This document shows positions 1 through 64,000 of a stretch of 64,000 bases of DNA, piece by piece. Location of the stretch: the NCBI RefSeq assembly GCF_900169365.1, contig NZ_FXZH01000010.1, forward strand, positions 81,218 through 145,217, given 5' to 3'. The notes under the pieces are model-generated. The model was not told where the DNA came from. It was given only the letters and a program-made list of their open reading frames with translations, and did not search any database. The translations under genes were made by a program, and so were the position numbers. Source of the DNA: Brevibacterium sp. 239c (GTDB lineage Bacteria; Actinomycetota; Actinomycetes; Actinomycetales; Brevibacteriaceae). The first letter of the stretch is position 1. The number at the start of each line of letters is the position of its first letter.

Positions 1-644
1 CCGATGATTCCGAGCGCCAGGGGTGCTGCGGAACTTTCGCTGGCTGCCTGCTCGCCCGAACCCGAGGGATCCTGGGCCGATTCGGAACTGTCGGGGGCTG
101 CGCCTGCGGAGGGGTCAGCCTCGGCGGCGGTGACAGTGAAGGACGGGGCGGGGGAGTCCAGGTCCTCCTCTGACTGGCCCTCCTTGGGCACCTGATCCCA
201 TTTCGTCTTAGCGCCCTTGCATTCCTGTGTGGTCGGGAAGACCAGGGTCTTCCCCTCGGTCTCGGGAGGGAGGAAGAGGGAGAGTTCGAAGGAGTCCCGC
301 TGATCCGCCGACAGCGGCGTCTTCGCGGTGTAGTCGATCTCCTTGACGTCTTTGGTCTTGTCGCCGTCTTCGTGGACGGACGTGATCTTCCAATTCGGAT
401 TCACGCTCGGTGTGATTCCGGAGAGCTCGTCTGGCAGACCGATCCGGACCTTTTCGGTGGGTTTGCCCTCACATCCGTGGGGGACGCTGACGGTCATCAC
501 AGTGTAGGAGCCTGCGGCAGTCGAGTCCGGTTCGACGGTGACATGGGCCGAGGCTGCTCCGGGGCCCGTGAACACGAGGCCGAGGGAGAGGGCGACCGCG
601 CCCACGCCGGGAATCGTCAGTGATCGCATACGTGCACGGGGCAT
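1..644 (-). CDS. YcnI-like DUF1775 copper protein (partial, runs off left edge)
   Basis: I read an open frame from ATG at 644 to the window edge, so the C-terminus is missing. The protein starts MPRARMRSLTIPGVG with a hydrophobic signal peptide ending near ASA, and the mature form begins HVTVEPDS. That N-terminal His after signal cleavage is the copper-ligand pattern of the YcnI/DUF1775 family, which is exported and usually encoded with CopC/CopD-type copper genes. The DUF1775 core is followed by a Ser/Ala/Glu-rich stretch (SAGAAPDSSESAQDPSGSG) and the start of a hydrophobic segment (APLALGIIG), consistent with a C-terminal membrane anchor. AAGGA lies about 9 nt before the start. A second ATG 15 nt downstream is possible. 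Function is inferred from the family. Confidence 0.8.
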   Translation of the reverse strand, partial: MPRARMRSLTIPGVGAVALSLGLVFTGPGAASAHVTVEPDSTAAGSYTVMTVSVPHGCEGKPTEKVRIGLPDELSGITPSVNPNWKITSVHEDGDKTKDVKEIDYTAKTPLSADQRDSFELSLFLPPETEGKTLVFPTTQECKGAKTKWDQVPKEGQSEEDLDSPAPSFTVTAAEADPSAGAAPDSSESAQDPSGSGEQAASESSAAPLALGII

Positions 645-688
645 TGCGGTTCCTTGCTGGAAGGGGGCCGTCGGTGACGCCGACGGAT

Positions 689-705
689 TTCTACGTTACG
701 TAGAA
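689..705. promoter_or_regulatory. Inverted repeat upstream of the YcnI-like gene
   Basis: TTCTACGT-T-ACGTAGAA is a perfect 8-bp inverted repeat with a one-base centre. It lies 45 bp before the YcnI-like start and about 215 bp before purA. Its size fits the operator of a dimeric repressor. The regulator is not identifiable from this window. Metal control is only a guess from the neighbouring gene. Confidence 0.4.
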
Positions 706-919
706 ATGGTACTCCTGGGCTTCGACGGAAGCCAGCTCTCATGGGGCTGCACCGGTGGGCGCAAGGATTCGGGTCGAGCGCGTTGTGGATGTTGAAACCT
801 TCGGCGTCTGGATTCACATCTGCGCCGAGGCGGGGTGCGACGCCTGCCGTGTCACAGTGACCCAGTAGACTAATGCGGTAATGACATCCCCTCCCTTCAC
901 TTCGAGGTGAACAACTCTC

Positions 920-2206
920 ATGCCAGCAATCGTTGTCGTCGGCGCCCAATGGGGTGACGAAGGTAAAGGCAAAACGACCGATATCCTCGGGACCAGCGTC
1001 GACTACGTGGTCAAGCCCAATGGCGGGAACAACGCAGGTCACACGGTTGTCGTCGGCGGTGAGAAGTACGAACTCAAACTGTTGCCGGCAGGCATCCTCT
1101 CACCCAACGTCACCCCGGTCATCGGCAACGGCGTCGTCGTCAACCTCGAAGCACTGTTCGAGGAGATCGAGGCTCTGGAATCCCGCGGAGCAGACACGTC
1201 GAAGCTGCGGATCTCGGCCAACGCCCACCTCGTCGCGCCCTACCACCAGACCCTGGACAAGGTGACCGAACGGTTCCTGGGCAAACGTGCCATCGGCACC
1301 ACCGGACGCGGCATCGGGCCCGCCTATATGGACAAGATCGGACGCCTGGGCATCCGCGTCCAGGACATCTTCGACGAGTCGATCCTGCGCCAGAAGATCG
1401 AAGGTTCGCTGCGGCAGAAGAACGAACTCCTCGTCAAGGTCTACAACCGTCGGGCCGTCGACGTTGAGGAGATCGTCGAATACTTCGAGCCTTTCATCGA
1501 ACGACTGCGCCCCTACGTTGCAGAGACCGAGCAGCTGCTCAACGATGCTCTCGACCGTGGCGAAGTCATCGTCATGGAGGGTGGCCAAGCGACCATGCTC
1601 GACGTTGACCACGGCACCTACCCGTTCGTGACCTCGTCGAACCCGACTGCCGGCGGATCCTGCGTCGGCTCGGGGATCGGCCCCACCCGCATCAACCGAG
1701 TCGTCGGAATCGTCAAGGCCTACACCACACGTGTGGGTGCCGGGCCATTCCCCACGGAACTCTTCGACGACATGGGGGAGTACCTGCAGAAGGCCGGCGG
1801 TGAGTTCGGAGTCAACACCGGACGTCCGCGCCGCTGCGGTTGGTACGACGCTGTCATCGCCCGTTACGCTGCACGCGTCAACGGTTTCACCGACTACGTG
1901 CTGACGAAGCTCGACGTGCTCACCGGCATCGAGAGAATCCCCGTGTGCGTGGCCTACGAAGTCGACGGAGTCCGCCAGGATGAGATGCCGATGTCGCAGA
2001 CCGAGTTCCACCACGCCAAGCCCATCTTCGAATACTTCGAAGGCTGGACTGAGGACATCACCGGAGCCAGGACCTTCGATGACTTGCCGGAGAACGCCCA
2101 GAAGTACGTGCTCGCACTCGAGGAGCGCTCGGGCTGCCGGATGTCGGTCATCGGCGTCGGTCCCGACCGCGAACAGTCGATCGTCAGGCATGACCTGCTG
2201 GACTGA
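920..2206 (+). CDS. purA: Adenylosuccinate synthase
   Basis: Full-length 428-residue PurA. It catalyses IMP + Asp + GTP to adenylosuccinate, the first committed step from IMP to AMP, in the cytosol. The start [21 protein letters not shown] carries the family's P-loop (GDEGKGK) with the catalytic Asp. Other hallmarks are [17 protein letters not shown], the stretch [15 protein letters not shown] and the C-terminal [17 protein letters not shown] ribosome site precedes ATG 920. The gene stands alone, with a strong terminator hairpin about 95 bp after its stop, so it is probably monocistronic. Confidence 0.98.
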
Positions 2207-2298
2207 GGCTCCTTCGCGAGGCTGAAGCTCTGTGAGACTTAAGAGTGGGAAACGCATCGCGAAGTAGACGTTTGAGCGCCTGAGACAGGTGAACAGTA

Positions 2299-2335
2299 AA
2301 GGGCGGGACCGACAGATCATGTCGGTCCTGCCCTT
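2299..2335 (+). terminator. Rho-independent-type hairpin after purA
   Basis: A 16-bp stem with one mismatch (AAGGGCGGGACCGACA against TGTCGGTCCTGCCCTT) closes a 5-nt loop. It lies between purA and the tctC gene. There is no long U-run, which is common for actinobacterial terminators. Confidence 0.75.
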
Positions 2336-2438
2336 CGCTGTGCTCAGTGTTGTAGTCCGGATGGGGTGTGCCGATATGCGGGATCTCGAGGCTCCGTTCT
2401 CAGCTCGTGTGTCTCATTCTCGCAGGGACCGTTGAGGT

Positions 2439-3503
2439 ATGAAGTCATCAGCGGGTAACGTGCGGACCATGCTCCACTTCGGAATCCCACTGGCGCGATC
2501 ATCCTCGCTGAAGCGGGCTGTCAGACGCATCGGCGCAGCGTCCATCGGACTCTCGCTGATAGCCGTGACGACGGCGTGCATGCCCGATATCCATAGAAAC
2601 GAAGGCTTTCCGCCTCCTCGTGTCACCGCTATTGCAGCTGGGTCTCCAGGCGGCCTCGACCTGACTACACGTATCACCAATGACGGATTCGAAGCAGCGG
2701 ATATCGACACTTTCATGTCGATCGAAAACATGGGCGGTGGGGGAGGGAACCCAGCTCGCGCCGCGGTTCTGCAGCGGGAGAACGACGGCACTTCCGTCGT
2801 TTTCGAATCTAACCGCATCTTCCTCTCGAACATCACCGGAACCACCACAATGTCGCTGGAGGACTTCACCCCCATCGCTCAGCTGACCACCGACTACGAA
2901 GTGTGGATCGTGAAGGCCGGGTCGGAATACGACTCGGCAAAGAAGGTTCTCAACGACGTCAAGGGGGACCCGAGTTCGGTCAACTTCGGAATCGGAACGG
3001 TCCCCAGTGATGATCAGCTCAATGTCCTCCGCCCCGCCAGCGAATTCGGAGTCGACGAACTCTCCAAACTCAATCTCGTTGCATTCTCTGATGGTGGGGA
3101 CCTCAACAACGAGCTGTTGGGCGGACGGATCGACGTGGCTTCGACCGGAATGTCGGAAGCCATGGAACTTGTCGACAGTGGAGACATCGAGATCATTGCG
3201 GTGTCGGCACCGGAACCAGTGGACCTGGCACCAGGGGTGCCGACATGGCACGACCTCGGAATGGACATCACCATCAACCACTGGCGAGGTGTCTTCGGTC
3301 CGGCAGACATGCCCGAAGACGCAGTCGACTGGTGGCGTAAGGCGTTGCAGGAGGCAGTGGAGACCGACGATTTCGTCAAACAATCCGATGCCTTGGGAAT
3401 CAACCCCGACTACCTCGCGGGTGACGAATGGCTCGAGACGGTGATTCAACCCGAGAAGAAGGAATCGACAGAGGTGCTGAAGAAAGTGGGGCTGGTGAAA
3501 TGA
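2439..3503 (+). CDS. tctC: Tripartite tricarboxylate transporter substrate-binding lipoprotein (TctC family), copy 1
   Basis: This is the extracytoplasmic solute receptor of a TTT system, which hands a carboxylate to the TctA/TctB membrane pair. The 354-residue product has a basic N-terminus, a hydrophobic segment (IGAASIGLSLIAVTTAC) and a lipobox Cys, so it should be a lipoprotein. The mature part has the Bug/TctC fold signature: an early AAGSPGGLDL glycine loop, an ENMGGGGGNPARAAV segment, and a C-terminal region with HWRGVFGPADMPEDAVDWW. Its stop overlaps the tctB start by 4 bp. The start is uncertain: GAGG lies very close to ATG 2439, and ATG 2469 is an alternative. The substrate cannot be told from sequence. 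Confidence 0.85.
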   Translation: MKSSAGNVRTMLHFGIPLARSSSLKRAVRRIGAASIGLSLIAVTTACMPDIHRNEGFPPPRVTAIAAGSPGGLDLTTRITNDGFEAADIDTFMSIENMGGGGGNPARAAVLQRENDGTSVVFESNRIFLSNITGTTTMSLEDFTPIAQLTTDYEVWIVKAGSEYDSAKKVLNDVKGDPSSVNFGIGTVPSDDQLNVLRPASEFGVDELSKLNLVAFSDGGDLNNELLGGRIDVASTGMSEAMELVDSGDIEIIAVSAPEPVDLAPGVPTWHDLGMDITINHWRGVFGPADMPEDAVDWWRKALQEAVETDDFVKQSDALGINPDYLAGDEWLETVIQPEKKESTEVLKKVGLVK

Positions 3504-4054
3504 GTGCGAACACCGAACCCACCGCAACCGATGCGGTCGATGAACCGTACTTGGAAGCCGGAAGTCGCACCACCTCGGCGGGAATTTCGACCATTGTTCT
3601 TGGCTTTCTCGCGGTCTTCTTCTTCATCAACGCGCTTCTGCTTCCAAGCTCTGCCGGTGAGGACGGCATCGGTCCGAAATCATTTCCCGTTGTCGTCGGC
3701 ATCGTTCTACTGTGCACAACGATCCTTGGCATCGTCGCCATCCTGCGCGGCGGCGTTGAAGTCAGACCTGTCGGTGGGGGCGAAATTCTTCGTGTCGGCT
3801 GGTGCATCGTCCTCTTCGGTCTGTACGCGGCATCGGTCTTTCTCATCGGTTTCGTCGAAGCCTCGGTGATCTTCTCGATGCTCGTGTCGATGACGGTGTT
3901 CGGTGTCCGGCTCAGCCTGGCCCGAGCCTGCGGCCTCTTCGCCATCAACATCGTCATAGCGATGGTGCTGTTCCTCATCTTTGATGTCTGGCTCAACGTC
4001 CTCCTGCCAGTCGGCTGGCTTGAATACTGGGTCTTTGGAGGTCTGCAGCTATGA
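3500..4054 (+). CDS. tctB: Tripartite tricarboxylate transporter small membrane subunit (TctB family), copy 1
   Basis: 184-residue small integral membrane subunit of the TTT transporter. ATG 3500 is chosen because it overlaps the tctC stop as ATGA, giving translational coupling; an upstream in-frame ATG lies inside tctC. About four hydrophobic segments are visible: AGISTIVLGFLAVFFFINALLL, FPVVVGIVLLCTTILGIVAIL, ILRVGWCIVLFGLYAASVFLIG and GLFAINIVIAMVLFLIFDVWL. Its stop overlaps tctA by 4 bp. The family is poorly conserved, so the call rests mainly on topology and on the position between TctC and TctA. Confidence 0.82.
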   Translation: MSANTEPTATDAVDEPYLEAGSRTTSAGISTIVLGFLAVFFFINALLLPSSAGEDGIGPKSFPVVVGIVLLCTTILGIVAILRGGVEVRPVGGGEILRVGWCIVLFGLYAASVFLIGFVEASVIFSMLVSMTVFGVRLSLARACGLFAINIVIAMVLFLIFDVWLNVLLPVGWLEYWVFGGLQL

Positions 4055-5562
4055 ACACTGTCAATGAACTGCTCTCGGCCCTCGGCGGAATCGCTACCTC
4101 GCCGAGCTTGCTGCTGATCATCCTCGGAGGAGTCATCCTCGGGACAGTCGCTGGCCTGTTGCCCGGCATCGGCCCGTCGACTGCGATTGCGCTGCTGCTG
4201 CCGGTCGCGATTACGGTTCCGGCCGAAATCTCCTTGCCGCTTATGGTGTCTTTGTACCTTGGGGCCGAATACGGCGGGAGGATCTCCGCGATCCTGCTGA
4301 ATATTCCCGGGGATCCGGGTGCCATCATGACTACCCTCGACGGGCATCCGATGGCGTTGAAGGGCAAGGCCGCAACCGCGCTGTCGATCTCAGCCATCGC
4401 CTCATTCGTAGGAAGTATGCTGGCCTTCCTCGGTCTCGCATTCATTGCCGGACCGATGTCGGAGTTGGGACTGGCATTCGGTCCGGGAGCGTACTTCGCC
4501 GTCGTCGTGATGGCGCTCGTCCTCAGTGCAACCCTGGTCGGATCGGCACCGATGCTGGGGCTGACCGCTGTGGCCATCGGCGTCGCTGTTTCAACCGTCG
4601 GCATCGAACTTCAATCCGGCCTTCCCCGGTTCACCTTCGGCAGCTTCACGTTGTTGGAAGGCATTGACCCGATTGTCGCGATCATCGGTGTATTCGGTGT
4701 CGGAGAGATCCTCGCCAGCACCACGATGGGCAAAGACTCCCAAGTCATGTCGAAGCTGTCAGGGAGGTTCCTGCCCACCGGTCGTGAACTCAGACAGGGA
4801 ACACTTCCAAGTCTGCGCGGATCCGTCATCGGCTTCATCGCAGGTGTCCTGCCTGGCGCGGGCACGACAATCGCAGCCTTCTTCTCCTATGGTCTGGAAA
4901 AGCGCCTTGCTCCGGAATCGGCCGGAATGGGCAAAGGTGCGGTTCGAGGGCTGGTTGCTCCTGAGTCCGCGAACAATGCCGCTGTCTCCGGTTCGATGGT
5001 GCCCCTGCTGACATTGGGCATTCCCGGCTCGGGCACCACCGCAGTGCTGCTCGCCTATCTGATGATGTACGGCCTCAATCCAGGACCCGGATTCTTCGAC
5101 GCCAATCCGGAACTCGCATGGACGATCATCGGTGCGCTGCTGGTCAGCGCGATCATGGGTGTCGTCATCAACATCGGCGCATCTCCTCTGCTCGCGAAGA
5201 TCCTCTCAATCCCGATGCCCTTCATGGCTCCGGTCATCCTCATGCTCGCGCTCATCTCCTGCTACAGCATTCACAATTCTGTGACTGACGTATATATCGC
5301 TTTGGCGTTCGGAGTACTCGGATATGTCATGCGGCTGGTTGGAATGGCGCCTGCGCTGCTGGTGATCGGACTGGTCCTGGGCGAGATGCTCGAGCGCAAC
5401 TTGCAACAGGCGCTGGGCCTGACAGGCGGCAATTTCTGGGCCGTGATCTCCGATCCGCTTGCCATGGTCTTCATCATCATTGCCCTGCTCGCCCTCGTCT
5501 CGGTGCTGCCGTGGCGACGGATGTTCGGAAAGAAGAAGACCGATGCGAAGACGAAAGTCTGA
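4051..5562 (+). CDS. tctA: Tripartite tricarboxylate transporter large permease (TctA family), copy 1
   Basis: 503-residue polytopic permease of the TTT system, in the TctA size range of about 500 residues. Family motifs are present: GTVAGLLPGIGPSTAIALLLP near residue 31, YGGRISAILLNIPGDPGAIMTTLDGHPMA near 75, the central GVLPGAGTTIAAFFSYGLEK, and ESANNAAVSGSMVPLLTLGIPGSGTTAVLL. It is driven by an ion gradient and works with the TctC receptor. ATG 4051 overlaps the tctB stop (ATGA), so the three genes form a tight operon. A second TctA sits at 39324-40874. Confidence 0.95.
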   Translation: MNTVNELLSALGGIATSPSLLLIILGGVILGTVAGLLPGIGPSTAIALLLPVAITVPAEISLPLMVSLYLGAEYGGRISAILLNIPGDPGAIMTTLDGHPMALKGKAATALSISAIASFVGSMLAFLGLAFIAGPMSELGLAFGPGAYFAVVVMALVLSATLVGSAPMLGLTAVAIGVAVSTVGIELQSGLPRFTFGSFTLLEGIDPIVAIIGVFGVGEILASTTMGKDSQVMSKLSGRFLPTGRELRQGTLPSLRGSVIGFIAGVLPGAGTTIAAFFSYGLEKRLAPESAGMGKGAVRGLVAPESANNAAVSGSMVPLLTLGIPGSGTTAVLLAYLMMYGLNPGPGFFDANPELAWTIIGALLVSAIMGVVINIGASPLLAKILSIPMPFMAPVILMLALISCYSIHNSVTDVYIALAFGVLGYVMRLVGMAPALLVIGLVLGEMLERNLQQALGLTGGNFWAVISDPLAMVFIIIALLALVSVLPWRRMFGKKKTDAKTKV

Positions 5563-5622
5563 ATCGAACCCAGAAGAGCTGAAATACGGCGGGGCCGATA
5601 GATCTTGTTGCTCTGCCCGTGC

Positions 5623-5638
5623 AGCTGCCGCCGCAGCT
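5623..5638. terminator. Short hairpin between convergent tctA and a small gene
   Basis: AGCTGC-CGCC-GCAGCT forms a 6-bp stem with a 4-nt loop at the end of the minus-strand small gene, 60 bp after the tctA stop. It has no U-tract. It is a weak candidate for a shared terminator. Confidence 0.3.
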
Positions 5639-5915
5639 AGCCGCGCAGTTCGCGGATCGCCTCGATACCTCCGTCATACGCGGCAGAGATGTCTTCGAGA
5701 TCGATCCGATCCGGCAGATCGCCGGCGGACTGATGTCTGAGCATGAACTCCACAGCGGCCCGAGCGGTGGCATCGTCATTGCGCAGCACACCATCCGAGA
5801 CGTCTTCGGCATCGGAGAGGATGAGCACGATCTCCTCTGTTCCGGCACCCGTATGAATGCTGGCCAGGAACTCTCCGGTGTCCTGTAGTTCGATGTCGAT
5901 GCTCTCTTCAACCAT
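5637..5915 (-). CDS. Small acidic protein of unknown function
   Basis: 92-residue acidic protein (MVEESIDIELQDTGEFLASIHTGAGTE...). I do not recognise the family. A good ribosome site (AGGAG, 7 nt before ATG 5915) and G/C-ended codons support a real gene. It has no signal peptide or membrane segment. The N-terminal half looks like short beta strands (IVLILSDAED) and the rest helical (ATARAAVEFMLRHQ), ending in a helix with IEAIRELRG. It is convergent to tctA and divergent from the DUF1989 gene. Confidence 0.6.
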   Translation of the reverse strand: MVEESIDIELQDTGEFLASIHTGAGTEEIVLILSDAEDVSDGVLRNDDATARAAVEFMLRHQSAGDLPDRIDLEDISAAYDGGIEAIRELRG

Positions 5916-6074
5916 TTCGGTCTCCTACGGTGCGGCGCGAACGGCGGCTCTCTTTTCAGCATAGACCTCGTCGACAACCACTTGGGCCGCAGGCGGCAAC
6001 GTGGCATCGTGGCAGACAGGCCACCGGACATCGCGGTTGGAACAACGCCGGACACAGCAGCAGGGGAGACGATC

Positions 6075-6917
6075 ATGGCAGAGAACGCACGTCTGACCGA
6101 AGCGGCCTACCAAGGTCCCGCGCTCGACGTCGACGAAGACTTCTACGGACGAATCGGGCAGGACACGGACGACCGGGAGATCGTCGACGAATTCACGATT
6201 CCGATCCGTTCCGGTCAGGCATGGGACGTTCCCGCTGGCCATGTCTGTCGAATCTCCACAATCGAGGGACCGCAGGTCGGCGACCTCAATCTGTGGAACC
6301 GCCACGATCCCCGGGAGAGATTCTGGGCTTCGCGCACCCGCCAACTTCAGGCCGCACACCTGTCGACCTTCGACCGTCTGTGGTCGACCCTGCCCTTCCT
6401 GCGACCGATGGCCACAATCGTCAACGACACTCTGGCCGATTACGGCACCGACCCCGAAGGCGGCCGACTTCATGACACTCTCGGTACTCGTTGCGATCCC
6501 TACGTCTCGACGATGCTCAGCGGAGTCGACTTCGACAATCACTGCCACTCGAACTTGGTCCGAGCCATCCTCCCGTTCGGGCTGACCGAGTTCGACGTCC
6601 ACGATGTCCTCAACGTCTTTCAATGCACGGGACTGAATGACAACGACGAATACTTCATGAAGACTTGTCCCGCCAGACCTGGCGACCACTTCGAATTCTT
6701 CGCGGAACAGGACCTTCTGGCAGCCCTCTCCACCTGCCCCGGCGGAGACCTGTCCAAGCCGATGTTCGGCGAAGGCAATGACGACCCGGTCGAGAACTGC
6801 CACCCACTTCAGGTCACGGTCTATGCGCTGCCAGAGAACCTCCTCGGCGATTGGAGTGAACCGGAATCACCGAACTACCGAGGCATGCATGGGCTAAAGC
6901 CGCAGACATGGGCCTGA
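6075..6917 (+). CDS. DUF1989 / urea carboxylase-associated family protein
   Basis: 280-residue soluble protein of the DUF1989 family, whose members occur with urea carboxylase or with amine and amino-acid uptake genes. Their biochemical role is not settled. Visible blocks: FTIPIRSGQAWDVPAGHVCRISTIEGPQVGDLNLWN, GTRCDPY, NHCHSNLVRA, NVFQCTGLN and CPARPGDHFEFFAEQDLLAALSTCPGGDL, with conserved Cys and His residues that suggest metal binding. ATG 6075 is chosen for its GGGGAG ribosome site; an upstream in-frame ATG has none. The last 189 nt recur, without gaps, in a remnant at 10883-11071 on the far side of the ABC operon. Confidence 0.85.
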   Translation: MAENARLTEAAYQGPALDVDEDFYGRIGQDTDDREIVDEFTIPIRSGQAWDVPAGHVCRISTIEGPQVGDLNLWNRHDPRERFWASRTRQLQAAHLSTFDRLWSTLPFLRPMATIVNDTLADYGTDPEGGRLHDTLGTRCDPYVSTMLSGVDFDNHCHSNLVRAILPFGLTEFDVHDVLNVFQCTGLNDNDEYFMKTCPARPGDHFEFFAEQDLLAALSTCPGGDLSKPMFGEGNDDPVENCHPLQVTVYALPENLLGDWSEPESPNYRGMHGLKPQTWA

Positions 6918-7219
6918 TCTCGTCGGGACAGGTTTGCGACTACATTCACCTCGCTGCCCGGCGTCCCGGGCGGGCCTCCTAGGGCCTTGGTCACGACGGT
7001 CGCGAGCGTGCGACAGTGTCGGAAGACCTCCGGTTCACCGGCGCCAGGGAACAATGAATTTCCCGGTGAGACGCTCAGCGGCAACACCCTGAACAGACAA
7101 CCAGTCCTGCAGCAATTTCGGGCAGAAGGACAGAACTTGTAGTACGGTCCAATCGTGGGCGGCTTCGTAGCGGAGGCTTCGGACATGTGACTCAAACTAC
7201 GAAAGCTGGTGAATAGGCA
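6918..7219. other. Intergenic region before the OpuC-type operon
   Basis: No gene is visible in these 302 bp. A GCCCGG-cgtc-CCGGGC hairpin at 6956-6971 could end transcription of the DUF1989 gene. The rest probably holds the promoter of the osmolyte ABC operon, but I cannot point to convincing -35 and -10 boxes. Confidence 0.4.
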
Positions 7220-7861
7220 GTGCTCGACTTCGTGTCGTCAAGGTGGATGGACATATTGTTCCGCTCCTATCAGCACGCGAGTCTTGTGGTGCAGTCGCTG
7301 GTAGTGGCGACCATCATCGCTCTGCTCATTGCCATGCTCGTATCCAGCCGGCCATGGGGCTCGGCTGTGGCGAACGCGGTTTCCTCGATCGGCCTGACGC
7401 TGCCGTCATTGGCGCTCTTGGGACTGGCGGTTCCGCTGGTCGGGATCGGCACGTTGCCTTCAGTGATGATCGTGATCTTCTATGCCACATTGCCGATTCT
7501 GCGCAATGCCATCGTCGGGCTGCAGAACATTGATGAGGACCTGCTCGAATCCGCGCGCGGACAGGGAATGAGCCGACGGGCCGTCCTCCTGCGCGTCCGG
7601 CTGCCCATGGCCTGGCCGGTCATCATGACCGGCATTCGCGTGTCCGCGCAAATGTCGATGGGAGTAGCTGCCATCGCCGCCTACGCTCTTGGCCCCGGCC
7701 TCGGTGGCTACATCTTCTCCGGACTCAGCCAGATCGGAGGGGCGAACGCCCTCTATTACGCCCTCGCGGGCACCATCGGCGTCATCATTGTGGCGCTGAT
7801 CGTCGACCTTGTGCTCGTGCTGATTGCGCGCCTGACTACTTCGAAGGGATTACTTGTATGA
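7220..7861 (+). CDS. OpuC-type ABC transporter permease, subunit 1
   Basis: 213-residue inner-membrane permease of a glycine betaine/choline/carnitine-type (OpuCB/ProW-like) importer. It has five or six hydrophobic segments and the EAA loop (EDLLESARGQGMSRRAVLLRVRLPMAWPVIMTGIRVSAQM) that docks to the ATPase. GPGLGGYIFSGLSQ is typical of this family. The start is GTG 7220 with a poor ribosome site. The stop overlaps the ATPase start by 4 bp. It is first of four genes with overlapping ends (permease, ATPase, permease, receptor), the standard OpuC layout. Confidence 0.9.
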   Translation: MLDFVSSRWMDILFRSYQHASLVVQSLVVATIIALLIAMLVSSRPWGSAVANAVSSIGLTLPSLALLGLAVPLVGIGTLPSVMIVIFYATLPILRNAIVGLQNIDEDLLESARGQGMSRRAVLLRVRLPMAWPVIMTGIRVSAQMSMGVAAIAAYALGPGLGGYIFSGLSQIGGANALYYALAGTIGVIIVALIVDLVLVLIARLTTSKGLLV

Positions 7862-9108
7862 CAAAGACTCATCAGGACTCGACGTTCCAGGCAGGTGTCG
7901 ACATCGAGCTGCAGGGAGTCACCAAACGTTACTCGAGCAAGGGTGAAGCGGCAGTCGCCGCCTTGAATGTTGCCATCCCCGCCGGTGAGATGGTGATGTT
8001 CGTCGGACCTTCCGGCTGTGGCAAGACGACGTCGCTGAAGATGATCAATCGTCTGATCGAACCGACAAGCGGTCGGATCCTCATCGACGGCGAGGATGTC
8101 ACCGACATCAACCCGACCAAACTGCGTCGGAAGATCGGCTATGTGATTCAGGGAGGCGGAATGATTCCGCACCTGAGCGTCGGCGACAACGTAGGTCTGG
8201 TTCCAAAGCTGCTGAACTGGGACAAGAAACGCATCCGCGAACGGGTCGATTTGCTGATGGACCTGGTGGGGCTCGATCCCGTGCACTATCGCGATCGTTT
8301 TCCCCGTGAGCTCTCGGGTGGCCAGCAGCAGCGTGTGGGCGTGGCCCGCGGACTCGCAGCCGACCCTCCGATCATCCTGATGGACGAGCCGTTCGGCGCC
8401 GTTGACCCGATCACCCGCTCTCGTCTCCAGGACGAGCTCATGCGAATCCAGTCGGACTTGAAAAAGACGATCGTCTGCGTCACACACGACATCGACGAGG
8501 CGATCAAGCTCGGTGATCGGATCCTGGTCCTGGAGCGTGGAGCCAGGATCGCTCAATACGACACACCGGAGAGCATCCTTGCCGCTCCGGCCAATGAATT
8601 CGTCGAAGACTTCATCGGGTCCGGATCGACCCTCAAGCAGCTCAGCCTGCGTCGCGTGGACGAACTGGATCTCACGCAGCCACCGACTGCGCACATCGGA
8701 GACCGGGTCGCCGAGGTGGAAGAGCGAGTGAGAGCGGCAGGAGAGACGTCGGTGATCGTGCTCGACTCGAGGGAACGGCCGAGGGAATGGCTCAGCCTGC
8801 GCCAGCTTCGCCACGCCGACGAGGTGCCCACCCCCACCACCGACCTGCAAACCGTCATCGACCACAGGTCCACACTCAACGACGCTCTGGACGCCATGCT
8901 GGCCTCCAGCCATGGCGGTGCCATGGTGACCAACCGCGGCCGCTATATCGGAGTGCTCAGCTACACAGCAGTGACCGACTATGTGCGTGCACTCAATGAA
9001 CAGGCCTCCGATGAGGCCGAAACGTCGGGGCCCCGAGCATCCGAAGCTACCCGGACATCCCCGCTGACGCAGGAGAGCTCCGGTCGAAGTTCCGGAGCCG
9101 GTGCGTGA
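7858..9108 (+). CDS. OpuC-type ABC transporter ATPase with C-terminal CBS-like region
   Basis: 416-residue ATPase that powers the osmolyte importer. Walker A is GPSGCGKTT near residue 55, the signature is LSGGQQQRVGVARGL, and Walker B is ILMDEPFGAVD followed by the switch region CVTHDIDEA. The C-terminal part (residues about 260-385) is CBS-like (AAGETSVIVLDS, SLRQLRHADEVPTPTTDLQTVID and GGAMVTNRGRYIGVLSYTAVTDYV). In OpuA/OpuC systems this part senses ionic strength. A Ser/Thr/Gly-rich tail follows. ATGA overlaps with the preceding stop and TGATG with the following gene indicate coupled translation. Confidence 0.93.
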   Translation: MTKTHQDSTFQAGVDIELQGVTKRYSSKGEAAVAALNVAIPAGEMVMFVGPSGCGKTTSLKMINRLIEPTSGRILIDGEDVTDINPTKLRRKIGYVIQGGGMIPHLSVGDNVGLVPKLLNWDKKRIRERVDLLMDLVGLDPVHYRDRFPRELSGGQQQRVGVARGLAADPPIILMDEPFGAVDPITRSRLQDELMRIQSDLKKTIVCVTHDIDEAIKLGDRILVLERGARIAQYDTPESILAAPANEFVEDFIGSGSTLKQLSLRRVDELDLTQPPTAHIGDRVAEVEERVRAAGETSVIVLDSRERPREWLSLRQLRHADEVPTPTTDLQTVIDHRSTLNDALDAMLASSHGGAMVTNRGRYIGVLSYTAVTDYVRALNEQASDEAETSGPRASEATRTSPLTQESSGRSSGAGA

Positions 9109-9851
9109 TGTGGGGCAGACTTTCTCGCGAAGACAGAATCCTCCTGATTGGGATCCCAATCCTGGTGGTCCTAATCGTCGCCGGCTGGTTCATCTGGCAT
9201 GCGACGGCCGATCTCGACGATATCGAGGCCCGGACTCTGGCAGTCGCCAATGTGGCGACGTTGACCCGACAGCATATTGTGATCGTCGTCATCGCCACCA
9301 TCGCGGTTATGGTCACGGCGGTTCCGACAGGTGTTCTGCTCACCCGTGGAAGACTCTCCTTCTTGGCCGGTCCGGTCACCTTCATCGCGAACATGGGCCA
9401 AGCAGCCCCTGTGATCGGTGTGATCGTGCTCCTCGCCATTTGGCTGGGATTCGGCACACCCGTGGCGGTGCTGTCACTGTGGATCTACGCATTTCTGCCG
9501 GTCCTGGCCAATACTGTGGCCGGGCTGCGCGGCGTTGACCGAACGATCCTCGAAGCCGCTCGAGGGATCTCCATGTCGCCGGCCCAAGTGCTGATGCGAG
9601 TCGAACTGCCGATGGCGCTGCCGGTCATCATGGTCGGTGCCCGCACCGCGCTGGTGCTGCTCGTCGGCTCCGCCGCCTTCGCAACCTTCATCTCGGCCGG
9701 CGGCTTGGGGAACCTCATTACGACAGGAATCAACCTCTATCGCTTTCCGATCCTCGTGTCAGGAGCGATGCTCATTGCCGCACTCGCCCTGGCCGTTGAA
9801 TGGTTCGGACGACTGATGGAAGTCGTGCTGACTCCGAAAGGGATGAAATGA
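9108..9851 (+). CDS. OpuC-type ABC transporter permease, subunit 2
   Basis: 247-residue second permease of the importer. The N-terminal transmembrane helix is ILLIGIPILVVLIVAGWFIW. The EAA loop is RTILEAARGISMSPAQVLMRVELPMALPVIMVGARTAL, followed by FISAGGLGNLITTGIN as in ProW/OpuCD proteins. The start is either ATG 9108 (TGATG overlap with the ATPase stop) or GTG 9105, one codon upstream. The stop overlaps the receptor gene by 4 bp. The two different permeases should form a heterodimer. Confidence 0.9.
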   Translation: MWGRLSREDRILLIGIPILVVLIVAGWFIWHATADLDDIEARTLAVANVATLTRQHIVIVVIATIAVMVTAVPTGVLLTRGRLSFLAGPVTFIANMGQAAPVIGVIVLLAIWLGFGTPVAVLSLWIYAFLPVLANTVAGLRGVDRTILEAARGISMSPAQVLMRVELPMALPVIMVGARTALVLLVGSAAFATFISAGGLGNLITTGINLYRFPILVSGAMLIAALALAVEWFGRLMEVVLTPKGMK

Positions 9852-10807
9852 GAAAACTGACGACCGTATTCCTCGCCCTTCTCACGTGCATCACTTTGGT
9901 CAGCTGCGGCCTCGGGACTTCCGGCGGGTTCACCAAATCCGGCAGACTTGCCGGGGAAGTGTCCAAGATCGATCTGTCCGGCATGGACGTCTCGGTCGGG
10001 TCGAAGAACTACACCGAGCAGATCCTCCTGGGCAAGATCGCCATCGTCCTTCTGCAGTCCGCAGGCGCCAATGTCCACGATCTGACCAACATTCCAGGGT
10101 CGACCTCGGTGCGCCAGGCCCAGCTCGAAGGCGATGTGAACTTCAGCTTCGACTACACGGGAACAGCTTGGGTGACCTATCTGGGCAAGACCAAGCCGAT
10201 ACCGGACGAACAGCGTCAGTTCGAGGCTGTGCGAGACGCCGATGCTGAGCGCGGTCTGGTCTGGCTGCCGCCGGCGACGATGAACAACACCTACACCCTC
10301 GCAGTCAAGTCGACTGTCGCAGAGAAGTACGACCTGAAGACGCTCGATGACATCTCCAAGCTTCCCGAGGAGAAGCGCACGTACTGTGTGGACGCTGAGT
10401 TCAACGCGCGCAGCGATGGTTTCGATCCGATGCTCAAGGCGTACGACCTTCCGCCGCCGGAAGCAAGTGAGAAGTCGATCATGGACACCGGTGCAATCTA
10501 CGCGGCCACCGCAGGCGGCACGTGCACCCTCGGCGAGGTATTCACCACCGATGGGCGAATCCCGGCGCTGAACCTGGTGCCGCTGTCGGACCCGAGGGCG
10601 TTCTTCCCCAAATACAATATGGCTCCCGTCGTCAACGAAGACCTGATTGAGCAGTATCCCCAGCTCAAACAGCTGCTGAAACCGATCATCGACGACCTGG
10701 ACAATGAGCGGATGCAGGAACTCAACCGGCAGGTCGACGTCGATGGCAAAGAGTACTCCGACGTCGCCTTTGAATATCTGTCGAAGCTGGGCATCGTCAA
10801 AGAGTAG
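9848..10807 (+). CDS. OpuC-type substrate-binding lipoprotein
   Basis: 319-residue extracellular receptor of the osmolyte importer. The signal MRKLTTVFLALLTCITLVSC ends in a lipobox Cys, so it should be lipid-anchored. The mature region begins with the OpuAC-domain pattern VSVGSKNYTEQILLGKIAIVLLQSAG. It also contains FDYTGTAWVTYLGKTKPIP and LPPATMNNTYTLAVKS, the conserved substrate-pocket segments. ATG 9848 overlaps the permease stop (ATGA); an upstream in-frame ATG lies inside the permease. The likely ligand is a quaternary amine such as glycine betaine or choline, but this is a family inference. Confidence 0.9.
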   Translation: MRKLTTVFLALLTCITLVSCGLGTSGGFTKSGRLAGEVSKIDLSGMDVSVGSKNYTEQILLGKIAIVLLQSAGANVHDLTNIPGSTSVRQAQLEGDVNFSFDYTGTAWVTYLGKTKPIPDEQRQFEAVRDADAERGLVWLPPATMNNTYTLAVKSTVAEKYDLKTLDDISKLPEEKRTYCVDAEFNARSDGFDPMLKAYDLPPPEASEKSIMDTGAIYAATAGGTCTLGEVFTTDGRIPALNLVPLSDPRAFFPKYNMAPVVNEDLIEQYPQLKQLLKPIIDDLDNERMQELNRQVDVDGKEYSDVAFEYLSKLGIVKE

Positions 10808-11071
10808 TCCACCTCAGCGAGCGTTGGTGAGCTGATTCGCAGGCCGCGCCCATTCGTCGGTGCCTATGTCGGCTATGACATCTCCACCTGCCCCGGCGGA
10901 GACCTGTCCAAGCCGATGTTCTGCGAAGGCAATGACGACCAGGGCGAGAACTGCCACCCTCTTCAGGTCACGGTCTACGCACTTCCCGACTACCTCCTCG
11001 GCGACTGGAGAGAGCCGAGTTCACCGAAGTACCGGGGTGGACACGGTCTCAAGCCTCAGACCTGGTCTTAG
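10808..11071 (+). pseudogene. Chimeric remnant: AraC N-terminal piece joined to DUF1989 C-terminal piece
   Basis: An open frame without a usable start codon follows the receptor stop. Positions 10841-10884 encode RPRPFVGAYVGYDIS and match the N-terminus of the AraC gene at 15219 (RLRPFVGDYAGYDIS; 34 of 42 bases by my alignment). Positions 10883-11071 encode STCPGGDLSKPMFCEGNDD... through KPQTWS and match the DUF1989 C-terminus at 6729-6917 over 189 gapless bases. The junction lies in the shared tetramer CTCC/CTCT, so a short-homology deletion between two ancestral genes is likely. It is not expected to be translated. Confidence 0.75.
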
Positions 11072-11073
11072 CC

Positions 11074-12228
11074 TTAAGCGACCTGGTTCTCGGCAGCGTA
11101 CGGGCGCCCGCCACTGAACCAGCGGAGGAGTGCGGCACAGATGGCGAGAAACGCCACGAAGCCGCCGTACCAGCAGGCAGTGGCGAAGAGTCCGATGGCG
11201 GGGACGAGGACACCGGCGATGACGACCGGAAGTCCGAATGCCAGATAGCAGACGACGAAGACGGCGGCCATCACCTCAGCGTTGGCTTCCGGCTTCACGA
11301 CTGCCTGGATGGTTTTCAGGGCACCTGGGAAAGCGGTGCCGAACCCGGTGCCGGTGATGACGACCGCGAGGCAGTACAGCTGAGGCGAATTGAGGGAGAG
11401 CGCCACCAGGGTCAGGGTGCTGCCGACGGCGAGTGAGATCGTGCCGAAGAGGGTGACGGTGCGCGCGGATCGGTCGCGCATGAAGAATCCCGCCAGCCCA
11501 CCGGCGCCGGCGAGCATCGTGACGATCAGTCCGCTGACCAGATGGGAACTCGAATGGAACTCGGCGGTGATGATGTTGGCACCGAGGGACAGGTACAACC
11601 CTCCCGTAGCCCAGCCTGCGATGAAGGCCGGCACCGCGAACAGGAACGCCTTGCGGACTTCCCGGGGCAGTGCAGCGCGCGGCAGAAGAGATGCCCACGC
11701 GCCACTTCGACGAGCCGAGGTCTCCGGCAGGACCCAGATGATGCCGGCAAGAAGCAGATAGGTTCCTACGAGCGTCCCGAAGACCACCGTCGAACCGCCG
11801 CCATCGATGAACACAGCGAGAGTCGCTCCCGCGAACAACCCTCCGATGGCCAGTCCCGCCATCGCGGAGATGGCGTTCCAGGAGGAAGCCGAGCCGGGCT
11901 TGTGCGGCAATTCCAGATCGACGACCGTCGCTGACAATGTCGACAGCAGAACCCCGCTGGCCATTCCTTGGACGACGCGAGACAAGATCAGCGCCACTGC
12001 ACTATCGGCATGCCAGAACAGGACCATGCTGAGGGCGAGCACCACGAAGGCCGCGCAGATCACGGGTCGGCGTCCGACGTGGTCAGACAGTGCGCCGGCA
12101 GTGAGCAGAGTCGCCAGCAAGGCTACGGCGTAAGCGGCGAAGACCACCGTGATCATCACAGGGGCAAAACCGAACTCTGCCTGGATGACAGGGTAGAACG
12201 GAGACGGTGCGCTGGCACCGGCCATCAT
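11074..12228 (-). CDS. MFS transporter, N-terminus cut by an amber codon (probably inactive)
   Basis: 384-residue major facilitator of the DHA1/AraJ-like drug-efflux type, with the signature GALSDHVGRRPVI between TM2 and TM3 and about 11-12 hydrophobic segments. The frame opening at ATG 12228 starts inside TM1 (MMAGASAPSPFYPVI). In the same frame, upstream sequence back to ATG 12354 encodes a plausible natural N-terminus, interrupted only by a TAG at 12264-12262. The gene is therefore either inactivated or uses internal re-initiation with a damaged TM1. It is divergent from an ArsR gene that may be its repressor. Confidence 0.75.
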   Translation of the reverse strand: MMAGASAPSPFYPVIQAEFGFAPVMITVVFAAYAVALLATLLTAGALSDHVGRRPVICAAFVVLALSMVLFWHADSAVALILSRVVQGMASGVLLSTLSATVVDLELPHKPGSASSWNAISAMAGLAIGGLFAGATLAVFIDGGGSTVVFGTLVGTYLLLAGIIWVLPETSARRSGAWASLLPRAALPREVRKAFLFAVPAFIAGWATGGLYLSLGANIITAEFHSSSHLVSGLIVTMLAGAGGLAGFFMRDRSARTVTLFGTISLAVGSTLTLVALSLNSPQLYCLAVVITGTGFGTAFPGALKTIQAVVKPEANAEVMAAVFVVCYLAFGLPVVIAGVLVPAIGLFATACWYGGFVAFLAICAALLRWFSGGRPYAAENQVA

Positions 12229-12354
12229 CGCCGAGGTAGCGATCAGGACTAGGCGCAGACGCTAGCGCTCACGCGACCACCAGGCAGAGGTGGGTGCCGG
12301 CTGAGCTGCGGAAGCAGGAGCTTCTTCCGTAATGTTCGAAACTTTTGGAACCAT
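12229..12354 (-). other. Former N-terminal coding part of the MFS gene with in-frame TAG
   Basis: Read from ATG 12354 in the frame of the MFS gene: MVPKVSNITEEAPASAAQPA, then PTSAWWSRER, TAG, then RLRLVLIATSA leading into TM1. The stop fits a single C-to-T change from CAG (Gln). A possible -10 box TATACT (12368-12363) lies 8 nt before the ATG, as in other leaderless genes here. Confidence 0.6.
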
Positions 12355-12390
12355 TATTGGAGAGTATACGAGATGCTCAGACAGTTCAAC

Positions 12391-12396
12391 TATTAT
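12391..12396 (+). promoter_or_regulatory. Leaderless-type -10 box of the ArsR gene
   Basis: TATTAT ends 6 nt before ATG 12403, so transcription should begin at or next to the start codon. It is flanked by AGTTC and GAACT (12383-12387 and 12398-12402), a 5-bp inverted repeat around the -10 that could be the ArsR operator. Confidence 0.45.
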
Positions 12397-12402
12397 CGAA
12401 CT

Positions 12403-12714
12403 ATGGTTGCCAATGAAAAACTGCCACACCCGGATCGCGAGGACATCGAGCTGACCTCAGTACTCTTCGCTCTCAGCGACGAAGCCAGGCTGGCTCTGGT
12501 TCAGCAGCTGCGGTCGGGGCCGATGGATATGGCCGACTGCTCGGCACTGGGTCCGGGCGTGCCGAAGTCGACTCGCTCGCATCAGGTGAAGGTGCTGCGC
12601 GAGGCCGGTGTCATCATCAGTGAGCTCCATGGTCGGAATCGACGACTGACGCTGCGCCGTGAAGACATCGACGCGCGTTTTCCCGGGCTGCTGGAGTCCG
12701 TGCTGCAGGGGTGA
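12403..12714 (+). CDS. ArsR-family winged-helix regulator
   Basis: 103-residue one-domain repressor. The HTH is readable as LTSVLFALSDEARLALVQQLRSGPMDMADC, then PKSTRSHQVKVLREAGVIISELHGRNRRLTLRREDIDARFPGLL, the ArsR recognition helix and wing. There is no CxC metal site, so a non-metal ligand or redox signal is more likely. I chose ATG 12403 over the in-frame ATG 12373 because a -10 box lies 6 nt upstream of 12403 and no ribosome site is present. It is divergent from the MFS gene and 90 bp before the N-acetyltransferase gene, so both are candidate targets. Confidence 0.85.
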   Translation: MVANEKLPHPDREDIELTSVLFALSDEARLALVQQLRSGPMDMADCSALGPGVPKSTRSHQVKVLREAGVIISELHGRNRRLTLRREDIDARFPGLLESVLQG

Positions 12715-12803
12715 CGGCAGCTTTCTCGCTGCTGCTTCCACCTCGACACCGCATCCATCCGACAATCTATCCACCCCGATTCTGGATCCCAGGAGATCAA
12801 ATC

Positions 12804-13736
12804 ATGACGCAGCTCTCGCTTCTCAACCGGTACGCAGAGCGGCTCGGTCTGCGCGATTCTGCTCCAGAACTGTGCCGTCGAGCCGAGGGGACAACCACAC
12901 AGCTGATCGACCTTCTCGATGAGCTCCTGCAGGCGCACACGCAGGCGATCTGCTTCGAGAACCTCGAGGTCATTGCGAACCTTGCTCGGGGCGAGCTGAA
13001 AGCGGTTTCGCTCGATTTCGAGTCGGTGGCTGACAAGCTGCTCGATTCCAAACGTGGTGGATACTGCCACGAACACGCCACCCTCATTCGCGCGGTTCTG
13101 ACCGAACTGGGAATCTCGGCGCATCCGATCATGGCTCGGGTCCACCTCGGCGAGGGCCGGGTCGCACCTGGCGCGCTGACACATCAGGCGACGATCGTTC
13201 GGGTCGATGCTCGCAGCTTCCTCGTGGATCCTGGGTTCGGCGGCGGAACACCGGAAGTTGCACTCGAACTGTCGACGTCCGCACCGGCGCGGATGACGCC
13301 GCGTGGTGAACATCGCCTCGTGCCGGCGGAAGCGGCGCTTGATCCTGATATGCGGGCAGAGGCCGAGTGGGCTCTGCAGTCTCGGACGAGTCGCGACCAG
13401 GAGTTCCGCACCGTCTATGCCTTCGCCGATGTGCCCCGGCCGCAGGCCGATCTTGAGCTGGCGAACTGGTTCACTTCAACGAAACCGGGGACTCCTTTCA
13501 CCGGGCCGCCTGTCCTCGCACGTTCGCTGCCCGACGGCATCAAGCTGACCTTGGACGGACGCCGATTGCGACGAGTTTCCTACAGCCCGGACGGTGATCG
13601 CACCGAACACGCGATCGCAGACGCCGCAGAATTCGCCGAGGTCCTCACTGCCGAATTCGGACTTGGGGTGGACAGGGAATTCTCCGATGTGGCCTGGAAT
13701 GCAGCCATGTCCACGACGGACGACGGACTGTCCTGA
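12804..13736 (+). CDS. nat: Arylamine N-acetyltransferase
   Basis: 310-residue NAT that transfers acetyl from acetyl-CoA to arylamines or hydrazines. The catalytic triad is visible: Cys88 in RGGYCHEHA, His in APGALTHQATIVRVD, and Asp in FLVDPGFGGG. CFENLEV near residue 50 is also family-typical. ATG 12804 follows AGGAGA at good spacing; an upstream in-frame ATG overlapping arsR has none. It is somewhat longer than the usual 270-280 residues, mostly at the C-terminus. It probably shares a transcript with the ArsR gene. Confidence 0.93.
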   Translation: MTQLSLLNRYAERLGLRDSAPELCRRAEGTTTQLIDLLDELLQAHTQAICFENLEVIANLARGELKAVSLDFESVADKLLDSKRGGYCHEHATLIRAVLTELGISAHPIMARVHLGEGRVAPGALTHQATIVRVDARSFLVDPGFGGGTPEVALELSTSAPARMTPRGEHRLVPAEAALDPDMRAEAEWALQSRTSRDQEFRTVYAFADVPRPQADLELANWFTSTKPGTPFTGPPVLARSLPDGIKLTLDGRRLRRVSYSPDGDRTEHAIADAAEFAEVLTAEFGLGVDREFSDVAWNAAMSTTDDGLS

Positions 13737-13743
13737 AGCGAGA

Positions 13744-13777
13744 CTGGGCTGTGGCGCTTCGGCGAGGCGTCACCCAG
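13744..13777. terminator. UUCG-capped hairpin between nat and the SRPBCC gene
   Basis: CTGGG pairs with CCCAG, GTG with CAC and CGC with GCG around a TTCG tetraloop. CCTTTT follows on the plus strand. It overlaps the 3' end of the minus-strand SRPBCC gene and can serve both convergent genes. Confidence 0.6.
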
Positions 13778-14255
13778 CCTTTTGGGCGCCGACCTCGGCA
13801 GCCACCTCGGCGGCTGAACTCGGAGTGACGGGACGAGCCTCCGCCCCGGCCATCAGTGCCTGCAGGCCGACAGTGAGGTGGTGCCCCCAGGCTGTCGTGC
13901 ACACGGAGTGACAGGCGAGCTGAGGCCGGAGTCCGACGTGGGTGAAGTCGACCCGAGTGCCGTGACTCAGCTCGACGAATTCGAAGATGACGTCGGTGCC
14001 GACCCACTCGTCGAGTTCCAGGCGATGCTCAGAGGGGATGACCTGCCAGGACAGTCTCCTTCCCGCGAGAGACTCGCTGACTCGAGATTTCGAGTAGTGG
14101 ATTCCCGGGACCTCATAGATGAAGGACTCGGCCACGTGACGGGCAGATCCCGAGATCATGGTGTTCCACCAGATGTTCGGCTGTGCCGCGAATGAAAATG
14201 CTTCGGACGGTGTGCATGGAGCAGTGAACGTAGAAGTGAAATTGTCATTTTCCAT
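13770..14255 (-). CDS. SRPBCC (START/Bet v1-like) family protein
   Basis: 161-residue protein of the AHSA1-like SRPBCC superfamily. Visible features: an opening strand with an AFSFAAQPNIWWNTMISGSARHVAESFIYEVPGIHYSKSRVSE region, LSWQVIPSEH, then FEFVELSHGTRVDFTHVGLRP as the late strands, and a final long helix (AWGHHLTVGLQALMAGAEA). Such proteins bind small hydrophobic ligands or act as stress-linked co-chaperones. ATG 14255 follows GGAAG; a longer upstream frame lacks a ribosome site. It lies 37 bp downstream of the ArsR-SRPBCC fusion on the same strand, so the two are probably co-transcribed. Confidence 0.8.
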   Translation of the reverse strand: MENDNFTSTFTAPCTPSEAFSFAAQPNIWWNTMISGSARHVAESFIYEVPGIHYSKSRVSESLAGRRLSWQVIPSEHRLELDEWVGTDVIFEFVELSHGTRVDFTHVGLRPQLACHSVCTTAWGHHLTVGLQALMAGAEARPVTPSSAAEVAAEVGAQKAG

Positions 14256-14292
14256 TGTGCTTCCGTTTCGAATGAGAGCTGCAGCATGTCGT

Positions 14293-15078
14293 TCAAGAGG
14301 TTGTGTAGGGGAGCGCCTCGCCGCTCTCCAGGTAGGACTTGAGGCTGGCGAGAATGGCCGGCCAGCCCTGGGAGATGCCATCGAGCATGCCTTTGTCTGG
14401 CAGGTTCGTGTGGGTCACGGTGAGCTTGACGACCTCACCAGTCTGTTCGATGTCATAAGTGACGACCGACCCCTTGGTCTCCAGCGGCTGTGCGGCGGGC
14501 TGAAATGTGAAGACCAGTCTCTCCGGTGGGCGGCTCTCGAGTATTCGACCCCAGATGTCGTAGTCGCCCACGGGGTCACCGTTTTTGCGGTGGGTCCATT
14601 CGGAGCCGGCCTGCCAGTCTGAGACATTCGCGATTCCACTCCAGTAGATCGGCGTGATGTCGGCGTTGGTGAGCGCATCCCAGACATCCTCGCGGGAGGC
14701 TCGGATATAGGTCACGTAGACGTAATCGGGAAATTCGTTGGTGGTGGTCATTGCTGCCTCCTCGGCTTGTTTTTTGACGGCGTCGATGGCGTCAAAGTGC
14801 TGCTGGTCGAAATCACGGGTCCAGCGCCGCTCGATTTCGTGGATAGGAAGCGGATTGAGATAGTGGCGCCGCTCCCGTCCCTTACGGATGACGACGATCA
14901 GATTGGCATCGACGAGTTGGTCGATGTGCTGGGTCAACGACTGTCGAGCCATTGAAACTCCTTCGCAGAGGTCGCGCAGCGACTGTCCGTTCTCACGTCG
15001 AAGCTCATCGAGAAGTCGTCGTCTGGTGGGATCAGAGAGGGCCTTGAACGCCTTATCGAGATCATCTGCGTCGGTCAC
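14293..15078 (-). CDS. ArsR-type HTH fused to an SRPBCC domain
   Basis: 261-residue two-domain protein. Residues about 1-95 form an ArsR winged helix (FKALSDPTRRRLLDELRRENGQSLRDLCEGVSMARQSLTQHIDQLVDANLIVVIRKGRERRHYLN). Residues about 115-255 form an AHSA1-like SRPBCC domain (YVYVTYIRASREDVWDALTNADITPIYW, then ILESRPPERLVFTF). The SRPBCC part may sense a ligand and switch DNA binding, though this is not shown. GTG 15078 is chosen over the in-frame ATG 15114 because a perfect operator-like palindrome and a -35 box occupy 15088-15114. The gene is probably autoregulated and leaderless. Confidence 0.85.
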   Translation of the reverse strand: MTDADDLDKAFKALSDPTRRRLLDELRRENGQSLRDLCEGVSMARQSLTQHIDQLVDANLIVVIRKGRERRHYLNPLPIHEIERRWTRDFDQQHFDAIDAVKKQAEEAAMTTTNEFPDYVYVTYIRASREDVWDALTNADITPIYWSGIANVSDWQAGSEWTHRKNGDPVGDYDIWGRILESRPPERLVFTFQPAAQPLETKGSVVTYDIEQTGEVVKLTVTHTNLPDKGMLDGISQGWPAILASLKSYLESGEALPYTTS

Positions 15079-15084
15079 ATCTCT

Positions 15085-15114
15085 AATATGCAGGTAGATA
15101 CCTGCATAAGTCAA
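15085..15114 (-). promoter_or_regulatory. Promoter with operator palindrome for the ArsR-SRPBCC gene
   Basis: On the minus strand, TTGACT (15114-15109) and CATATT (15090-15085) are separated by 18 nt, and the GTG start is 6 nt further. The spacer holds the perfect inverted repeat ATGCAGGTA-GA-TACCTGCAT (15088-15107). A repressor bound here would block polymerase directly. Confidence 0.6.
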
Positions 15115-15218
15115 TAGGTGGAGGGTACCCGCTGCGTAAGTGCGGTCGGCGCGGGCCTGCGCGCTGCGAACCCTGCTGCGAACAGGGGAGTGTCAGACCG
15201 CGGGTCTACACTGCTGAC

Positions 15219-16079
15219 ATGTCCACGGAGGCCAGTGACGATCTGACCCGCAGCCCGCATCCGCGACTGCGGCCCTTCGTCGGGGACTATGCCGGCTACG
15301 ACATCTCTGGGGTACCGGCGGGAACCCATCTCGGGCTACCTTCGGGAGCACTGACGTTCATCGTCGCGATCAACCAGCCGCTGCAGCAGTATTTCCCGGA
15401 GGCGGACACGGTCGAATCATTCGACGTGCTCTTGGCTGGCCTGCACCTATGGCCGACTCTGATCGCGCACAACGGTGCCATGTCCGGCATCCAGATCAAC
15501 TTCACCCCGTTCGCACCTCGTGCCTTCTTCGCATCCCCGGCCGTCGAATTCGCCCACCATTCGGTTGAGCTCGGAGACATCGCCCGGCCTATCGCCGCCG
15601 AACTTCACGAGCGGGTGAACACCGCACCGACCTGGTCCCAGCGTTTCGATGCCATCGATGACGTTCTCCTCCGTGCAATCCGCGATGATCTCGGGCCCCG
15701 CGCCGAGGTGGTCGAATCCTGGAGGCAGATCGCGCGCAGCCACGGCGGTCTGCCGGTCTCACTCGTGGCCGATGAAGTCGGATGGAGTCGGCGGCATCTC
15801 AACGGGCAGTTCCGCGCGGAGTTCGGCATCGGCCCCAAAGAGGCGGCTCGAGTCATCCGCTTCGACCGGGCGCGGAAGATCATTTCGGCGGGAAAGTCGT
15901 CCCTCGCCGAGGTGGCAGCGGTCTGCGGCTACACCGATCAGTCACACCTCAACCGCGACTTCAGGCTGCTGACCGGCACCAGCCCGACAGGATGGCTCGA
16001 CAGCGACCCGATCGCGCGCCGTTCGGAGCCTAATGGCGCGGTGTCATTCAACGGCACTGCGAGCCAGACTTCCCGCTAG
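15219..16079 (+). CDS. AraC-family transcriptional regulator
   Basis: 286-residue regulator with a C-terminal double helix-turn-helix: LPVSLVADEVGWSRRHLNGQFRAEFGIGPKEAARVIRFDRARKI and SLAEVAAVCGYTDQSHLNRDFRLLTGTSPTGW. The N-terminal part (LRPFVGDYAGYDISGVPAGTHLGLPSGALTFIVAINQP) is a DUF6597-like sensor region typical of AraC proteins that control small enzymes. A TACACT -10 box (15207-15212) ends 6 nt before ATG 15219 and no ribosome site is seen, so the mRNA is probably leaderless. It is 77 bp before the VOC gene, its likely target. Confidence 0.88.
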   Translation: MSTEASDDLTRSPHPRLRPFVGDYAGYDISGVPAGTHLGLPSGALTFIVAINQPLQQYFPEADTVESFDVLLAGLHLWPTLIAHNGAMSGIQINFTPFAPRAFFASPAVEFAHHSVELGDIARPIAAELHERVNTAPTWSQRFDAIDDVLLRAIRDDLGPRAEVVESWRQIARSHGGLPVSLVADEVGWSRRHLNGQFRAEFGIGPKEAARVIRFDRARKIISAGKSSLAEVAAVCGYTDQSHLNRDFRLLTGTSPTGWLDSDPIARRSEPNGAVSFNGTASQTSR

Positions 16080-16156
16080 TTCCCATTTGTCCAAGACTCA
16101 AAGGTGTCCATCGTCCGATGATGGTGGGGACACCAACTACGAGGAAAGGAACTGAC

Positions 16157-16588
16157 ATGTCGAACGGCACTAACGGAGCAGGCACCAACGGAGCCAATGT
16201 CTGGCCGACATTCCGCTACCGGGATGCCAAGGCCGCGATCGCGTTCCTCAAGGACGCCTTCGGATTCGAAGTCGCCGCCGAATACACGAATGCCGACGAT
16301 CCGCAGCGCGTCGACCATGCCGAGCTGCGGTGGCCCGAAGGCGGGGGAGTCATGCTCGGCTCCGCTCGTGATGACGGAGGCGCAATGACGAAGACCGGAG
16401 TCGCCTCCGGCTCGGTCTACATCGCCACCGATCAGGTCGCGGAACTCTACCACCGAGCGATCGCAGCCGGTGCCACAGAGGTGATGGGGCTGACCGAACA
16501 GGACTACGGCTCCAAGGACTTCAGTGTTCAGGACCCCGAAGGTGTGCTGTGGAACTTCGGGACGTATCGGGGTGCGGGCGCAGACTAG
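16157..16588 (+). CDS. VOC (glyoxalase/bleomycin resistance) family protein
   Basis: 143-residue single-module VOC protein: WPTFRYRDAKAAIAFLKDAFGFEVAAEY, VDHAELRWPEGGGVMLGSARDDG, GSVYIATDQVAELYHRAIAAGATEVMG, and YGSKDFSVQDPEGVLWNFGTY, the typical beta-alpha-beta repeats. The family includes metal-dependent lyases and drug-binding proteins; the exact role is unknown. AGGAAAGGAA precedes ATG 16157, while the in-frame ATG at 16118 is unsupported. It follows the AraC regulator, a common genomic pairing. Confidence 0.88.
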   Translation: MSNGTNGAGTNGANVWPTFRYRDAKAAIAFLKDAFGFEVAAEYTNADDPQRVDHAELRWPEGGGVMLGSARDDGGAMTKTGVASGSVYIATDQVAELYHRAIAAGATEVMGLTEQDYGSKDFSVQDPEGVLWNFGTYRGAGAD

Positions 16589-16617
16589 GAACGGCCGCCT
16601 CGGCAGAGTAGAGGGAC

Positions 16618-16634
16618 TGCCCCGGTCTGGGGCA
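16618..16634. terminator. Short hairpin between VOC and AraC genes
   Basis: TGCCCC-ggtct-GGGGCA forms a 6-bp GC stem between two convergent genes. No U-run follows. Confidence 0.4.
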
Positions 16635-16649
16635 CATCGACATTCTGGG

Positions 16650-17405
16650 TCACATTGACGTCATCGAATGCTGGTATCTCCCCGGACTCATCCCCACCAA
16701 GGAGGTGAAGGCAGTGATGAACGAATTCGGGTTCGCCCAGCCGCACTCGGCTGCCGTGTCATAGACGCTTCTTCCCTCGGCGAGGAGGAGGAGGGCGCGA
16801 TGAACTCTCAGCTCCGCCCTCCATTGCCGAAAAGTCATCCCAGTCTCCTGCTGGAACAACCGAGACAGGGTGCGCTCGCTCGCACCGACCTGGCGGCCCA
16901 GCTGGGCCAGCGTAGCGACATTCGACAGATCCTCCTCGACCAATTGAGTCACAGCCAGGAGACGATCATCATGTGGCTCCGGCAGGTACAACGGCTGTTC
17001 ACCGGTGAGACTCAACTCGTCGATGGCGACGAGCCGAAGCCGGTCCGTGCTCTCCCTCGAGCGTTGTCTGGATCCGGTCAGCGCAAGCAGCGATTCCCGA
17101 GCGAGGGGTGTCGTGGCCAGGACTGCTGGGTACGGGCCCAAAGGCTCCGCCATTCCATCCGGGAGGAAGACGATCCGCATATCGGTCGCCCCGTGGGCCC
17201 GATGCTGGTGTTCGAACCCTGACGGAACCCAGACGACCCGGTTCGATGGGGCAATCCATGAACCGTCTCGCGTTACAAGGGAGAGGACTCCCGTAGCCGG
17301 ATACACCAGATGCCCGAGATCGTGGGTGTGAGCGGGAGTACGTTCATCATGGCCGAGCTGGTGGATCAACTCGGGACTCATCGCTTTGTGGCTGAATTTG
17401 TCCAT
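16650..17405 (-). CDS. AraC-family regulator with cupin-type sensor
   Basis: 251-residue regulator. The N-terminal cupin-like part is readable (HTHDLGHLVYPATGVLSLVTRDGSWIAPSNRVVWVPSGFEHQHRAHG). The C-terminal AraC domain has VATLAQLGRQVGASERTLSRLFQQETGMTFRQWRAELRVHRALLLLAEG and SVYDTAAECGWANPNSFITAFTSLVGMSPGRY. A TAAACT box 8 nt before ATG 17405 on the minus strand suggests a leaderless mRNA. It is divergent, 68 bp apart, from the CynX-type MFS gene, which it probably regulates, a pairing often seen for this AraC subfamily. Confidence 0.88.
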   Translation of the reverse strand: MDKFSHKAMSPELIHQLGHDERTPAHTHDLGHLVYPATGVLSLVTRDGSWIAPSNRVVWVPSGFEHQHRAHGATDMRIVFLPDGMAEPLGPYPAVLATTPLARESLLALTGSRQRSRESTDRLRLVAIDELSLTGEQPLYLPEPHDDRLLAVTQLVEEDLSNVATLAQLGRQVGASERTLSRLFQQETGMTFRQWRAELRVHRALLLLAEGRSVYDTAAECGWANPNSFITAFTSLVGMSPGRYQHSMTSM

Positions 17406-17473
17406 TGCCAGTCAGTTTATCGGTTGCACGCCGTCGCAGGGCCGGTTTGAATGGGGAGTATGGAAAAAGCATC

Positions 17474-18838
17474 ATGAAGAGACGTGACCCGAACTTCACT
17501 GTGGAGCTCACGCTGGAGACAGATGGCAGCGCCACCGTCGATCCACCTCGGCGAGAGAGGGCAGCGGACGGACACCGACGACGCAGCCTGCTGCTTCTCG
17601 GGGCAGGTCTGATCCTCATCGGACTCAATCTGCGCATCGGAGTCGCATCGGTGGGACCGGTGCTCGGCGATATCCTCGATGACTTGCAGCTGAGCGCCAC
17701 GACCGCAAGCCTGCTGACGACTATCCCTGTGTTCGCATTCGGCGCGTTCGCATTTCTCACACCGGGCCTCACGCGGCGATTCGGAATGCACCGGGCCCTC
17801 GGAATCATCATGATCGTTCTCGCTGCCGGCATCGCCCTGCGACTGCAACCGAGCCTGGTGGCACTTCTGGGCGGCACGATCCTCGTCGGCGCGGCCATCG
17901 CCATCGGCAACGTCCTGCTGCCCACGGCGATCAAGAGCGACTTCTCTCATCGGGCGGGACTAATGATGGGGCTGTACTCCACCGCGCTGTTCCTCGGCGC
18001 AGCTCTGGCGTCCGGCCTGACCGTGCCGATGCTGCCACTCTTCGACGGATCCTGGCGGTGGGCGATGGGTATCTGGGCGGTGCCAGCCGTGCTGGCCGCG
18101 ATTCTGTTCCTCCCGCAGATGCGACGCGCTCGGGACTCGGCCGGACCCGAGGCAACCGACTCGGGTCGGGACGGCTCTGCGACGTCCGCCTCAGGTGAAC
18201 CACCGTTTCGGGCGATGCTCAGAGACCCGATCGCGTGGTCGGTCACCGGCTTCATGGGGTTGCAGTCGCTGAGTTACTACGCGGCTCTGACCTGGGTGCC
18301 GGCCATCTTCCAAGAAGCAGGAATGCCTGCCGATCGAGCAGGATGGATGCTCTCGTTCTCTGCCTTCCCGGCAATCATCACTTGCTTAGTCACGCCGACA
18401 ATCGCCAAACGGCTCAAGCCGCGATGGGTGCCCGTCTTCGCCGCCGCTGTCCTCATCGGTGCCGCGTTCCTTGGCCTGCTGCTCGCGCCGCAAGCCGGTG
18501 CCTATGCGTGGATGACGCTGCTGGGGTTGGGGCAGGGGGCAGCGATCAGTCTGTCGTTGTCCTATATCGTGTGGCGCTCCCCGGATGCCCATCACACCGG
18601 GCACGTATCAACGATGGCCCAGGGATTCGGCTACCTCGTCGCCGGGCTCGGCCCGCTCGGATTGGGGTGGCTGCACACCGTCACCGGGTCATGGACCGTA
18701 CCGCTCATCGTCCTCATCGTGCTGCTCCTGCTCCAAACGATCATCGGCGGCCTCGCCAGTCGAGACCGGCACGTCGGAGGCCGATATCAGGGCAGGACAG
18801 TCATCGTCATGCAGGAGCCGGCACATACGCATGGATAG
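17474..18838 (+). CDS. CynX/NimT-family MFS transporter
   Basis: 454-residue major facilitator of the CynX/NimT group, whose members export or import cyanate, nitroimidazoles or related small molecules. The conserved start LIGLNLRIGVASVGPVLGDILDDLQLS is clear, followed by about 12 membrane segments. A hydrophilic N-terminal extension of about 40 residues (EERAADGHRRR-type) and a central loop rich in Ser/Gly (DSGRDGSATSASGEPP) are visible. ATG 17474 overlaps the end of a 5-codon frame at 17460 (ATGA). A longer in-frame ATG at 17405 would overlap the divergent AraC start and is unlikely. It overlaps the FtsW-like gene by 8 bp. Confidence 0.88.
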   Translation: MKRRDPNFTVELTLETDGSATVDPPRRERAADGHRRRSLLLLGAGLILIGLNLRIGVASVGPVLGDILDDLQLSATTASLLTTIPVFAFGAFAFLTPGLTRRFGMHRALGIIMIVLAAGIALRLQPSLVALLGGTILVGAAIAIGNVLLPTAIKSDFSHRAGLMMGLYSTALFLGAALASGLTVPMLPLFDGSWRWAMGIWAVPAVLAAILFLPQMRRARDSAGPEATDSGRDGSATSASGEPPFRAMLRDPIAWSVTGFMGLQSLSYYAALTWVPAIFQEAGMPADRAGWMLSFSAFPAIITCLVTPTIAKRLKPRWVPVFAAAVLIGAAFLGLLLAPQAGAYAWMTLLGLGQGAAISLSLSYIVWRSPDAHHTGHVSTMAQGFGYLVAGLGPLGLGWLHTVTGSWTVPLIVLIVLLLLQTIIGGLASRDRHVGGRYQGRTVIVMQEPAHTHG

Positions 18839-20111
18839 CTACCGGGGCGGCAGGACGCATGGGACATTGCGTGCCCGACTTCCTCGAATCGGCCAGAAGC
18901 TGCTGCGGGTGCCTGCCGTCCCGCGGATCGACAGCGGATCTCTGGTCATCCTCGGCGCCTCGCTGTGTCTGGTCGGTCTTGGTCTGCTGATGGTGCTGTC
19001 GGCGACATCGATCACCTCCTTCGACGGAACCAGCGGATCCTCGTTCTCCATCTTCGCCAGGCAGGCATTCTTCGCAGCCATCGGCATCGTCATGCTGACC
19101 GTCACTGCGCTGATTCCGGCGCAGATATGGAGTCGGCTGGCCGGTCCGATGATCATCGCCGGGTTGGTGCTCTTATCCCTTCCGCTGATTCCGGGGCTGG
19201 GCATCACCGTCAACGGAAGCACCAACTGGGTGCATGTCGGCGGACTCCAGCTTCAGCCCTCGGAAGTCTTCAAACCAGTGCTGGCTCTGTGGCTCGGGGT
19301 CGCGCTCGCTCGCAGATCACAGCGGCTTCATCGCCCCAAAGATCTGTTCTTCGCCGTTGTCCCCGTCTCGGCGTTCGCGTTCGGTTTCATCCTCCTCGGC
19401 GGAGATCTGGGCACGACCTTGGTTCTCATGCTGATGACGTTGGCCGCACTGTTCATCGCAGGTGTCCCGAAGCGGTATTTCGCGGCAACACTGGGTGTGA
19501 TCGCCGTGGGTGTGACCATCCTCGTGGCGACAAGCCCGTACCGAATGGCACGTGTGCGTGCGATGTTCGCGGACACGGATGCTTTGAGCGACGTCGAGAC
19601 CCTCGGCCAGCACTGGCAGTCCAATCATGGGCTGTTCGCGTTGGCCTCGGGAGGGTGGACCGGAACAGGGCTGGGAGCCAGCCGCGAAAAATGGTTCTGG
19701 TTGGCAGAAGCGCACAACGACTACATCTTCGCCATCATCGGCGAGGAGCTGGGACTTCTGGGCACACTGACGGTGGTGTGCCTCTTCGGCCTGTTAGGCG
19801 TGGGGCTGATCAGAACCTCGTTGAAGAGCCGGGAGCTGAAGACGAAGGTGCTGTGCCTGACCGTCTTCGTGTGGATATTGGGCCAGGCATTCATCAACAT
19901 GGGGGTTGTGACGACGCTTCTGCCCGTCATCGGCGTGCCGCTGCCCTTGATCTCATACGGCGGTTCCTCCCTCGTATCCACGTTGATCGGAATCGGACTG
20001 GTGATCTCCTTCGCCCGTGCCGATAGGGCGGGTCGAGATCGTGACCGGGATCAGGATGACGCTGAAGCGGCTTCGTCGAATCGCGCGGACACGCCCTCGG
20101 CCCACCGGTAG
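18831..20111 (+). CDS. FtsW/RodA/SpoVE-family (SEDS) protein
   Basis: 426-residue polytopic SEDS protein, the family of lipid-II glycan polymerases used in septal or lateral wall synthesis. Hallmarks: GLLMVLSATSI, GSTNWVHVGGLQLQPSEVFKP, GGDLGTTLVL with the conserved Asp, SNHGLFALASGGWTGTGLGASREKW, AHNDYIFAIIGEELGLLG, and LPLISYGGSSLVSTLIGIGLVISFAR, closer to FtsW than RodA. No murG, murC or penicillin-binding protein gene lies nearby, so this is not the dcw-cluster copy. The start overlaps the MFS stop by 8 bp. The 3' end overlaps the convergent GAF regulator gene by 61 bp, with a charged tail rich in Arg and Asp. Confidence 0.88.
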   Translation: MDSYRGGRTHGTLRARLPRIGQKLLRVPAVPRIDSGSLVILGASLCLVGLGLLMVLSATSITSFDGTSGSSFSIFARQAFFAAIGIVMLTVTALIPAQIWSRLAGPMIIAGLVLLSLPLIPGLGITVNGSTNWVHVGGLQLQPSEVFKPVLALWLGVALARRSQRLHRPKDLFFAVVPVSAFAFGFILLGGDLGTTLVLMLMTLAALFIAGVPKRYFAATLGVIAVGVTILVATSPYRMARVRAMFADTDALSDVETLGQHWQSNHGLFALASGGWTGTGLGASREKWFWLAEAHNDYIFAIIGEELGLLGTLTVVCLFGLLGVGLIRTSLKSRELKTKVLCLTVFVWILGQAFINMGVVTTLLPVIGVPLPLISYGGSSLVSTLIGIGLVISFARADRAGRDRDRDQDDAEAASSNRADTPSAHR

Positions 20112-21241
20112 GGCTGAGTCGCGAGGAGTGCACCGATCGAACGCCGCAGCCGGGACACCTCGGCGCGCACTGTGACCTGATGGTCGGCATCACCGTAGAG
20201 CTTGAGGCTGAGATCGCCGGCCCTGATGCCAGCTGGCCCCGCCGAGGTGATCGCTGAGAGGATCTGAGCGCGCCGGGGCGTGAGGGGCACGACGAATGGG
20301 TCAGTGCTCGATTCGATCTCCAGCATCGCAGACCGAGCTGTCTGCCGCAGCACTACCGACACCTGCTGAGCGTTGATGTCGGCACTCGGCCGCAGCAGCC
20401 AACCACCGGTCACCCTCTCCGGGATGCAAAGACCGGCACCGGGGATGAGGATCGTGCGATCAGACGCCGGCACCTCTATCCGCTCTTGGCTCTGCACTCC
20501 CTGTCGGTAGGCGACCCAGCCCTCATCATCGACGACCAGCGCCGGCCCCCGACTGCCGTTGAGGACAGTGGACATGCGAGTGCGCAGACTGCTCAGGTGC
20601 TCCTGCCGGATGAGGGAAAGCCGGGCCTCGGCCAGGCGGACAGCGGTTGTCACCAAGGACTGCACCGCCGGGTGGAGAGTCAGCGCCGGCCCGCTGATGT
20701 CGACGACGCCTAGGAGCCGGCCATCACTGGGATCATGGACGGGAACGGCGCTGCAGTACCAGGGGTGCTGCGAGGTCTCGAAGTGTTCGGCGGAGAACAG
20801 CTGAACTGGGGCCTCTTCGGTCAACGCGGTGCCGATGGCATTGGTGCCCACCACGGGTTCGGACCAGTGGGCACCCTCGACGAAGCCGAGACTGTCCGCC
20901 TGTCGCTGGGCGGCACTGGCACCGTCGCGCCACAGGATCACACCCTCGGCGTCGGTGACGACCAGGATGAAGGTCGCGGCATCGGGAATCCGCAGAAGAA
21001 TGGTTTTGAGCTCATCAACGATGAGGCGCAGCTTCGAATCGCGTCTGCGGGACTCCACATCCGCCTCGGCGGAAAGAACTCGACGATTGCCGCCCGAGGG
21101 ATCCAACCCCAAGCGCAGCATCCTCTGCCACGAGCGTGCAACGAGCGCTCGCGGCTGCTCCGGCGGCGAACCGCCGGTGATCACGGCATCGTGAATGCGG
21201 GACAGATCCCGAGCAAGATGCGCCAGGTCGAGCTGAGGCAT
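20051..21241 (-). CDS. GAF-domain transcriptional regulator (AcoR-like, without AAA+ domain)
   Basis: 396-residue regulator. The N-terminal part (SPPEQPRALVARSWQRMLRLGLDPSGG) and the GAF domain (ILVVTDAEGVILWRDGASAAQRQADSLGFVEGAHWSEPVVGTNAIGTALTEEAPVQLFSAEHF) match AcoR-type sensors of aldehydes, ketones or alcohols. The sigma54-type AAA+ module is absent; instead the C-terminus looks like a winged helix (LTPRRAQILSAITSAGPAGIRAGDLSLKLYGDADHQVTVRAEVSRLRRSIG). ATG 21241 is chosen because TATACT lies 7 nt upstream (leaderless type). It is divergent from the flavin monooxygenase gene, its probable target. Confidence 0.85.
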   Translation of the reverse strand: MPQLDLAHLARDLSRIHDAVITGGSPPEQPRALVARSWQRMLRLGLDPSGGNRRVLSAEADVESRRRDSKLRLIVDELKTILLRIPDAATFILVVTDAEGVILWRDGASAAQRQADSLGFVEGAHWSEPVVGTNAIGTALTEEAPVQLFSAEHFETSQHPWYCSAVPVHDPSDGRLLGVVDISGPALTLHPAVQSLVTTAVRLAEARLSLIRQEHLSSLRTRMSTVLNGSRGPALVVDDEGWVAYRQGVQSQERIEVPASDRTILIPGAGLCIPERVTGGWLLRPSADINAQQVSVVLRQTARSAMLEIESSTDPFVVPLTPRRAQILSAITSAGPAGIRAGDLSLKLYGDADHQVTVRAEVSRLRRSIGALLATQPYRWAEGVSARFDEAASASS

Positions 21242-21271
21242 GCTTCCGAGTATAGGGGTGATGTGGCTCAC

Positions 21272-21281
21272 TGCATATGCA
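21272..21281. promoter_or_regulatory. TGCATATGCA palindrome between GAF regulator and monooxygenase
   Basis: A perfect 10-bp palindrome is followed by a direct repeat (ATGCAACtcgATGCAAC, 21278-21294). It lies in the 114-bp divergent promoter region and is a candidate binding site for the GAF regulator. No experimental motif is known to me. Confidence 0.35.
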
Positions 21282-21355
21282 ACTCGATGCAACCCTTTCT
21301 TCGGTGCCGGCGGCGGCATAGCTTGGAGTCACACAGCTCAACGAAGAGGAGTGAC

Positions 21356-23176
21356 ATGACAACGACAATCGACCGCCAGCAGCTCACAGCCGATGACATT
21401 GCAACGCAGTGGCTGGGCGATTTCGAATCCGCGATGCGCAGCAGGGACGTCGAAGCCGCAGTGAGTCTGTTCGCCACCACGAGTTACTGGAGGGACCTCG
21501 TCGCCTTCTCCTGGAACCTGTGCACCGTCGAGAACCGTGACGGCATCAGGGACCTTCTGACGGAGGTCATCGACCGCGTCGCCGCATCGGACTTCGAACT
21601 CGGAGAACCGGCCACCACAGCCGATGGAGTCACCGAAGCCTGGTTCACCTATGCCACCGCAGTCGGCAGGGGCAAGGGCATGGTTCGTCTGGTCGACGAA
21701 GACGGAACCAAAGCGTGGACGCTGCTCACTACTTTGCAGGAGCTCAAAGACCACGAGGAGCCGCAGGGACCTCGCCGGCCCAAAGGAGCCGAACACGGAG
21801 TCGACCCCGAGCGGAAGAGCTGGTCGGAGAAGCTCGCCGAGGAGGATGCCGCCTGGGGTGACACCGCCCAGCCGTACACGCTCGTCGTCGGTGGGGGACA
21901 GGGCGGCATCGCACTCGGCGCTCGCCTGCGCCAGCTGGGTGTTCCGGCACTCGTCATCGATCGGTGGGAACGGCCCGGAGACCAGTGGCGCTCGCGGTAC
22001 AAGTCGCTGTGCCTGCACGACCCTGTCTGGTACGACCACCTGCCCTATCTCAAGTTCCCTGAGAATTGGCCGGTGTTCGCTCCCAAGGACAAGATCGCTG
22101 ACTGGTTGGAGTTCTACACCAAGGTGATGGAGATTCCGTACTGGTCATCGACGACAGCCACCTCGGCGAAATATGACGAAGCCTCTGGTCAGTGGACGGT
22201 CAACGTCGAACGCAACGGTGAGAAGATCACTCTCAACCCGACGCACCTGGTCATGGCCACGGGGATGTCGGGTAAGCCCAACGTTCCCTCGTTCCCAGGA
22301 TCCGATGTCTTCCAGGGCGAACAGCAGCACTCCTCGCAGCACCCCGGGCCCGATGCCTATGCCGGTAAGAAGGTCGTCGTCATCGGCAGCAACAACTCCG
22401 CTTTCGACATCTGTGGGGCACTGTATGAGAACGATGCAGACGTGACGATGGTCCAGCGCTCGAGTACTCACATCGTCAAGAGCGACTCACTCATGGACAT
22501 CGGCCTCGGCGACCTCTATTCGGAGAAGGCGCTCGCCAACGGAGTGACCACTGAGAAGGCCGACCTCACGTTTGCCTCCCTGCCGTATCGGATCATGCCC
22601 GAGTTCCAGATCCCGCTCTATGAGCAGATGAAAGAACGCGACAAGGACTTCTACCAGCGGATGACGGATGCAGGGTTCGACCTCGACTTCGGTGACGATG
22701 AGTCCGGAATGTTCTTGAAGTACCTGCGCCGGGGCTCCGGCTACTACATCGACGTCGGCTCAGCTGAGCTCATCGCCGATGGCAAGGTGAAATTGGCCAA
22801 AGGCAATGTCGACCATCTGACTGCTGACTCTGTGGTGTTGGAAGACGGTACCGAGTTGCCGGCCGACCTCGTCGTCTATGCGACCGGATACGGGTCGATG
22901 AATGGTTGGGTTGCTGATCTCATCGATCAGGAGACAGCAGACAAAGTCGGCAAATGCTGGGGCCTGGGCTCGGACACGACGAAGGATCCGGGCCCGTGGG
23001 AAGGCGAACAGCGCAATATGTGGAAGCCCACCCAGCAGGAGAACCTATGGTTCATGGGCGGGAACCTGCACCAGTCGCGGCACTACTCGCTGTACTTGGC
23101 ACTCCAGCTCAAGGCCCGCTATGAGGGACTCGAGACGCCGGTGTACAACCTGCAGGAAGTGCACCACCTGGCGTGA
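21356..23176 (+). CDS. Flavin-containing monooxygenase with N-terminal NTF2-like region
   Basis: 606-residue FAD/NADPH monooxygenase. Residues about 1-150 look like an NTF2/SnoaL-type domain (DIATQWLGDFESAMRSRDVEAAVSLFATTSYWRDLVAFSWNLCTVENRDGI). The FAD site is YTLVVGGGQGGIALGARLRQLGVPALVIDR near residue 180, and the NADPH site is KKVVVIGSNNSAFDICGALYENDADVTMVQRSS. ATG motifs (LVMATGMSGKPN, LVVYATGYGS) are present. Such enzymes oxygenate ketones, amines or sulfur compounds. GAAGAGGAG precedes ATG 21356. It is divergent from a GAF regulator, which suggests substrate-induced expression. Confidence 0.92.
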   Translation: MTTTIDRQQLTADDIATQWLGDFESAMRSRDVEAAVSLFATTSYWRDLVAFSWNLCTVENRDGIRDLLTEVIDRVAASDFELGEPATTADGVTEAWFTYATAVGRGKGMVRLVDEDGTKAWTLLTTLQELKDHEEPQGPRRPKGAEHGVDPERKSWSEKLAEEDAAWGDTAQPYTLVVGGGQGGIALGARLRQLGVPALVIDRWERPGDQWRSRYKSLCLHDPVWYDHLPYLKFPENWPVFAPKDKIADWLEFYTKVMEIPYWSSTTATSAKYDEASGQWTVNVERNGEKITLNPTHLVMATGMSGKPNVPSFPGSDVFQGEQQHSSQHPGPDAYAGKKVVVIGSNNSAFDICGALYENDADVTMVQRSSTHIVKSDSLMDIGLGDLYSEKALANGVTTEKADLTFASLPYRIMPEFQIPLYEQMKERDKDFYQRMTDAGFDLDFGDDESGMFLKYLRRGSGYYIDVGSAELIADGKVKLAKGNVDHLTADSVVLEDGTELPADLVVYATGYGSMNGWVADLIDQETADKVGKCWGLGSDTTKDPGPWEGEQRNMWKPTQQENLWFMGGNLHQSRHYSLYLALQLKARYEGLETPVYNLQEVHHLA

Positions 23177-23424
23177 TTGGTGAGGGCGGGGCCGGGCCTG
23201 AGTGGGCTGGGGCTGCGTGGGCTGCGCCTGGGCGGGCCGGGTCGCCGTTGGCTGAACCGAGTTGTTCGCACTTAGGCGAGTTGCGCAGTCGCGCCGCGCA
23301 GTCGAGTCACGCGTATTACGCCGAATTTCGTGCACTAGGCCGAGTTGCGGACGATCCGTGTTGAAATCTGCTCCGGATTCCAGCACAGATCGTCCGCAAC
23401 TCAGCTGTCAGGAGGTCTGGCCGG
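23177..23424. other. Repeat-rich intergenic region left of the DUF559 gene
   Basis: A G-rich stretch follows the monooxygenase stop. Then GCACTTAGGCGAGTTGCG (23268-23285) recurs imperfectly as GCACTAGGCCGAGTTGCG (23332-23349), a direct repeat leading into the palindromic element at 23342-23402. I see no gene. Confidence 0.5.
23342..23402. repeat. Palindromic element L flanking the DUF559 gene
   Basis: Left arm GAGTTGCGGACGATC..., right arm ...GATCGTCCGCAACTC, 22 bp each with two mismatches, around a 17-nt loop whose edges also pair (AATC/GATT). The left arm equals the reverse complement of the right arm of the second element at 24502-24562 over all 22 bases. The two elements therefore lie in inverted orientation on both sides of the gene. 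Confidence 0.85.
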
Positions 23425-24369
23425 TCAGGACAGCCCAAGGTGGTGGCGAATCTGCGCCTCGAGCTGCTGATAATTCACTTTGCTTGTCACATGGATGACG
23501 GTCCAACCTTCGGTGCGCAGTGCTTCATCGCGTCGAATGTCGCTCTGCCACTGCTGTTTCGATCGCAGATGGTGTTCGCCCTCGTACTCAAGGGCCAGCA
23601 GATCGTCGGGATAGCCGAGGTCCGGTTCGACTGTGCGTTTGAGCAGCGGGCTGTAGATCTTCGGATGGACGACGGGTTCAGGGAGGCCGACGGCAAGCGT
23701 CCACAGTCGTAGGTCGGTTTCCGGTGGGGAGTCGACGGTGAGGCGGACCAAGTCGAGTGCCTCGATGAGGTGAGCACGTCGACGGACGAAAGGCCGATTG
23801 CAGACGTGCTCCTGGAGTTCGTCGAGGCTGATCTGCGGTGGGCCGTGCCAATTGCCGACTGCGGCGTCGCCGAGTTTCACAAGGTCCCGCTGGCCGAGAT
23901 CTTTGCCGAGGCCGATGAACGCATCTTCGGGAGCAACAACCTCAAGGCCACACCACTGCCGTGTCGACATCTTGGTCATCCTATGCAGTCTGATCTGAGA
24001 GATCCTGATCCGTGAATGCCTGTTGCTCACAGAGACGTGAAGTTGAGACGTCCGCCAATTAGACGGCAGCGGCCATCCGTACAGCCGGGCGGCCATCGCG
24101 TGACTGGCCGCGATTCCCGGGTAGAGGAGCTGGGCGGCGCGGAACCGCAGCGCGTCCCATTTCCAGAAGTCGTCCGCCCAGGTCGGAGTGGGGCATCGGT
24201 CGAAGGCCTCGAGGTCCGATCTCACTCCGGGGAGTACTTGCTCATAGCGCTTCGAGTGATAAAGGGAATGTCGTGTGATTCCCCGTGCGGTGTAGTCCTG
24301 GGTGCGGAACAGCTGTGGAAAATCTCGCATCACCCACCTGTCTCCATTGAACATGGATGACATCATCAC
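23425..24369 (-). CDS. AbiEi-like HTH plus DUF559 (Vsr-like nuclease fold) protein
   Basis: 314-residue protein. The N-terminus resembles the AbiEi-type winged helix (FPQLFRTQDYTARGITRHSLYHSKRYEQVLPGVRS). A middle region has ALRFRAAQLLYPGIAASHAMAARLYGWPLP and VVAPEDAFIGLGKDLGQRDLVKLGDAAVGN. The C-terminus (PDLGYPDDLLALEYEGEHHLRSKQQWQSDIRRDEALRTEGWTVIHVTSKV) fits DUF559, a Vsr/restriction-endonuclease fold with E-E and D-R residues in the expected order. No partner AbiEii toxin is adjacent. The gene is enclosed by inverted palindromic elements and carries another inverted repeat just upstream. The role is unknown; an innate-immunity or mobile-element function is only a hypothesis. Confidence 0.8.
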   Translation of the reverse strand: MMMSSMFNGDRWVMRDFPQLFRTQDYTARGITRHSLYHSKRYEQVLPGVRSDLEAFDRCPTPTWADDFWKWDALRFRAAQLLYPGIAASHAMAARLYGWPLPSNWRTSQLHVSVSNRHSRIRISQIRLHRMTKMSTRQWCGLEVVAPEDAFIGLGKDLGQRDLVKLGDAAVGNWHGPPQISLDELQEHVCNRPFVRRRAHLIEALDLVRLTVDSPPETDLRLWTLAVGLPEPVVHPKIYSPLLKRTVEPDLGYPDDLLALEYEGEHHLRSKQQWQSDIRRDEALRTEGWTVIHVTSKVNYQQLEAQIRHHLGLS

Positions 24370-24404
24370 TCACTTCGCGGCGAGAAGAAATGGCTTGAAA
24401 TCAG

Positions 24405-24433
24405 CCTGTGGACAGAACTTTTTCGTCCACAGG
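24405..24433. repeat. Inverted repeat with DnaA-box-like arms upstream of the DUF559 gene
   Basis: CCTGTGGAC-11 nt-GTCCACAGG is a perfect 9-bp inverted repeat 36 bp before the DUF559 start. Each arm, read outward, is one base from the actinobacterial DnaA box TTGTCCACA. It may be an operator, a hairpin or a replication-protein site. Confidence 0.5.
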
Positions 24434-24501
24434 AATCTACGCACGAGTGCGTGGGGTGGAGGAGCGGGGTTGCCACACGCTGGAGAGCGGGGTGCGCCTG
24501 C

Positions 24502-24562
24502 AAGTTGCGGACGATCTGTGCTGAAAACCGAGTCGGAAATCAACACGGATCGTCCGCAACTC
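24502..24562. repeat. Palindromic element R flanking the DUF559 gene
   Basis: Left arm AAGTTGCGGACGATC... and right arm ...GATCGTCCGCAACTC around a 17-nt loop. The differences between its two arms mirror those of element L, which shows that it is an inverted copy of L and not an independent palindrome. The rest of 24370-24694 shows no gene. Confidence 0.85.
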
Positions 24563-24694
24563 GGTAGGGATAGCTAGACGGCAGAGCGTGGCTCGGAAGT
24601 GAAAGCTTGAGGGCAGCGAGCTCCACGTCAGAATCAGCGCAGTTCGCTCACCTCATGGGCGTACTCAGCAGGTGCTCTGATACCTGAAGCCCGA

Positions 24695-25216
24695 TCACAG
24701 ACCCAGTCGTGCCAGCACGTTCTTCACGTGGGCCAGAGCCTCGTCCTGGGAGAGGCTGAAATTCTGGTTGAAGTACATGCCGTCGCCGATGAGCTGTACG
24801 GTCATCGCCAGATCGGGATCGCCGAGATGTTCATTGAGTGCATCGAACCAGGCTTCTCGGGTCCTCCGGAGCGTGTCCTTCGCCTGTTCATTCTCCTGCG
24901 CCAGGCAGCTTGCCGCGATGAGACTGCGGTCCAGCGGTGTGCCGGTCTCGGCTGAGGTCTCAAGATAGTACATGTGCAGGCGATCGCCAGCATTCTTCAT
25001 CTCCGCAACATCTTCTTCGACAAGCCGGTCGAGACGCTCGAGACTGCCCTTGATCAGCTCCGCCTTCGACCCGTAGTGATAAAGCAGGCCTCCCTTGGAG
25101 ACACCAGCTTTCGCTGCGACCGCGTCGAGTGTTGCCCCCGAGATACCGTGTTTTTCTAGCAGGAGATCGAAGGCGTCGAGGAGCTTCTCTTTGGTGTCGG
25201 TGGAGTTGCGTGCCAT
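24695..25216 (-). CDS. TetR-family regulator
   Basis: 173-residue repressor. The HTH is KEKLLDAFDLLLEKHGISGATLDAVAAKAGVSKGGLLYHYGSKAELIKGSLERLDRLVEEDV. The ligand domain resembles the TetR_C_37 type (DRSLIAASCLAQENEQAKDTLRRTREAWFDAL). I chose ATG 25216 because TAGGCT (25229-25224) lies 7 nt upstream, a leaderless -10; the in-frame ATG at 25252 lies within 3 bp of the upstream gene's stop. It follows a second TetR gene on the same strand. The target is unknown. Confidence 0.85.
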   Translation of the reverse strand: MARNSTDTKEKLLDAFDLLLEKHGISGATLDAVAAKAGVSKGGLLYHYGSKAELIKGSLERLDRLVEEDVAEMKNAGDRLHMYYLETSAETGTPLDRSLIAASCLAQENEQAKDTLRRTREAWFDALNEHLGDPDLAMTVQLIGDGMYFNQNFSLSQDEALAHVKNVLARLGL

Positions 25217-25254
25217 AGCGTTGAGCCTAGTCGATGGCTGTGGTTCCGCCATCG

Positions 25255-25893
25255 CTATGGGCGGCGATCGATTCCGCTGACGACGATATCGGTGACTTGG
25301 GCGGCCAACTCGGCAAGGTCAGACTCGGACTGATCCGGATTCGGCCGATACCACATGTCGACCGCGTTGAGACTGCTCAGCAGCGTCCGCACCAGCATCT
25401 TTGGTTCCAGCGGGCGGATGGAACCGTCCTCGATTCCCGCTGCAGCCACTGACTTGAAGAGGTCTTCGTATTCCGCTCTCAGACGGTTCAGCTCTGCCAG
25501 CTGCTCACGCTGCCGGGGCCGCAGCGCCACCGAGCGCTGTTCGCGGACTCCTTCATGCACGACCTGGTGATAGCCGAGATCAACCATGATCTGGAGGACG
25601 TGGGCCGTCGACATGGCCAGCAGGCGGTCGAAGCCGGTTCCCGGCCCATCGACGCACGGGTCGACGCGAGCTCGTGAACGCACCATGCCTTCCTTGTAGA
25701 CGGCGAGGAAGATGTCGAACTTCGAGCGAAAATGGTAATAGATCAGACCCTTCGTCGCTCCGACGGCGTTGGCGATGTCATCAATGGTGGTGGCGTTGTA
25801 GCCGCCGAGCATGAACTCATCGGCCGCGGCATCGAGGATTCGCTGGCGCGTCTTCTCGGGAGCTCCAACGGAGGGGTCAACGTCCGTGCTCAC
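25255..25893 (-). CDS. TetR-family regulator, probable repressor of the divergent acyl-CoA cluster
   Basis: 212-residue repressor with the HTH TRQRILDAAADEFMLGGYNATTIDDIANAVGATKGLIYYHFRSKFDIFLAVYKEGM and a C-terminal domain with GYHQVVHEGVREQRSVALRPRQREQLAEL, reminiscent of fatty-acid or steroid regulators of the KstR2 kind. GTG 25893 follows GAGG. It is divergent from the SDR gene at 26110, and a TetR-type inverted repeat lies in the gap, so control of the catabolic cluster is likely. Confidence 0.85.
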   Translation of the reverse strand: MSTDVDPSVGAPEKTRQRILDAAADEFMLGGYNATTIDDIANAVGATKGLIYYHFRSKFDIFLAVYKEGMVRSRARVDPCVDGPGTGFDRLLAMSTAHVLQIMVDLGYHQVVHEGVREQRSVALRPRQREQLAELNRLRAEYEDLFKSVAAAGIEDGSIRPLEPKMLVRTLLSSLNAVDMWYRPNPDQSESDLAELAAQVTDIVVSGIDRRP

Positions 25894-26071
25894 TGCGAGA
25901 CCTCAGCTGCTTCCAGTGGCTTCACCTGGACGTCCTTTCCGAATCCACGATTGCGTTGACGCTAGGCTACACGGCCTTCTGCCGCCAAGAACGAGCAATC
26001 TCGTCGAACCTGATGAGCAGGGTCTTGACACGTGTCGACCTGCGGGATAAATTCATACCCAATCAATGATG

Positions 26072-26085
26072 ATACTCGGTAGTAT
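26072..26085. promoter_or_regulatory. TetR-type operator candidate before the catabolic cluster
   Basis: ATACT-CGGT-AGTAT is a perfect 5-bp inverted repeat with a 4-nt centre, 24 bp before GTG 26110. Its size and position fit the operator of the divergent TetR repressor. Confidence 0.45.
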
Positions 26086-26109
26086 GACTGGTGAGAGGCT
26101 TAAGCGACA

Positions 26110-27123
26110 GTGAACTTCAATGAAGAGGTAGCAATCGTGACCGGCGCCGGCGGGGGACTGGGGCGGTCTCACGCCCTGTCCCTTGCCCAGCGCGGTGCAC
26201 GTGTGGTCGTCAACGATATCGCCCCGATAGGCAGAGACGCTGGAGAGGACAGTCCTGCAGAGCTGGTGGCGAAGGAGATCATCGCATCCGGAGGTAGCGC
26301 GATTGCGCATTCGTGCGACGTGACCGATGCGTCGGCGGTCCAGGCCATGGTCGATCGAGTGATCGGCGAATGGGGCCGGATCGACATCCTCATCAACAAC
26401 GCTGGCATCCTGCGAGACAAGACCTTCGCGAAAATGGATATCGACGATTTCCGCAAAGTGGTCGACGTGCATCTGATGGGCTCTGTTCGCTGCACCAAGG
26501 CGGTGTGGCCTCACATGATGAGCCAACAGTACGGACGGATCCTCATGACCACCTCGGCGTCGGGGATCTACGGAAACTTCGGGCAGTCGAACTATGGTGC
26601 CGCGAAATCCGGAGTGGTTGGGCTGATGAACGTCCTGGCCATCGAGGGTGAGCGTTATGGGATCCGAATCAACGCCTTGGCGCCCACGGCTGCCACAGGC
26701 ATGACCGAGGGGCTGTTCGACCAGGCATCCTGGGACGTCATGTCACCGGAATCGATCACCCCGGGCGCAGTCTTCCTCGTGTCCGAAGGTGCTCCGACCA
26801 AAACCATCCTCGGTGCCGGTGGGGGAGTCTTCGCGGTGGCCAAAATGGTCGAGGCCGCGGGAGTGTTTTTGTCCCATGACGAACGCAGCCCCGAAGCCAT
26901 CGCCGAACAGTGGGAGGCGATCAGCGATATCTCCGCCACAGTGATCACCGGCTCCGCATTCGACCAGACCGGTCGCTATCTCGAAATGACAACGTCAACC
27001 GAGGCTGAAACAACCGAGACCGCAACGAGGGAGGTCGCAACGCGTGAGACCGCGGCCTCAGAACCATCAGCAACTCATTCCACACCGTCCGATCTGACCG
27101 TCACTGCAAAGGTGCAATCATGA
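26110..27123 (+). CDS. SDR dehydrogenase (MFE-2 / 3-hydroxyacyl-CoA dehydrogenase-like)
   Basis: 337-residue short-chain dehydrogenase. The NAD(P) loop is TGAGGGLGRSHA, the structural motif NNAG occurs in ILINNAGILRDKTFAKM, and the catalytic set is Ser in TTSASGIYGNFGQSNYGAAKSG with YxxxK. ILRDKTFAKMD and the NALAPTAATGMTE stretch match the dehydrogenase unit of peroxisomal-type multifunctional enzyme 2, which oxidises (R)-3-hydroxyacyl-CoA. A Thr/Glu-rich tail of about 40 residues is unusual. The start is GTG 26110. The stop overlaps the symporter gene by 4 bp, so the pair is coupled. Confidence 0.87.
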   Translation: MNFNEEVAIVTGAGGGLGRSHALSLAQRGARVVVNDIAPIGRDAGEDSPAELVAKEIIASGGSAIAHSCDVTDASAVQAMVDRVIGEWGRIDILINNAGILRDKTFAKMDIDDFRKVVDVHLMGSVRCTKAVWPHMMSQQYGRILMTTSASGIYGNFGQSNYGAAKSGVVGLMNVLAIEGERYGIRINALAPTAATGMTEGLFDQASWDVMSPESITPGAVFLVSEGAPTKTILGAGGGVFAVAKMVEAAGVFLSHDERSPEAIAEQWEAISDISATVITGSAFDQTGRYLEMTTSTEAETTETATREVATRETAASEPSATHSTPSDLTVTAKVQS

Positions 27124-29048
27124 CAATCGTTCTGGCAATCGTCATCCTCTACTTCATCGTCATGTTCGCCATCGGCTACTGGGCGAACACCAAAATGAAG
27201 GGGGCCAAGGACTTCCTGGTCGCGGGGCAGTCGCTCGGCTTCTTCGTCATGGCCATCGCCTCCTTCTCCTCGATCCAGAGCGGGTTCGGGATGATCGGGC
27301 ATACGGCCAACACCAACGCCTGGGGCATTCAGGCCGTCGTCGGCGCAGCCCTCCTAGTGCCGCTCGGCTTCGCGCTGGCCTGGTTCATCTTGGGGGCGCG
27401 CCTGCACCGAGTGGCCCGCGCGCATGAGGTCTATTCCATTCCGGACATCATCCGCGTCCGCTACCCGAATCGTTCGGCTCACATGTCGATGTCGATCGCC
27501 ATGTTCATCGGTTCGGTCGCCTACATGACCGCGCAGGTGACCGCTCTCGGCGTGATCATGTCCCTGATCTTCGGCATCAGCCTCACCGTCGGCGCCATCA
27601 TTGGCTCCGCCATCGTCGCCGCATACACGATCGCCGGTGGAATGCTCGCAGCCGTCTGGACGGACTTCATCCAGGGCCTGCTCATGATCGTCATGGCCAT
27701 CGCCGCATTCTTCATCGCCACGAACACCGTGGGCGGATGGTCAGCCATGCTGGACACCATCGCGAAGAACGACATCGGATTCCTGAAAATCGACGCCACA
27801 CAGCCGATGACCTGGATCTTCGGGTTCATTTTCCTCGCGATTCTCGGCACTGCGGCCCAGCCGCAGCTGGCGACGAAGTTCCTCATGCTCAAGTCGGGCT
27901 CGCAGCTGCGCTGGGGCTCACTCGTCGCGGCTGTCGGCTACTCGGTGACGACCCTGTTCGCGCTGTCCATCGGTCTGGCAACCCGCGCACTGACCTTCGA
28001 AGGCAGGGCGCCGCAGTTCGACAATGCCGACAACACCACGACCTGGTTCCTCGACAACATGACAACACCAGCGTTCGCTGGCTTCGCCTTGGCCGGACTG
28101 CTCGCGGCAATCATGTCCTCCGCCAGCTCGTTCATCACCATCGGCGCATCGTCGCTGGTGCGTGACCTCACCAGTTCGCTGGGCAAGGTCGTCCATCGTG
28201 AACTGATGTGGAACCGGTTGGCCAGTGCCTTCGTTGTTCTCTGCTCCCTGGTATTCGCCCTCTATCTCACCCAGGTCGTGTTCCTGCTCGGTGCCATCGG
28301 CTGGGCGGCGTTCGCCTCGGCGGTCTTCGCTCCTGTCGTCTTCGGGCTGTATTGGAAACGTGCCACTGGGATGGCCACGACCATTGCCGTGTCCTTCGGC
28401 GTGCTCGGCAACCTGGTGCTCACGATCCTCACAAGCGAGGAGATCATCACCATTCCCACTTACATGCAGGATGGGGCGATGGTCATCGCCACGGCTGCGG
28501 TCCTGTTCGTCGTCATCTCTCTGCTGTTCCCCTCACAGGGTTCGCGAGACGGCTTCGCCAGTGCCTACGGCGTCAACGCCAACAGCGGCACAGGCGCACT
28601 CAGGGGTGGTGCGGCCGTGAAATCGGTCGCTGTGAAGGGGTTTGATCGGACCGATGTGCTTGTCCTCATCGTCACCCTGGCCTGCCTCGCCACCGCAGTG
28701 GGAAGCCTCTTCGATACCTGGCAGGCCCTCTACTATGCGATTCCAGTGATCGCGTTCGTGATGATGCTCTTCGGAGCTCTGAATTCCACCGACAAGTGGA
28801 GCCGGGCCAACGTGGTCCTCATCAGTGCATTCTCCGCTGTCCTCATCGGGCTCTTCATCCTCGCCCACGCCTTCTTCGGCAGCTCCGCCATGCTCGGCGG
28901 TCTGCCCACGACAACCGCCGTGTTCGTGTACGTGATCTGGCCATGGACAGCGGTCGGGGCCCCGTTGGTCTACGCGGCCGTCCACAAGTCGTGGTTGATG
29001 CGCGACATGGAGGGGCCCGTGCCGGCAGCCGAGAACGTCAGCGTCTGA
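27120..29048 (+). CDS. Sodium:solute symporter (SSS family)
   Basis: 642-residue Na+-coupled symporter with about 13-14 membrane segments. Family features include the early IGYWANTKMKGAKDFLVAGQSLGFFVMAIASFSS, the TM5-like TIAGGMLAAVWTDFIQGLLMI (the SSS signature region), and LLAAIMSSASSFITIGASSLVRDL. It probably imports a carboxylic acid for the ligases encoded downstream. ATG 27120 overlaps the SDR stop. The substrate is inferred from context only. Confidence 0.92.
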   Translation: MTIVLAIVILYFIVMFAIGYWANTKMKGAKDFLVAGQSLGFFVMAIASFSSIQSGFGMIGHTANTNAWGIQAVVGAALLVPLGFALAWFILGARLHRVARAHEVYSIPDIIRVRYPNRSAHMSMSIAMFIGSVAYMTAQVTALGVIMSLIFGISLTVGAIIGSAIVAAYTIAGGMLAAVWTDFIQGLLMIVMAIAAFFIATNTVGGWSAMLDTIAKNDIGFLKIDATQPMTWIFGFIFLAILGTAAQPQLATKFLMLKSGSQLRWGSLVAAVGYSVTTLFALSIGLATRALTFEGRAPQFDNADNTTTWFLDNMTTPAFAGFALAGLLAAIMSSASSFITIGASSLVRDLTSSLGKVVHRELMWNRLASAFVVLCSLVFALYLTQVVFLLGAIGWAAFASAVFAPVVFGLYWKRATGMATTIAVSFGVLGNLVLTILTSEEIITIPTYMQDGAMVIATAAVLFVVISLLFPSQGSRDGFASAYGVNANSGTGALRGGAAVKSVAVKGFDRTDVLVLIVTLACLATAVGSLFDTWQALYYAIPVIAFVMMLFGALNSTDKWSRANVVLISAFSAVLIGLFILAHAFFGSSAMLGGLPTTTAVFVYVIWPWTAVGAPLVYAAVHKSWLMRDMEGPVPAAENVSV

Positions 29049-29066
29049 GTGAAGGGAACAAACACG

Positions 29067-30776
29067 GTGGAATTCGATGTGACAACACTGCGCGGCCGCC
29101 GAGCCGACTCGCGGCTGCACCGGCTGTCGATGGGCGATATCTTCGAGCGGATGCGCTGGAGCCAACCGGACCGCACGGTTCTCACCGGCCATGTCGGAGC
29201 CGCCGAGAACCCAGAAGGGGCCTCGGTGACCGTGGCCGAGGCCGACGACAGGGCCAACCAGTTCGCGAATTCTCTCCTGGCTGCCGGTGCGCAGCCGGGG
29301 GAGATCCTCGTGATGGTCTGCGAGAACTCCCTCGAGTCTGTGCTGGTCAAAATCGGAGCGGCCAAGGCTGGGGTGACGATCGCACCGCTGAACCCGAACC
29401 TAGCCGCCGAGGTGATGGCTGAGCTGATCGCGGACATGGGGGCACGGTGGGCCGTCGTCGACGCCGAGTTCGCCGACCGTGTCCGGCCCGTCTTCGACGC
29501 GACGAACGTGAATACACTGACCAGCATTGCGGTGGGTGGACCACAACCGGACGGGGCCGTGAGCTTTGCGGACTTCATCGCTGCCGCCTCGACGAACGAA
29601 CCAGATGTCACCATCCACGGTGACGACATCTGGCAGATCCAGTTCACCTCGGGAACCTCAGCCTTGCCCAAGGGCGTCATGGGATCTCACTCGAAGACGA
29701 TGTTCGAGGCCCTGGCCTCAGTGGGAATCGTCACCCGAGGGCAGCGGTTCGAATTCGACTCGGTGGCTGGCATCTTCGTGTCGGTGACCTACCACGTCAG
29801 CGAGGTGCTGATCTATGCCGCGCTGCTGGCAGGCGGCCGAGCGGTGGTGGGGCGTAGGCCCGATGCCAGGGAGTTGGCTGTTGCCATCGACGAACATCGC
29901 GTAACGACAATGCATGTGGGGTCGCCGCAGATGCTCGAACACCTCGACGCCGAACTGCGAGCGGACCCGAGCCTGGACGCGGGGACGGTCACCAGCATTC
30001 TCCATTCCTTCGCCCCGTTGCGCGCCGAATCGTATGCCTCGGTCAAGGACTCCATCGGCGCAGACGTGCTGGTGGTCGGCGTGATCGGGCAGACGGAGAT
30101 GTGCATCATGCATCGCTTCTGGATCGGTGCCGACGAGGATCTGCATGCGAGGACCTCACCGCAGGAGAACTATGTCGGCTTGCCGCACCCGATGACGGCG
30201 GCAGCGATCATGGGCGCCGACGGCGACATCAGGAAACCTGGCGACGCTGAGGTCGGTGGTAACGCTGGGGTCGGTGAGGACGGAGTCGGCGAGGGAATCT
30301 ACCGCTCACCGGCACTCATGGCCGGCTATTTCAACAACCCGCAAGCCACTGCCGAAGCGTTTGCCGACGGTTGGTTCCACGGCGGAGATGCGTTTCGCAG
30401 CGGGGAGAAGGGCCTGCGCATTCTCAACGACCGGATCAAAGACGTCATCAAAACCGGCGGAGAGAACGTCTCATCGATCCGCGTCGAATCAGTGATGAGC
30501 ACTCATCCACTCGTCAACCGGGCCGTCGCCATCGGTCTGCCCCACCCGCGCTGGGGCGAAGCCGTCACGGTGCTCGTGCGCACCAAGCCAGAAGCTGTCG
30601 TGGATGAGGCGGCGCTCATCGGATTCGCGAAGACACGACTGGCCGGCTTCGAAACGCCCAAGGCCGTGCTCTTCGTCGACGAGTTCCCTGAGACGGTCGG
30701 CAACAAGGTGAAGAATCATGAGCTTCGCAGCCAGTATGCCGGTCTGTTCGACACAGCAGAGGCAGTCAGTCTGTGA
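29067..30776 (+). CDS. AMP-dependent acyl-CoA ligase 1
   Basis: 569-residue ANL-superfamily ligase, carboxylate + ATP + CoA to acyl-CoA. The P-loop-like motif is IQFTSGTSALPKGVMGSH near residue 190. GIYRSPALMAGYFNNPQATAEAF, DGWFHGGDAF and the hinge ILNDRIKDVIKTGGENVSS follow. GNKVKNHELR sits where the family usually has the catalytic GK-[IVL]-x-K/R stretch, so the A10 Lys is present. A Gly-rich insert (KPGDAEVGGNAGVGEDGVGEG) is atypical. GTG 29067 follows GAAGGGA at 9-nt spacing; an earlier in-frame GTG at 29049 directly abuts the symporter stop. Confidence 0.9.
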   Translation: MEFDVTTLRGRRADSRLHRLSMGDIFERMRWSQPDRTVLTGHVGAAENPEGASVTVAEADDRANQFANSLLAAGAQPGEILVMVCENSLESVLVKIGAAKAGVTIAPLNPNLAAEVMAELIADMGARWAVVDAEFADRVRPVFDATNVNTLTSIAVGGPQPDGAVSFADFIAAASTNEPDVTIHGDDIWQIQFTSGTSALPKGVMGSHSKTMFEALASVGIVTRGQRFEFDSVAGIFVSVTYHVSEVLIYAALLAGGRAVVGRRPDARELAVAIDEHRVTTMHVGSPQMLEHLDAELRADPSLDAGTVTSILHSFAPLRAESYASVKDSIGADVLVVGVIGQTEMCIMHRFWIGADEDLHARTSPQENYVGLPHPMTAAAIMGADGDIRKPGDAEVGGNAGVGEDGVGEGIYRSPALMAGYFNNPQATAEAFADGWFHGGDAFRSGEKGLRILNDRIKDVIKTGGENVSSIRVESVMSTHPLVNRAVAIGLPHPRWGEAVTVLVRTKPEAVVDEAALIGFAKTRLAGFETPKAVLFVDEFPETVGNKVKNHELRSQYAGLFDTAEAVSL

Positions 30777-30801
30777 AGACAGCGCAAGGGGAGGACCCGC
30801 A

Positions 30802-31593
30802 ATGACCACAGGAAACATGTTCGATATCAGCGGCAAGCAGATTCTCATCACGGGTGGAGCTCGCGGAATCGGTCGCATGATCGCCGAAGGGCTGCTGAAA
30901 GTCGGAGCCACCGTCTTCATCTCGACCCGAAAAGAAGACGCAGCCACTGAAGCAGTAAGGGAGCTGTCCGAACTCGGTGAAATCCACGCGATAGCCGCAG
31001 ACATCACCACCGAGGCTGGTCGCAACAAAGTGGTTGATGCTGTCGCCGAGCGCACCGATCACCTGGATGCACTGATCAACAACGCCGGCGCCACCTGGGG
31101 TGCCTCTTTCGATGAGTTTCCGGACCAGGCGTGGGACAAGGTGCTGGGAGCCAACGTCAAGGCACCGTTCGCATTGGCTCAGCGTGCGCGTCGGCTGCTC
31201 GAAGCCGGTGCCGAACGTGGTGCATGCCCTGCGCGGATCATCAACATCGGGTCGATTGACGGACTGGCGGTGCCCAGTTTCGAGAACTATTCCTACTCGG
31301 CTTCAAAGGCCGCCATCCACCACCTCACCAGGCACATGGCGGCAACTTTGGCTCCGACGATTCTCGTCAACGCCGTCGCCCCGGGGCCGTTTCCGACGAA
31401 GATGATGTCTTGGATCCTCGATGAGAAAGGTGATGAGATCGCGGCTGCCAACCCATTGCAGCGCATCGGCACGCCAGAAGATGTCACGGGAGTCCTCACA
31501 TTCTTGCTCTCGCAGGCAAGTTCCTACCTCACCGGGACAGTGATCCCACTCGACGGCGGACTGAGCACGACGATGACAGTGGGAATGAGCTGA
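30802..31593 (+). CDS. SDR dehydrogenase/reductase (RhlG-like)
   Basis: 263-residue classical SDR. The cofactor loop is ITGGARGIGRMIAEGL, with an Arg after beta2 (FISTRKE) that suggests NADP. NNAGATWGASF, the Ser in INIGSIDGLAVP and the YSYSASKAAI Tyr/Lys pair form the active site. It resembles RhlG/AtuG-type 3-hydroxyacyl reductases. GGGGAGG precedes ATG 30802, 25 bp after the ligase stop, so it is in the same operon. Confidence 0.9.
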   Translation: MTTGNMFDISGKQILITGGARGIGRMIAEGLLKVGATVFISTRKEDAATEAVRELSELGEIHAIAADITTEAGRNKVVDAVAERTDHLDALINNAGATWGASFDEFPDQAWDKVLGANVKAPFALAQRARRLLEAGAERGACPARIINIGSIDGLAVPSFENYSYSASKAAIHHLTRHMAATLAPTILVNAVAPGPFPTKMMSWILDEKGDEIAAANPLQRIGTPEDVTGVLTFLLSQASSYLTGTVIPLDGGLSTTMTVGMS

Positions 31594-31707
31594 AGGTGGG
31601 ACTTGTGGTGTCCACCTCGTTCACGGGCGAGCCCCATGTCCACCTATAGGATTGTCGCAATGCCCGGGTAAAGGGCCACAGGTGGAGCAGACGCGGAGGA
31701 GGTGTTG

Positions 31708-32361
31708 ATGGAACAGCGGCCGATTCGAGAAATGGATTGGACGAAGGCACGCGACATCCGGCGAGACCTCGAATCGGAGACCAAGGACAGACTCCTGGCC
31801 GCAGCTCGGGCCGTCTTCTCCTCTCAGGGATTCGATTCAGCGACGATCGGCGACATCACTGCCGCGGCAGACGTCTCGCGACCTTCCTTCTACGTCTACT
31901 TCGCCACCAAGTCAGAGGTGTTCCGCGTCGTTGCAGCCAAGCTGCGGGACGAAATCCTCGAAGCACACCACTACCCGAAGCCGATGGCGGATGACCCCGT
32001 GCTCGTGGCGAGGGCTTCAATCGAAGCATTCATCACCATCTACGTCGACAATCTTGAACTCCTCGACGTCATTGAGAAGCGAGCACAGACAGATCCGCAG
32101 GTCGCAGAGATCAACGCGGTCATCGTCGGCAAGCCCTTCCGTCGTATCCTGCGCCAGATCACCGACGTTCGGGATTCCGGACTCGCGAACCCGCCAGTCG
32201 ATGCGGAATATGCGGCTCACCTCATGGACGCGGTCATCGTCGATGCCGCCTCGGCGACCAGGAAGGACCGGAACCGGCTGGATTACTACATCGACCAGGC
32301 CACCCGGGTCTACTTCGCCATCATCGGGTTCACCGGAGATCTCACCGCTCTTGACGCTTGA
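31708..32361 (+). CDS. TetR-family regulator inside the catabolic cluster
   Basis: 217-residue repressor with the HTH TKDRLLAAARAVFSSQGFDSATIGDITAAADVSRPSFYVYFATKSEVFRVVAAKLRDEI and a C-terminal domain like TetR_C_6/KstR2-type proteins (FITIYVDNLELLDVIEKRAQTDPQVAEINAVI). ATG 31708 is preceded by GGAGGAGG with 5-nt spacing, better than the in-frame GTG at 31702. It lies between the first half of the cluster and the ligase-carboxylase pair and may regulate either. Confidence 0.87.
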   Translation: MEQRPIREMDWTKARDIRRDLESETKDRLLAAARAVFSSQGFDSATIGDITAAADVSRPSFYVYFATKSEVFRVVAAKLRDEILEAHHYPKPMADDPVLVARASIEAFITIYVDNLELLDVIEKRAQTDPQVAEINAVIVGKPFRRILRQITDVRDSGLANPPVDAEYAAHLMDAVIVDAASATRKDRNRLDYYIDQATRVYFAIIGFTGDLTALDA

Positions 32362-32527
32362 TTCCTCGACCGAATCTGCGGTGTCCATTCCTTCGATCCC
32401 AATGCACCAGCAATCTCGCCAAGTGGTCCGAGCCGATCCAGCGCTTGCATAGGGAGATTCCTTCGATTAGAACTGTGATTGACAGAGTCGTCAATCGGTC
32501 AGCGGTGATCGGTGAGAAGGAGTTTCC

Positions 32528-34270
32528 ATGAACGGCAGCAACGGTGACACTCGAACCTCTTCGTGGGAGGAATCGGCAGCTGAACTCGCAACGCTGCGAG
32601 CGCTGTGGCCCGAGGGAGTTCCGCACACGGTCCCTGAAGCCGCAGCCGGACCTGGACTGGCTGAGTCGGTGATCCACTGGGCAGGCGAACGCCCCGACTC
32701 TGCGGCTATGAGTTTCTACGGCTGGAAGTCGACCTGGGCTCAGCTCAAAGGCGATGTCGCGGCAACGGCCGGCTGGCTGGCCGGACGCGGCGTCAGCGAG
32801 GGGACTCGAGTCGGCGTGTACATGGGCAACTGCCCGCAGTTCGTCCATTCCTTCCTCGCCATCGCCTGGCTCGGCGCCATCTACGTCCCGGTCAACCCTA
32901 TGTATCGAACCGAAGAGCTCAGACACCAGCTGGCCGACTCCGGTACAACCCACCTCATTGCCCACCCGCACTCGCGCAGCCTTGTGGAGGGCGCAGTCTC
33001 GCAACTTCCTGAGACCATCGACATCACCTGGACCGACCCTGCGGCAGTCTTCGCGTTCTCCTCGGCACCGAAACCCAGCGCCGACTGTCCTCATACAGTC
33101 CCCGCACCCGAGAACGCAGGCGATTGGGGCCGGGTCCTCGCCTCGACGCCGGTCGACCCAGTACCGGCAGACCCCGACCGGCTCGCCTCACTCAATTACA
33201 CGGGTGGGACGACGGGGCTGCCCAAGGGGTGCGAACACTCCCTCGGGCATCTGTCATACACGGCGGTGTCGGCAATGGCCGGAATGGCGACGACCCCAGG
33301 CGACGGGCGGGTCGTGTCACTCGGATTCCTGCCGATGTTCTGGGTTGCCGGCGAGAACTTCGGTCTCCTCCTTCCTATCTACGGCGGCGGTGAAGTCGTC
33401 ATCATGGCCCGTTGGCATCCGCAGGCGGCCCTGCGCAGCATCGCCGAACGCGGCGTCACCCGTGTGGTCTCACCTGCCGACGGCTACGTCGAACTCATCG
33501 ACCTCCTCGACACCGAGGAATTCGCCGACGCAGATCTGTCCTCCTTGGAGACCTGCCAGGCTGTGTCCTTCGTTCGCAAACTCGACGTCGAACTGCGCGA
33601 AGAATGGAAATCGCGAACAGGAATCGTTCTGCGCGAAGCGTCCTACGGCATGACCGAAACGCACACCTCGGACACCTTTACCCTCGGACTCCAAGACGAC
33701 GATCGCGATCTGCGCGCCGAGCCCGTGTACTGCGGATTCCCGGTACCCGGCACCGACATCGTCGTCGTCGATCTCGACCTCAACCCGGTGCCCGTAGGAG
33801 AGACGGGAGAGATCCTCGTCCGCTCGCCCTCGGTGACGACCGGGTATTGGAAGAATCCCCGCGCGACCGAGGACTCGCTCATCGACGGTTGGCTTCGCAC
33901 CGGCGACACCGGACGCTTCGACGACCAGGGTGCCCTGACGTACCTCGCTCGCACCAAGGAGATGATCAAAGTCAACGGAATGAGCGTCTTCCCCGCCGAG
34001 GTGGAGGGTCTTCTTCGTGCCCACCCCTCTATTGAAACGGTGGCTGTCGCCCCGCGTGAGGACGCCGATCACGGCCAAGTGCCCGTCGCCTTCGTGGTCC
34101 TGGCTGAAGGCGTCGCTGCGGACAGCGAATCGCTGACCGCCTGGGCGAAGGAGAACATGGCCGTGTACAAAGTGCCCGAGTTCGTCTTCGTCGGCGGCAT
34201 GCCCATGACTGCGACAGGCAAGATCCGCAAGACCGTGCTCATCGACGAACTGTTGGAGGGAAACCGTTGA
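32528..34270 (+). CDS. AMP-dependent acyl-CoA ligase 2
   Basis: 580-residue ANL ligase. The phosphate loop is LNYTGGTTGLPKGCEHSLGH. SYGMTETHTSD, GWLRTGDTGRFD, the hinge YLARTKEMIKVNGMSVFPAEVE, and the C-terminal lysine in TATGKIRKTVLID are all intact, so the enzyme should be active. AAGGAG precedes ATG 32528. Its stop overlaps the start of the carboxylase gene (TTGA), which suggests that the CoA ester made here is the carboxylase substrate. Confidence 0.92.
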   Translation: MNGSNGDTRTSSWEESAAELATLRALWPEGVPHTVPEAAAGPGLAESVIHWAGERPDSAAMSFYGWKSTWAQLKGDVAATAGWLAGRGVSEGTRVGVYMGNCPQFVHSFLAIAWLGAIYVPVNPMYRTEELRHQLADSGTTHLIAHPHSRSLVEGAVSQLPETIDITWTDPAAVFAFSSAPKPSADCPHTVPAPENAGDWGRVLASTPVDPVPADPDRLASLNYTGGTTGLPKGCEHSLGHLSYTAVSAMAGMATTPGDGRVVSLGFLPMFWVAGENFGLLLPIYGGGEVVIMARWHPQAALRSIAERGVTRVVSPADGYVELIDLLDTEEFADADLSSLETCQAVSFVRKLDVELREEWKSRTGIVLREASYGMTETHTSDTFTLGLQDDDRDLRAEPVYCGFPVPGTDIVVVDLDLNPVPVGETGEILVRSPSVTTGYWKNPRATEDSLIDGWLRTGDTGRFDDQGALTYLARTKEMIKVNGMSVFPAEVEGLLRAHPSIETVAVAPREDADHGQVPVAFVVLAEGVAADSESLTAWAKENMAVYKVPEFVFVGGMPMTATGKIRKTVLIDELLEGNR

Positions 34271-37200
34271 GCGCTGCGAATTCCGCCGAGGCTGTCGGCC
34301 TTCTCGTCGCCAACCGCGGAGAGATCGCCTGCCGGATCATCCGCTCGGCCAAGATCCTGGGGTACCGTGCTGTGGCCGTGCAATCAGCGAACGAGGAGAC
34401 TCTGGGCACTGCGGCCGGACTGCACGTCGCACTCGCCGACGAGGTTGTCACACTCCCCGGCTTCGGTGCATCCGCGTACCTCGACCCCGAGGCCATCGTC
34501 GCAGCGGCAACGTCGGCAGGCTGCAAACTGGTTCACCCCGGGTACGGATTCCTCTCGGAGTCCCCGCGGCTCGCTGGTGCCTGCGCCGAGGCGGGACTGA
34601 CCTGGGTTGGTCCGGAGGCCGAGGCTTTGGAACTGTTCGGAGACAAGCAGGCAACTCGCGTCCGCGCCGAAGGGTTGGGAATTCCGACGCCTCCGGCCAC
34701 TGGACTGCTGGCGCTCGAGGGCGCAGGCGTCGAATCGGACCACGGTGAGGCGCTGCGAGCCACTCGCGCACTTCTCGACGCGCACCGCTCCGGAATCGCG
34801 ATCAAGGCGGTGGCAGGAGGAGGGGGCCGCGGGATCCGAATCGTCGCCGATCCGGATGAGCTCACTGGTGCCCTGCGGGCATGTGCGTCCGAGGCTGCAG
34901 CCGGTTTCGATGATGCCCGGATCTTCGCCGAGGCTCTGATCACTGGCGCTCGCCATATCGAAGTCCAGGTGATCGGCACTCCCGACGGCACCGTGGTTCT
35001 TGGAGACCGTGACTGCTCGATCCAGCGCCGGCGGCAGAAGCTCATCGAGATCGCCCCGGCTCCAGGGCTCGAAGGCGGCCTGCGGCAGAGCCTGCACAAT
35101 GACGCCGCACGACTCGTCGCTTCAGCTGACTACAGGTCCCTGGCGACCGTCGAATTTCTTGTTGCCGGGCACGAGTACTGGCTCCTCGAGGTCAACCCGC
35201 GGATTCAGGTCGAGCACACCGTCACGGAGGCAGTGACCGGACTGGATCTGGTAGCGGCGCAGCTCGATGTCGCCGCCGGGCGGACGCCTGCGGGCTTGGA
35301 AAATGTGGAGCCACGGGGTGCGGCTATCGAACTGCGCATTTCTGCTGAAACGGTCCTCAGCTCAGGAGAGCCGGCTCCCAGTACCGGCAGAATCAGCTCT
35401 TTGACGTGGCCGACGGGGCCTGGGGTGCGCATTGACACCTGGGCTGTCACTGGTGTCGCCATGGCCGGAGGATTCGACCCTCTGCTCGGTAAGATCACCG
35501 TGCACGGACACGACCTCTCCGCGGCCGTCGACGCAGCAAGGCGTGCCCTCGCCGAATTCCACACCACAGGGATCGAGACGAATGCAGGGATGCTGCAAGC
35601 GATCACCGAAGTCCTGGAACTTGGGAACTCGACAACATCGGCGTACGACGAGCATGCCGAGGAAATCGGGATTCGAGCACGAGAGAAGCATGCGGCCAAT
35701 CCGGTAGACGGCTCAGCCGCAGACTCTGTCGACCACAGTGAGCCTGAGCTGAGAGCAGGGGAGTCACTGCTGCGATCGACGATGAGCGGTGCTGTCGTGG
35801 CCGTCAGCGAGAATCGCAGCGAATACGTCCTCATCGAGGCGATGAAGATGCACCACCCGGTCACCGGTCCCAACGCTGCAGGTGTCCGTCACCTCGTCGC
35901 GGTCGGTGACCAGGTGGCGACAGGACAGCCGCTTGCCGTTCTCGTCGACGCCGAGGCGGGTGGGTTCGAAGACGTTGACCGATTTGAGCCCCATCCAGGG
36001 GTCGCCGAGGTCCAGAACAGGCATGCCGCTGTCGGAGACGAGGCGCGCGAAGACCAGCTGGCCAAGATCCGCAAGCGAGGTCGTCGAACAGTACGCGAGA
36101 ACATCGACGACCTCGTCGATTCCGGCAGCTTCGTCGAATACGGTCCACTTGTCATCGCGGCACAGACTCGCAGACGCAGTGTCGAGGACCTCATTGCCAA
36201 GACCTCGGGCGACGGCCTCATTGGGGGACCGGCGACTATTGACGGACGTGAAGTCGTCGTCATCAGCTACGACTATTCGGTTCTGGCCGGCACACAGGGC
36301 ACACGCAACCATGCGAAGACCGATCGACTGATCCAACTCGCTGAGACCAAACGGGTGCCGATCATCCTCTTCGCCGAAGGCGGAGGCGGTCGCCCCGGCG
36401 ACACTGACCGGGGGCCGAGCTCAGGCCTACAGGTTCCCACCTTCGCTTCCCTGGCCAGGCTGCGCGGCAGGGTGCCGTTGATCTCAATCGTCTCCGGCAG
36501 GACCTTCGCTGGAAATGCGGCACTTGCGGGAGTCTGCGACCTCATCATCGCCACGCCCGATGCGAATATCGGTATGGGCGGGCCGGCGATGATCGAAGGC
36601 GGAGGACTCGGTCGCTATAAGCCGGAGGACATCGGCCCGGTCGACATCCATACCACCAACGGCGTCATCGACGTTCTTGCCGACGACGAATCTGCTGCAG
36701 TGGCGATCGCCCGGGAGGCCCTCGGGATACTGAGTGGTACGGGCAGCGAAGCGCGAGCGGATGGTCGGGGTGTCGGGCGTAAGGACTCGGTCGGCGAATC
36801 ATCCGACGGCCACCTCGGCGAATCGCCCGAGGACCCCCTCAGCGAGGGGAAAGAGGAGCGAGCACGCACGGTTGTGCCGGCCGACAGGCTGCGGACCTTC
36901 GCCATCCGAGATGTCATCGACACGATTGCCGACGATGGAACATTCATCGAAGTGCGGCGGGACTATGCGCCGGGTGCGGTGACCGGATTCGTGCGAGTCG
37001 GAGGGCAGCCGCTGGCGCTCGTCGCCAATGACAACCACCACCTCGGCGGGGCGATCGACGTTGATGCGGCGCGCTCGCTCTCCCAGCATCTGAAATTGGC
37101 CCAGGATCACGGGGTCCCGGTCCTCTCGCTCATCGACACCCCTGGTTTCATGGTCGGTCCCGAGGCAGAGCGCGAACCGGGTGTGCGCGCATTCGGTGAC

Positions 37201-37560
37201 CTCTTCGTTGCGGGCGCGGCGCTGACGGTGCCGGTCGGCTCAGTCGTCATCCGCAAGGGATACGGCTTGGGTGCGATGGCTATGGCCGCGGGGGGATTCG
37301 ACGCGACCTCCTTCACCATCGCCTGGCCCAGCGGCGAGATCGGACCGATGGGACTCGAAGGGGCCGTGCGACTCGGCTATGCAAAGGAACTCGCCGCGAT
37401 TGAGGATGAAGCAGAGCGGAAGCAGCGAGAAGAGGAGCTGATTGCGGCTGAATACGAGCAGGGCAACGCAATGAGTGCGGCCATGATCTTCGACATCGAT
37501 GACGTCATCGATCCGGCCCGAACGCGCGATTGGGTGCTGACTCTGGTGCGAGGGCGGTAG
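34267..37560 (+). CDS. Single-chain biotin-dependent acyl-CoA carboxylase (BC-BCCP-CT)
   Basis: 1097-residue fusion of three modules normally on separate chains. Biotin carboxylase, residues about 10-450: ANRGEIACRIIRSAKILG, the glycine loop AVAGGGGRGIRIV, EVNPRIQVEHTVTE. Biotin carrier, about 500-560: IEAMKM with biotinyl Lys527. Carboxyltransferase, about 590-1097: VISYDYSVLAGTQG, SIVSGRTFAGNAAL, then LIDTPGFMVGPEAE and GYGLGAMAMAAGG. The order matches long-chain acyl-CoA carboxylases described in mycobacteria. A charged linker of about 50 residues (820-870) splits the CT halves. The start is TTG 34267 by overlap with the ligase stop. Substrate unknown. Confidence 0.9.
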   Translation: MSAANSAEAVGLLVANRGEIACRIIRSAKILGYRAVAVQSANEETLGTAAGLHVALADEVVTLPGFGASAYLDPEAIVAAATSAGCKLVHPGYGFLSESPRLAGACAEAGLTWVGPEAEALELFGDKQATRVRAEGLGIPTPPATGLLALEGAGVESDHGEALRATRALLDAHRSGIAIKAVAGGGGRGIRIVADPDELTGALRACASEAAAGFDDARIFAEALITGARHIEVQVIGTPDGTVVLGDRDCSIQRRRQKLIEIAPAPGLEGGLRQSLHNDAARLVASADYRSLATVEFLVAGHEYWLLEVNPRIQVEHTVTEAVTGLDLVAAQLDVAAGRTPAGLENVEPRGAAIELRISAETVLSSGEPAPSTGRISSLTWPTGPGVRIDTWAVTGVAMAGGFDPLLGKITVHGHDLSAAVDAARRALAEFHTTGIETNAGMLQAITEVLELGNSTTSAYDEHAEEIGIRAREKHAANPVDGSAADSVDHSEPELRAGESLLRSTMSGAVVAVSENRSEYVLIEAMKMHHPVTGPNAAGVRHLVAVGDQVATGQPLAVLVDAEAGGFEDVDRFEPHPGVAEVQNRHAAVGDEAREDQLAKIRKRGRRTVRENIDDLVDSGSFVEYGPLVIAAQTRRRSVEDLIAKTSGDGLIGGPATIDGREVVVISYDYSVLAGTQGTRNHAKTDRLIQLAETKRVPIILFAEGGGGRPGDTDRGPSSGLQVPTFASLARLRGRVPLISIVSGRTFAGNAALAGVCDLIIATPDANIGMGGPAMIEGGGLGRYKPEDIGPVDIHTTNGVIDVLADDESAAVAIAREALGILSGTGSEARADGRGVGRKDSVGESSDGHLGESPEDPLSEGKEERARTVVPADRLRTFAIRDVIDTIADDGTFIEVRRDYAPGAVTGFVRVGGQPLALVANDNHHLGGAIDVDAARSLSQHLKLAQDHGVPVLSLIDTPGFMVGPEAEREPGVRAFGDLFVAGAALTVPVGSVVIRKGYGLGAMAMAAGGFDATSFTIAWPSGEIGPMGLEGAVRLGYAKELAAIEDEAERKQREEELIAAEYEQGNAMSAAMIFDIDDVIDPARTRDWVLTLVRGR

Positions 37561-37608
37561 GGGAGCGGAGCACAACCTGCGGCGCGCAGAAAAATATACG
37601 CGCCACCT

Positions 37609-37637
37609 TGTTCACTGTACCGTCTAGACGGTACAGT
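37609..37637 (+). promoter_or_regulatory. Leaderless promoter covered by a perfect 24-bp palindrome
   Basis: TTGTTC (37609-37614) and TACAGT (37632-37637) are 17 nt apart, and ATG 37645 is 7 nt after the -10. Positions 37614-37637 form a perfect palindrome, ACTGTACCGTCT followed by its exact reverse complement, covering the spacer and -10. This is the classical layout of a TetR-type operator. No regulator gene is adjacent. Confidence 0.75.
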
Positions 37638-37644
37638 AGATTCC

Positions 37645-39198
37645 ATGTTCACCACACAGACACCACAACTGCGCGCTGGTCGGCGCGAATGGGCTGGCCT
37701 GGCTGTGCTGATGATCCCTGTTCTGCTCATCTCGATCGACAACACCGTCTTGGGATTCGCGATACCGGCCATCAGCACCGGCCTCCATCCCACCGGCACC
37801 CAGCTCCTCTGGATCGTCGACATCTATGCGCTCATGCTCGCGGGACTCCTCGTGGCCATGGGCAGCATCGGTGACCGGGTCGGTCGCCGCAAACTGCTCG
37901 TCGTCGGCGCCATCGGCTTCGGCCTGGCCTCGCTGCTGGCTGCGTTCTCCACTTCGCCGGAGATGCTCATGGCCGCCCGTGCGCTGCTGGGCATCTTCGG
38001 CGCCACCCTCATGCCCTCGACGCTCTCGCTCATCCGCAACATCTTCCTCAACGCCAAGGACCGCCGGGTCGCCATCGCCACCTGGTCCGCCATGTTCTCA
38101 GGCGGCGCCGCCCTCGGGCCCATCGTCGGCGGAATTCTGCTCGAGCACTTCCACTGGAGCGCGATCTTCTTCATCAACCTTCCTCTGATTGCGATCTTCA
38201 TTCCCGCCGCCATCGTGCTGTTGCCGGAGTCGCGTGACCCGAACCCGGGCCGGATCGACCCCTTGTCGATCGTGCTGTCCATGCTCACGCTCACCCCGCT
38301 CGTCTTCGCCATCAAACACGTTATGGCCGAGGGCGTGGACCTCCTCTTCTGGGCCAGCCTCATGGTGACCGCGCTTGCGGGAACCGGATTCGTTCTTCGC
38401 CAGCTCTATTCCTCGCGTCCGCTGCTCGACGTCCGGCTCTTCACCGACAAGGTCTTCAGCTCAGCAGTGGCGTCCAACCTGCTCAGCGTCATGGGCCTGG
38501 CCGGATTCCTCTATTTCGGCACCCAGCTGCTCCAGCTGGTTCTCGGCATGTCCCCGGTCGAGGCGGCGCTCGTCCTCATCCCCGGCCTTGTCACCTCGAT
38601 CGTCGCCGGCTACGCGGCGGTGCCGATCATGGCGCGAGTCCAGCCGCGCGTGGTTGTTCCCTGTGCCCTCGTGTTCAATGCAGTCGGGCTCGGGATCGTG
38701 GCCTTCTCACCCGAACATTCGGTCGCGGGCATGGTCATCTCGTTCCTCATCCTCGGCATCGGCATCGGCACGGCCGAGGTCATCACGAACGACCTCATCC
38801 TCGCGGCTGTTCCTGCGCACAAGGCGGGTGCCGCCTCGGCGATCTCCGAGACGGCCTACGAATTCGGATCGGTCATGGGAACCGCCGTCCTCGGCGGACT
38901 CTCGACTATGGTTTTCGGCTCCCACCTGCAGGCCACGCTGGGTGCCAAGGCGAGCGGTCCCGAGTTCGACACCCTTGGTTCCTCACTTGAGCATGCGAGT
39001 GCCAAAGGTGGGCAGATCGGTGATCAACTCGCCGAGGCTGCTGTTGCGTCCTTCGACCTCGGCGTCCAATGGGCGGCAGGTGCAGCGGTCGTCCTCGTCC
39101 TCATCGCTGCGGTCCTCACCACGTTCGGTCTCAAGGGCGCGGGCCGGCTCCTTCCTGGGCCAGTTGAAGAGCCTCGCATCACTGAGCCTATTTCCTGA
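37645..39198 (+). CDS. DHA2-family (EmrB/QacA) MFS efflux transporter
   Basis: 517-residue, 14-TM drug/H+ antiporter. The family motifs are present: LLISIDNTVLGFAIPAIS in TM1, LLVAMGSIGDRVGRRKLLVVG in loop 2-3, ALLGIFGATLMPSTLSLIRNIF, and motif C-like SGGAALGPIVGGILLEHFHWSAIFFINLPL. Similar proteins export quaternary ammonium compounds and dyes. No ribosome site is seen and the -10 box is 7 nt upstream, so the mRNA is probably leaderless. Expression is likely repressed through the palindrome that overlaps its promoter. Confidence 0.93.
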   Translation: MFTTQTPQLRAGRREWAGLAVLMIPVLLISIDNTVLGFAIPAISTGLHPTGTQLLWIVDIYALMLAGLLVAMGSIGDRVGRRKLLVVGAIGFGLASLLAAFSTSPEMLMAARALLGIFGATLMPSTLSLIRNIFLNAKDRRVAIATWSAMFSGGAALGPIVGGILLEHFHWSAIFFINLPLIAIFIPAAIVLLPESRDPNPGRIDPLSIVLSMLTLTPLVFAIKHVMAEGVDLLFWASLMVTALAGTGFVLRQLYSSRPLLDVRLFTDKVFSSAVASNLLSVMGLAGFLYFGTQLLQLVLGMSPVEAALVLIPGLVTSIVAGYAAVPIMARVQPRVVVPCALVFNAVGLGIVAFSPEHSVAGMVISFLILGIGIGTAEVITNDLILAAVPAHKAGAASAISETAYEFGSVMGTAVLGGLSTMVFGSHLQATLGAKASGPEFDTLGSSLEHASAKGGQIGDQLAEAAVASFDLGVQWAAGAAVVLVLIAAVLTTFGLKGAGRLLPGPVEEPRITEPIS

Positions 39199-39251
39199 GG
39201 ACGGATGGACAGGACAGATTGAGCGAGAGTCAGACCTCCTAGAACGCACGA

Positions 39252-39289
39252 GGCCCCGCGGACGATTCGATCGAATCATCCACGGGGCC
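39252..39289. terminator. Bidirectional terminator between MFS and tctA copy 2
   Basis: GGCCCCG...CGGGGCC and GGA...TCC enclose a second perfect palindrome, GATTCGATCGAATC. The plus strand continues with TTCGTCTT. It lies between two convergent genes. Confidence 0.75.
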
Positions 39290-39323
39290 CTTCGTCTTCA
39301 TGCATCAGGTTCCACTGCTCAGA

Positions 39324-40874
39324 TCATGAGCTGACCGACTCGCTGTCACGCGATGTCGCCGCGGCTGTCTTCTTCTGCCGCTGACGTGCCAACACTCGAC
39401 CGATGCCGGTGTAGAGCAGTGCGCCGATGAGGACGACATAGAGGACGATCGTGATCGGCGAGGACGCGAGGGTCGAGACATCGTTGCCCGAAGCCAGCAG
39501 GGCATCGCGCAGACTGGATTCTGCCAGTGGGCCCAGCACCATGCCGATCATCAGCGGAGCCAGCGGCACTCCGTAGCGTTTGAGCACGAAGCTGATGATG
39601 CCGATTCCCAGCAGGACCATGAGCTCGAACTGCGACGCCGAGGTGGCATAGATGCCCAGCCCGCAGAAGACTGCGATGCCACCGTAGAGGTAGGGATCCG
39701 GGATCTTGAGCAGCTTGGCCCACAGCGGAGCGAAGGGCAGGTTGATGATGAGGAGGACGACCATGGCGATGAAGAAGCTCGCCAGCAGACCCCACACAAG
39801 GTCAGGGGATCGGTCGAAGAGCAGCGGCCCTGGCTGCAGACCGTACTGACGGAACGCCGCCAACATGATCGCGGCTGTCGCTGAGATCGGCAGGCCCAAG
39901 GCCAGCAGGGCACCCATGGCGATGCCGGTCGTGGCGGAACCTGCCGACTCGGGTCCGGCCAGGCCGCGGATGGCACCCTTGTCACCGAACTTCGGATGTT
40001 CGCGTCTGGAGTCGAGTTTGCGCTCGAGACCATAGGACATGAACGTCGGCACATCTGCGCCGCCGACTGGAATCACACCGAAGGGCAGGCCGATCGCCGT
40101 CCCCCGCAGCCAGGCCGGCAGTGCCTCGCCGAATTCCTTGCGGGAGAGGAAGGGGCGACCCGAGGAGTTGATCGTGTTGTCGTTCACCTTGCGACGGATC
40201 CGGGAGGCGATGAAGAAGACCTCGCCCAGGGCCAGGATCGCGACGGTCACCGTGACCAGCGAAACCCCGTCGAAGAGTTCGGGGACACCGAAGGTGAAGC
40301 GTTCCGTTCCGGAGACCGAATCGATGCCGATGACCGAGAAGCCGATGCCGAGCACCAGAGCCATGAGGCCCTTGAGTACGGAGTCAGCGACGACCGAAGA
40401 GGTCGCAACGAACGCGAAGAGTGCGAGTGCGAAGAACTCTGCAGGACCGAAGTTCGACGAGAAGTCTGCCAATGCAGGTGCGACGAACACAACGAGACAG
40501 CAGGAGATGAAGCCGCCGATGAAGGCACCGATCGCGGCCGTCGCCAGAGCCTGCGGGGCTCGCCCGTTGCGCGCCATCTTGTGGCCTTCGAACGTCGAAG
40601 CGATCGCCGATGCCTGGCCGGGCGTGTTCATGAGAATGGCCATGGTGGAGTCACCGAAGAGACCACCGAAGTAGACGCCGGCGAACATGATGAATGCACC
40701 GGTCGGGTCGAGAGCGAAGGTCATCGGCAGCAGCAGTGCCACTGCCATCGATGACCCCAGACCCGGCAGCACGCCGACGGCGGTGCCGAGGAAGCAGCCG
40801 ACGAGAACCCACAGCAGGTTCATCGGCGTCAGCGCGTGTGTGAAGCCTTCGAAGAGGGACATGAGAGCGTCCAT
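39324..40874 (-). CDS. tctA: Tripartite tricarboxylate transporter large permease (TctA family), copy 2
   Basis: 516-residue TctA paralogue. Motifs: GTAVGVLPGLGSSMAVALLLP, YFGGLFGDSTMAILMNTPGQASAIASTFEGHKMA, FGVIPVGGADVPTFMSYGLERK, and PESAGSATTGIAMGALLALGLPISATAAIML. It shares the layout but not close sequence with copy 1, so the two systems probably take different substrates. ATG 40874 is one base after the tctB stop and is served by GGAGG; the in-frame GTG 40886 is an alternative. Last gene of a minus-strand tctC-tctB-tctA operon. Confidence 0.94.
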   Translation of the reverse strand: MDALMSLFEGFTHALTPMNLLWVLVGCFLGTAVGVLPGLGSSMAVALLLPMTFALDPTGAFIMFAGVYFGGLFGDSTMAILMNTPGQASAIASTFEGHKMARNGRAPQALATAAIGAFIGGFISCCLVVFVAPALADFSSNFGPAEFFALALFAFVATSSVVADSVLKGLMALVLGIGFSVIGIDSVSGTERFTFGVPELFDGVSLVTVTVAILALGEVFFIASRIRRKVNDNTINSSGRPFLSRKEFGEALPAWLRGTAIGLPFGVIPVGGADVPTFMSYGLERKLDSRREHPKFGDKGAIRGLAGPESAGSATTGIAMGALLALGLPISATAAIMLAAFRQYGLQPGPLLFDRSPDLVWGLLASFFIAMVVLLIINLPFAPLWAKLLKIPDPYLYGGIAVFCGLGIYATSASQFELMVLLGIGIISFVLKRYGVPLAPLMIGMVLGPLAESSLRDALLASGNDVSTLASSPITIVLYVVLIGALLYTGIGRVLARQRQKKTAAATSRDSESVSS

Positions 40875-40875
40875 A

Positions 40876-41553
40876 TCAGAAGCCACCTCCCAGGATTCCC
40901 GAAGGAAGATTGAGCCCCAGCAGCACCGCGAACGCGATGTAGACCAGGGACGAGAAAGTCAGTGCCATGGTGAGGTCGAACAGAGGACGCTTCGACCCCA
41001 TCGACCGGGCCACGCACCAGAACAGAAGAGCAGCGGCAAGGATCCACCCGGCGAACTCCAAGATGAGGGCGAACGCGGCGAAGCCGCCGGCACCCCAGGC
41101 CAGGGACACGAAGTCGCTGTGGGTGCGATGTGCGGAGTCTTCCGCCCGAGCTTCAGCAAGTGCCTTACGGTCCTGGGCCGGTTCGTCCTCTTCATGCGGG
41201 TCGAGGCGTGAGGCAGATACCGCCGAGGTGACAGGCGTCGAGAATGCCTTCTCCTCCTCCACCTCCGCGGGGAGACCATCGTAGACATCGACGGGTTCGG
41301 GATTGCGGATATAGGCGATCGCCAGCAGAACAGTGAGGATGTAGCCGACGATCATGATGATCATGGGGAAGAACTGCGGCCCCGGCTGATCGGCATCCTC
41401 GGCGACGTCCATCGTGATGATGCCGATGAGCAGGTAGGTCGAGAACCCGGCCATGATGAGGGGGACCAGGAGACCTGATCGCCCCTGCCACCAGGTCCCG
41501 GCGCCGAAGTGGCCCGTCCTGGTTCTCTTCTCCGTTGACGTATTGATGCTCAC
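40876..41553 (-). CDS. tctB: Tripartite tricarboxylate transporter small membrane subunit (TctB family), copy 2
   Basis: 225-residue membrane subunit. Hydrophobic segments: LLVPLIMAGFSTYLLIGIITM, FFPMIIMIVGYILTVLLAIAYI, FVSLAWGAGGFAAFALILEFAGWILAAALLFWCVA, and ALTFSSLVYIAFAVLLGLNL. An acidic, Glu-rich cytoplasmic loop (about residues 85-130: EVEEEKAFSTPVTS to RAEDSAH) is inserted after the second segment and makes it longer than copy 1. GTG 41553 overlaps the tctC stop (GTGA). Confidence 0.82.
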   Translation of the reverse strand: MSINTSTEKRTRTGHFGAGTWWQGRSGLLVPLIMAGFSTYLLIGIITMDVAEDADQPGPQFFPMIIMIVGYILTVLLAIAYIRNPEPVDVYDGLPAEVEEEKAFSTPVTSAVSASRLDPHEEDEPAQDRKALAEARAEDSAHRTHSDFVSLAWGAGGFAAFALILEFAGWILAAALLFWCVARSMGSKRPLFDLTMALTFSSLVYIAFAVLLGLNLPSGILGGGF

Positions 41554-42596
41554 AGTCCCAACTCCTTCAGCAGCTTCTCGATCCGAGAAGTGTCCTCCTT
41601 GACGAACTCTGCGAACTCATCACCTGTCAGCCACACGTCCGTCCATTTGTTGCGGTCGAGGGCGTCAGCCCATTCCGCGCTGTCACGAGTCTGCTTGAGG
41701 ATGTCGACAAGCTGCGAGCTCTGATCCTCGCTGATGTCGGGGGCGCCGAGGAAGCCGCGCCAGTTGGTCAGAGTCACCTTGTAACCCTGTTCCGTCATCG
41801 TGGGAACCTCGTCGTAGCCGTCGATGCGTTTCGGTGAGGCCACACCGAGAGCCTTGACGCGGCCGGCTTCGATCTGGTCCGAGACCTCGTTGAAACCACA
41901 GGACGCGAAGTCCGTTGTTCCTGAGAGCAGCGTCTGGATCGCCTCACCGCCGCCGGACTTCGGAATATAGGTGATGCCAGAGGCCGGAATATCGGAGAGC
42001 AGAGCCAGCTGAGCGATCGTGAGGTGATCGACGGAACCGGCAGAACCGCCTGTCCAGACGAACCCTTCCGGGTCCTTCTTCCAGGCGCCAACGACGTCAT
42101 CGATCGTGTTGTACGGAGAATCGGCGGCGGCGATGAGCACGTCATAGTCCTCCGCGACCCGGGCGAGCAGAGTCGTGTCGGAGAACCCGACGGGCGACTT
42201 GTTGAGCGCAATGCCGCCGACCATCGCGGTACCGGTGGCCAGGAGGGTGTCGGCCTGACCGCCCATAGTGGAGAACTTGCCGAGCCCGATGGTGCCACCG
42301 GCGCCGGGAATGTTGACGACCTGGGAGTTGTTGGCCAGGTTGTTCACCCGCATGGCCTGCTGGGTCTCGCGGGCGAACCCATCCCAACCGCCACCGGCAC
42401 CGGCAGGTGCGATGATCGTGAGGTTCGAGGAGAGATCTCCCTTGGCCGATGCTGCTTTGACCGAGTAAGCGGTGGCCGTCCCGATGGCAGCCACTGCGAT
42501 GGCACCGTAGGCGATCCGACCGAACATGCGCCGAGTCGGATGAGGCGGCTCGGACCGTGGATCTGCGCCAGGATCTGAGGCGGAATGGTTCGTCAT
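41550..42596 (-). CDS. tctC: Tripartite tricarboxylate transporter substrate-binding protein (TctC family), copy 2
   Basis: 348-residue receptor of the second TTT system. The N-terminus has a twin-arginine-like TRRMFGRIAYGAIAVAAIGTATAYSV segment and no lipobox Cys, so it may be Tat-exported or stay membrane-anchored, unlike copy 1. The mature part is typical: LTIIAPAGAGGGWDGFARETQQAM, VVNIPGAGGTIGLGKF, VWTGGSAGSVDHLTIAQLA, GITYIPKSGGGEAIQTLLSG, and LTNWRGFLGAPDIS. ATG 42596 is my choice; 42629 is in frame upstream and neither has a good ribosome site. Confidence 0.85.
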   Translation of the reverse strand: MTNHSASDPGADPRSEPPHPTRRMFGRIAYGAIAVAAIGTATAYSVKAASAKGDLSSNLTIIAPAGAGGGWDGFARETQQAMRVNNLANNSQVVNIPGAGGTIGLGKFSTMGGQADTLLATGTAMVGGIALNKSPVGFSDTTLLARVAEDYDVLIAAADSPYNTIDDVVGAWKKDPEGFVWTGGSAGSVDHLTIAQLALLSDIPASGITYIPKSGGGEAIQTLLSGTTDFASCGFNEVSDQIEAGRVKALGVASPKRIDGYDEVPTMTEQGYKVTLTNWRGFLGAPDISEDQSSQLVDILKQTRDSAEWADALDRNKWTDVWLTGDEFAEFVKEDTSRIEKLLKELGL

Positions 42597-42837
42597 TGAC
42601 CAAACTTTCATATCGGTTGTGAACTGCATGTGAGGCTCGTCATAGCTTAGGTTGATTCACGTCACAATTACTCGGTTGTGCGCACTGATCGCGTTCTGCT
42701 CATTCTGCTCACCTGGACGCGCGGGAACTGCGGAGGTGAAGTTCGCGATGTGAGGTGTCATGGGCGCACCCGTTCCCATCTATGCGCCATCGCCATCTGC
42801 GCGCCATCATCGACGTCGAGGTAGTTAGGCTGGGACC

Positions 42838-45138
42838 ATGAACGACACTGCCCCCAGCGCCCCCGTGGCCAAGAAGATCCCCCATGAGCGCACCCACCAC
42901 GGCCACACCTTCGTCGATGACTACGAGTGGATGCGTGAGAAGGAATCCCCGGAGGTCATCGCCCACCTCGAGGCCGAGAACGAGTGGACGAACACCCAGA
43001 CATCCGGACTCGAACCACTGCGCGAATCGATCTTCACCGAGATCAAAACCCGCATCAAGGAAACCGACATGTCGGTACCGACCAGGCGCGGCGACTACTG
43101 GTACTTCTCCCGCACCAAAGCAGGGCTCGACTACGGGATCAGCGTTCGCGCCCCCATCGCGAACGCCGATGACTGGACTCCGCCCGAGGTCGGCGAGGAG
43201 ACGCTTCCCGGCGAAGAGGTCATCTTCGACTCGAACATCGCAGCCGAGGGGCAGGAGTTCTTCTCGCTGGGCACCTTCTCTCTCACCGATGACGGTCGGT
43301 ATCTGCTCTTCGGCGTCGACAACTCCGGAGACGAACGCTACACACTGAGACTGCGCGACCTGAGCACAGGCGAAGATCTGCCCGACACCGTCGAAGGCAC
43401 CTTCGCCGGTGCCTCCATCGACCCCGCCGGCCGCTACGTCTTCTACACCACCGTCGACGAGGCATGGCGACCGGAGAAGGTCTGGCGCCACGTCGTCGGC
43501 ACCGACAGCAGCGACGATGTCTGTATCTTCCACGAGCCCGACGAGCGCTTCTTCGTCGGCTCGGGATTCGCCCGTTCAGGCAAATACATGTTCGTCGTCA
43601 CCGGGTCGAAGACCACCACAGGATTCTGGTCGCTCGAAGCCGATGACCTCGAAACCACTCCGCAGGTGGTCTGGCCCCGCGTCGACGGAGTCGAATACTC
43701 CGTGGAGCATGCGATCATCGCCGGTGAGGACCGCTTCCTCATCACCCACAATCAGGACCGCGATGACTTCGATATCATCGATGTGCCCGTCTCCGATCCG
43801 GCCGGTACCGCACGCGAACCCGTCGACGCCATCGACGAACCCGGCGGCATCGCCGATCCATCCACCCTCGGTCGTCCCTTGCTGGATGACGTCGACGGGC
43901 TGCGCATCGAAGATGTCGACGCCTTCGCCGACTTCATCGTCGTCAGTTACCGTCGCGGCGGATTCGCCCGGGTCGGCATCATCGAGCTGAACGCGAGCGG
44001 GCAGGCCGTGCGAAGTGGAGCGTCGACTCCCAGTGACACGGCTTCGCCGTTCGGTCGCCTGCAGGAACTGCCTTTCTCTCGCGAAACCGGCACCCTGGGA
44101 TTCGCCGGCAACCCAGAGTTCACACAGACGAGCATCCGACTGCTCTTCAGCTCCATGTCCACACCCGCTGTGATCTATCAGCACAGCGTGACAGACGGCA
44201 CTGACACGGTCCTCAAACGCCAGCCCGTCCTCGGCTCGGTCAACCTTGAGAACTACCGCGAATCCCTCGTCTGGGCCAATGCCGAGGACGGAACTCAGAT
44301 TCCGATCTCCCTGGTCTATCGCACCGATCTGGTGCCGCTTGCCACCGGAACCACGACCTCGGCGACGGACAGCACCACCACCTCGGCGACGGTCACTGCA
44401 GCAGCTCCAGCCGAGTCTGCCCCCTTGGTGCTCTACGGGTACGGCTCCTACGAGATGAGCATGGATCCCTACTTCTCCGTCTCGCGGCTCTCCCTGCTCG
44501 ACCGCGGAGTCGTCTTCGCCATCGCACACGTGCGAGGCGGCGGTGAGATGGGCCGGCACTGGTACGACCAGGGCAAGACCTCGGCGAAGAAGAACACCTT
44601 CACCGATTTCATTGCGGCTGGACGCCACCTCGTCGCTGCAGGATGGACGAACCCGGAGAAGCTTGTTGCAACCGGGGGATCGGCCGGAGGGCTGCTGATG
44701 GGAGCGGTGACGAACATGGCTCCGGAGCTCTTCGCCGGGGTCAGTGCACATGTGCCCTTCGTCGATGCGCTGACCTCCATCCTCATGCCCGAACTTCCCC
44801 TCACCGTCATCGAATGGGAGGAGTGGGGAGACCCGCTCCACGACCAGGACGTCTACGAATACATGCGCTCCTATTCTCCGTACGAGAACGTCGCAGAGGT
44901 GGCCCATCCGAAGATTTTGGCGGTGACCTCCCTCAATGACACCCGGGTTCTCTACGTCGAACCTGCCAAATGGGTCGCTCGACTCCGTGAGGTCGGCGCC
45001 GATGTGCTGCTCAAAACCGAAATGGTCGCCGGACACGGCGGTGCATCCGGACGGTACGACTCTTGGAAGGAAACGGCTTTCGACTTCGCATGGATTCTCG
45101 ACGTGCTGGGTCGATCGGATGTCACCATCGAAGCCTGA
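42838..45138 (+). CDS. Oligopeptidase B-like prolyl oligopeptidase (S9A family)
   Basis: 766-residue cytosolic serine peptidase that cleaves short peptides, probably after basic residues as in oligopeptidase B. A beta-propeller (about residues 60-440) precedes the alpha/beta hydrolase domain. The triad is Ser615 in GGSAGG, Asp701 in SLNDTRV and His733 in AGHGG. The first residues (PHERTHHGHTFVDDYEWMRE) are typical of PtrB. A low-complexity insert rich in Thr/Ser/Ala (GTTTSATDSTTTSATVTAAAPAES, about residues 503-525) sits just before the catalytic domain. TAGGCT ends 6 nt before ATG 42838, so the mRNA is probably leaderless. Confidence 0.92.
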   Translation: MNDTAPSAPVAKKIPHERTHHGHTFVDDYEWMREKESPEVIAHLEAENEWTNTQTSGLEPLRESIFTEIKTRIKETDMSVPTRRGDYWYFSRTKAGLDYGISVRAPIANADDWTPPEVGEETLPGEEVIFDSNIAAEGQEFFSLGTFSLTDDGRYLLFGVDNSGDERYTLRLRDLSTGEDLPDTVEGTFAGASIDPAGRYVFYTTVDEAWRPEKVWRHVVGTDSSDDVCIFHEPDERFFVGSGFARSGKYMFVVTGSKTTTGFWSLEADDLETTPQVVWPRVDGVEYSVEHAIIAGEDRFLITHNQDRDDFDIIDVPVSDPAGTAREPVDAIDEPGGIADPSTLGRPLLDDVDGLRIEDVDAFADFIVVSYRRGGFARVGIIELNASGQAVRSGASTPSDTASPFGRLQELPFSRETGTLGFAGNPEFTQTSIRLLFSSMSTPAVIYQHSVTDGTDTVLKRQPVLGSVNLENYRESLVWANAEDGTQIPISLVYRTDLVPLATGTTTSATDSTTTSATVTAAAPAESAPLVLYGYGSYEMSMDPYFSVSRLSLLDRGVVFAIAHVRGGGEMGRHWYDQGKTSAKKNTFTDFIAAGRHLVAAGWTNPEKLVATGGSAGGLLMGAVTNMAPELFAGVSAHVPFVDALTSILMPELPLTVIEWEEWGDPLHDQDVYEYMRSYSPYENVAEVAHPKILAVTSLNDTRVLYVEPAKWVARLREVGADVLLKTEMVAGHGGASGRYDSWKETAFDFAWILDVLGRSDVTIEA

Positions 45139-45144
45139 TGCTGA

Positions 45145-45174
45145 GGTGTGGCGTCCCCGCGGGGACGCCACACC
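45145..45174. terminator. Perfect 30-bp palindrome after the oligopeptidase gene
   Basis: GGTGTGGCGTCCCCG is followed immediately by its reverse complement, a perfect 15-bp stem 7 bp after the stop. It should act as a terminator. No U-run follows. The core CGTCCCCGCGGGGACG recurs at 47572-47591 inside the permease gene. Confidence 0.65.
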
Positions 45175-45471
45175 GGGACGCTTGGGTGATGCATACGCGG
45201 CAGCAGGGGACGTTTGTCGCGACAGATAACAATACTGGGACGATTGTCTCCAAAACCTTGTTTTGGTCGGTCGTGTCAGCGGCGCCCAATAGAGTGGTTG
45301 TCATCACAGTCGCACCCTTGCTCGTCTGCGGAATCAGAATGATCTGTGCCGCAGCGAGTATGTGGTTCGGCTGCAGTTCTACGAGGCCCACCGATGGGTC
45401 CGACCGGGAACAAGTGACAGGGTTCGTGCCGGTTCTGCGCAGTTGCACCGGTTTTTTCAAAGGGGAGAAGT
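45175..45471 (+). promoter_or_regulatory. Long leader with terminator-like hairpin before the TrpX-like operon
   Basis: There is no gene in these 297 bp. Just before the ribosome site (GGGGAG at 45462) there is a CCGG...CCGG stem with an inner TGC/GCA stem (45429-45451), followed by six T residues (45452-45457). A terminator placed immediately before a gene suggests attenuation or a riboswitch. I could not match a T-box or another known class. Confidence 0.4.
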
Positions 45472-46458
45472 ATGCGTCTCAGGCGTCTGGCCACAGCAAT
45501 TGTGGCGGTGAGTTCGGTTATTGCGGTATCAGCATGTTCGGGCGGAGACGGCGCCAGCGGTGACGGTGAAGGCGGGGATTCCTACTCGATCGGCATCTCC
45601 CAGCTGGTTCAGCACCCGGCGCTCGACGCCGCCAGTGCAGGATTCAAGAAGTCATTCGAGGACGCCGATGTCACCGTCAAATGGGACGAACAGAACGCGC
45701 AGGGTGAGCAGGCCAACGCGACCTCTATCGCGCAGACATTCGCCAACGAGGACCTCGACCTCGTCCTCGCAGTGGCCACTCCGGCAGCACAGGCTGCCGC
45801 GCAGGCAATCACCAACGTTCCGGTGCTCTTCACCGCCGTCACCGACGCCAAAGAGGCCGGGCTTGTGAAGTCCGACGATGCGCCGGGTGCCAACGTCACC
45901 GGCACCTCCGACCTCAACCCGGTCGCCGACCAGCTCAAACTGGTCAAGGAACTAAAGCCCGATGCAAAAACTGTCGGCATCGTCTACAGCTCCGGGGAGG
46001 TCAACTCGGAAGTCCAGGTCGACCTCGCGAAGAAGGCCGCGAAGGACATGGGGGTCAAGATCAAGGAAGCCACGATCGCCAACTCCAGTGAACTGGCGCA
46101 GGCAGTGGACTCCCTCGGTAAGGTCGACGCGTACTACGTCCCGACCGACAACAACGTCGTCTCGGCCGTCACGACCATGGTCCAGGCAGCGGAGAAGAAC
46201 AAGGCCCTCCTCGTCGGTTCGGAAGCCGGCCAGGTGGAACAGGGTGCGGCGATCACCCGCGGCATCGACTACACGAAGCTGGGCGAACAGACCGGCGAAA
46301 TGGCGCTGAAGATCCTCCAAGACGGCAAGAAGCCGGCCGACATGCCAGTAGAGACCAGCTCCAACCTCGAGCTCGTGGTCAACCCGAAGGCCGCCAAGGC
46401 TCAGGGCGTTGAAATCCCGAAGAAGCTCATCGACGAAGCCGACAAAGTCATCGACTGA
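45472..46458 (+). CDS. ABC transporter substrate-binding lipoprotein (TrpX/COG2984 family)
   Basis: 328-residue receptor. The signal MRLRRLATAIVAVSSVIAVSAC ends in a lipobox Cys. The mature domain is the periplasmic-binding-protein-like fold of the COG2984 family (YSIGISQLVQHPALDAASAGFKKSF, NATSIAQTFANEDLDLVLAVATPAAQAAAQ, IPVLFTAVTD-like, VGIVYSSGEVNSEVQVDLAKKAAK). Members bind tryptophan or related aromatic ligands in some bacteria, but the ligand here is unknown. GGGGAGAAG precedes ATG 45472. The permease and ATPase genes follow in the usual order. Confidence 0.88.
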   Translation: MRLRRLATAIVAVSSVIAVSACSGGDGASGDGEGGDSYSIGISQLVQHPALDAASAGFKKSFEDADVTVKWDEQNAQGEQANATSIAQTFANEDLDLVLAVATPAAQAAAQAITNVPVLFTAVTDAKEAGLVKSDDAPGANVTGTSDLNPVADQLKLVKELKPDAKTVGIVYSSGEVNSEVQVDLAKKAAKDMGVKIKEATIANSSELAQAVDSLGKVDAYYVPTDNNVVSAVTTMVQAAEKNKALLVGSEAGQVEQGAAITRGIDYTKLGEQTGEMALKILQDGKKPADMPVETSSNLELVVNPKAAKAQGVEIPKKLIDEADKVID

Positions 46459-46599
46459 TCGATTAAGCATCATCGACTGAGCGACCCACATCGTCGACAG
46501 CTCGACCCCCGTCGTCGGCCGAGACTCGTGACCTATCAGGTCCCGTGATCGGCCGGCGACACCAACCCACGCATCAAATCACCACCTGATCGGAAACAC

Positions 46600-47640
46600 A
46601 TGTTCGGAGCACTGGAACTCGGGCTCATCTACGGAGCGATGGCGCTCGGGGTCTACCTGACCTTCAAGGTCCTCAACTTCCCCGACCTCACCGTCGATGG
46701 CAGCTTCACCACAGGTGGCGCCACCGCCGCATCCTTGATCATCGCCGGGGTCAACCCTTTCCTGGCGACGTTGGCGGCCATCGGTGCGGGACTCATCGCC
46801 GGCTACATCACAGGACTTCTCCACACCAAGGGCGGCATCGACGGTCTGCTCGCCGGAATCCTGACGATGATCGGGCTGTGGTCGATCAACCTGCGCATCA
46901 TGGGCAAGGCGAACCTCCCGCTCCTGCGAGAAGAGACCGTGTTCACCCCGTTGCGGGAGAACATGTGGCTGGGCACCTGGGTCTCCATCGCCATTCTTCT
47001 CGTCTTCACCTTGATTCTGAAGTTCGCCATCGACTGGTTCCTCACAACCGATCTGGGCCTGGCGATCCAGGCCAATGGCAATAACCGACAGATGATCCGC
47101 AGCCTCGGTGTCAACACCGACAACACGACAATGCTTACCCTGGCTCTGTCCAATGGCTTCGTCGCACTCTGCGGTGCCCTCATCGCCCAGTATCAGGGAT
47201 TCTCCGATATCAGCATGGGCATCGGCCTCATCCTCGTCGGCCTCGCCTCGGTCATCCTGGGCCAGGCAGTCTTCGGCAGCCGCAACATCTTCATGGCCAG
47301 CCTCGGTGCCCTCATGGGTTCGGTCATCTACCGTCTCATCATCTTCCTGGCACTGCGTGCCGGCCTGGACACCAACGACATGAAGCTGACGACCGCACTG
47401 CTCGTCGTCATCGCACTGCTGCTGCCCAGATGGGGTTTCCTCAAGCGGATACCTTCACTGAGGTCACGCGGAAATCGAGCTTCGTCAGCAGCTATGACAG
47501 CAGATGAGCCAGCCAACGAAGCGGGAGCCCAGGTTCCGGCCGGCACGATCGATGTCCCCGAAGGCACCGCAGACGTCCCCGCGGGGACGTCTGCACAGGC
47601 AACCGGAACAACTGTTGCGTCAGACCCGAAGGAGGACTGA
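46600..47640 (+). CDS. ABC transporter permease (COG4120 family)
   Basis: 346-residue permease with about eight to nine hydrophobic segments (LGLIYGAMALGVYLTFKVLNFPDLTVDGSFTTGGATAAS is the family start; GLLHTKGGIDGLLAGILTMIGLWSINLRIMG follows). The last 60 residues are a hydrophilic, repetitive tail with three VPxGT units (VPAGTIDVPEGTADVPAGT), which is not part of the transporter fold. A perfect 26-bp palindrome (47569-47594) encodes part of this tail. GGAAA precedes ATG 46600. Confidence 0.88.
   Translation: MFGALELGLIYGAMALGVYLTFKVLNFPDLTVDGSFTTGGATAASLIIAGVNPFLATLAAIGAGLIAGYITGLLHTKGGIDGLLAGILTMIGLWSINLRIMGKANLPLLREETVFTPLRENMWLGTWVSIAILLVFTLILKFAIDWFLTTDLGLAIQANGNNRQMIRSLGVNTDNTTMLTLALSNGFVALCGALIAQYQGFSDISMGIGLILVGLASVILGQAVFGSRNIFMASLGALMGSVIYRLIIFLALRAGLDTNDMKLTTALLVVIALLLPRWGFLKRIPSLRSRGNRASSAAMTADEPANEAGAQVPAGTIDVPEGTADVPAGTSAQATGTTVASDPKED
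47569..47594. repeat. Perfect 26-bp palindrome inside the permease gene
   Basis: GCAGACGTCCCCG is followed directly by its reverse complement, within codons for the repetitive tail (GTADVPAGTSA). Its 16-bp core is identical to that of the palindrome at 45145-45174. Confidence 0.7.
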
Positions 47641-47645
47641 GACAC

Positions 47646-48437
47646 ATGCTGAAGATCGATACCATCTCGAAGACCTTCTTCCCCGGCACCGTCAACGAAC
47701 GCAAGGCCCTGCAGAATCTGTCGCTCGAGCTCGAAGAGTCTGACTTCGTCACCGTCATCGGCTCCAACGGAGCCGGAAAGTCAACCCTGCTCAATACGAT
47801 CTCGGGCCGACTTCCCATCGATTCCGGATCGATCACGATCGACGGCGCCGAGGTGTCCCGGATGCCCGAATACAAACGGGCCAAGTATCTGGGCCGGGTG
47901 TTCCAGGACCCGATGGCAGGCACCGCGCCGGACCTCACGATCGAACAGAACCTGTCTCTGGCGCTCAAGCGCGGTAAGAGGCGTGGGCTGGGACGAGGGA
48001 CCACCTCGGCGAGGCGGGACCTGTTCAGTGATGAACTGGCCACTTTGGAACTCGGCCTGGAGAACCGGTTGAAGACCAAAGTCGGTCTGCTCTCCGGTGG
48101 ACAGCGCCAGGCGCTGAGCCTGCTCATGGCCGGATTCACTCAGCCTCGAATCCTGCTTCTCGACGAACACACAGCAGCTCTTGACCCACAGCGAGCGGCG
48201 CTCGTGACGGACCTGACGCAGAAGATCGTGTCCAATGACGGGCTGACCACACTCATGGTCACGCACAACATGGAGCAGGCGATCGCTCTGGGCAACAGGC
48301 TCATTATGATGCACGAAGGTGAGATCATCTATCAGGCTTCAGCCGAAGAGAAGAAGTCGCTGACGGTGAAGACTCTGCTCGGCGAATTCTCTAAGCTCAA
48401 GGGCGCGACCCTGGGTGACCGGGCACTGCTGAACTGA
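47646..48437 (+). CDS. ABC transporter ATPase (COG1101 family)
   Basis: 263-residue ATPase that completes the TrpXYZ-like importer. Walker A is GSNGAGKSTLLNTISGRL, the Q-loop region FQDPMAGTAPDLTIEQNLSLALKRGKRRGLGRGTT is typical of this family, the signature is LSGGQRQALSLLMA, and Walker B is ILLLDEHTAALDP with the His-loop MVTHNMEQA. AAGGAGG before ATG 47646 overlaps the end of the permease gene, so translation is coupled. Confidence 0.93.
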   Translation: MLKIDTISKTFFPGTVNERKALQNLSLELEESDFVTVIGSNGAGKSTLLNTISGRLPIDSGSITIDGAEVSRMPEYKRAKYLGRVFQDPMAGTAPDLTIEQNLSLALKRGKRRGLGRGTTSARRDLFSDELATLELGLENRLKTKVGLLSGGQRQALSLLMAGFTQPRILLLDEHTAALDPQRAALVTDLTQKIVSNDGLTTLMVTHNMEQAIALGNRLIMMHEGEIIYQASAEEKKSLTVKTLLGEFSKLKGATLGDRALLN

Positions 48438-48485
48438 CCCGGGCAAGGCACGGTTCGACCGACCCGCGTGCAATTCGGCCATGCC

Positions 48486-48510
48486 TGCCAGTCGGCGATA
48501 TCGCCTGGCA
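48486..48510. terminator. Hairpin between ABC ATPase and hydrolase genes
   Basis: TGCCA...TGGCA encloses the palindrome GGCGATATCGCC with a 3-nt bulge. It lies between two convergent genes and probably serves both. Confidence 0.55.
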
Positions 48511-48514
48511 CCGG

Positions 48515-49504
48515 TCACGGTCGAGCGATGAAGTCCCCGATGTCACCGGTGATCTCGTCTGGATATTCGCCGGTGATGGCGTGAGAGGCATCCTCATAGA
48601 CATGGACCGCTTCGGTGCCTAAGGCTCGCCGTGCCGTCGCAGAGGCGGTCTTCGGGTCATGCATGACCGAGCGTCCCGCGATGATTGCGAGGACGGGCAT
48701 CGACAGGTCGGAGAGCTGCTGCTCCGTGATCCGAGTCGGTGCGGGCTTCTTCATTGTGTAATGGTGCATCCCGGCCTCGATCATGTCTGCCACCGGCATA
48801 TCCTCGACCTCGATGCCACCAGCTGTGTATGAGTTGAATGCATCACGCGCGGATTTGGGAAGCCACGGGACGGAGGCCGGGATCGAGCGCAGGATCGTTT
48901 CCATCGGCAGGTTGTCGAAGGTGTAGACAGGATCGACGAGGGTCAGTGTCTTCACATGCTGCGCGCGGCGGATGGCGAGATTGGCCGCCGTCCAACCACC
49001 CAGGGAGAGCCCGATCAGGTTCACGGAATTCTCTGGAATCGCTGTGATCGTCTCGGCGAGCCATTCGGCCTCGTCTTCGGCGTCGGCAATCGGTGAGGCC
49101 TGGATGCTGCGACCTGGTTCGCCGAGGAGATCGAGTGTGTAGACATCACCCAGTGCGAGCAGGGACGGCATGTTGTCCGCCCAAACCGGTGTCGATGAGG
49201 CGGTTCCCGGCAGCAGCAGCATCGGTGAGGCTTCGCCGGTCCCTGCGAACCGATAGACCCGAACAACGCCGAAGCTGGAGCGAACGTCCATCGTGTCCGC
49301 CGGCTCCGGCATGCTCTCGAACGCCAGATCGTACGCGGTGAAGAACTCGGCCTCCCCATCGGCGCTGTCCCAATGCCCGACAGGCGATGGGGACCGGAGG
49401 AAGTATCCGCAAAGGGCCGCGATCGACATGGCTGAGACCACCGGCAGGAGCACCCGAGGACGCAACATCCGCAGTCGGGTGCGTTGCCCAATGTGAGCGT
49501 CCAC
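48515..49504 (-). CDS. Alpha/beta hydrolase with N-terminal membrane anchor
   Basis: 329-residue hydrolase. One hydrophobic segment (LLPVVSAMSIAALCGYFL, residues about 19-36) anchors or exports it. The catalytic domain has PMLLLPGTASSTPVW (oxyanion region), the nucleophile elbow GLSLGGWTAANLAIRRA, an acid in LAIIAGRSVMHDP-type position, and His in YEDASHAITGEYPDEI. The substrate is unknown. GTG 49504 follows GAGGAGGG. It is divergent, 53 bp apart, from a TetR gene that probably represses it. Confidence 0.87.
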   Translation of the reverse strand: MDAHIGQRTRLRMLRPRVLLPVVSAMSIAALCGYFLRSPSPVGHWDSADGEAEFFTAYDLAFESMPEPADTMDVRSSFGVVRVYRFAGTGEASPMLLLPGTASSTPVWADNMPSLLALGDVYTLDLLGEPGRSIQASPIADAEDEAEWLAETITAIPENSVNLIGLSLGGWTAANLAIRRAQHVKTLTLVDPVYTFDNLPMETILRSIPASVPWLPKSARDAFNSYTAGGIEVEDMPVADMIEAGMHHYTMKKPAPTRITEQQLSDLSMPVLAIIAGRSVMHDPKTASATARRALGTEAVHVYEDASHAITGEYPDEITGDIGDFIARP

Positions 49505-49515
49505 CAGCCCTCCTC

Positions 49516-49531
49516 TACCGATCGGTCAGTA
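49516..49531. promoter_or_regulatory. TetR-type operator candidate between hydrolase and TetR genes
   Basis: TACCGATCGGTCAGTA contains the perfect palindrome ACCGATCGGT in a 53-bp divergent promoter region. It overlaps the place where both promoters must lie. Confidence 0.5.
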
Positions 49532-49557
49532 ATTTAATCCTAAGGTAAAGTCAGGGT

Positions 49558-50163
49558 ATGGCACAAGACCCAGCGGAGGCGAAGACGGGCGAGCCAGCGT
49601 TGACTTTCACCCGGCGTGCTCGGCGCGCGCAGATCATCGACGTCACCATCGAGCTCCTCGCCGAACACGGATACTCAGGAGTGTCACTGTCGCAGATCGC
49701 TGATCGCGCAGGCGTGACCAAACCGACCGTCCTCTACCACTTCACCGACAAATCCAATCTGGTCAGCGGTGTATACCGGTATGTGCTCGGCGCGGTGGTC
49801 GAATCGGTCGGTGATGCGATTGAGTCCGCCGAGGTGGGTGATCGTCCCGGTGTATATGTGCGCTCCATGGTGAATCACTTCCTCAGGCATCCCAGTCACG
49901 CCCGTGTGACCATCGAAGCGCGCATCCACGGGAACGAGCGAACGGAGAGTTCGGCACGGTGGCAGCCGGTGGCAGATCTCCTTCGCGCGGCACGAAAGGC
50001 GCTCGGAGCTGCAGAGTCAGCCGAGTTGCGCACCGCTGCACTCATCATCGGTGGAGCCATTGATGCTGTGGTCGCCGAAGCAGCAGAAGACCCGCAGTTC
50101 GATGCTGTCGCTGCGAGCGAAGAGATCGTGGAGCTGATCGAGACGCGCTACCTCGCTGGCTGA
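49558..50163 (+). CDS. TetR-family regulator
   Basis: 201-residue repressor. The HTH is RRAQIIDVTIELLAEHGYSGVSLSQIADRAGVTKPTVLYHFTDKSNLVSGVYRYVLGAVVESV. The C-terminal domain has YVRSMVNHFLRHPSHARVTIEARIHGNERTESSARWQPVADLLRAARKALG. It probably controls itself and the divergent alpha/beta hydrolase gene through the inverted repeat between them. AGGG lies close before ATG 49558. Confidence 0.88.
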   Translation: MAQDPAEAKTGEPALTFTRRARRAQIIDVTIELLAEHGYSGVSLSQIADRAGVTKPTVLYHFTDKSNLVSGVYRYVLGAVVESVGDAIESAEVGDRPGVYVRSMVNHFLRHPSHARVTIEARIHGNERTESSARWQPVADLLRAARKALGAAESAELRTAALIIGGAIDAVVAEAAEDPQFDAVAASEEIVELIETRYLAG

Positions 50164-50439
50164 GCCTGGCCGCGTCAACACCGGGTAGGAGCAGGAATCC
50201 TTTGAGAAGCTCACAGGAAGCTGTTAAGGTCCGAAGCTATGGAAAAAACGGGTACTTTCAGGGCAGACCTCTGTGCCCGGACCCTTTCTGCGAAACGAAC
50301 AGCACCCCATCCCACCGCCGGCTTCGCCAATGATTCCTGGGAAGGCGCAGCGATCGGGTGGTGCGGTTCAGAGCCGTAGGCCACGCTGGCAACTTTCGAT
50401 CATCCGTTTCCTCGACGATTGAGAAAGGGCCATCGCAAT
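50164..50439. promoter_or_regulatory. Structured leader region before the BCCT transporter
   Basis: No convincing gene. GGTCC (50228-50232) can pair with GGACC (50279-50283) around a GGGCA...TGCCC hairpin (50261-50278), a compact fold of 56 nt. A 46-codon frame starts at ATG 50239 inside this fold and ends at 50379. Its product resembles nothing I know and codon use is not persuasive. Either structure or peptide could control the transporter. Confidence 0.3.
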
Positions 50440-52584
50440 ATGTCCGATGACTCCACACCAGATACATCCCGATCCGCCGAAGCTGACCCTGATGTGAAGG
50501 CGGCCAACGCGGAAGCCGAAGCAGCGAACGTGCCGAGGCTCGACACTGATGATTCCGGCCCCCTGCGCCCCGAGCGGAAAGCCTCGCGTGAGAAGCTCAA
50601 GGCCGATGCCAAACGAATGAGCAGAGAGACCGGAAAGGGCCTGGGCAAGCTGGACTACAGCCGCCCCCGCCGCCGGGCCGATGAAGAGCCGGAGAGTAAC
50701 ACCCAGTACCCGCACAACACCCACCCGATCCTGGTCCCGGGCATCGCGATCGACGAACAGCGCCGCCGCTACTCCCTCGACAAGATCATCTTCGCCGTCG
50801 CCGGCACGCTCACCGTCGCCTTCGTAATCTGGGGCATCACCGATTCCTCCAATGTCGCCTCGGTGGCTAAGGCCGCTTACGACTGGTCAACGATGAATGT
50901 GGGCTGGTTCTTCAACGTCGTCGCCATCGTCGTACTCGTCGCACTCCTCATCCTCGCGTTCTCGTCTTATGGCAAGATCCCGCTGGGCAAGGACGACGAG
51001 AAGGCTGAGTTCAGCACCTTCTCCTGGGTGGCGATGCTCTTCGCCGCAGGAATCGGCATCGGCGTGCTGTTCTTCGGCCCGTCCGAACCGCTGACCTACT
51101 TCATCAGTCCACCACCGCTGACGAACGACCCGGAAACCACTGAGGCCCTGCACGGAGCTATGGCCCAGACCTACTTCCACTGGGGCTTCCATGCCTGGGC
51201 GATGTACGCCCTGGTCGGTGGCGCGATCGCCTACGCCGCCTACCGGCGCGGACGTTCGCTGCTGCTGTCCTCGATCTTCCAGACCCTGTTCGGCAAACGC
51301 CAGACCGAGGGCTTCGCCGGCAAGGTCGTCGACATCTTCGCAATCGTCGCAACCCTGTTCGGAACCGCGGCGGCTCTCGGCATCGCGGCAATGCAGATCG
51401 GCACGGGTGTGAGCATCGTCAGCGGGGCCGGACCGATGACGAACAATATGCTCGTCGTCATCATCTGTGTTCTCACCGTCGGCTTCATCATCTCTGCGGT
51501 CTCCGGTGTCTCAAAGGGCATCCGTTATCTCTCGAGCATCAACATCATTCTCACCGTCGGCATCGTGGCGCTCGTGCTGTTCCTGGGACCGACACTGTTC
51601 CTGCTCAACCTGCTGCCTTCGGCGATGATGGAATACCTCGGGTCCCTCTTCGACATGATGGGCAAGTCCCTGTCCTGGGGCGGCGAAACATACGAGTTCC
51701 AGTCTGTGTGGACCGTCTACTACTGGGCCTGGTGGATCTCCTGGTCTCCGTTCGTCGGTACGTTCATCGCCCGTATCTCACGGGGACGCAGCATCCGCCA
51801 GTTCATCCTCGGCACGATCTTCATCCCTTCGACCCTGCTTTTTGTTGCCTACGGCATAATGGGCGGAACGTCGATCTGGATGTACCGAGAGGGGGCATCT
51901 GGTTTCACCGACAGCATGGAAGCGCCCGAGGTGTTCTTCACCCTCATCGGCAACCTGCCCTATGTCGAGTGGTTGCCGGCGGTCGCGATCGTCGTCCTCG
52001 CGATCTTCTTCATCACCTCTGCTGACTCAGCGTCGGTGGTCATGGGCATGCTCGCCAGCCGCGGTGATCAGGAACCCAAGAAGTGGGTTGTCGTGTTCTG
52101 GGGTCTCGTGATGTCGGGCATTGCCGTCGTCATGCTTCTCCTCGGCGACGCCAGCGCGCTGGAAGGGCTGCAACAGCTCGTGATCGTCACTGCGGTGCCC
52201 TTCGCCGTCATCATGCTCTTCATCATCTTCGCCTGGTTCAAGGAACTGCGCACCGATCCGCTCGCACTGCGACGCAAGTACGCCCAGAACGCGGTCGACA
52301 ACGCCGTGGTCGCTGGTGCTGATCGCTACGGCGATGACTTCGCATTCCAGGTCGTGCAGACCGAGCCGGGCGACGGTGCAAACGGGGGCATCGACTCCGA
52401 ACACGAGGATTACACCGGGTGGTACCAGCGCACGGATGAGTACGGCGAGCCTGTCGGGTTCGACTATGAGACCGGCAAGTGGGCTGACGGCTGGACCTCC
52501 GAGGAAGCTGGGAACGACGACTCGGAGACCACCGCTGAGAGTTCAGAGGCTGAGAGCCAGACGGAATCCCGTGTGACCGAGTGA
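50440..52584 (+). CDS. BCCT-family transporter (betaine/choline/carnitine type)
   Basis: 714-residue, 12-TM Na+ or H+ symporter for quaternary amines. The family signature is intact: VWTVYYWAWWISWSPFVGTFIARISRGRSIRQFILG. GIGIGVLFFGPSEPLTYF, FHWGFHAWAMYALVGGAIAYAAYRRG, and FITSADSASVVMGMLASRG also match. The N-terminal 100 residues and C-terminal 120 residues are hydrophilic and charged, as in osmosensing BetP-type carriers. Its neighbours encode a sulfatase maturase and choline-sulfatase, so choline or choline-O-sulfate is a reasonable substrate. The 3' end overlaps the convergent maturase gene by 42 bp. Confidence 0.93.
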   Translation: MSDDSTPDTSRSAEADPDVKAANAEAEAANVPRLDTDDSGPLRPERKASREKLKADAKRMSRETGKGLGKLDYSRPRRRADEEPESNTQYPHNTHPILVPGIAIDEQRRRYSLDKIIFAVAGTLTVAFVIWGITDSSNVASVAKAAYDWSTMNVGWFFNVVAIVVLVALLILAFSSYGKIPLGKDDEKAEFSTFSWVAMLFAAGIGIGVLFFGPSEPLTYFISPPPLTNDPETTEALHGAMAQTYFHWGFHAWAMYALVGGAIAYAAYRRGRSLLLSSIFQTLFGKRQTEGFAGKVVDIFAIVATLFGTAAALGIAAMQIGTGVSIVSGAGPMTNNMLVVIICVLTVGFIISAVSGVSKGIRYLSSINIILTVGIVALVLFLGPTLFLLNLLPSAMMEYLGSLFDMMGKSLSWGGETYEFQSVWTVYYWAWWISWSPFVGTFIARISRGRSIRQFILGTIFIPSTLLFVAYGIMGGTSIWMYREGASGFTDSMEAPEVFFTLIGNLPYVEWLPAVAIVVLAIFFITSADSASVVMGMLASRGDQEPKKWVVVFWGLVMSGIAVVMLLLGDASALEGLQQLVIVTAVPFAVIMLFIIFAWFKELRTDPLALRRKYAQNAVDNAVVAGADRYGDDFAFQVVQTEPGDGANGGIDSEHEDYTGWYQRTDEYGEPVGFDYETGKWADGWTSEEAGNDDSETTAESSEAESQTESRVTE

Positions 52585-53580
52585 GGTGTCCGGTGTCGCG
52601 GCCGAGCGTGCCGAGGTCCGGTACCTGCGGCAATACGAGTCATGGCACATATAGGACCCGCCACGTAGCACCGGTCGCTGGTCGTGCGCACTGAAGTGAC
52701 TGCTCGTCCACTCCCACACGTTTCCGGTCGTGTTGTGCAGACCGAAGCCGTTGGGTGCAAACGCGTCGGCGGGAACGGTGCCGACCGGCGCTGTCGGTCG
52801 GCTGGGGAAGACCCCGGCGAAGGTGTTCATGCGGGCCACACCGCCGGGTTCGCGTACCGAACCCCAGGGGTAGGGCTGTTGCTCGAGGCCGCCGCGGGAA
52901 GCGAACTCCCATTCGACTTCGGTCGGCAGCCGGGCACCCACCCACTGCGCATACGCCTCGGCGTCGGTATGGGAAACATGGGTGACCGGATGCCTGGCCC
53001 ACTCTTCGAGGTTCGAACCTTCGAGGGTCGAACCGGGAACAGCAGCCACACCGGTCGGCCCGGGTCCGCCGGGGTGGAACCAGGTGGCCCCTGTGACCTG
53101 ACGCCACCAGGGGGTAGCCTGCACAGAGGGAGAGGTCTCGGCCAGACCTTCGGCCACCAGGCCGGTGAAAACCAAGGAGTCACCATGAGTTTCGGCATCA
53201 GTGCGATGACCCGTCGCGTGGACGAACGCGGCGAATTCCGCGACCGTGACGGTCGTCGCGCCGATCGCGAAGCCCTCGATGCCAAGCTCGCGGACCGGGC
53301 CTTCACCATCGTCGGGGTAGGCCAAGGGGTCCTCGCTTCCCATGAGGAACGAGCCTCCACTCAGACCGATCATCGCCAGATCCTGCGGGGCCAGAGCCGC
53401 GAGCTCGGCCAGCAGCTGCCGATCGGGAGCGGACGCGGTGGGCGATTCCCTGCCCGACATTCGCACCTCGGTGGGGGATTCTTCTTCCTCAACACCCACC
53501 TCGGCGGACCGAGGACTGCCCTGGCTCGCTCCGACGGGCGAGCTCCGTGCCGGGCCGCAGCATGAGGCCAATGTCGCCAC
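52543..53580 (-). CDS. Formylglycine-generating enzyme (SUMF1 family)
   Basis: About 345 residues. This enzyme oxidises a Cys in type I sulfatases to the catalytic formylglycine. The FGE-sulfatase domain is clear: GGSFLMGSEDPLAYPDDGEGPVRELGIEGFAIGATTVTVAEFAAFVHATGH, HPVTHVSHTDAEAYAQWVGARLPTEVEWEFASRGG, GLHNTTGNVWEWTSSHF, and RGGSYMCHDSYCRRYRTSAR, which carries the redox/copper-binding Cys pair. The N-terminal CCGPAR segment is common in actinobacterial members. GTG 53580 is my choice; GTG 53634 is in frame but adds a poor N-terminus. It is divergent from the sulfatase gene it probably serves. Confidence 0.92.
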   Translation of the reverse strand: MATLASCCGPARSSPVGASQGSPRSAEVGVEEEESPTEVRMSGRESPTASAPDRQLLAELAALAPQDLAMIGLSGGSFLMGSEDPLAYPDDGEGPVRELGIEGFAIGATTVTVAEFAAFVHATGHRTDAETHGDSLVFTGLVAEGLAETSPSVQATPWWRQVTGATWFHPGGPGPTGVAAVPGSTLEGSNLEEWARHPVTHVSHTDAEAYAQWVGARLPTEVEWEFASRGGLEQQPYPWGSVREPGGVARMNTFAGVFPSRPTAPVGTVPADAFAPNGFGLHNTTGNVWEWTSSHFSAHDQRPVLRGGSYMCHDSYCRRYRTSARSAATPDTSLGHTGFRLALSL

Positions 53581-53720
53581 CTTCAATCCATATTTGAGAA
53601 TCAGTTTCGCAAGAATCTGTTCGATCTGACACACCTGCGCAGGTCTTCAACGCAGCTGACTTCGCAGATCATGCTTTCACAAGCAGACCATACGTTTTTG
53701 AGAAAGGACGTGACCAGCAT

Positions 53721-55250
53721 ATGCAACCGCCGAATATCGTAGTGATCCAGGCCGACCAGATGGCCGCTCAGGCACTGGGAGCCTACGGAGACACCGCCGC
53801 ACTCACCCCGAACATCGATTCCCTGGCCGATGACGGGGCGGTCTTCGATCGCGCCTACTGCAGCACCCCGCTGTGCTCACCGTCGAGGGCATCGATGATG
53901 ACCGGTCGGATGCCCTCCGACATCGACTGCCTCGACAACGGCGACGACTTCGCCGCCTCTGTGCCGACGTTCGCTCACCGTCTGCGCAAGCTCGGCTACC
54001 ACACCGCGCTCATCGGACGGATGCACTTCATCGGCCCCGATCAGCACCATGGTTTCGAAGAGCGCCTGACCACCGACGTCTACCCGGCCGACCTCGACAT
54101 GGTCCCCGACTGGCAGCGCCCTCTGGACCAGAAGCTTCAGTGGTATCACGAGGCTGACCCGGTGTTCACCGCCGGTGCTGCCAAGGCGAACGTCCAGCAG
54201 GACTTCGACGACGAGGTGATCTTCAGGACGCTGCGTCACCTCAACGGACGAGTGCGCGCCAATCAGGCCGCCGGTGAGAACCAGCCGTTCCTCATGGTCA
54301 CCTCGTTCATCCATCCGCACGACCCGTACGAGCCGCCGCGGGAGAACTGGGACAGATTCGCCGAGGTGGACATCCCGGACCCAGCTCACCCCGAGGTGCC
54401 CGACATCGCCGAGGACCCGCACAGCCACCGTCTGCGCACGATGAGCGGACTCGACAAGCGAGAACCGGGCCCCGAGGACATCCGTCGGGCACGCCGCGCC
54501 TACTATGCGTCGGTGAGCTACATCGATGATCACATCGGCAAGATCCGCCAGCGTCTGCGCGAGCTCGACCTTGAGGACAACACCGTCATCATCGTCACCA
54601 GCGACCACGGAGACATGCTGGGGGAGAAGGGGCTGTGGTACAAAATGTCCCCGTACGAGCAGTCCTCCCGTGTCCCGATCATCATCAACGGCCCCGCCGA
54701 GGCGGTCACGCCGGGTCGGTATGCCAACCCCGTCAGCCTCGTTGACCTGATGCCGACTCTGCTCGAGCTGGCAGGAACGTCGGATCCGGATGCGACGGGC
54801 ATCTCTCTGTTCGAGTCGGCTCGGCAGGAAGCGGCAGGCGAGACGGAGCCGGCCGATCGCGATGTCATCATCGAGTACTTCGCCGAGGGCACGTATCGAC
54901 CGCAGGTGACGCTCATCCGTGGACAGTACAAGCTGACGATCTGCCCGGGAGATCCGGAGCTGCTGTTCGACCTCGAAACGGATCCGGACGAGCTGGTCAA
55001 CAAGGCCGGCGACGCCTCCTATGCGGAGCTCGTGGCCACGATGCGAGCCGAGCTGGACTCACGCTACGACCTCGAACATCTTGAACAGCATGTGCTCGGC
55101 AGCCAGTCGAGCCGGCAGCTCGTCGCCGATGCGCTCAAGATCGGCACGGTCCGGCACTGGGACTACGATCCGGAACCCGAGAACGGCTATGTCCGCGGCG
55201 ACTTCTGGACCGCGTTCAGGTTCGGAAAGATCCCCGACACCACAGCCTGA
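53721..55250 (+). CDS. betC: Choline-sulfatase
   Basis: 509-residue type I sulfatase that hydrolyses choline-O-sulfate to choline and sulfate. Cys52 in LCSPSRASMMTGR is the formylglycine site of the C-x-P-x-R signature. Metal ligands are visible in IQADQM near the start and in TSDHGDMLGEKGLWYKMSPYE. The segments NGDDFAASVPTFAHRLRKLGYHTALIGRMHFIGPDQHHGFEERLTTD and MSGLDKREPGPEDIRRARRAYYASVSYIDD, and the C-terminal region with GYVRGDFWTAFR, match choline-sulfatases rather than arylsulfatases. It is divergent from the formylglycine-generating enzyme gene and near a BCCT carrier, which supports the assignment. Confidence 0.9.
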   Translation: MQPPNIVVIQADQMAAQALGAYGDTAALTPNIDSLADDGAVFDRAYCSTPLCSPSRASMMTGRMPSDIDCLDNGDDFAASVPTFAHRLRKLGYHTALIGRMHFIGPDQHHGFEERLTTDVYPADLDMVPDWQRPLDQKLQWYHEADPVFTAGAAKANVQQDFDDEVIFRTLRHLNGRVRANQAAGENQPFLMVTSFIHPHDPYEPPRENWDRFAEVDIPDPAHPEVPDIAEDPHSHRLRTMSGLDKREPGPEDIRRARRAYYASVSYIDDHIGKIRQRLRELDLEDNTVIIVTSDHGDMLGEKGLWYKMSPYEQSSRVPIIINGPAEAVTPGRYANPVSLVDLMPTLLELAGTSDPDATGISLFESARQEAAGETEPADRDVIIEYFAEGTYRPQVTLIRGQYKLTICPGDPELLFDLETDPDELVNKAGDASYAELVATMRAELDSRYDLEHLEQHVLGSQSSRQLVADALKIGTVRHWDYDPEPENGYVRGDFWTAFRFGKIPDTTA

Positions 55251-55323
55251 GGCGAGGCGAGGCGCAAGCGCCCCGCGGGGCCGAGCCCCACGCTCCAGCC
55301 GTGACGTTTCATCGAGCGCAGAT

Positions 55324-55369
55324 CGCAGCGTCGAGAGCAGACTGTATACCCTCTGCCCTCGACGCTGCG
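55324..55369. terminator. Very stable hairpin after betC
   Basis: CGCAGCGTCGAG pairs fully with CTCGACGCTGCG, and GCAGA with TCTGC inside, leaving a 10-nt loop. The plus strand continues GTCGTCTTTCG. The GC palindrome GCCCCGCGGGGC (55270-55281) lies just upstream. Confidence 0.7.
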
Positions 55370-55523
55370 GTCGTCTTTCGGTGAGATCGAGACGAGATCG
55401 AGACGAGGGAGTAGCGGATCCCCGGCAGGGCCCACCTCGGCGGGGATAATTCACTCAGCATTGGGCGAGTTGCAGGTCACACTCTCAGACTCTGGTGGCA
55501 TCATCTGGAGTAGGAGGGATGTC

Positions 55524-56924
55524 ATGACCAATTTTGAGTGGACATCTGAAGTCCCGCTCGCCGCCGAGACCACGTATCTCTGGCACGCACAGCCCGGAGC
55601 ACTGACCAGGCTGTCCCCGCATTGGGCACAGGAGATCATCCAGGAGAGCTACCCTCCCATCGCACCCGGTGCGATCGCCCAGGTCAAGACCAGTGTGCCC
55701 GGCACCTACGGCCTTGTCCGGCGACCATTCAGCTCGGTGCATTCCGAAGGTCCCTCCCGGTTCTCGTTCGTCGATGAACTCAAGAAGGGTCCACTGAGTC
55801 AGTGGAAGCACACTCACGAATTCTCCTCAGTCGCCGGGGGAACCAAAATCGATGACCATATCGAGTTCTCGATGGCTCCGACAGGCTTCGACGCGATCGA
55901 CCGTGGCCTCATCCATAACTTGGAAGCAACCTTCGAAGCCAGGCATAAGCGCATGCTCATGGATATCGAGTTCCTCGAGCGCATGCATGCACCTCTGTTG
56001 ACGCGTAAGAAGGGCAAACGCATCCTCATCGTCGGCGGCAGCGGACTCGTCGGCCAACAGGTCGCGGCACTGTTCTCCACGGCGGGCCATTTCGTGCGCC
56101 TGCTGGTGCGGCGCACCCCGAAGTTCGAGTATGAGTCCCATTGGAACCCCGAATTGGGAATCATCAACCCTCGCGACCTGGCATGGGCGGATGCGGTCGT
56201 CCACCTCGGTGGGCGATCGATTGCCACCCGGTTCACGAAGAAGGCCAAGGAGGAGATCCGCTCCTCACGCATCAATTCGACGACGCTGCTGGCAGAGACG
56301 ATGCGCGCCCTGCCCGAGGCGAAACGACCCGAAGTATTCGTCTGCGCGTCCGCGGTGGGAATCTATGGTTCTCGGGCGGAAGCGCCGGTGGATGAGACCG
56401 CACCGGCTGGGGACGGATTCCTTGCCGAAGTGTGTCAGGAGTGGGAAGCTGCAGCCGCCAGAGTCGAGGAGCTGGGCATCCGGCGGGTCTCCATCCGCTC
56501 GGGCATCGCATTGACCTCGTTGAGCGGGTTCCTCAAACTCCAAACACCGTTGTATCTCGCGGGGGCCGGAGGCCGTTTGGGCAGTGGCGAGCAGGGCCTG
56601 GCCTGGGTTTCCCTCGATGATCTGGCCAGATCATATGTGCATGCTGTGCTCACCGACTATGTCCGCGGCCCCGTCAATGCGGTGGCCCCCGAAATGGTGA
56701 CGCAGGGAGAATTCGCCGACGCGCTCGCTGCCCACCTGCATCGGCCGGCCCGCCTACTGACGCCCGGTTTCGTCACCGAGCTGGTCCTCGGTGCCGACGG
56801 AGCAAAGGAATTGGCCCTAGCCGACCAGAAGGTGCTCCCGGAAAGGTTGGAGGAGACCGGATACCAGTTCGCCCACCCCACGCTGGCCGCCTGCCTTGAG
56901 GAGGAACTCGGCAGCGGAGCGTGA
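55524..56924 (+). CDS. TIGR01777 epimerase-like protein with N-terminal SRPBCC domain
   Basis: 466-residue fusion. Residues 1-155 form an SRPBCC-like domain (FEWTSEVPLAAETTYLWHAQPGALTRLSPHW, THEFSSVAGGTKIDDHIEFSM). Residues about 165-466 form the SDR39U1/TIGR01777 domain with KRILIVGGSGLVGQQVAALFSTAGHFVRLLVR, DAVVHLGGRSIATRFTKKAKEEIRSSRINSTTLL, CASAVGIYGSR, and the C-terminal DUF1731 region (LTPGFVTELVLGADGAKELALADQKVLPERLEETGYQFAHPTL). These proteins are NADP-binding; an inhibitor-of-division role is known only for one distant homologue. AGGAGGG precedes ATG 55524. A paralogue lacking the SRPBCC part is at 62568-63587. Confidence 0.88.
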   Translation: MTNFEWTSEVPLAAETTYLWHAQPGALTRLSPHWAQEIIQESYPPIAPGAIAQVKTSVPGTYGLVRRPFSSVHSEGPSRFSFVDELKKGPLSQWKHTHEFSSVAGGTKIDDHIEFSMAPTGFDAIDRGLIHNLEATFEARHKRMLMDIEFLERMHAPLLTRKKGKRILIVGGSGLVGQQVAALFSTAGHFVRLLVRRTPKFEYESHWNPELGIINPRDLAWADAVVHLGGRSIATRFTKKAKEEIRSSRINSTTLLAETMRALPEAKRPEVFVCASAVGIYGSRAEAPVDETAPAGDGFLAEVCQEWEAAAARVEELGIRRVSIRSGIALTSLSGFLKLQTPLYLAGAGGRLGSGEQGLAWVSLDDLARSYVHAVLTDYVRGPVNAVAPEMVTQGEFADALAAHLHRPARLLTPGFVTELVLGADGAKELALADQKVLPERLEETGYQFAHPTLAACLEEELGSGA

Positions 56925-56949
56925 AATGGGCGAACGGAGTCAGCTGAGC

Positions 56950-58179
56950 TCAGAACCTCTTCGAGGCGATCTCGGCACCAGCAGTCAATGACTGCAGCTT
57001 AGCGACGGCGATCTCGGGGTGGACGCGTCCACCCAGGCCGCAGTCGGTCGAGGCCACGACATTGTCGGGACCGACGAGCTTCGCGAAACGCTCGATGCGA
57101 TCGGCGACGAGCTCGGGATGCTCGACGACATTCGTGGAGTGCGAGACGATGCCGGGGATGATGCACTTGCCCTCGGGCAGCTTCGTATCCTCCCAGATCC
57201 GCCATTCGTGTTCGTGGCGGACGTTGGCCGCCTCGAAGGTGATGCCACCAGCATTGAGCGTGAGCACCTGGTCGACGATCTCCTTGAACGGCAGGTCCGT
57301 CACGTGCGGCCCGTGCCACGAACCCCAGCAGGTGTGGACGCGAACCTGCGCCGGGTCGATGCCGCGCAGAGCATGGTTGAGTGCGTCGATGCGGACCTGG
57401 ATGAACGACCGGTAGTCGGCGAAGGAGGGTTCCGGGTTGATCTGGTCGAAGTTCTCGGCCAGTGAAGGGTCGTCGATCTGGACGGTCAGACCCGCCTCGG
57501 TGATGGCGAGGTATTCCTCACGCAGCACATCGGCCCAGGCCCAGATGAACTCCTCGTCAGTCTTGTAGAACTCGTTGGCGATGCGAGATGCCGAACCCGG
57601 GGACAGCGCGTTGATGTACCCGTCGCGTTCACCGTACCCAGCAGCCGCGAGACCGGCCTTGAGGTTGGCGATGTCGCTGGCGACCTGATCATGGCCGACG
57701 TAGCTGATGGCGCTCGTGGCCTTGGGGAACTGCGGCTGGTCACCGGTGTCCGTGCCGGCGTTGGCATCACCGTAGACGCCGGGGAAGAGATTGCGGTCGC
57801 GGCGGTCGCCGAAGCTGGTCAGAACCGTGTTGCCCGGCTCCGAGCGGACAGCCGGAGCATCCCACTTGTCGACGTCATCGAGTTCGAGCCCGCCGGTGCG
57901 GGCGAAGGAGTAATGCCACCAGGCACCGTAATCGAAGTCAGCGGACATTGTGTGGCCGTATTCGCCGTCGTTGGGGATCGAGATGCCCAGATCTTTCTGG
58001 CGCTTGACGAGGTCGGCGACGCTGGCGGAGAGGAGCTCGTTGAACTCCTGAGTCTGTGCGTCCGAGACTGTTTCTCCGGCCAGGCGGGCGGTGATCTGAG
58101 CCTGCTTGACCTTATTGGCCTCGATGAGCTCGGGGGTGCGGGGTAAGGACCCTGCGTGCGAGGTGCGGATGGTGGCCAT
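56950..58179 (-). CDS. MetE C-terminal-type zinc methyltransferase family protein
   Basis: 409-residue protein of the cobalamin-independent methionine synthase fold (UROD/MetE superfamily), without the MetE N-terminal domain. The zinc ligands are recognisable: His and Cys in VRVHTCWGSWHGPH, Glu in ITFEAANVRHEHEW, and Cys in VASTDCGLGGRVHP. Relatives include epoxyalkane:CoM transferases and core MetE methyltransferases. The methyl donor here is unknown. ATG 58179 follows AGGAGT; a longer frame to 58236 lacks support. No homocysteine pathway genes are adjacent. Confidence 0.88.
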   Translation of the reverse strand: MATIRTSHAGSLPRTPELIEANKVKQAQITARLAGETVSDAQTQEFNELLSASVADLVKRQKDLGISIPNDGEYGHTMSADFDYGAWWHYSFARTGGLELDDVDKWDAPAVRSEPGNTVLTSFGDRRDRNLFPGVYGDANAGTDTGDQPQFPKATSAISYVGHDQVASDIANLKAGLAAAGYGERDGYINALSPGSASRIANEFYKTDEEFIWAWADVLREEYLAITEAGLTVQIDDPSLAENFDQINPEPSFADYRSFIQVRIDALNHALRGIDPAQVRVHTCWGSWHGPHVTDLPFKEIVDQVLTLNAGGITFEAANVRHEHEWRIWEDTKLPEGKCIIPGIVSHSTNVVEHPELVADRIERFAKLVGPDNVVASTDCGLGGRVHPEIAVAKLQSLTAGAEIASKRF

Positions 58180-58346
58180 GGGTGACTCCTTCGGTTGTTC
58201 GACTGTGTTGTAGGCGAATCGTTCCCCCTCAGGCAATCACATTAGCCACTTCGCATGCGAGAGACTCGTCATGTTGGGTCACTTGCTGTGGCGCCAACTG
58301 GGTGAAGAGAGCGCGGTCCTGGCCCTCACCGACCTACAGTGATGTC

Positions 58347-59024
58347 ATGAGTCAGCAGGCTTCTTCGGGAGGACCCGAACGGGAGGTCGGACCCGGGTGG
58401 ACGGCGCGGGTCCTGTACTGGGTGGCCCTGGCCATCGGCTCATTGCCGGAGCTCGTGATGATGCCGATGATGGTCGACGGGGTGCGGCCTGAATTCTTCG
58501 CCGTGTATTCGGCCATGAGCGTCGTAGTAGCGATCCTCGAACTCGTCCTCGGCGTCGTTGCCCTTCTCACAGTGAGGGCCAGTCCGATGCCGATGCGTCT
58601 GTTCGGGATAGGACTACTCATTGCCATCAGCATCTATGCATTCGCTTTGCCGTACCTGATGCCGATCATTGTGAATCCTGGTGTCGACGGTTTCGGCGGC
58701 AGCGGTTTCGGCGGCAGCGCCAGCAGTTTCGAACTGGCGATGATCATCCCGAGCATCATCTGGACCTTCCACGGCGGCGTTGTGCTGGCCGGAACAATCA
58801 TTGCCTGGAACCTCGCGCGCAACAGAACCTGGTGGACCCACCTCGTGGCTGCCGGCTATGCGCTGCTGATGGGACTCGTGGTCGCCTTTGTCGAATGGGC
58901 TATGAACTGGTTCGGTTCCTCATTCGCGATGTCAATGGTCCTCACGCAATGTGTCTTGCTGGGAGTGACATTCTGCGGTCTTGGTCTGCTGCACGTGCTC
59001 GGCGGCCTGCCGCGTGGCAACTAA
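58347..59024 (+). CDS. Membrane protein of unknown function
   Basis: 225 residues with about six membrane helices (VLYWVALAIGSLPELVMMPMMV, FAVYSAMSVVVAILELVLGVVALLTV, MRLFGIGLLIAISIYAFALPYLMPIIV, MIIPSIIWTFHGGVVLAGTIIAWNLA, HLVAAGYALLMGLVVAFVEWAMNWF, MVLTQCVLLGVTFCGLGLLHVLGG). An extracytoplasmic loop holds the Gly/Ser repeat GFGGSGFGGSASS. I do not recognise the family. TACAGT ends 6 nt before ATG 58347, so the mRNA is probably leaderless. A large hairpin ends the gene. Confidence 0.7.
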   Translation: MSQQASSGGPEREVGPGWTARVLYWVALAIGSLPELVMMPMMVDGVRPEFFAVYSAMSVVVAILELVLGVVALLTVRASPMPMRLFGIGLLIAISIYAFALPYLMPIIVNPGVDGFGGSGFGGSASSFELAMIIPSIIWTFHGGVVLAGTIIAWNLARNRTWWTHLVAAGYALLMGLVVAFVEWAMNWFGSSFAMSMVLTQCVLLGVTFCGLGLLHVLGGLPRGN

Positions 59025-59028
59025 AAAC

Positions 59029-59100
59029 GCCGAGGGGACCACTTAGCTTTGACCGGACCAGTTGCAACTGGTTCTCTCGGCGCTAAGGGGTCCCCTCGGC
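59029..59100. terminator. 72-nt two-level hairpin between membrane protein and purL genes
   Basis: The outer stem pairs GCCGAGGGGACC (59029) with GGTCCCCTCGGC (59089) and continues through CTTAGC/GCTAAG, 18 pairs with one mismatch. The inner part holds the palindrome ACCAGTTGCAACTGGT (59057-59072). It lies between two convergent genes and should act as a bidirectional terminator. It is larger than that job needs. Confidence 0.7.
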
Positions 59101-59144
59101 AATCAATAGGGTGAGGACGTGCTGACCGCCGCGGCGGCCACGCT

Positions 59145-61511
59145 TCAGCCGAAGTGCTTCGGCAGTGTCCCCTCATGGGTTTCGCGCAGTTCGTCCAGGC
59201 CGACCTCGAAGTGATCGACGACTTCGAGGACGGGTGCCTCTTCGCCGGTGTCGGTCATGCCGATGCGGATGAACGGGAAGTGCCGGGCGGTGCACATGTC
59301 CTTGAAGCGGACCTCTTCGGACCGCGGCACGGCCACGATCGCACGGGCCGTTGACTCAGAGAACAGCGCGGTGAACACGTCGACACCATCGCGTTCGCAC
59401 ACTTCGTCGAGCCAGATGCGCGCCCCGGTGCCGAAGCGCAGGCAGGATTCGATTAGTGCCTGAGACAGTCCGCCCTCGGACAGATCGTGCGCCGCATCGA
59501 TCATGCCATCACGTGAGGAGTTGATGAGGATCTCACCGAGTTCCTTCTCCGTGCTCGGCTTGTACTGCGGAGGCACCCCGCCGAGGTGACCGGCAGTCAC
59601 GTCGGCCCAGGCCGAACCGTCGAGTTCGGCTTCGGTCGTGCCGAGGAGGTAGATGGTCTGGCCAGGTTCTTTCCAACCGCTCGGGGTGGCCCGGGTGACG
59701 TCATCGAAGACGCCGAGGACACCGACGACCGGAGTCGGGTGGATGGCCACGCCACCGGTCTGGTTGTACAGGGAGACGTTGCCACCTGTCACGGGAATGC
59801 CCATGTCCTGGCACGCCTCGGCGAGGCCCTCAACAGCGGCTGCGAACTGCCACATGATCTCCGGGTCCTCGGGGGAACCGAAGTTGAGGCAGTCGGTGAC
59901 CGCGCGGGGGATGGCCCCGGCAGTGGTGACGTTGCGGTAGGCCTCGGCCAGCGCCAGCGCTGAGCCGCGGGCCGGATCGAGGTAGCAGTAGCGACCGTTG
60001 GCGTCCGTGGCGATGGCGACACCGAGTCCGGATTCTTCGTTGACGCGGATGACTCCGGCATCGTCGGGGAATGCCTGGGCGGTGTTGCCCTGCACGTACT
60101 TGTCATACTGCGAGGTGATCCACTTCTTCGACGCCAGGTTCGGTGAGCCGGCGAGCTGCAGCATGGTCGACCGCAGTTCTTCGTTGCTCTCGGGCTTGAC
60201 CAAGCCAGCGGATTCCACGGTGTTCGCGGCCACCTCGGCGGCCCATGAGGGCTCGGACATCGGACGTTCGTAGACGGGACCGTCGTGGGCGACCGAGCGT
60301 GGTGGCACATCGACGATGACGTCTCCGTGCCATTCGATGACGAGGCGTTCGGAGTCGGTGACCTCACCGAGGACGGAGGTTTCAACGTCCCATTTGCCGA
60401 CGATCGCGAGGAAGTCGTCGAGGCGCTCCGGCGTGACCACGGCCATCATCCGCTCCTGCGACTCCGACATGAGGATCTCCTCAGGAGTGAGAGTCTCATC
60501 GCGCAGCAGCACATCATCGAGGGCGATGTGCATGCCGCCGTCACCGTTCGAGGCCAGCTCCGAGGTCGCACAGCTGATGCCGGCGGCTCCCAGATCCTGG
60601 ATGCCTTCGACCACTCCGGCGTGGAAGAGTTCGAGGCAGCATTCGATGAGCACCTTCTCTGCGAAGGGGTCGCCCACCTGGACGGCCGGGCGCTTCGAGG
60701 GCTTCGTATCGTCGAAGGACTCCGAGGCGAGGATCGAGGCTCCGCCGATGCCGTCGCCACCGGTGCGGGCACCGAAGAGGATGACCTTGTTGCCCTTGCC
60801 CGAAGCATTGGCCAGGCGGATGTCTTCGTGCCGCATCACGCCGACTGCGAGAGCGTTGACCAGAGGGTTCCCCTGGTAGACCGAGTCGAAGACGGTTTCG
60901 CCGCCGATGTTGGGCAGGCCGAGGGAGTTGCCGTAGTTGCTGATCCCGGACACGACTCCGTGGAGCACGCGTGAAGTGTCGGGGTGGTCGATGGCACCGA
61001 AGCGCAGCTGGTCCATCACGGCCACGGGGCGGGCGCCCATCGAAATGATGTCGCGTACGATTCCGCCGACACCTGTGGCCGCACCCTGGTGGGGCTCGAC
61101 ATAGCTGGGGTGGTTGTGGGACTCGACCTTGAAGGTCACAGCCCATCCGTCGCCGATGTCGACGACGCCGGCATTCTCACCGATGCCCACGAGCAGGTGC
61201 TTCTTCATGTCCTCGGTGACCTTGTCGCCGAACTTCGACAGGTGCACCTTCGACGACTTATACGAGCAGTGTTCGGACCACATGACCGAATACATCGCCA
61301 ACTCCGCCGAGGTGGGACGTCGTCCCAGGATCTGACGGATCTGGGCGTATTCGTCGGCTTTGAGGCCGAGGTCGGCATAGGGCTGATCCACATCGGGATT
61401 CGCAGCAGCGAACTCGACTGTCTCCTTGACCTTTTTGGAATTGGCCTGGTCGGTTTCGACCTGCTGGGATTCGACCTGCGTGGAATTCGCAGCGTTGAGG
61501 TTACTCGACAT
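59145..61511 (-). CDS. purL: Phosphoribosylformylglycinamidine synthase subunit PurL
   Basis: 788-residue small-type PurL. It forms FGAM from FGAR, ATP and ammonia and needs separate PurS and PurQ subunits, which are not in this window. Motifs: [125 protein letters not shown] and [18 protein letters not shown] Gln/Ser/Glu-rich N-terminal tail of about 35 residues precedes the core. AAGAGGAC lies before ATG 61511. Confidence 0.97.
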
Positions 61512-61651
61512 GTCCTCTTAATGGCCCTTTCATACGACACGGCATCACCGTCAATCTTAGCCGTGCAGTGGGGGAGGAGGGGAAGCAGGTCTCATCGGCC
61601 AGACCCTACCGCCGAGTTCGGCGCACACATTCGCCAATTAGAATGTAGGCC

Positions 61652-62563
61652 ATGGCAACTCCGAAGATCGTCTTGTTCTACGTATTCACCCCTCTGGCAG
61701 ACCCCGAAGCAGTCAAACTGTGGCAGCACACTCTGGCTGAGAGCCTCGGGCTCAAGGGGCGCGTGATCGTGTCGAAGGATGGCATCAATGCCACCATCGG
61801 CGGCGACATCTTCGACGTCAAACAGTACGTGCGGGCCACGAGGTCCTACGCACCGTTCAAGAAGGCCGACATCAAATGGTCCAACGGTGAAGGAGACGAT
61901 TTCCCACGACTGAGTGTCAAGGTCAGACCAGAGCTCGTGACCTTCGGCACCGATGATGAGATCACAGTGACCGAGACGGGAGTCGAAGGCGGCGGTGAAC
62001 ACCTCAAGCCCGGAGCCCTGCACAAACTCCTCGACGAGCGCGGTGACGATGTCGTCTTCTTCGACGGACGCAATGCGATGGAAGCCCAGATCGGGAAGTT
62101 CCGCGATGCGATCGTTCCCGAGACGGACACCACGAGAGACTTCATCGAGGAGATCGAATCGGGCAAGTACGACGATCTCAAGGGCAAACCGGTCGTCACC
62201 TACTGCACCGGCGGCATCCGCTGCGAGGTCCTGTCCGTGCTGATGAAGAACCGCGGCTTCGAAGAGGTCTACCAGCTCGACGGCGGAATCGTCCGCTATG
62301 GGGAGACCTTCGGCAACACCGGATACTGGGATGGCTCCCTTTATGTCTTCGACAAGCGCATGCACGTGGAGTTCGGCGACGGTGCCGAATCGATCGGTCA
62401 CTGCGTCGCGTGTGAGAAGGCGACCCCGAACTTCGTCAACTGCGCGAATCTGGACTGCCGGCAGCAGTACCTGCGCTGTGAGGACTGCACCGAAAAGAAT
62501 CGTCAGCCCTACTGCCCCGACTGTGTGCAGGCCGGTATCCCCGCCGAGGTGACCGCCGGCTGA
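61652..62563 (+). CDS. trhO: tRNA uridine(34) hydroxylase TrhO (rhodanese family)
   Basis: 303-residue YceA/TrhO protein, which forms 5-hydroxyuridine at tRNA position 34 without oxygen-dependent radical chemistry. The N-terminal domain starts [45 protein letters not shown]. The rhodanese domain holds catalytic Cys185 in [14 protein letters not shown]-terminal Cys-rich zinc-ribbon-like tail ([30 protein letters not shown]) is intact. TAGAAT ends 7 nt before ATG 61652, suggesting a leaderless mRNA. The stop is 4 bp from the end of the convergent TIGR01777 gene. Confidence 0.93.
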
Positions 62564-62567
62564 TCTG

Positions 62568-63587
62568 TCAGCGCAGCAGGCTCTTCGTCGCGGCTCTGAT
62601 GTCGGTCCATGTGAAATCGAAGCCTGCTTGCTCCAGTCGCTTGGGCAGCACCCACCGACTTTTGAGCACCAGCTCCGATTCCTGACGCAGGACGAGCATC
62701 CCGATCTCCAGCAGCCAACGGGGCGCCGGAATTCCTAGCGGCATCCGTACGGCCCGTCGCAGAGACGCCATCAGAGTGGTGTTGTCCGAAACGCCTGGGC
62801 TCGAGACATTGATGGGCCCGGTCAGCTCCTCATGTTCATCGATGAATCGGATCGCGCGCACAACATCGTCGATGTGCACCCAGCTGAACCGCTGCCTCCC
62901 ATGACTGAGCGGATGCCGGTGCCAAACCTTAGGCCCTGACGCATCAGGTCCAATGCCCCGGTACCGGGTGTGACCGAACCAGCGCCCTTCCAACTGAGGA
63001 CCGCCAGCGCCGAAGCGGGCTGCGGTCGCGAGCATGTTCAGAGCCGCGCCGTCGCCGAGGACGATCGCCATCCGGATTGCCACTCTCCTCGTCCTGGGCA
63101 GTTCCCCCTGGAAGAACTCCCGTTCCCAGCCCTTGGCCACGTCGACGGAGAAGCCCTCGCCGATGTCACCGTCGTCTTCGGTCTGAGGCTGGTCCATGGC
63201 ATGGCGATAGATCGTCGCCGTGCTCGAGTTGATCCACAGGCGCGGTGGCGACGAGGCGGTCCTGACCGCATCGTTCAATACCCGAGTCGTCATAACTCGT
63301 GAGTCCCAGATGCCCTGCCGGTTGCGGTCGTTGTATCTGCAGCCCACGCTGCGGCCGGCGAAGTTGATGAGCAGATCGGCACCATCAATGAGTGCAGCGA
63401 TCTCTTCCGGGTCATCCCAGGAGACATGTGTTCCTGAGGAAGCGGCCTGGCCGATGGTGCGCACATGGTAGCCCCACGAGTTCAGGGGAGTCATGAGTGA
63501 TCTGCCGATGAAACCGGAGGCTCCGGCGATAACAGCTATCGGTGCTGAGCCGTTGTCGGGATGAGGAGAAACATTTTCCGCAGTCAT
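62568..63587 (-). CDS. TIGR01777 epimerase-like protein (SDR39U1)
   Basis: 339-residue protein with the extended-SDR loop IAVIAGASGFIGRSLMTPLNSWGYHVRTIG, the family block DLLINFAGRSVGCRYNDRNRQGIWDSRVMTTRVLNDAV, WINSSTATIYRHAMD, and FSWVHIDDVVRAIRFIDEH. The end (LVLKSRWVLPKRLEQAGFDFTWTDIRAA) is the DUF1731 region. A stretch around GRWFGHTRYRGIGPDASGPKVWHRHPLSHGRQ is longer than usual. TACCGT lies 6 nt before ATG 63587, so the mRNA is probably leaderless. No cofactor or substrate is known. Confidence 0.88.
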   Translation of the reverse strand: MTAENVSPHPDNGSAPIAVIAGASGFIGRSLMTPLNSWGYHVRTIGQAASSGTHVSWDDPEEIAALIDGADLLINFAGRSVGCRYNDRNRQGIWDSRVMTTRVLNDAVRTASSPPRLWINSSTATIYRHAMDQPQTEDDGDIGEGFSVDVAKGWEREFFQGELPRTRRVAIRMAIVLGDGAALNMLATAARFGAGGPQLEGRWFGHTRYRGIGPDASGPKVWHRHPLSHGRQRFSWVHIDDVVRAIRFIDEHEELTGPINVSSPGVSDNTTLMASLRRAVRMPLGIPAPRWLLEIGMLVLRQESELVLKSRWVLPKRLEQAGFDFTWTDIRAATKSLLR

Positions 63588-63698
63588 GAAGCGACGGTAA
63601 CACCGACAGATCCGGGCGTTGGCGGGGAATTGTCCGTCCCCAGTTCAGGCAGCCGGGGCCTGTGTGTCGGGCGTCACTGCAAGAGAGCCGGTTTCGAG

Positions 63699-63728
63699 TT
63701 GCACGACGAGCCAGGCCTGGACTAGAGT
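63699..63728 (+). promoter_or_regulatory. Candidate rRNA operon promoter
   Basis: TTGCAC (63699-63704) and TAGAGT (63723-63728) are 18 nt apart and point to the right. They lie about 180 bp before the rRNA-leader motif. TAGTAT (63728-63733) is an overlapping alternative -10. Confidence 0.55.
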
Positions 63729-63733
63729 AGTAT

Positions 63734-64000
63734 CTCGTTGCCCCGCAGAAAACGAGTTCTTCTAGAACAGTCTTCACCGGTGTGACCAGCACAAACACAG
63801 TTTGGGTGTGGTTCACACGGAACACGGGTGACAACGAAAAATTGAAACTGACACCCCTGGTGTACACGCCCTTTTTTTGGGGGTTGTGGTGACGGGTGAG
63901 TGTTTGTGGTTTGAGAATCCAATAGCGTGTTTGTTTGAACAAATAGTGATGCCAGAAATATTAGTTTTCTGGTAAGACAATCACATGTTCACGCACTGAT
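63734..64000 (+). other. rRNA operon leader (16S gene begins beyond the window)
   Basis: AT-richer, gene-free DNA. TTGAGAATCCAATAGCGTG (63911-63929) closely resembles the TTTGAGAACTCAATAGTGTG-type antitermination sequence that precedes rRNA genes in Micrococcales. A TTTGTT-tg-AACAAA inverted repeat follows at once. No 16S 5' end (AGAGTTTGATC type) is reached before 64000. Weak open frames here are not genes. Confidence 0.7.

Follow-up and report, generated by a model that had tools for sequence, protein, structure and literature searches.

A single gene standing between two long palindromes raises the question of what has moved: the gene and its palindromes as one cassette, the palindromes alone, or neither. 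Such a gene, of the DUF559 family, lies in the window (the whole stretch of Brevibacterium DNA analysed, 64 kb in length), and the first-pass annotation of that sequence suggested that gene and palindromes together may be a mobile or defence unit. The features of the locus, in window coordinates, are as follows.

20735..23176, + strand: flavin monooxygenase (FMO) reading frame, with the true start inside the frame; conserved convergent neighbour and locus marker
23342..23402, no strand assigned: left palindrome, 61 bp, on the 3' (downstream) side of the DUF559 gene
23425..24369, - strand: intact DUF559 / MTES_1575 gene, 314 aa; GTG start as listed, with ATG codons directly after
23428..23730, - strand: predicted Vsr / EDxHD-type nuclease domain, residues 214-314, with invariant E217, D250, H267 and D277
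23743..24327, - strand: AbiEi-antitoxin-like part, residues 15-209, DNA-binding by prediction
24502..24562, no strand assigned: right palindrome, 61 bp, on the 5' (upstream) side of the gene and ~130 bp ahead of its start codon
24695..25252, - strand: TetR-type regulator; conserved upstream neighbour and locus marker

Palindromes of the window locus

The two 61-bp palindromes bracket the DUF559 gene in inverted orientation and each is itself a hairpin, as had been described. Over 23 bases, one more than the 22 claimed, the two outer arms (the left one of the left element and the right one of the right element) are reverse complements of each other, and the inner arms match at 21 of 22 positions, exactly as claimed. 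Positions 23340-23401 and 24503-24564 are 87% complementary over 62 nt (80% over 60 nt in the direct register), and the self-folding elements extend over 23339-23405 and 24503-24561. Folded as single-stranded DNA, the palindromes yield -22.8 and -23.8 kcal/mol (z = -8.0 and -8.6), a stability reached in neither case by any of 200 shuffled sequences. A hairpin scan of the entire 64-kb window, which serves as a second, small control beside the flank control windows described below, found six hairpins of score 13 or more (loop 3-30), two of which are this pair. Exact matches to the 15-base arm tip occur four times in the genome, three of them in the window pair and one in a solo copy within fhs. 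No Rfam structured RNA was matched at E ≤1 within 22500-25500.

Two other long hairpins are present in the window, at 55321-55372 and 59029-59100 (scores 16 and 16.5), and are unrelated in sequence. A diverged direct repeat of 29 bases (72%) at 23257-23349, with arm-tip-like GAGTTG/GAGTTGCG, precedes and overlaps the left palindrome and is possibly an older, decayed palindrome copy.

The DUF559 protein

Pfam searches of the window protein returned MTES_1575/DUF559 only and no HUH/Y1 tyrosine transposase, in line with the earlier statement that the gene encodes no known transposase. The MTES_1575 match of this protein, at 26.3 bits, lies under Pfam's own cut-off of 38.2 bits; the family matches 64 of 65 aligned members, and E217, D250, H267 and D277 are invariant across the 65-sequence alignment. 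NCBIfam gave no match to the window protein, PHROGs a single match at E 0.61 and a sequence-profile search of solved structures nothing better than E 0.5, so that the fold assignment rests on the structure model. In this model an AbiEi fold is joined to an EDxHD/Vsr fold, and the protein is accordingly predicted to consist of an AbiEi-type DNA-binding half and a nuclease half like that of the EDxHD homing endonuclease I-Bth0305I. With Foldseek alone, matches to the modelled nuclease part are weak (E 0.17 for 3r3p and 0.49 for 1vsr), and mitoribosome chains rank between these two in the structure comparison; in a viral structure library, the best matches over the nuclease part are DUF559-type and homing-endonuclease-like proteins at E ~1e-4. 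The DUF559 family is under purifying selection, with dN/dS of 0.08-0.40 in the 12 informative of 13 pairs. Assignment to a known anti-phage defence family was rejected, as none of the PADLOC models (library of 2023) matched the window protein at E ≤1. A stronger MTES_1575 match is present elsewhere in the same genome, within a frame of ~1600 residues (L280, G000:C28:27376-27642) that is probably a large multi-domain MTES_1575 form.

Hairpin flanks and cognate arms in Brevibacterium and beyond

The genome from which the window is taken (G000) encodes three further paralogs, 36-46% identical, each of which is bracketed by palindromes of 51-64 bp whose arm sequences are quite different; the four genes fall in different lineages. 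Across the genus, 145 matches were found in 55 of 57 Brevibacterium genomes, of which 113 were studied (122 loci with matches, less L009-L017, which duplicate whole-genome loci); the 32 left out are mostly the weakest. The best hairpin within 500 nt scored 14 or more upstream of 57 and downstream of 82 of these 113 loci, compared with 0 of 220 control windows, largely coding, placed 1-1.5 kb away. Such a strong hairpin is present on at least one side in 90 of the 113 loci and on both sides in 49, and in 11 neither side has a hairpin even at a laxer score of 11.

The two hairpins of a locus resemble each other. In 70 loci with hairpins of score 11 or more on both sides, left-right similarity averaged 27.9, as against 6.8 for 4360 pairs from different loci, and 58 of the 70 left-right pairs lie above the 99% point (12.0) of those 4360 pairs; the other 12 are not cognate. 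Left and right hairpins of the same locus taken from different genomes are intermediate (mean 15.1, 470 pairs). Arm similarity also tracks protein similarity, with Mantel r of 0.83 for the 17 loci at the TetR/monooxygenase site and 0.69 for the 70 loci (0 of 2000 permutations as high for each set), a correlation of which common descent by itself would produce part. More tellingly, where genes at the TetR/monooxygenase site are 50-60% identical in protein sequence, their hairpins are only as alike as those of unrelated loci (mean 6.7), yet in most loci the left arms continue to agree with the right ones. All four arms of a locus therefore change in concert. The suspected link of palindromes to gene stands.

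The association extends to other families of the order. A homolog was detected in 142 of 198 order-wide genomes, 15 of the 142 being Brevibacterium. Among 35 loci from other families of the order, hairpins were found on both sides in 16, cognate in 15, leaving 20 with no cognate pair; among 20 loci elsewhere in the phylum, hairpins flank both sides in two and no pair is cognate. Both sets are non-random, consisting of best matches and hand-picked further rows, and the order-level loci L253, L254 and L263, two-sided in a wider scan only, are uncounted.

Dispersed solo palindromes

Copies of the palindromes were sought per genome by their half-sites; for the window family, for which the counts per genome are complete, the pattern was GAGTTSCGGACGATCYGTGC with at most 2 mismatches and the reversed pattern served as control. 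This family is present in 26 of 57 genomes, reaching 29 half-sites in one, and the control is absent from all 57. All 11 carriers of the window gene lineage have 6 or more half-sites (range 6 to 29), up to 4 of which are supplied by the gene's own flanks, and of the other 46 genomes 15 have half-sites, with 6 or more in one only (G053, 8). A recurring single match, GAGTTCCTGACGTTCCGTGC, had no second arm among the places listed and is probably not an element. The window's own genome has a solo copy in fhs and another two; whether the palindromes also exist alone had been raised as a question.

A second family (AACGGTTGGTA...) was found in 19 of 57 genomes, with control matches in 2 of 57. Its half-sites number 8 to 17 in six carriers and 2 in a seventh (G021, with diverged arms), and 6 to 13 in the sister-gene genomes G002, G028 and G047; G016 and G017, with no close gene among those listed, have 7 and 8. 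A third family, taken from another family of the order, occurs in 3 of 198 genomes (control 0), with 20 and 5 half-sites, flanks included, in two carriers of the cognate gene and 1 in the third genome. In all three tested families the solo palindromes are dispersed and concentrated where a cognate or sister gene is present. The arms are linked with DUF559 genes to that extent but not exclusively, since solo copies occur, and palindromes are also found in genomes lacking the cognate gene (G053, G026 and G029 for the window family, G016 and G017 for the second).

With lengths of 59-63 bp allowed, all but three of the printed elements are exactly 61 bp. Changes frequently occur on both arms of an element. 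In 23 solo copies of 61 bp, a set omitting gene-flanking elements, other lengths and most second members of orthologous pairs, covariation between the arms is moderate (score 0.136 vs 0.099 shuffled, 2 of 500 as high); pairs changed on both sides and further pair types were matched by 42 and 115 of 500 shuffles, respectively.

Insertion sites

Solo copies lie in fhs, which we take from its sequence to encode formate-tetrahydrofolate ligase. Of 56 genomes matched in the fhs search, 30 were aligned, and in six of these a 61-bp copy lies inside the coding sequence; G000 and G046 share one position, and G026, G044, G049 and G019 another. The copy in the window's own genome (L004 1455-1515, G000:C56) leaves the reading frame open. 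These elements sit in a hypervariable linker, the length of which varies anyway.

No clean pre-insertion site was found at the sites compared. The fhs linker is hypervariable, and L200 was rejected as an empty site as it could not be aligned. At a third site, G017 carries an element (L374) with ACCAACGGTT at its left end and ACCAACCGTT at its right end, and its sister G016 (L383) has no element and retains ACCAACCGTT; from the sequences, the difference looks like a deletion between short repeats. Because G028 carries an element at the same place, loss from G016 is more likely, and the site was rejected as a pre-insertion site. The L374 site (G017:C32:231820) holds AACGGTT-type palindromes in G017 and G028 and the GGACGATC type in G046 and G044, and this intergenic site may be a palindrome hotspot.

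Target duplications, which the earlier note had proposed to look for, were not seen when the flanks of 51 and 23 elements were compared with shuffled flanks. Identity over 3, 4 and 5 bases was observed in 3, 1 and 0 of the 51 elements (2.1, 0.4 and 0.03 shuffled) and in 0, 0 and 0 of the 23 (0.9, 0.1 and 0.1 shuffled). The flank composition of the same elements, taken position by position, shows no GTAG tetranucleotide beside the palindromes.

Possible functions of the palindromes

Taken together, the gene and its surrounding ~60-bp palindromes probably form a two-part system, in which the predicted DNA-binding nuclease would target the palindrome specific to its lineage, spreading copies of it and keeping them alike. 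An alternative is autoregulation with a small regulon: the AbiEi-like half would be a repressor and the palindromes its operators, at its own promoter and at other genes or as decoys, with the nuclease domain a fossil or in some other role. AbiEi-type antitoxins are described as binding inverted repeats in their own promoters (PMC7319586), the upstream palindrome precedes the start codon, and the arms co-vary with the protein. A repressor does not account well for a second full palindrome downstream in 82 of 113 loci, for copies within the coding sequence of fhs in 6 of 30 genomes, or for half-sites ranging from 6 to 29 among gene carriers, and the four invariant residues (65 sequences) would be superfluous to a pure repressor, which makes this explanation unlikely.

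A decidedly improbable reading credits the spread of the palindromes to a different, unlinked enzyme, with the nuclease gene a passenger or a defence gene insulated by chance. Some genomes do have palindromes and no cognate gene, and the DUF559 protein is a putative agent of movement; against this, dispersal is concentrated in gene carriers and, at many paralogous loci and across several families of the order, each gene lineage has a palindrome sequence of its own, whereas a general enzyme would not yield lineage-specific arms beside each paralog.

That the gene is an ordinary one, with the palindromes as hairpins that terminate transcription or insulate it, is very unlikely. Bidirectional terminators are expected where genes converge, as the TetR-DUF559 pair and the monooxygenase do here, and the right palindrome contains one weak terminator-like match (6 pairs; 2 matches in 2 kb, 1.0 expected), but the elements end without a T-run, their stems are very long, left and right arms share a sequence within each lineage, and dispersed copies with the same arms lie in places inside coding sequence. 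The terminator scan and these dispersed copies led to the rejection of a terminator-only function.

Inheritance and probable loss at the TetR/monooxygenase site

A TetR regulator of at least 67% identity was found in 38 genomes (G052 has a second copy elsewhere), and the DUF559 ortholog lies at the TetR/monooxygenase locus in 25 Brevibacterium genomes, including G041, in which the contig breaks between the gene and TetR. The window gene has therefore been mostly inherited in place. Seven genomes (G018, G026, G027, G029, G032, G042 and G053) have one solo palindrome at this site, and G036 has a single arm with no partner, its contig ending 257 nt past TetR. The remaining five lack a palindrome of this family at the site: G005 and G012 have none at all, and G007, G045 and G048 have other hairpins. 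The monooxygenase was not found in the stretch of G007 examined, where a 62-bp palindrome of different arm sequence (L199, score 18.5) lies just past TetR. The refuting conditions proposed earlier therefore give a divided answer: the arms also occur apart from DUF559 genes but are concentrated where a cognate or sister gene is present, and the locus is syntenic but gene-less sites exist, seven of them with one solo palindrome.

In the gene tree, 10 of the 14 listed multi-row locus groups form one clade each, and 19 locus changes are needed, the minimum possible being 16 for 17 groups. A clade at other loci, L042/L043/L047/L048 (G042, G032, G046 and G003), falls within the TetR-site genes (branch values 99/98 and 100/100). 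The hairpins of this nested clade are the best match for six of the seven solo palindromes at that site, and those of its sister for the one of G032, with best scores of 21 to 27 (99% point 12). Solo palindrome and nested-clade gene occur together in G042 and G032 only, and in the other five genomes no fetched gene has such arms. Most simply, a gene of the nested lineage would have left the TetR site, or been copied and then lost, with one palindrome remaining; as the element is almost its own reverse complement, recombination between two copies would leave one palindrome.

A single-gene cassette transposing as a unit, as first proposed, can call on the inverted terminal palindromes and on at least one relocation, that of the nested clade, but it is hardly credible and mostly refuted for the window locus by the shared locus in 25 genomes, 19 locus changes against a minimum of 16, four own-genome paralogs in different lineages and the target duplications that were not seen. 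An ordinary transposon was likewise rejected on the missing target duplication and the synteny. What survives of the mobile-unit idea is a palindrome system with its gene, and not a freely jumping gene: since the gene is syntenic in 25 genomes, solo copies are dispersed and a solo palindrome stands at gene-less sites, it is more likely the palindrome that moves, served by an enzyme whose gene mostly stays where it is.

Comparison with known systems

The closest parallel is with the REPtrons, described as having a mostly vertically inherited gene, cognate palindromes both adjoining and dispersed, several lineages per genus and co-variation of enzyme and palindrome (PMC8266576; PMC3116915). Like the RAYT-REPIN (TnpAREP) systems, the DUF559 loci combine a resident gene with dispersed, non-autonomous cognate palindromes that co-vary with it. 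Unlike them, the enzyme is AbiEi-like with a Vsr/EDxHD nuclease and not an HUH tyrosine transposase, the GTAG tag is absent beside the palindromes, and the elements are ~60 bp, the window family having at most 29 half-sites per genome instead of hundreds.

I-Bth0305I is stated in a review to dimerise on a target of nearly 60 bp (PMC3943268). The modelled EDxHD/Vsr-like nuclease fold is shared with this homing endonuclease, a resemblance in fold only: no intron or intein was seen at the DUF559 loci, the DNA-binding half is AbiEi-like, and the gene is bracketed by two complete proposed targets and does not interrupt one. The same site holds palindrome-gene-palindrome or one solo palindrome, depending on the genome, with no clean pre-insertion site. 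The N-terminal two thirds have, in the model, the fold of AbiEi antitoxins (S. agalactiae AbiEi 6y8q and Rv2827c 1zel), proteins of a type that binds inverted repeats (PMC7319586), but are fused to a nuclease domain; in contrast to AbiE toxin-antitoxin pairs, there is no partner toxin of DUF1814/AbiEii type, the window neighbours being the TetR and FMO genes that also mark the locus group. The family match places the protein with the Vsr-like MTES_1575 / DUF559 REases, a domain that takes its name from a large multi-domain HEPN-fusion protein (PMC3710099). MITEs and other palindromic repeats are similarly short, dispersed, non-coding and built of inverted repeats; unlike MITEs and DDE insertion sequences, the present elements show no target duplication, and their partner enzyme is a nuclease gene of a different class.

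As the enzyme and the tag that define REPtrons were not found and the homing endonuclease resemblance is one of fold, we rate the system as outside the known kinds while working like a REPtron. No description of a DUF559-palindrome association was found in the published open-licence papers searched. The best reading is a REPtron-like system with an unrelated, non-HUH nuclease, whose binding, cutting and copying we infer.

Proposed mechanism and implications

A lineage-specific 60-bp palindrome and a protein with both halves suggest a dimer, a central cut and repair from another copy. Two protein molecules would bind one palindrome, with one AbiEi-like half on each arm, and the two Vsr/EDxHD nuclease domains would cut or nick near its centre; the host would then repair the cut with another copy as template. 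Such repair would keep all copies in one genome alike, the four arms flanking the gene as well as the dispersed ones, and let them drift between lineages. Copies are observed at different places, and occasional repair or insertion elsewhere may be the route by which a solo copy arises. The gene normally keeps its position between its two palindromes and is passed on there, and the tree points to rare relocation; its loss would leave one palindrome, and solo palindromes are indeed observed, in an order of events that we presume. Cut and repair by a dimer would account for the uniform arms within a genome, the drift between lineages, the solo copies and the rare relocation.

In Brevibacterium and some of its relatives, palindrome and nuclease gene probably make up a small DNA unit of a new kind that spreads itself. 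A broader proposal seems to us evenly balanced between right and wrong: that these units form a new, palindromic class of mobile DNA found widely in Actinomycetales, in which an AbiEi-EDxHD dimer recognises the 60-bp palindrome of its own lineage and cuts its centre, and repair copies it, with the gene seated between two targets, enzyme and target co-evolving in place into many independent specificities, and the solo copies being both progeny and landing sites.

If the two-part system is real, the REPtron way of life, with a settled enzyme and short palindromes, would have arisen a second time with an unrelated nuclease, and a set of DUF559 genes of 'unknown function' would gain a substrate that can be read from their flanking DNA. 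Each such gene would bring its own predicted recognition sequence, so that dozens of protein-target pairs could be tested at once, a natural library for how the specificity of a nuclease changes together with its site.
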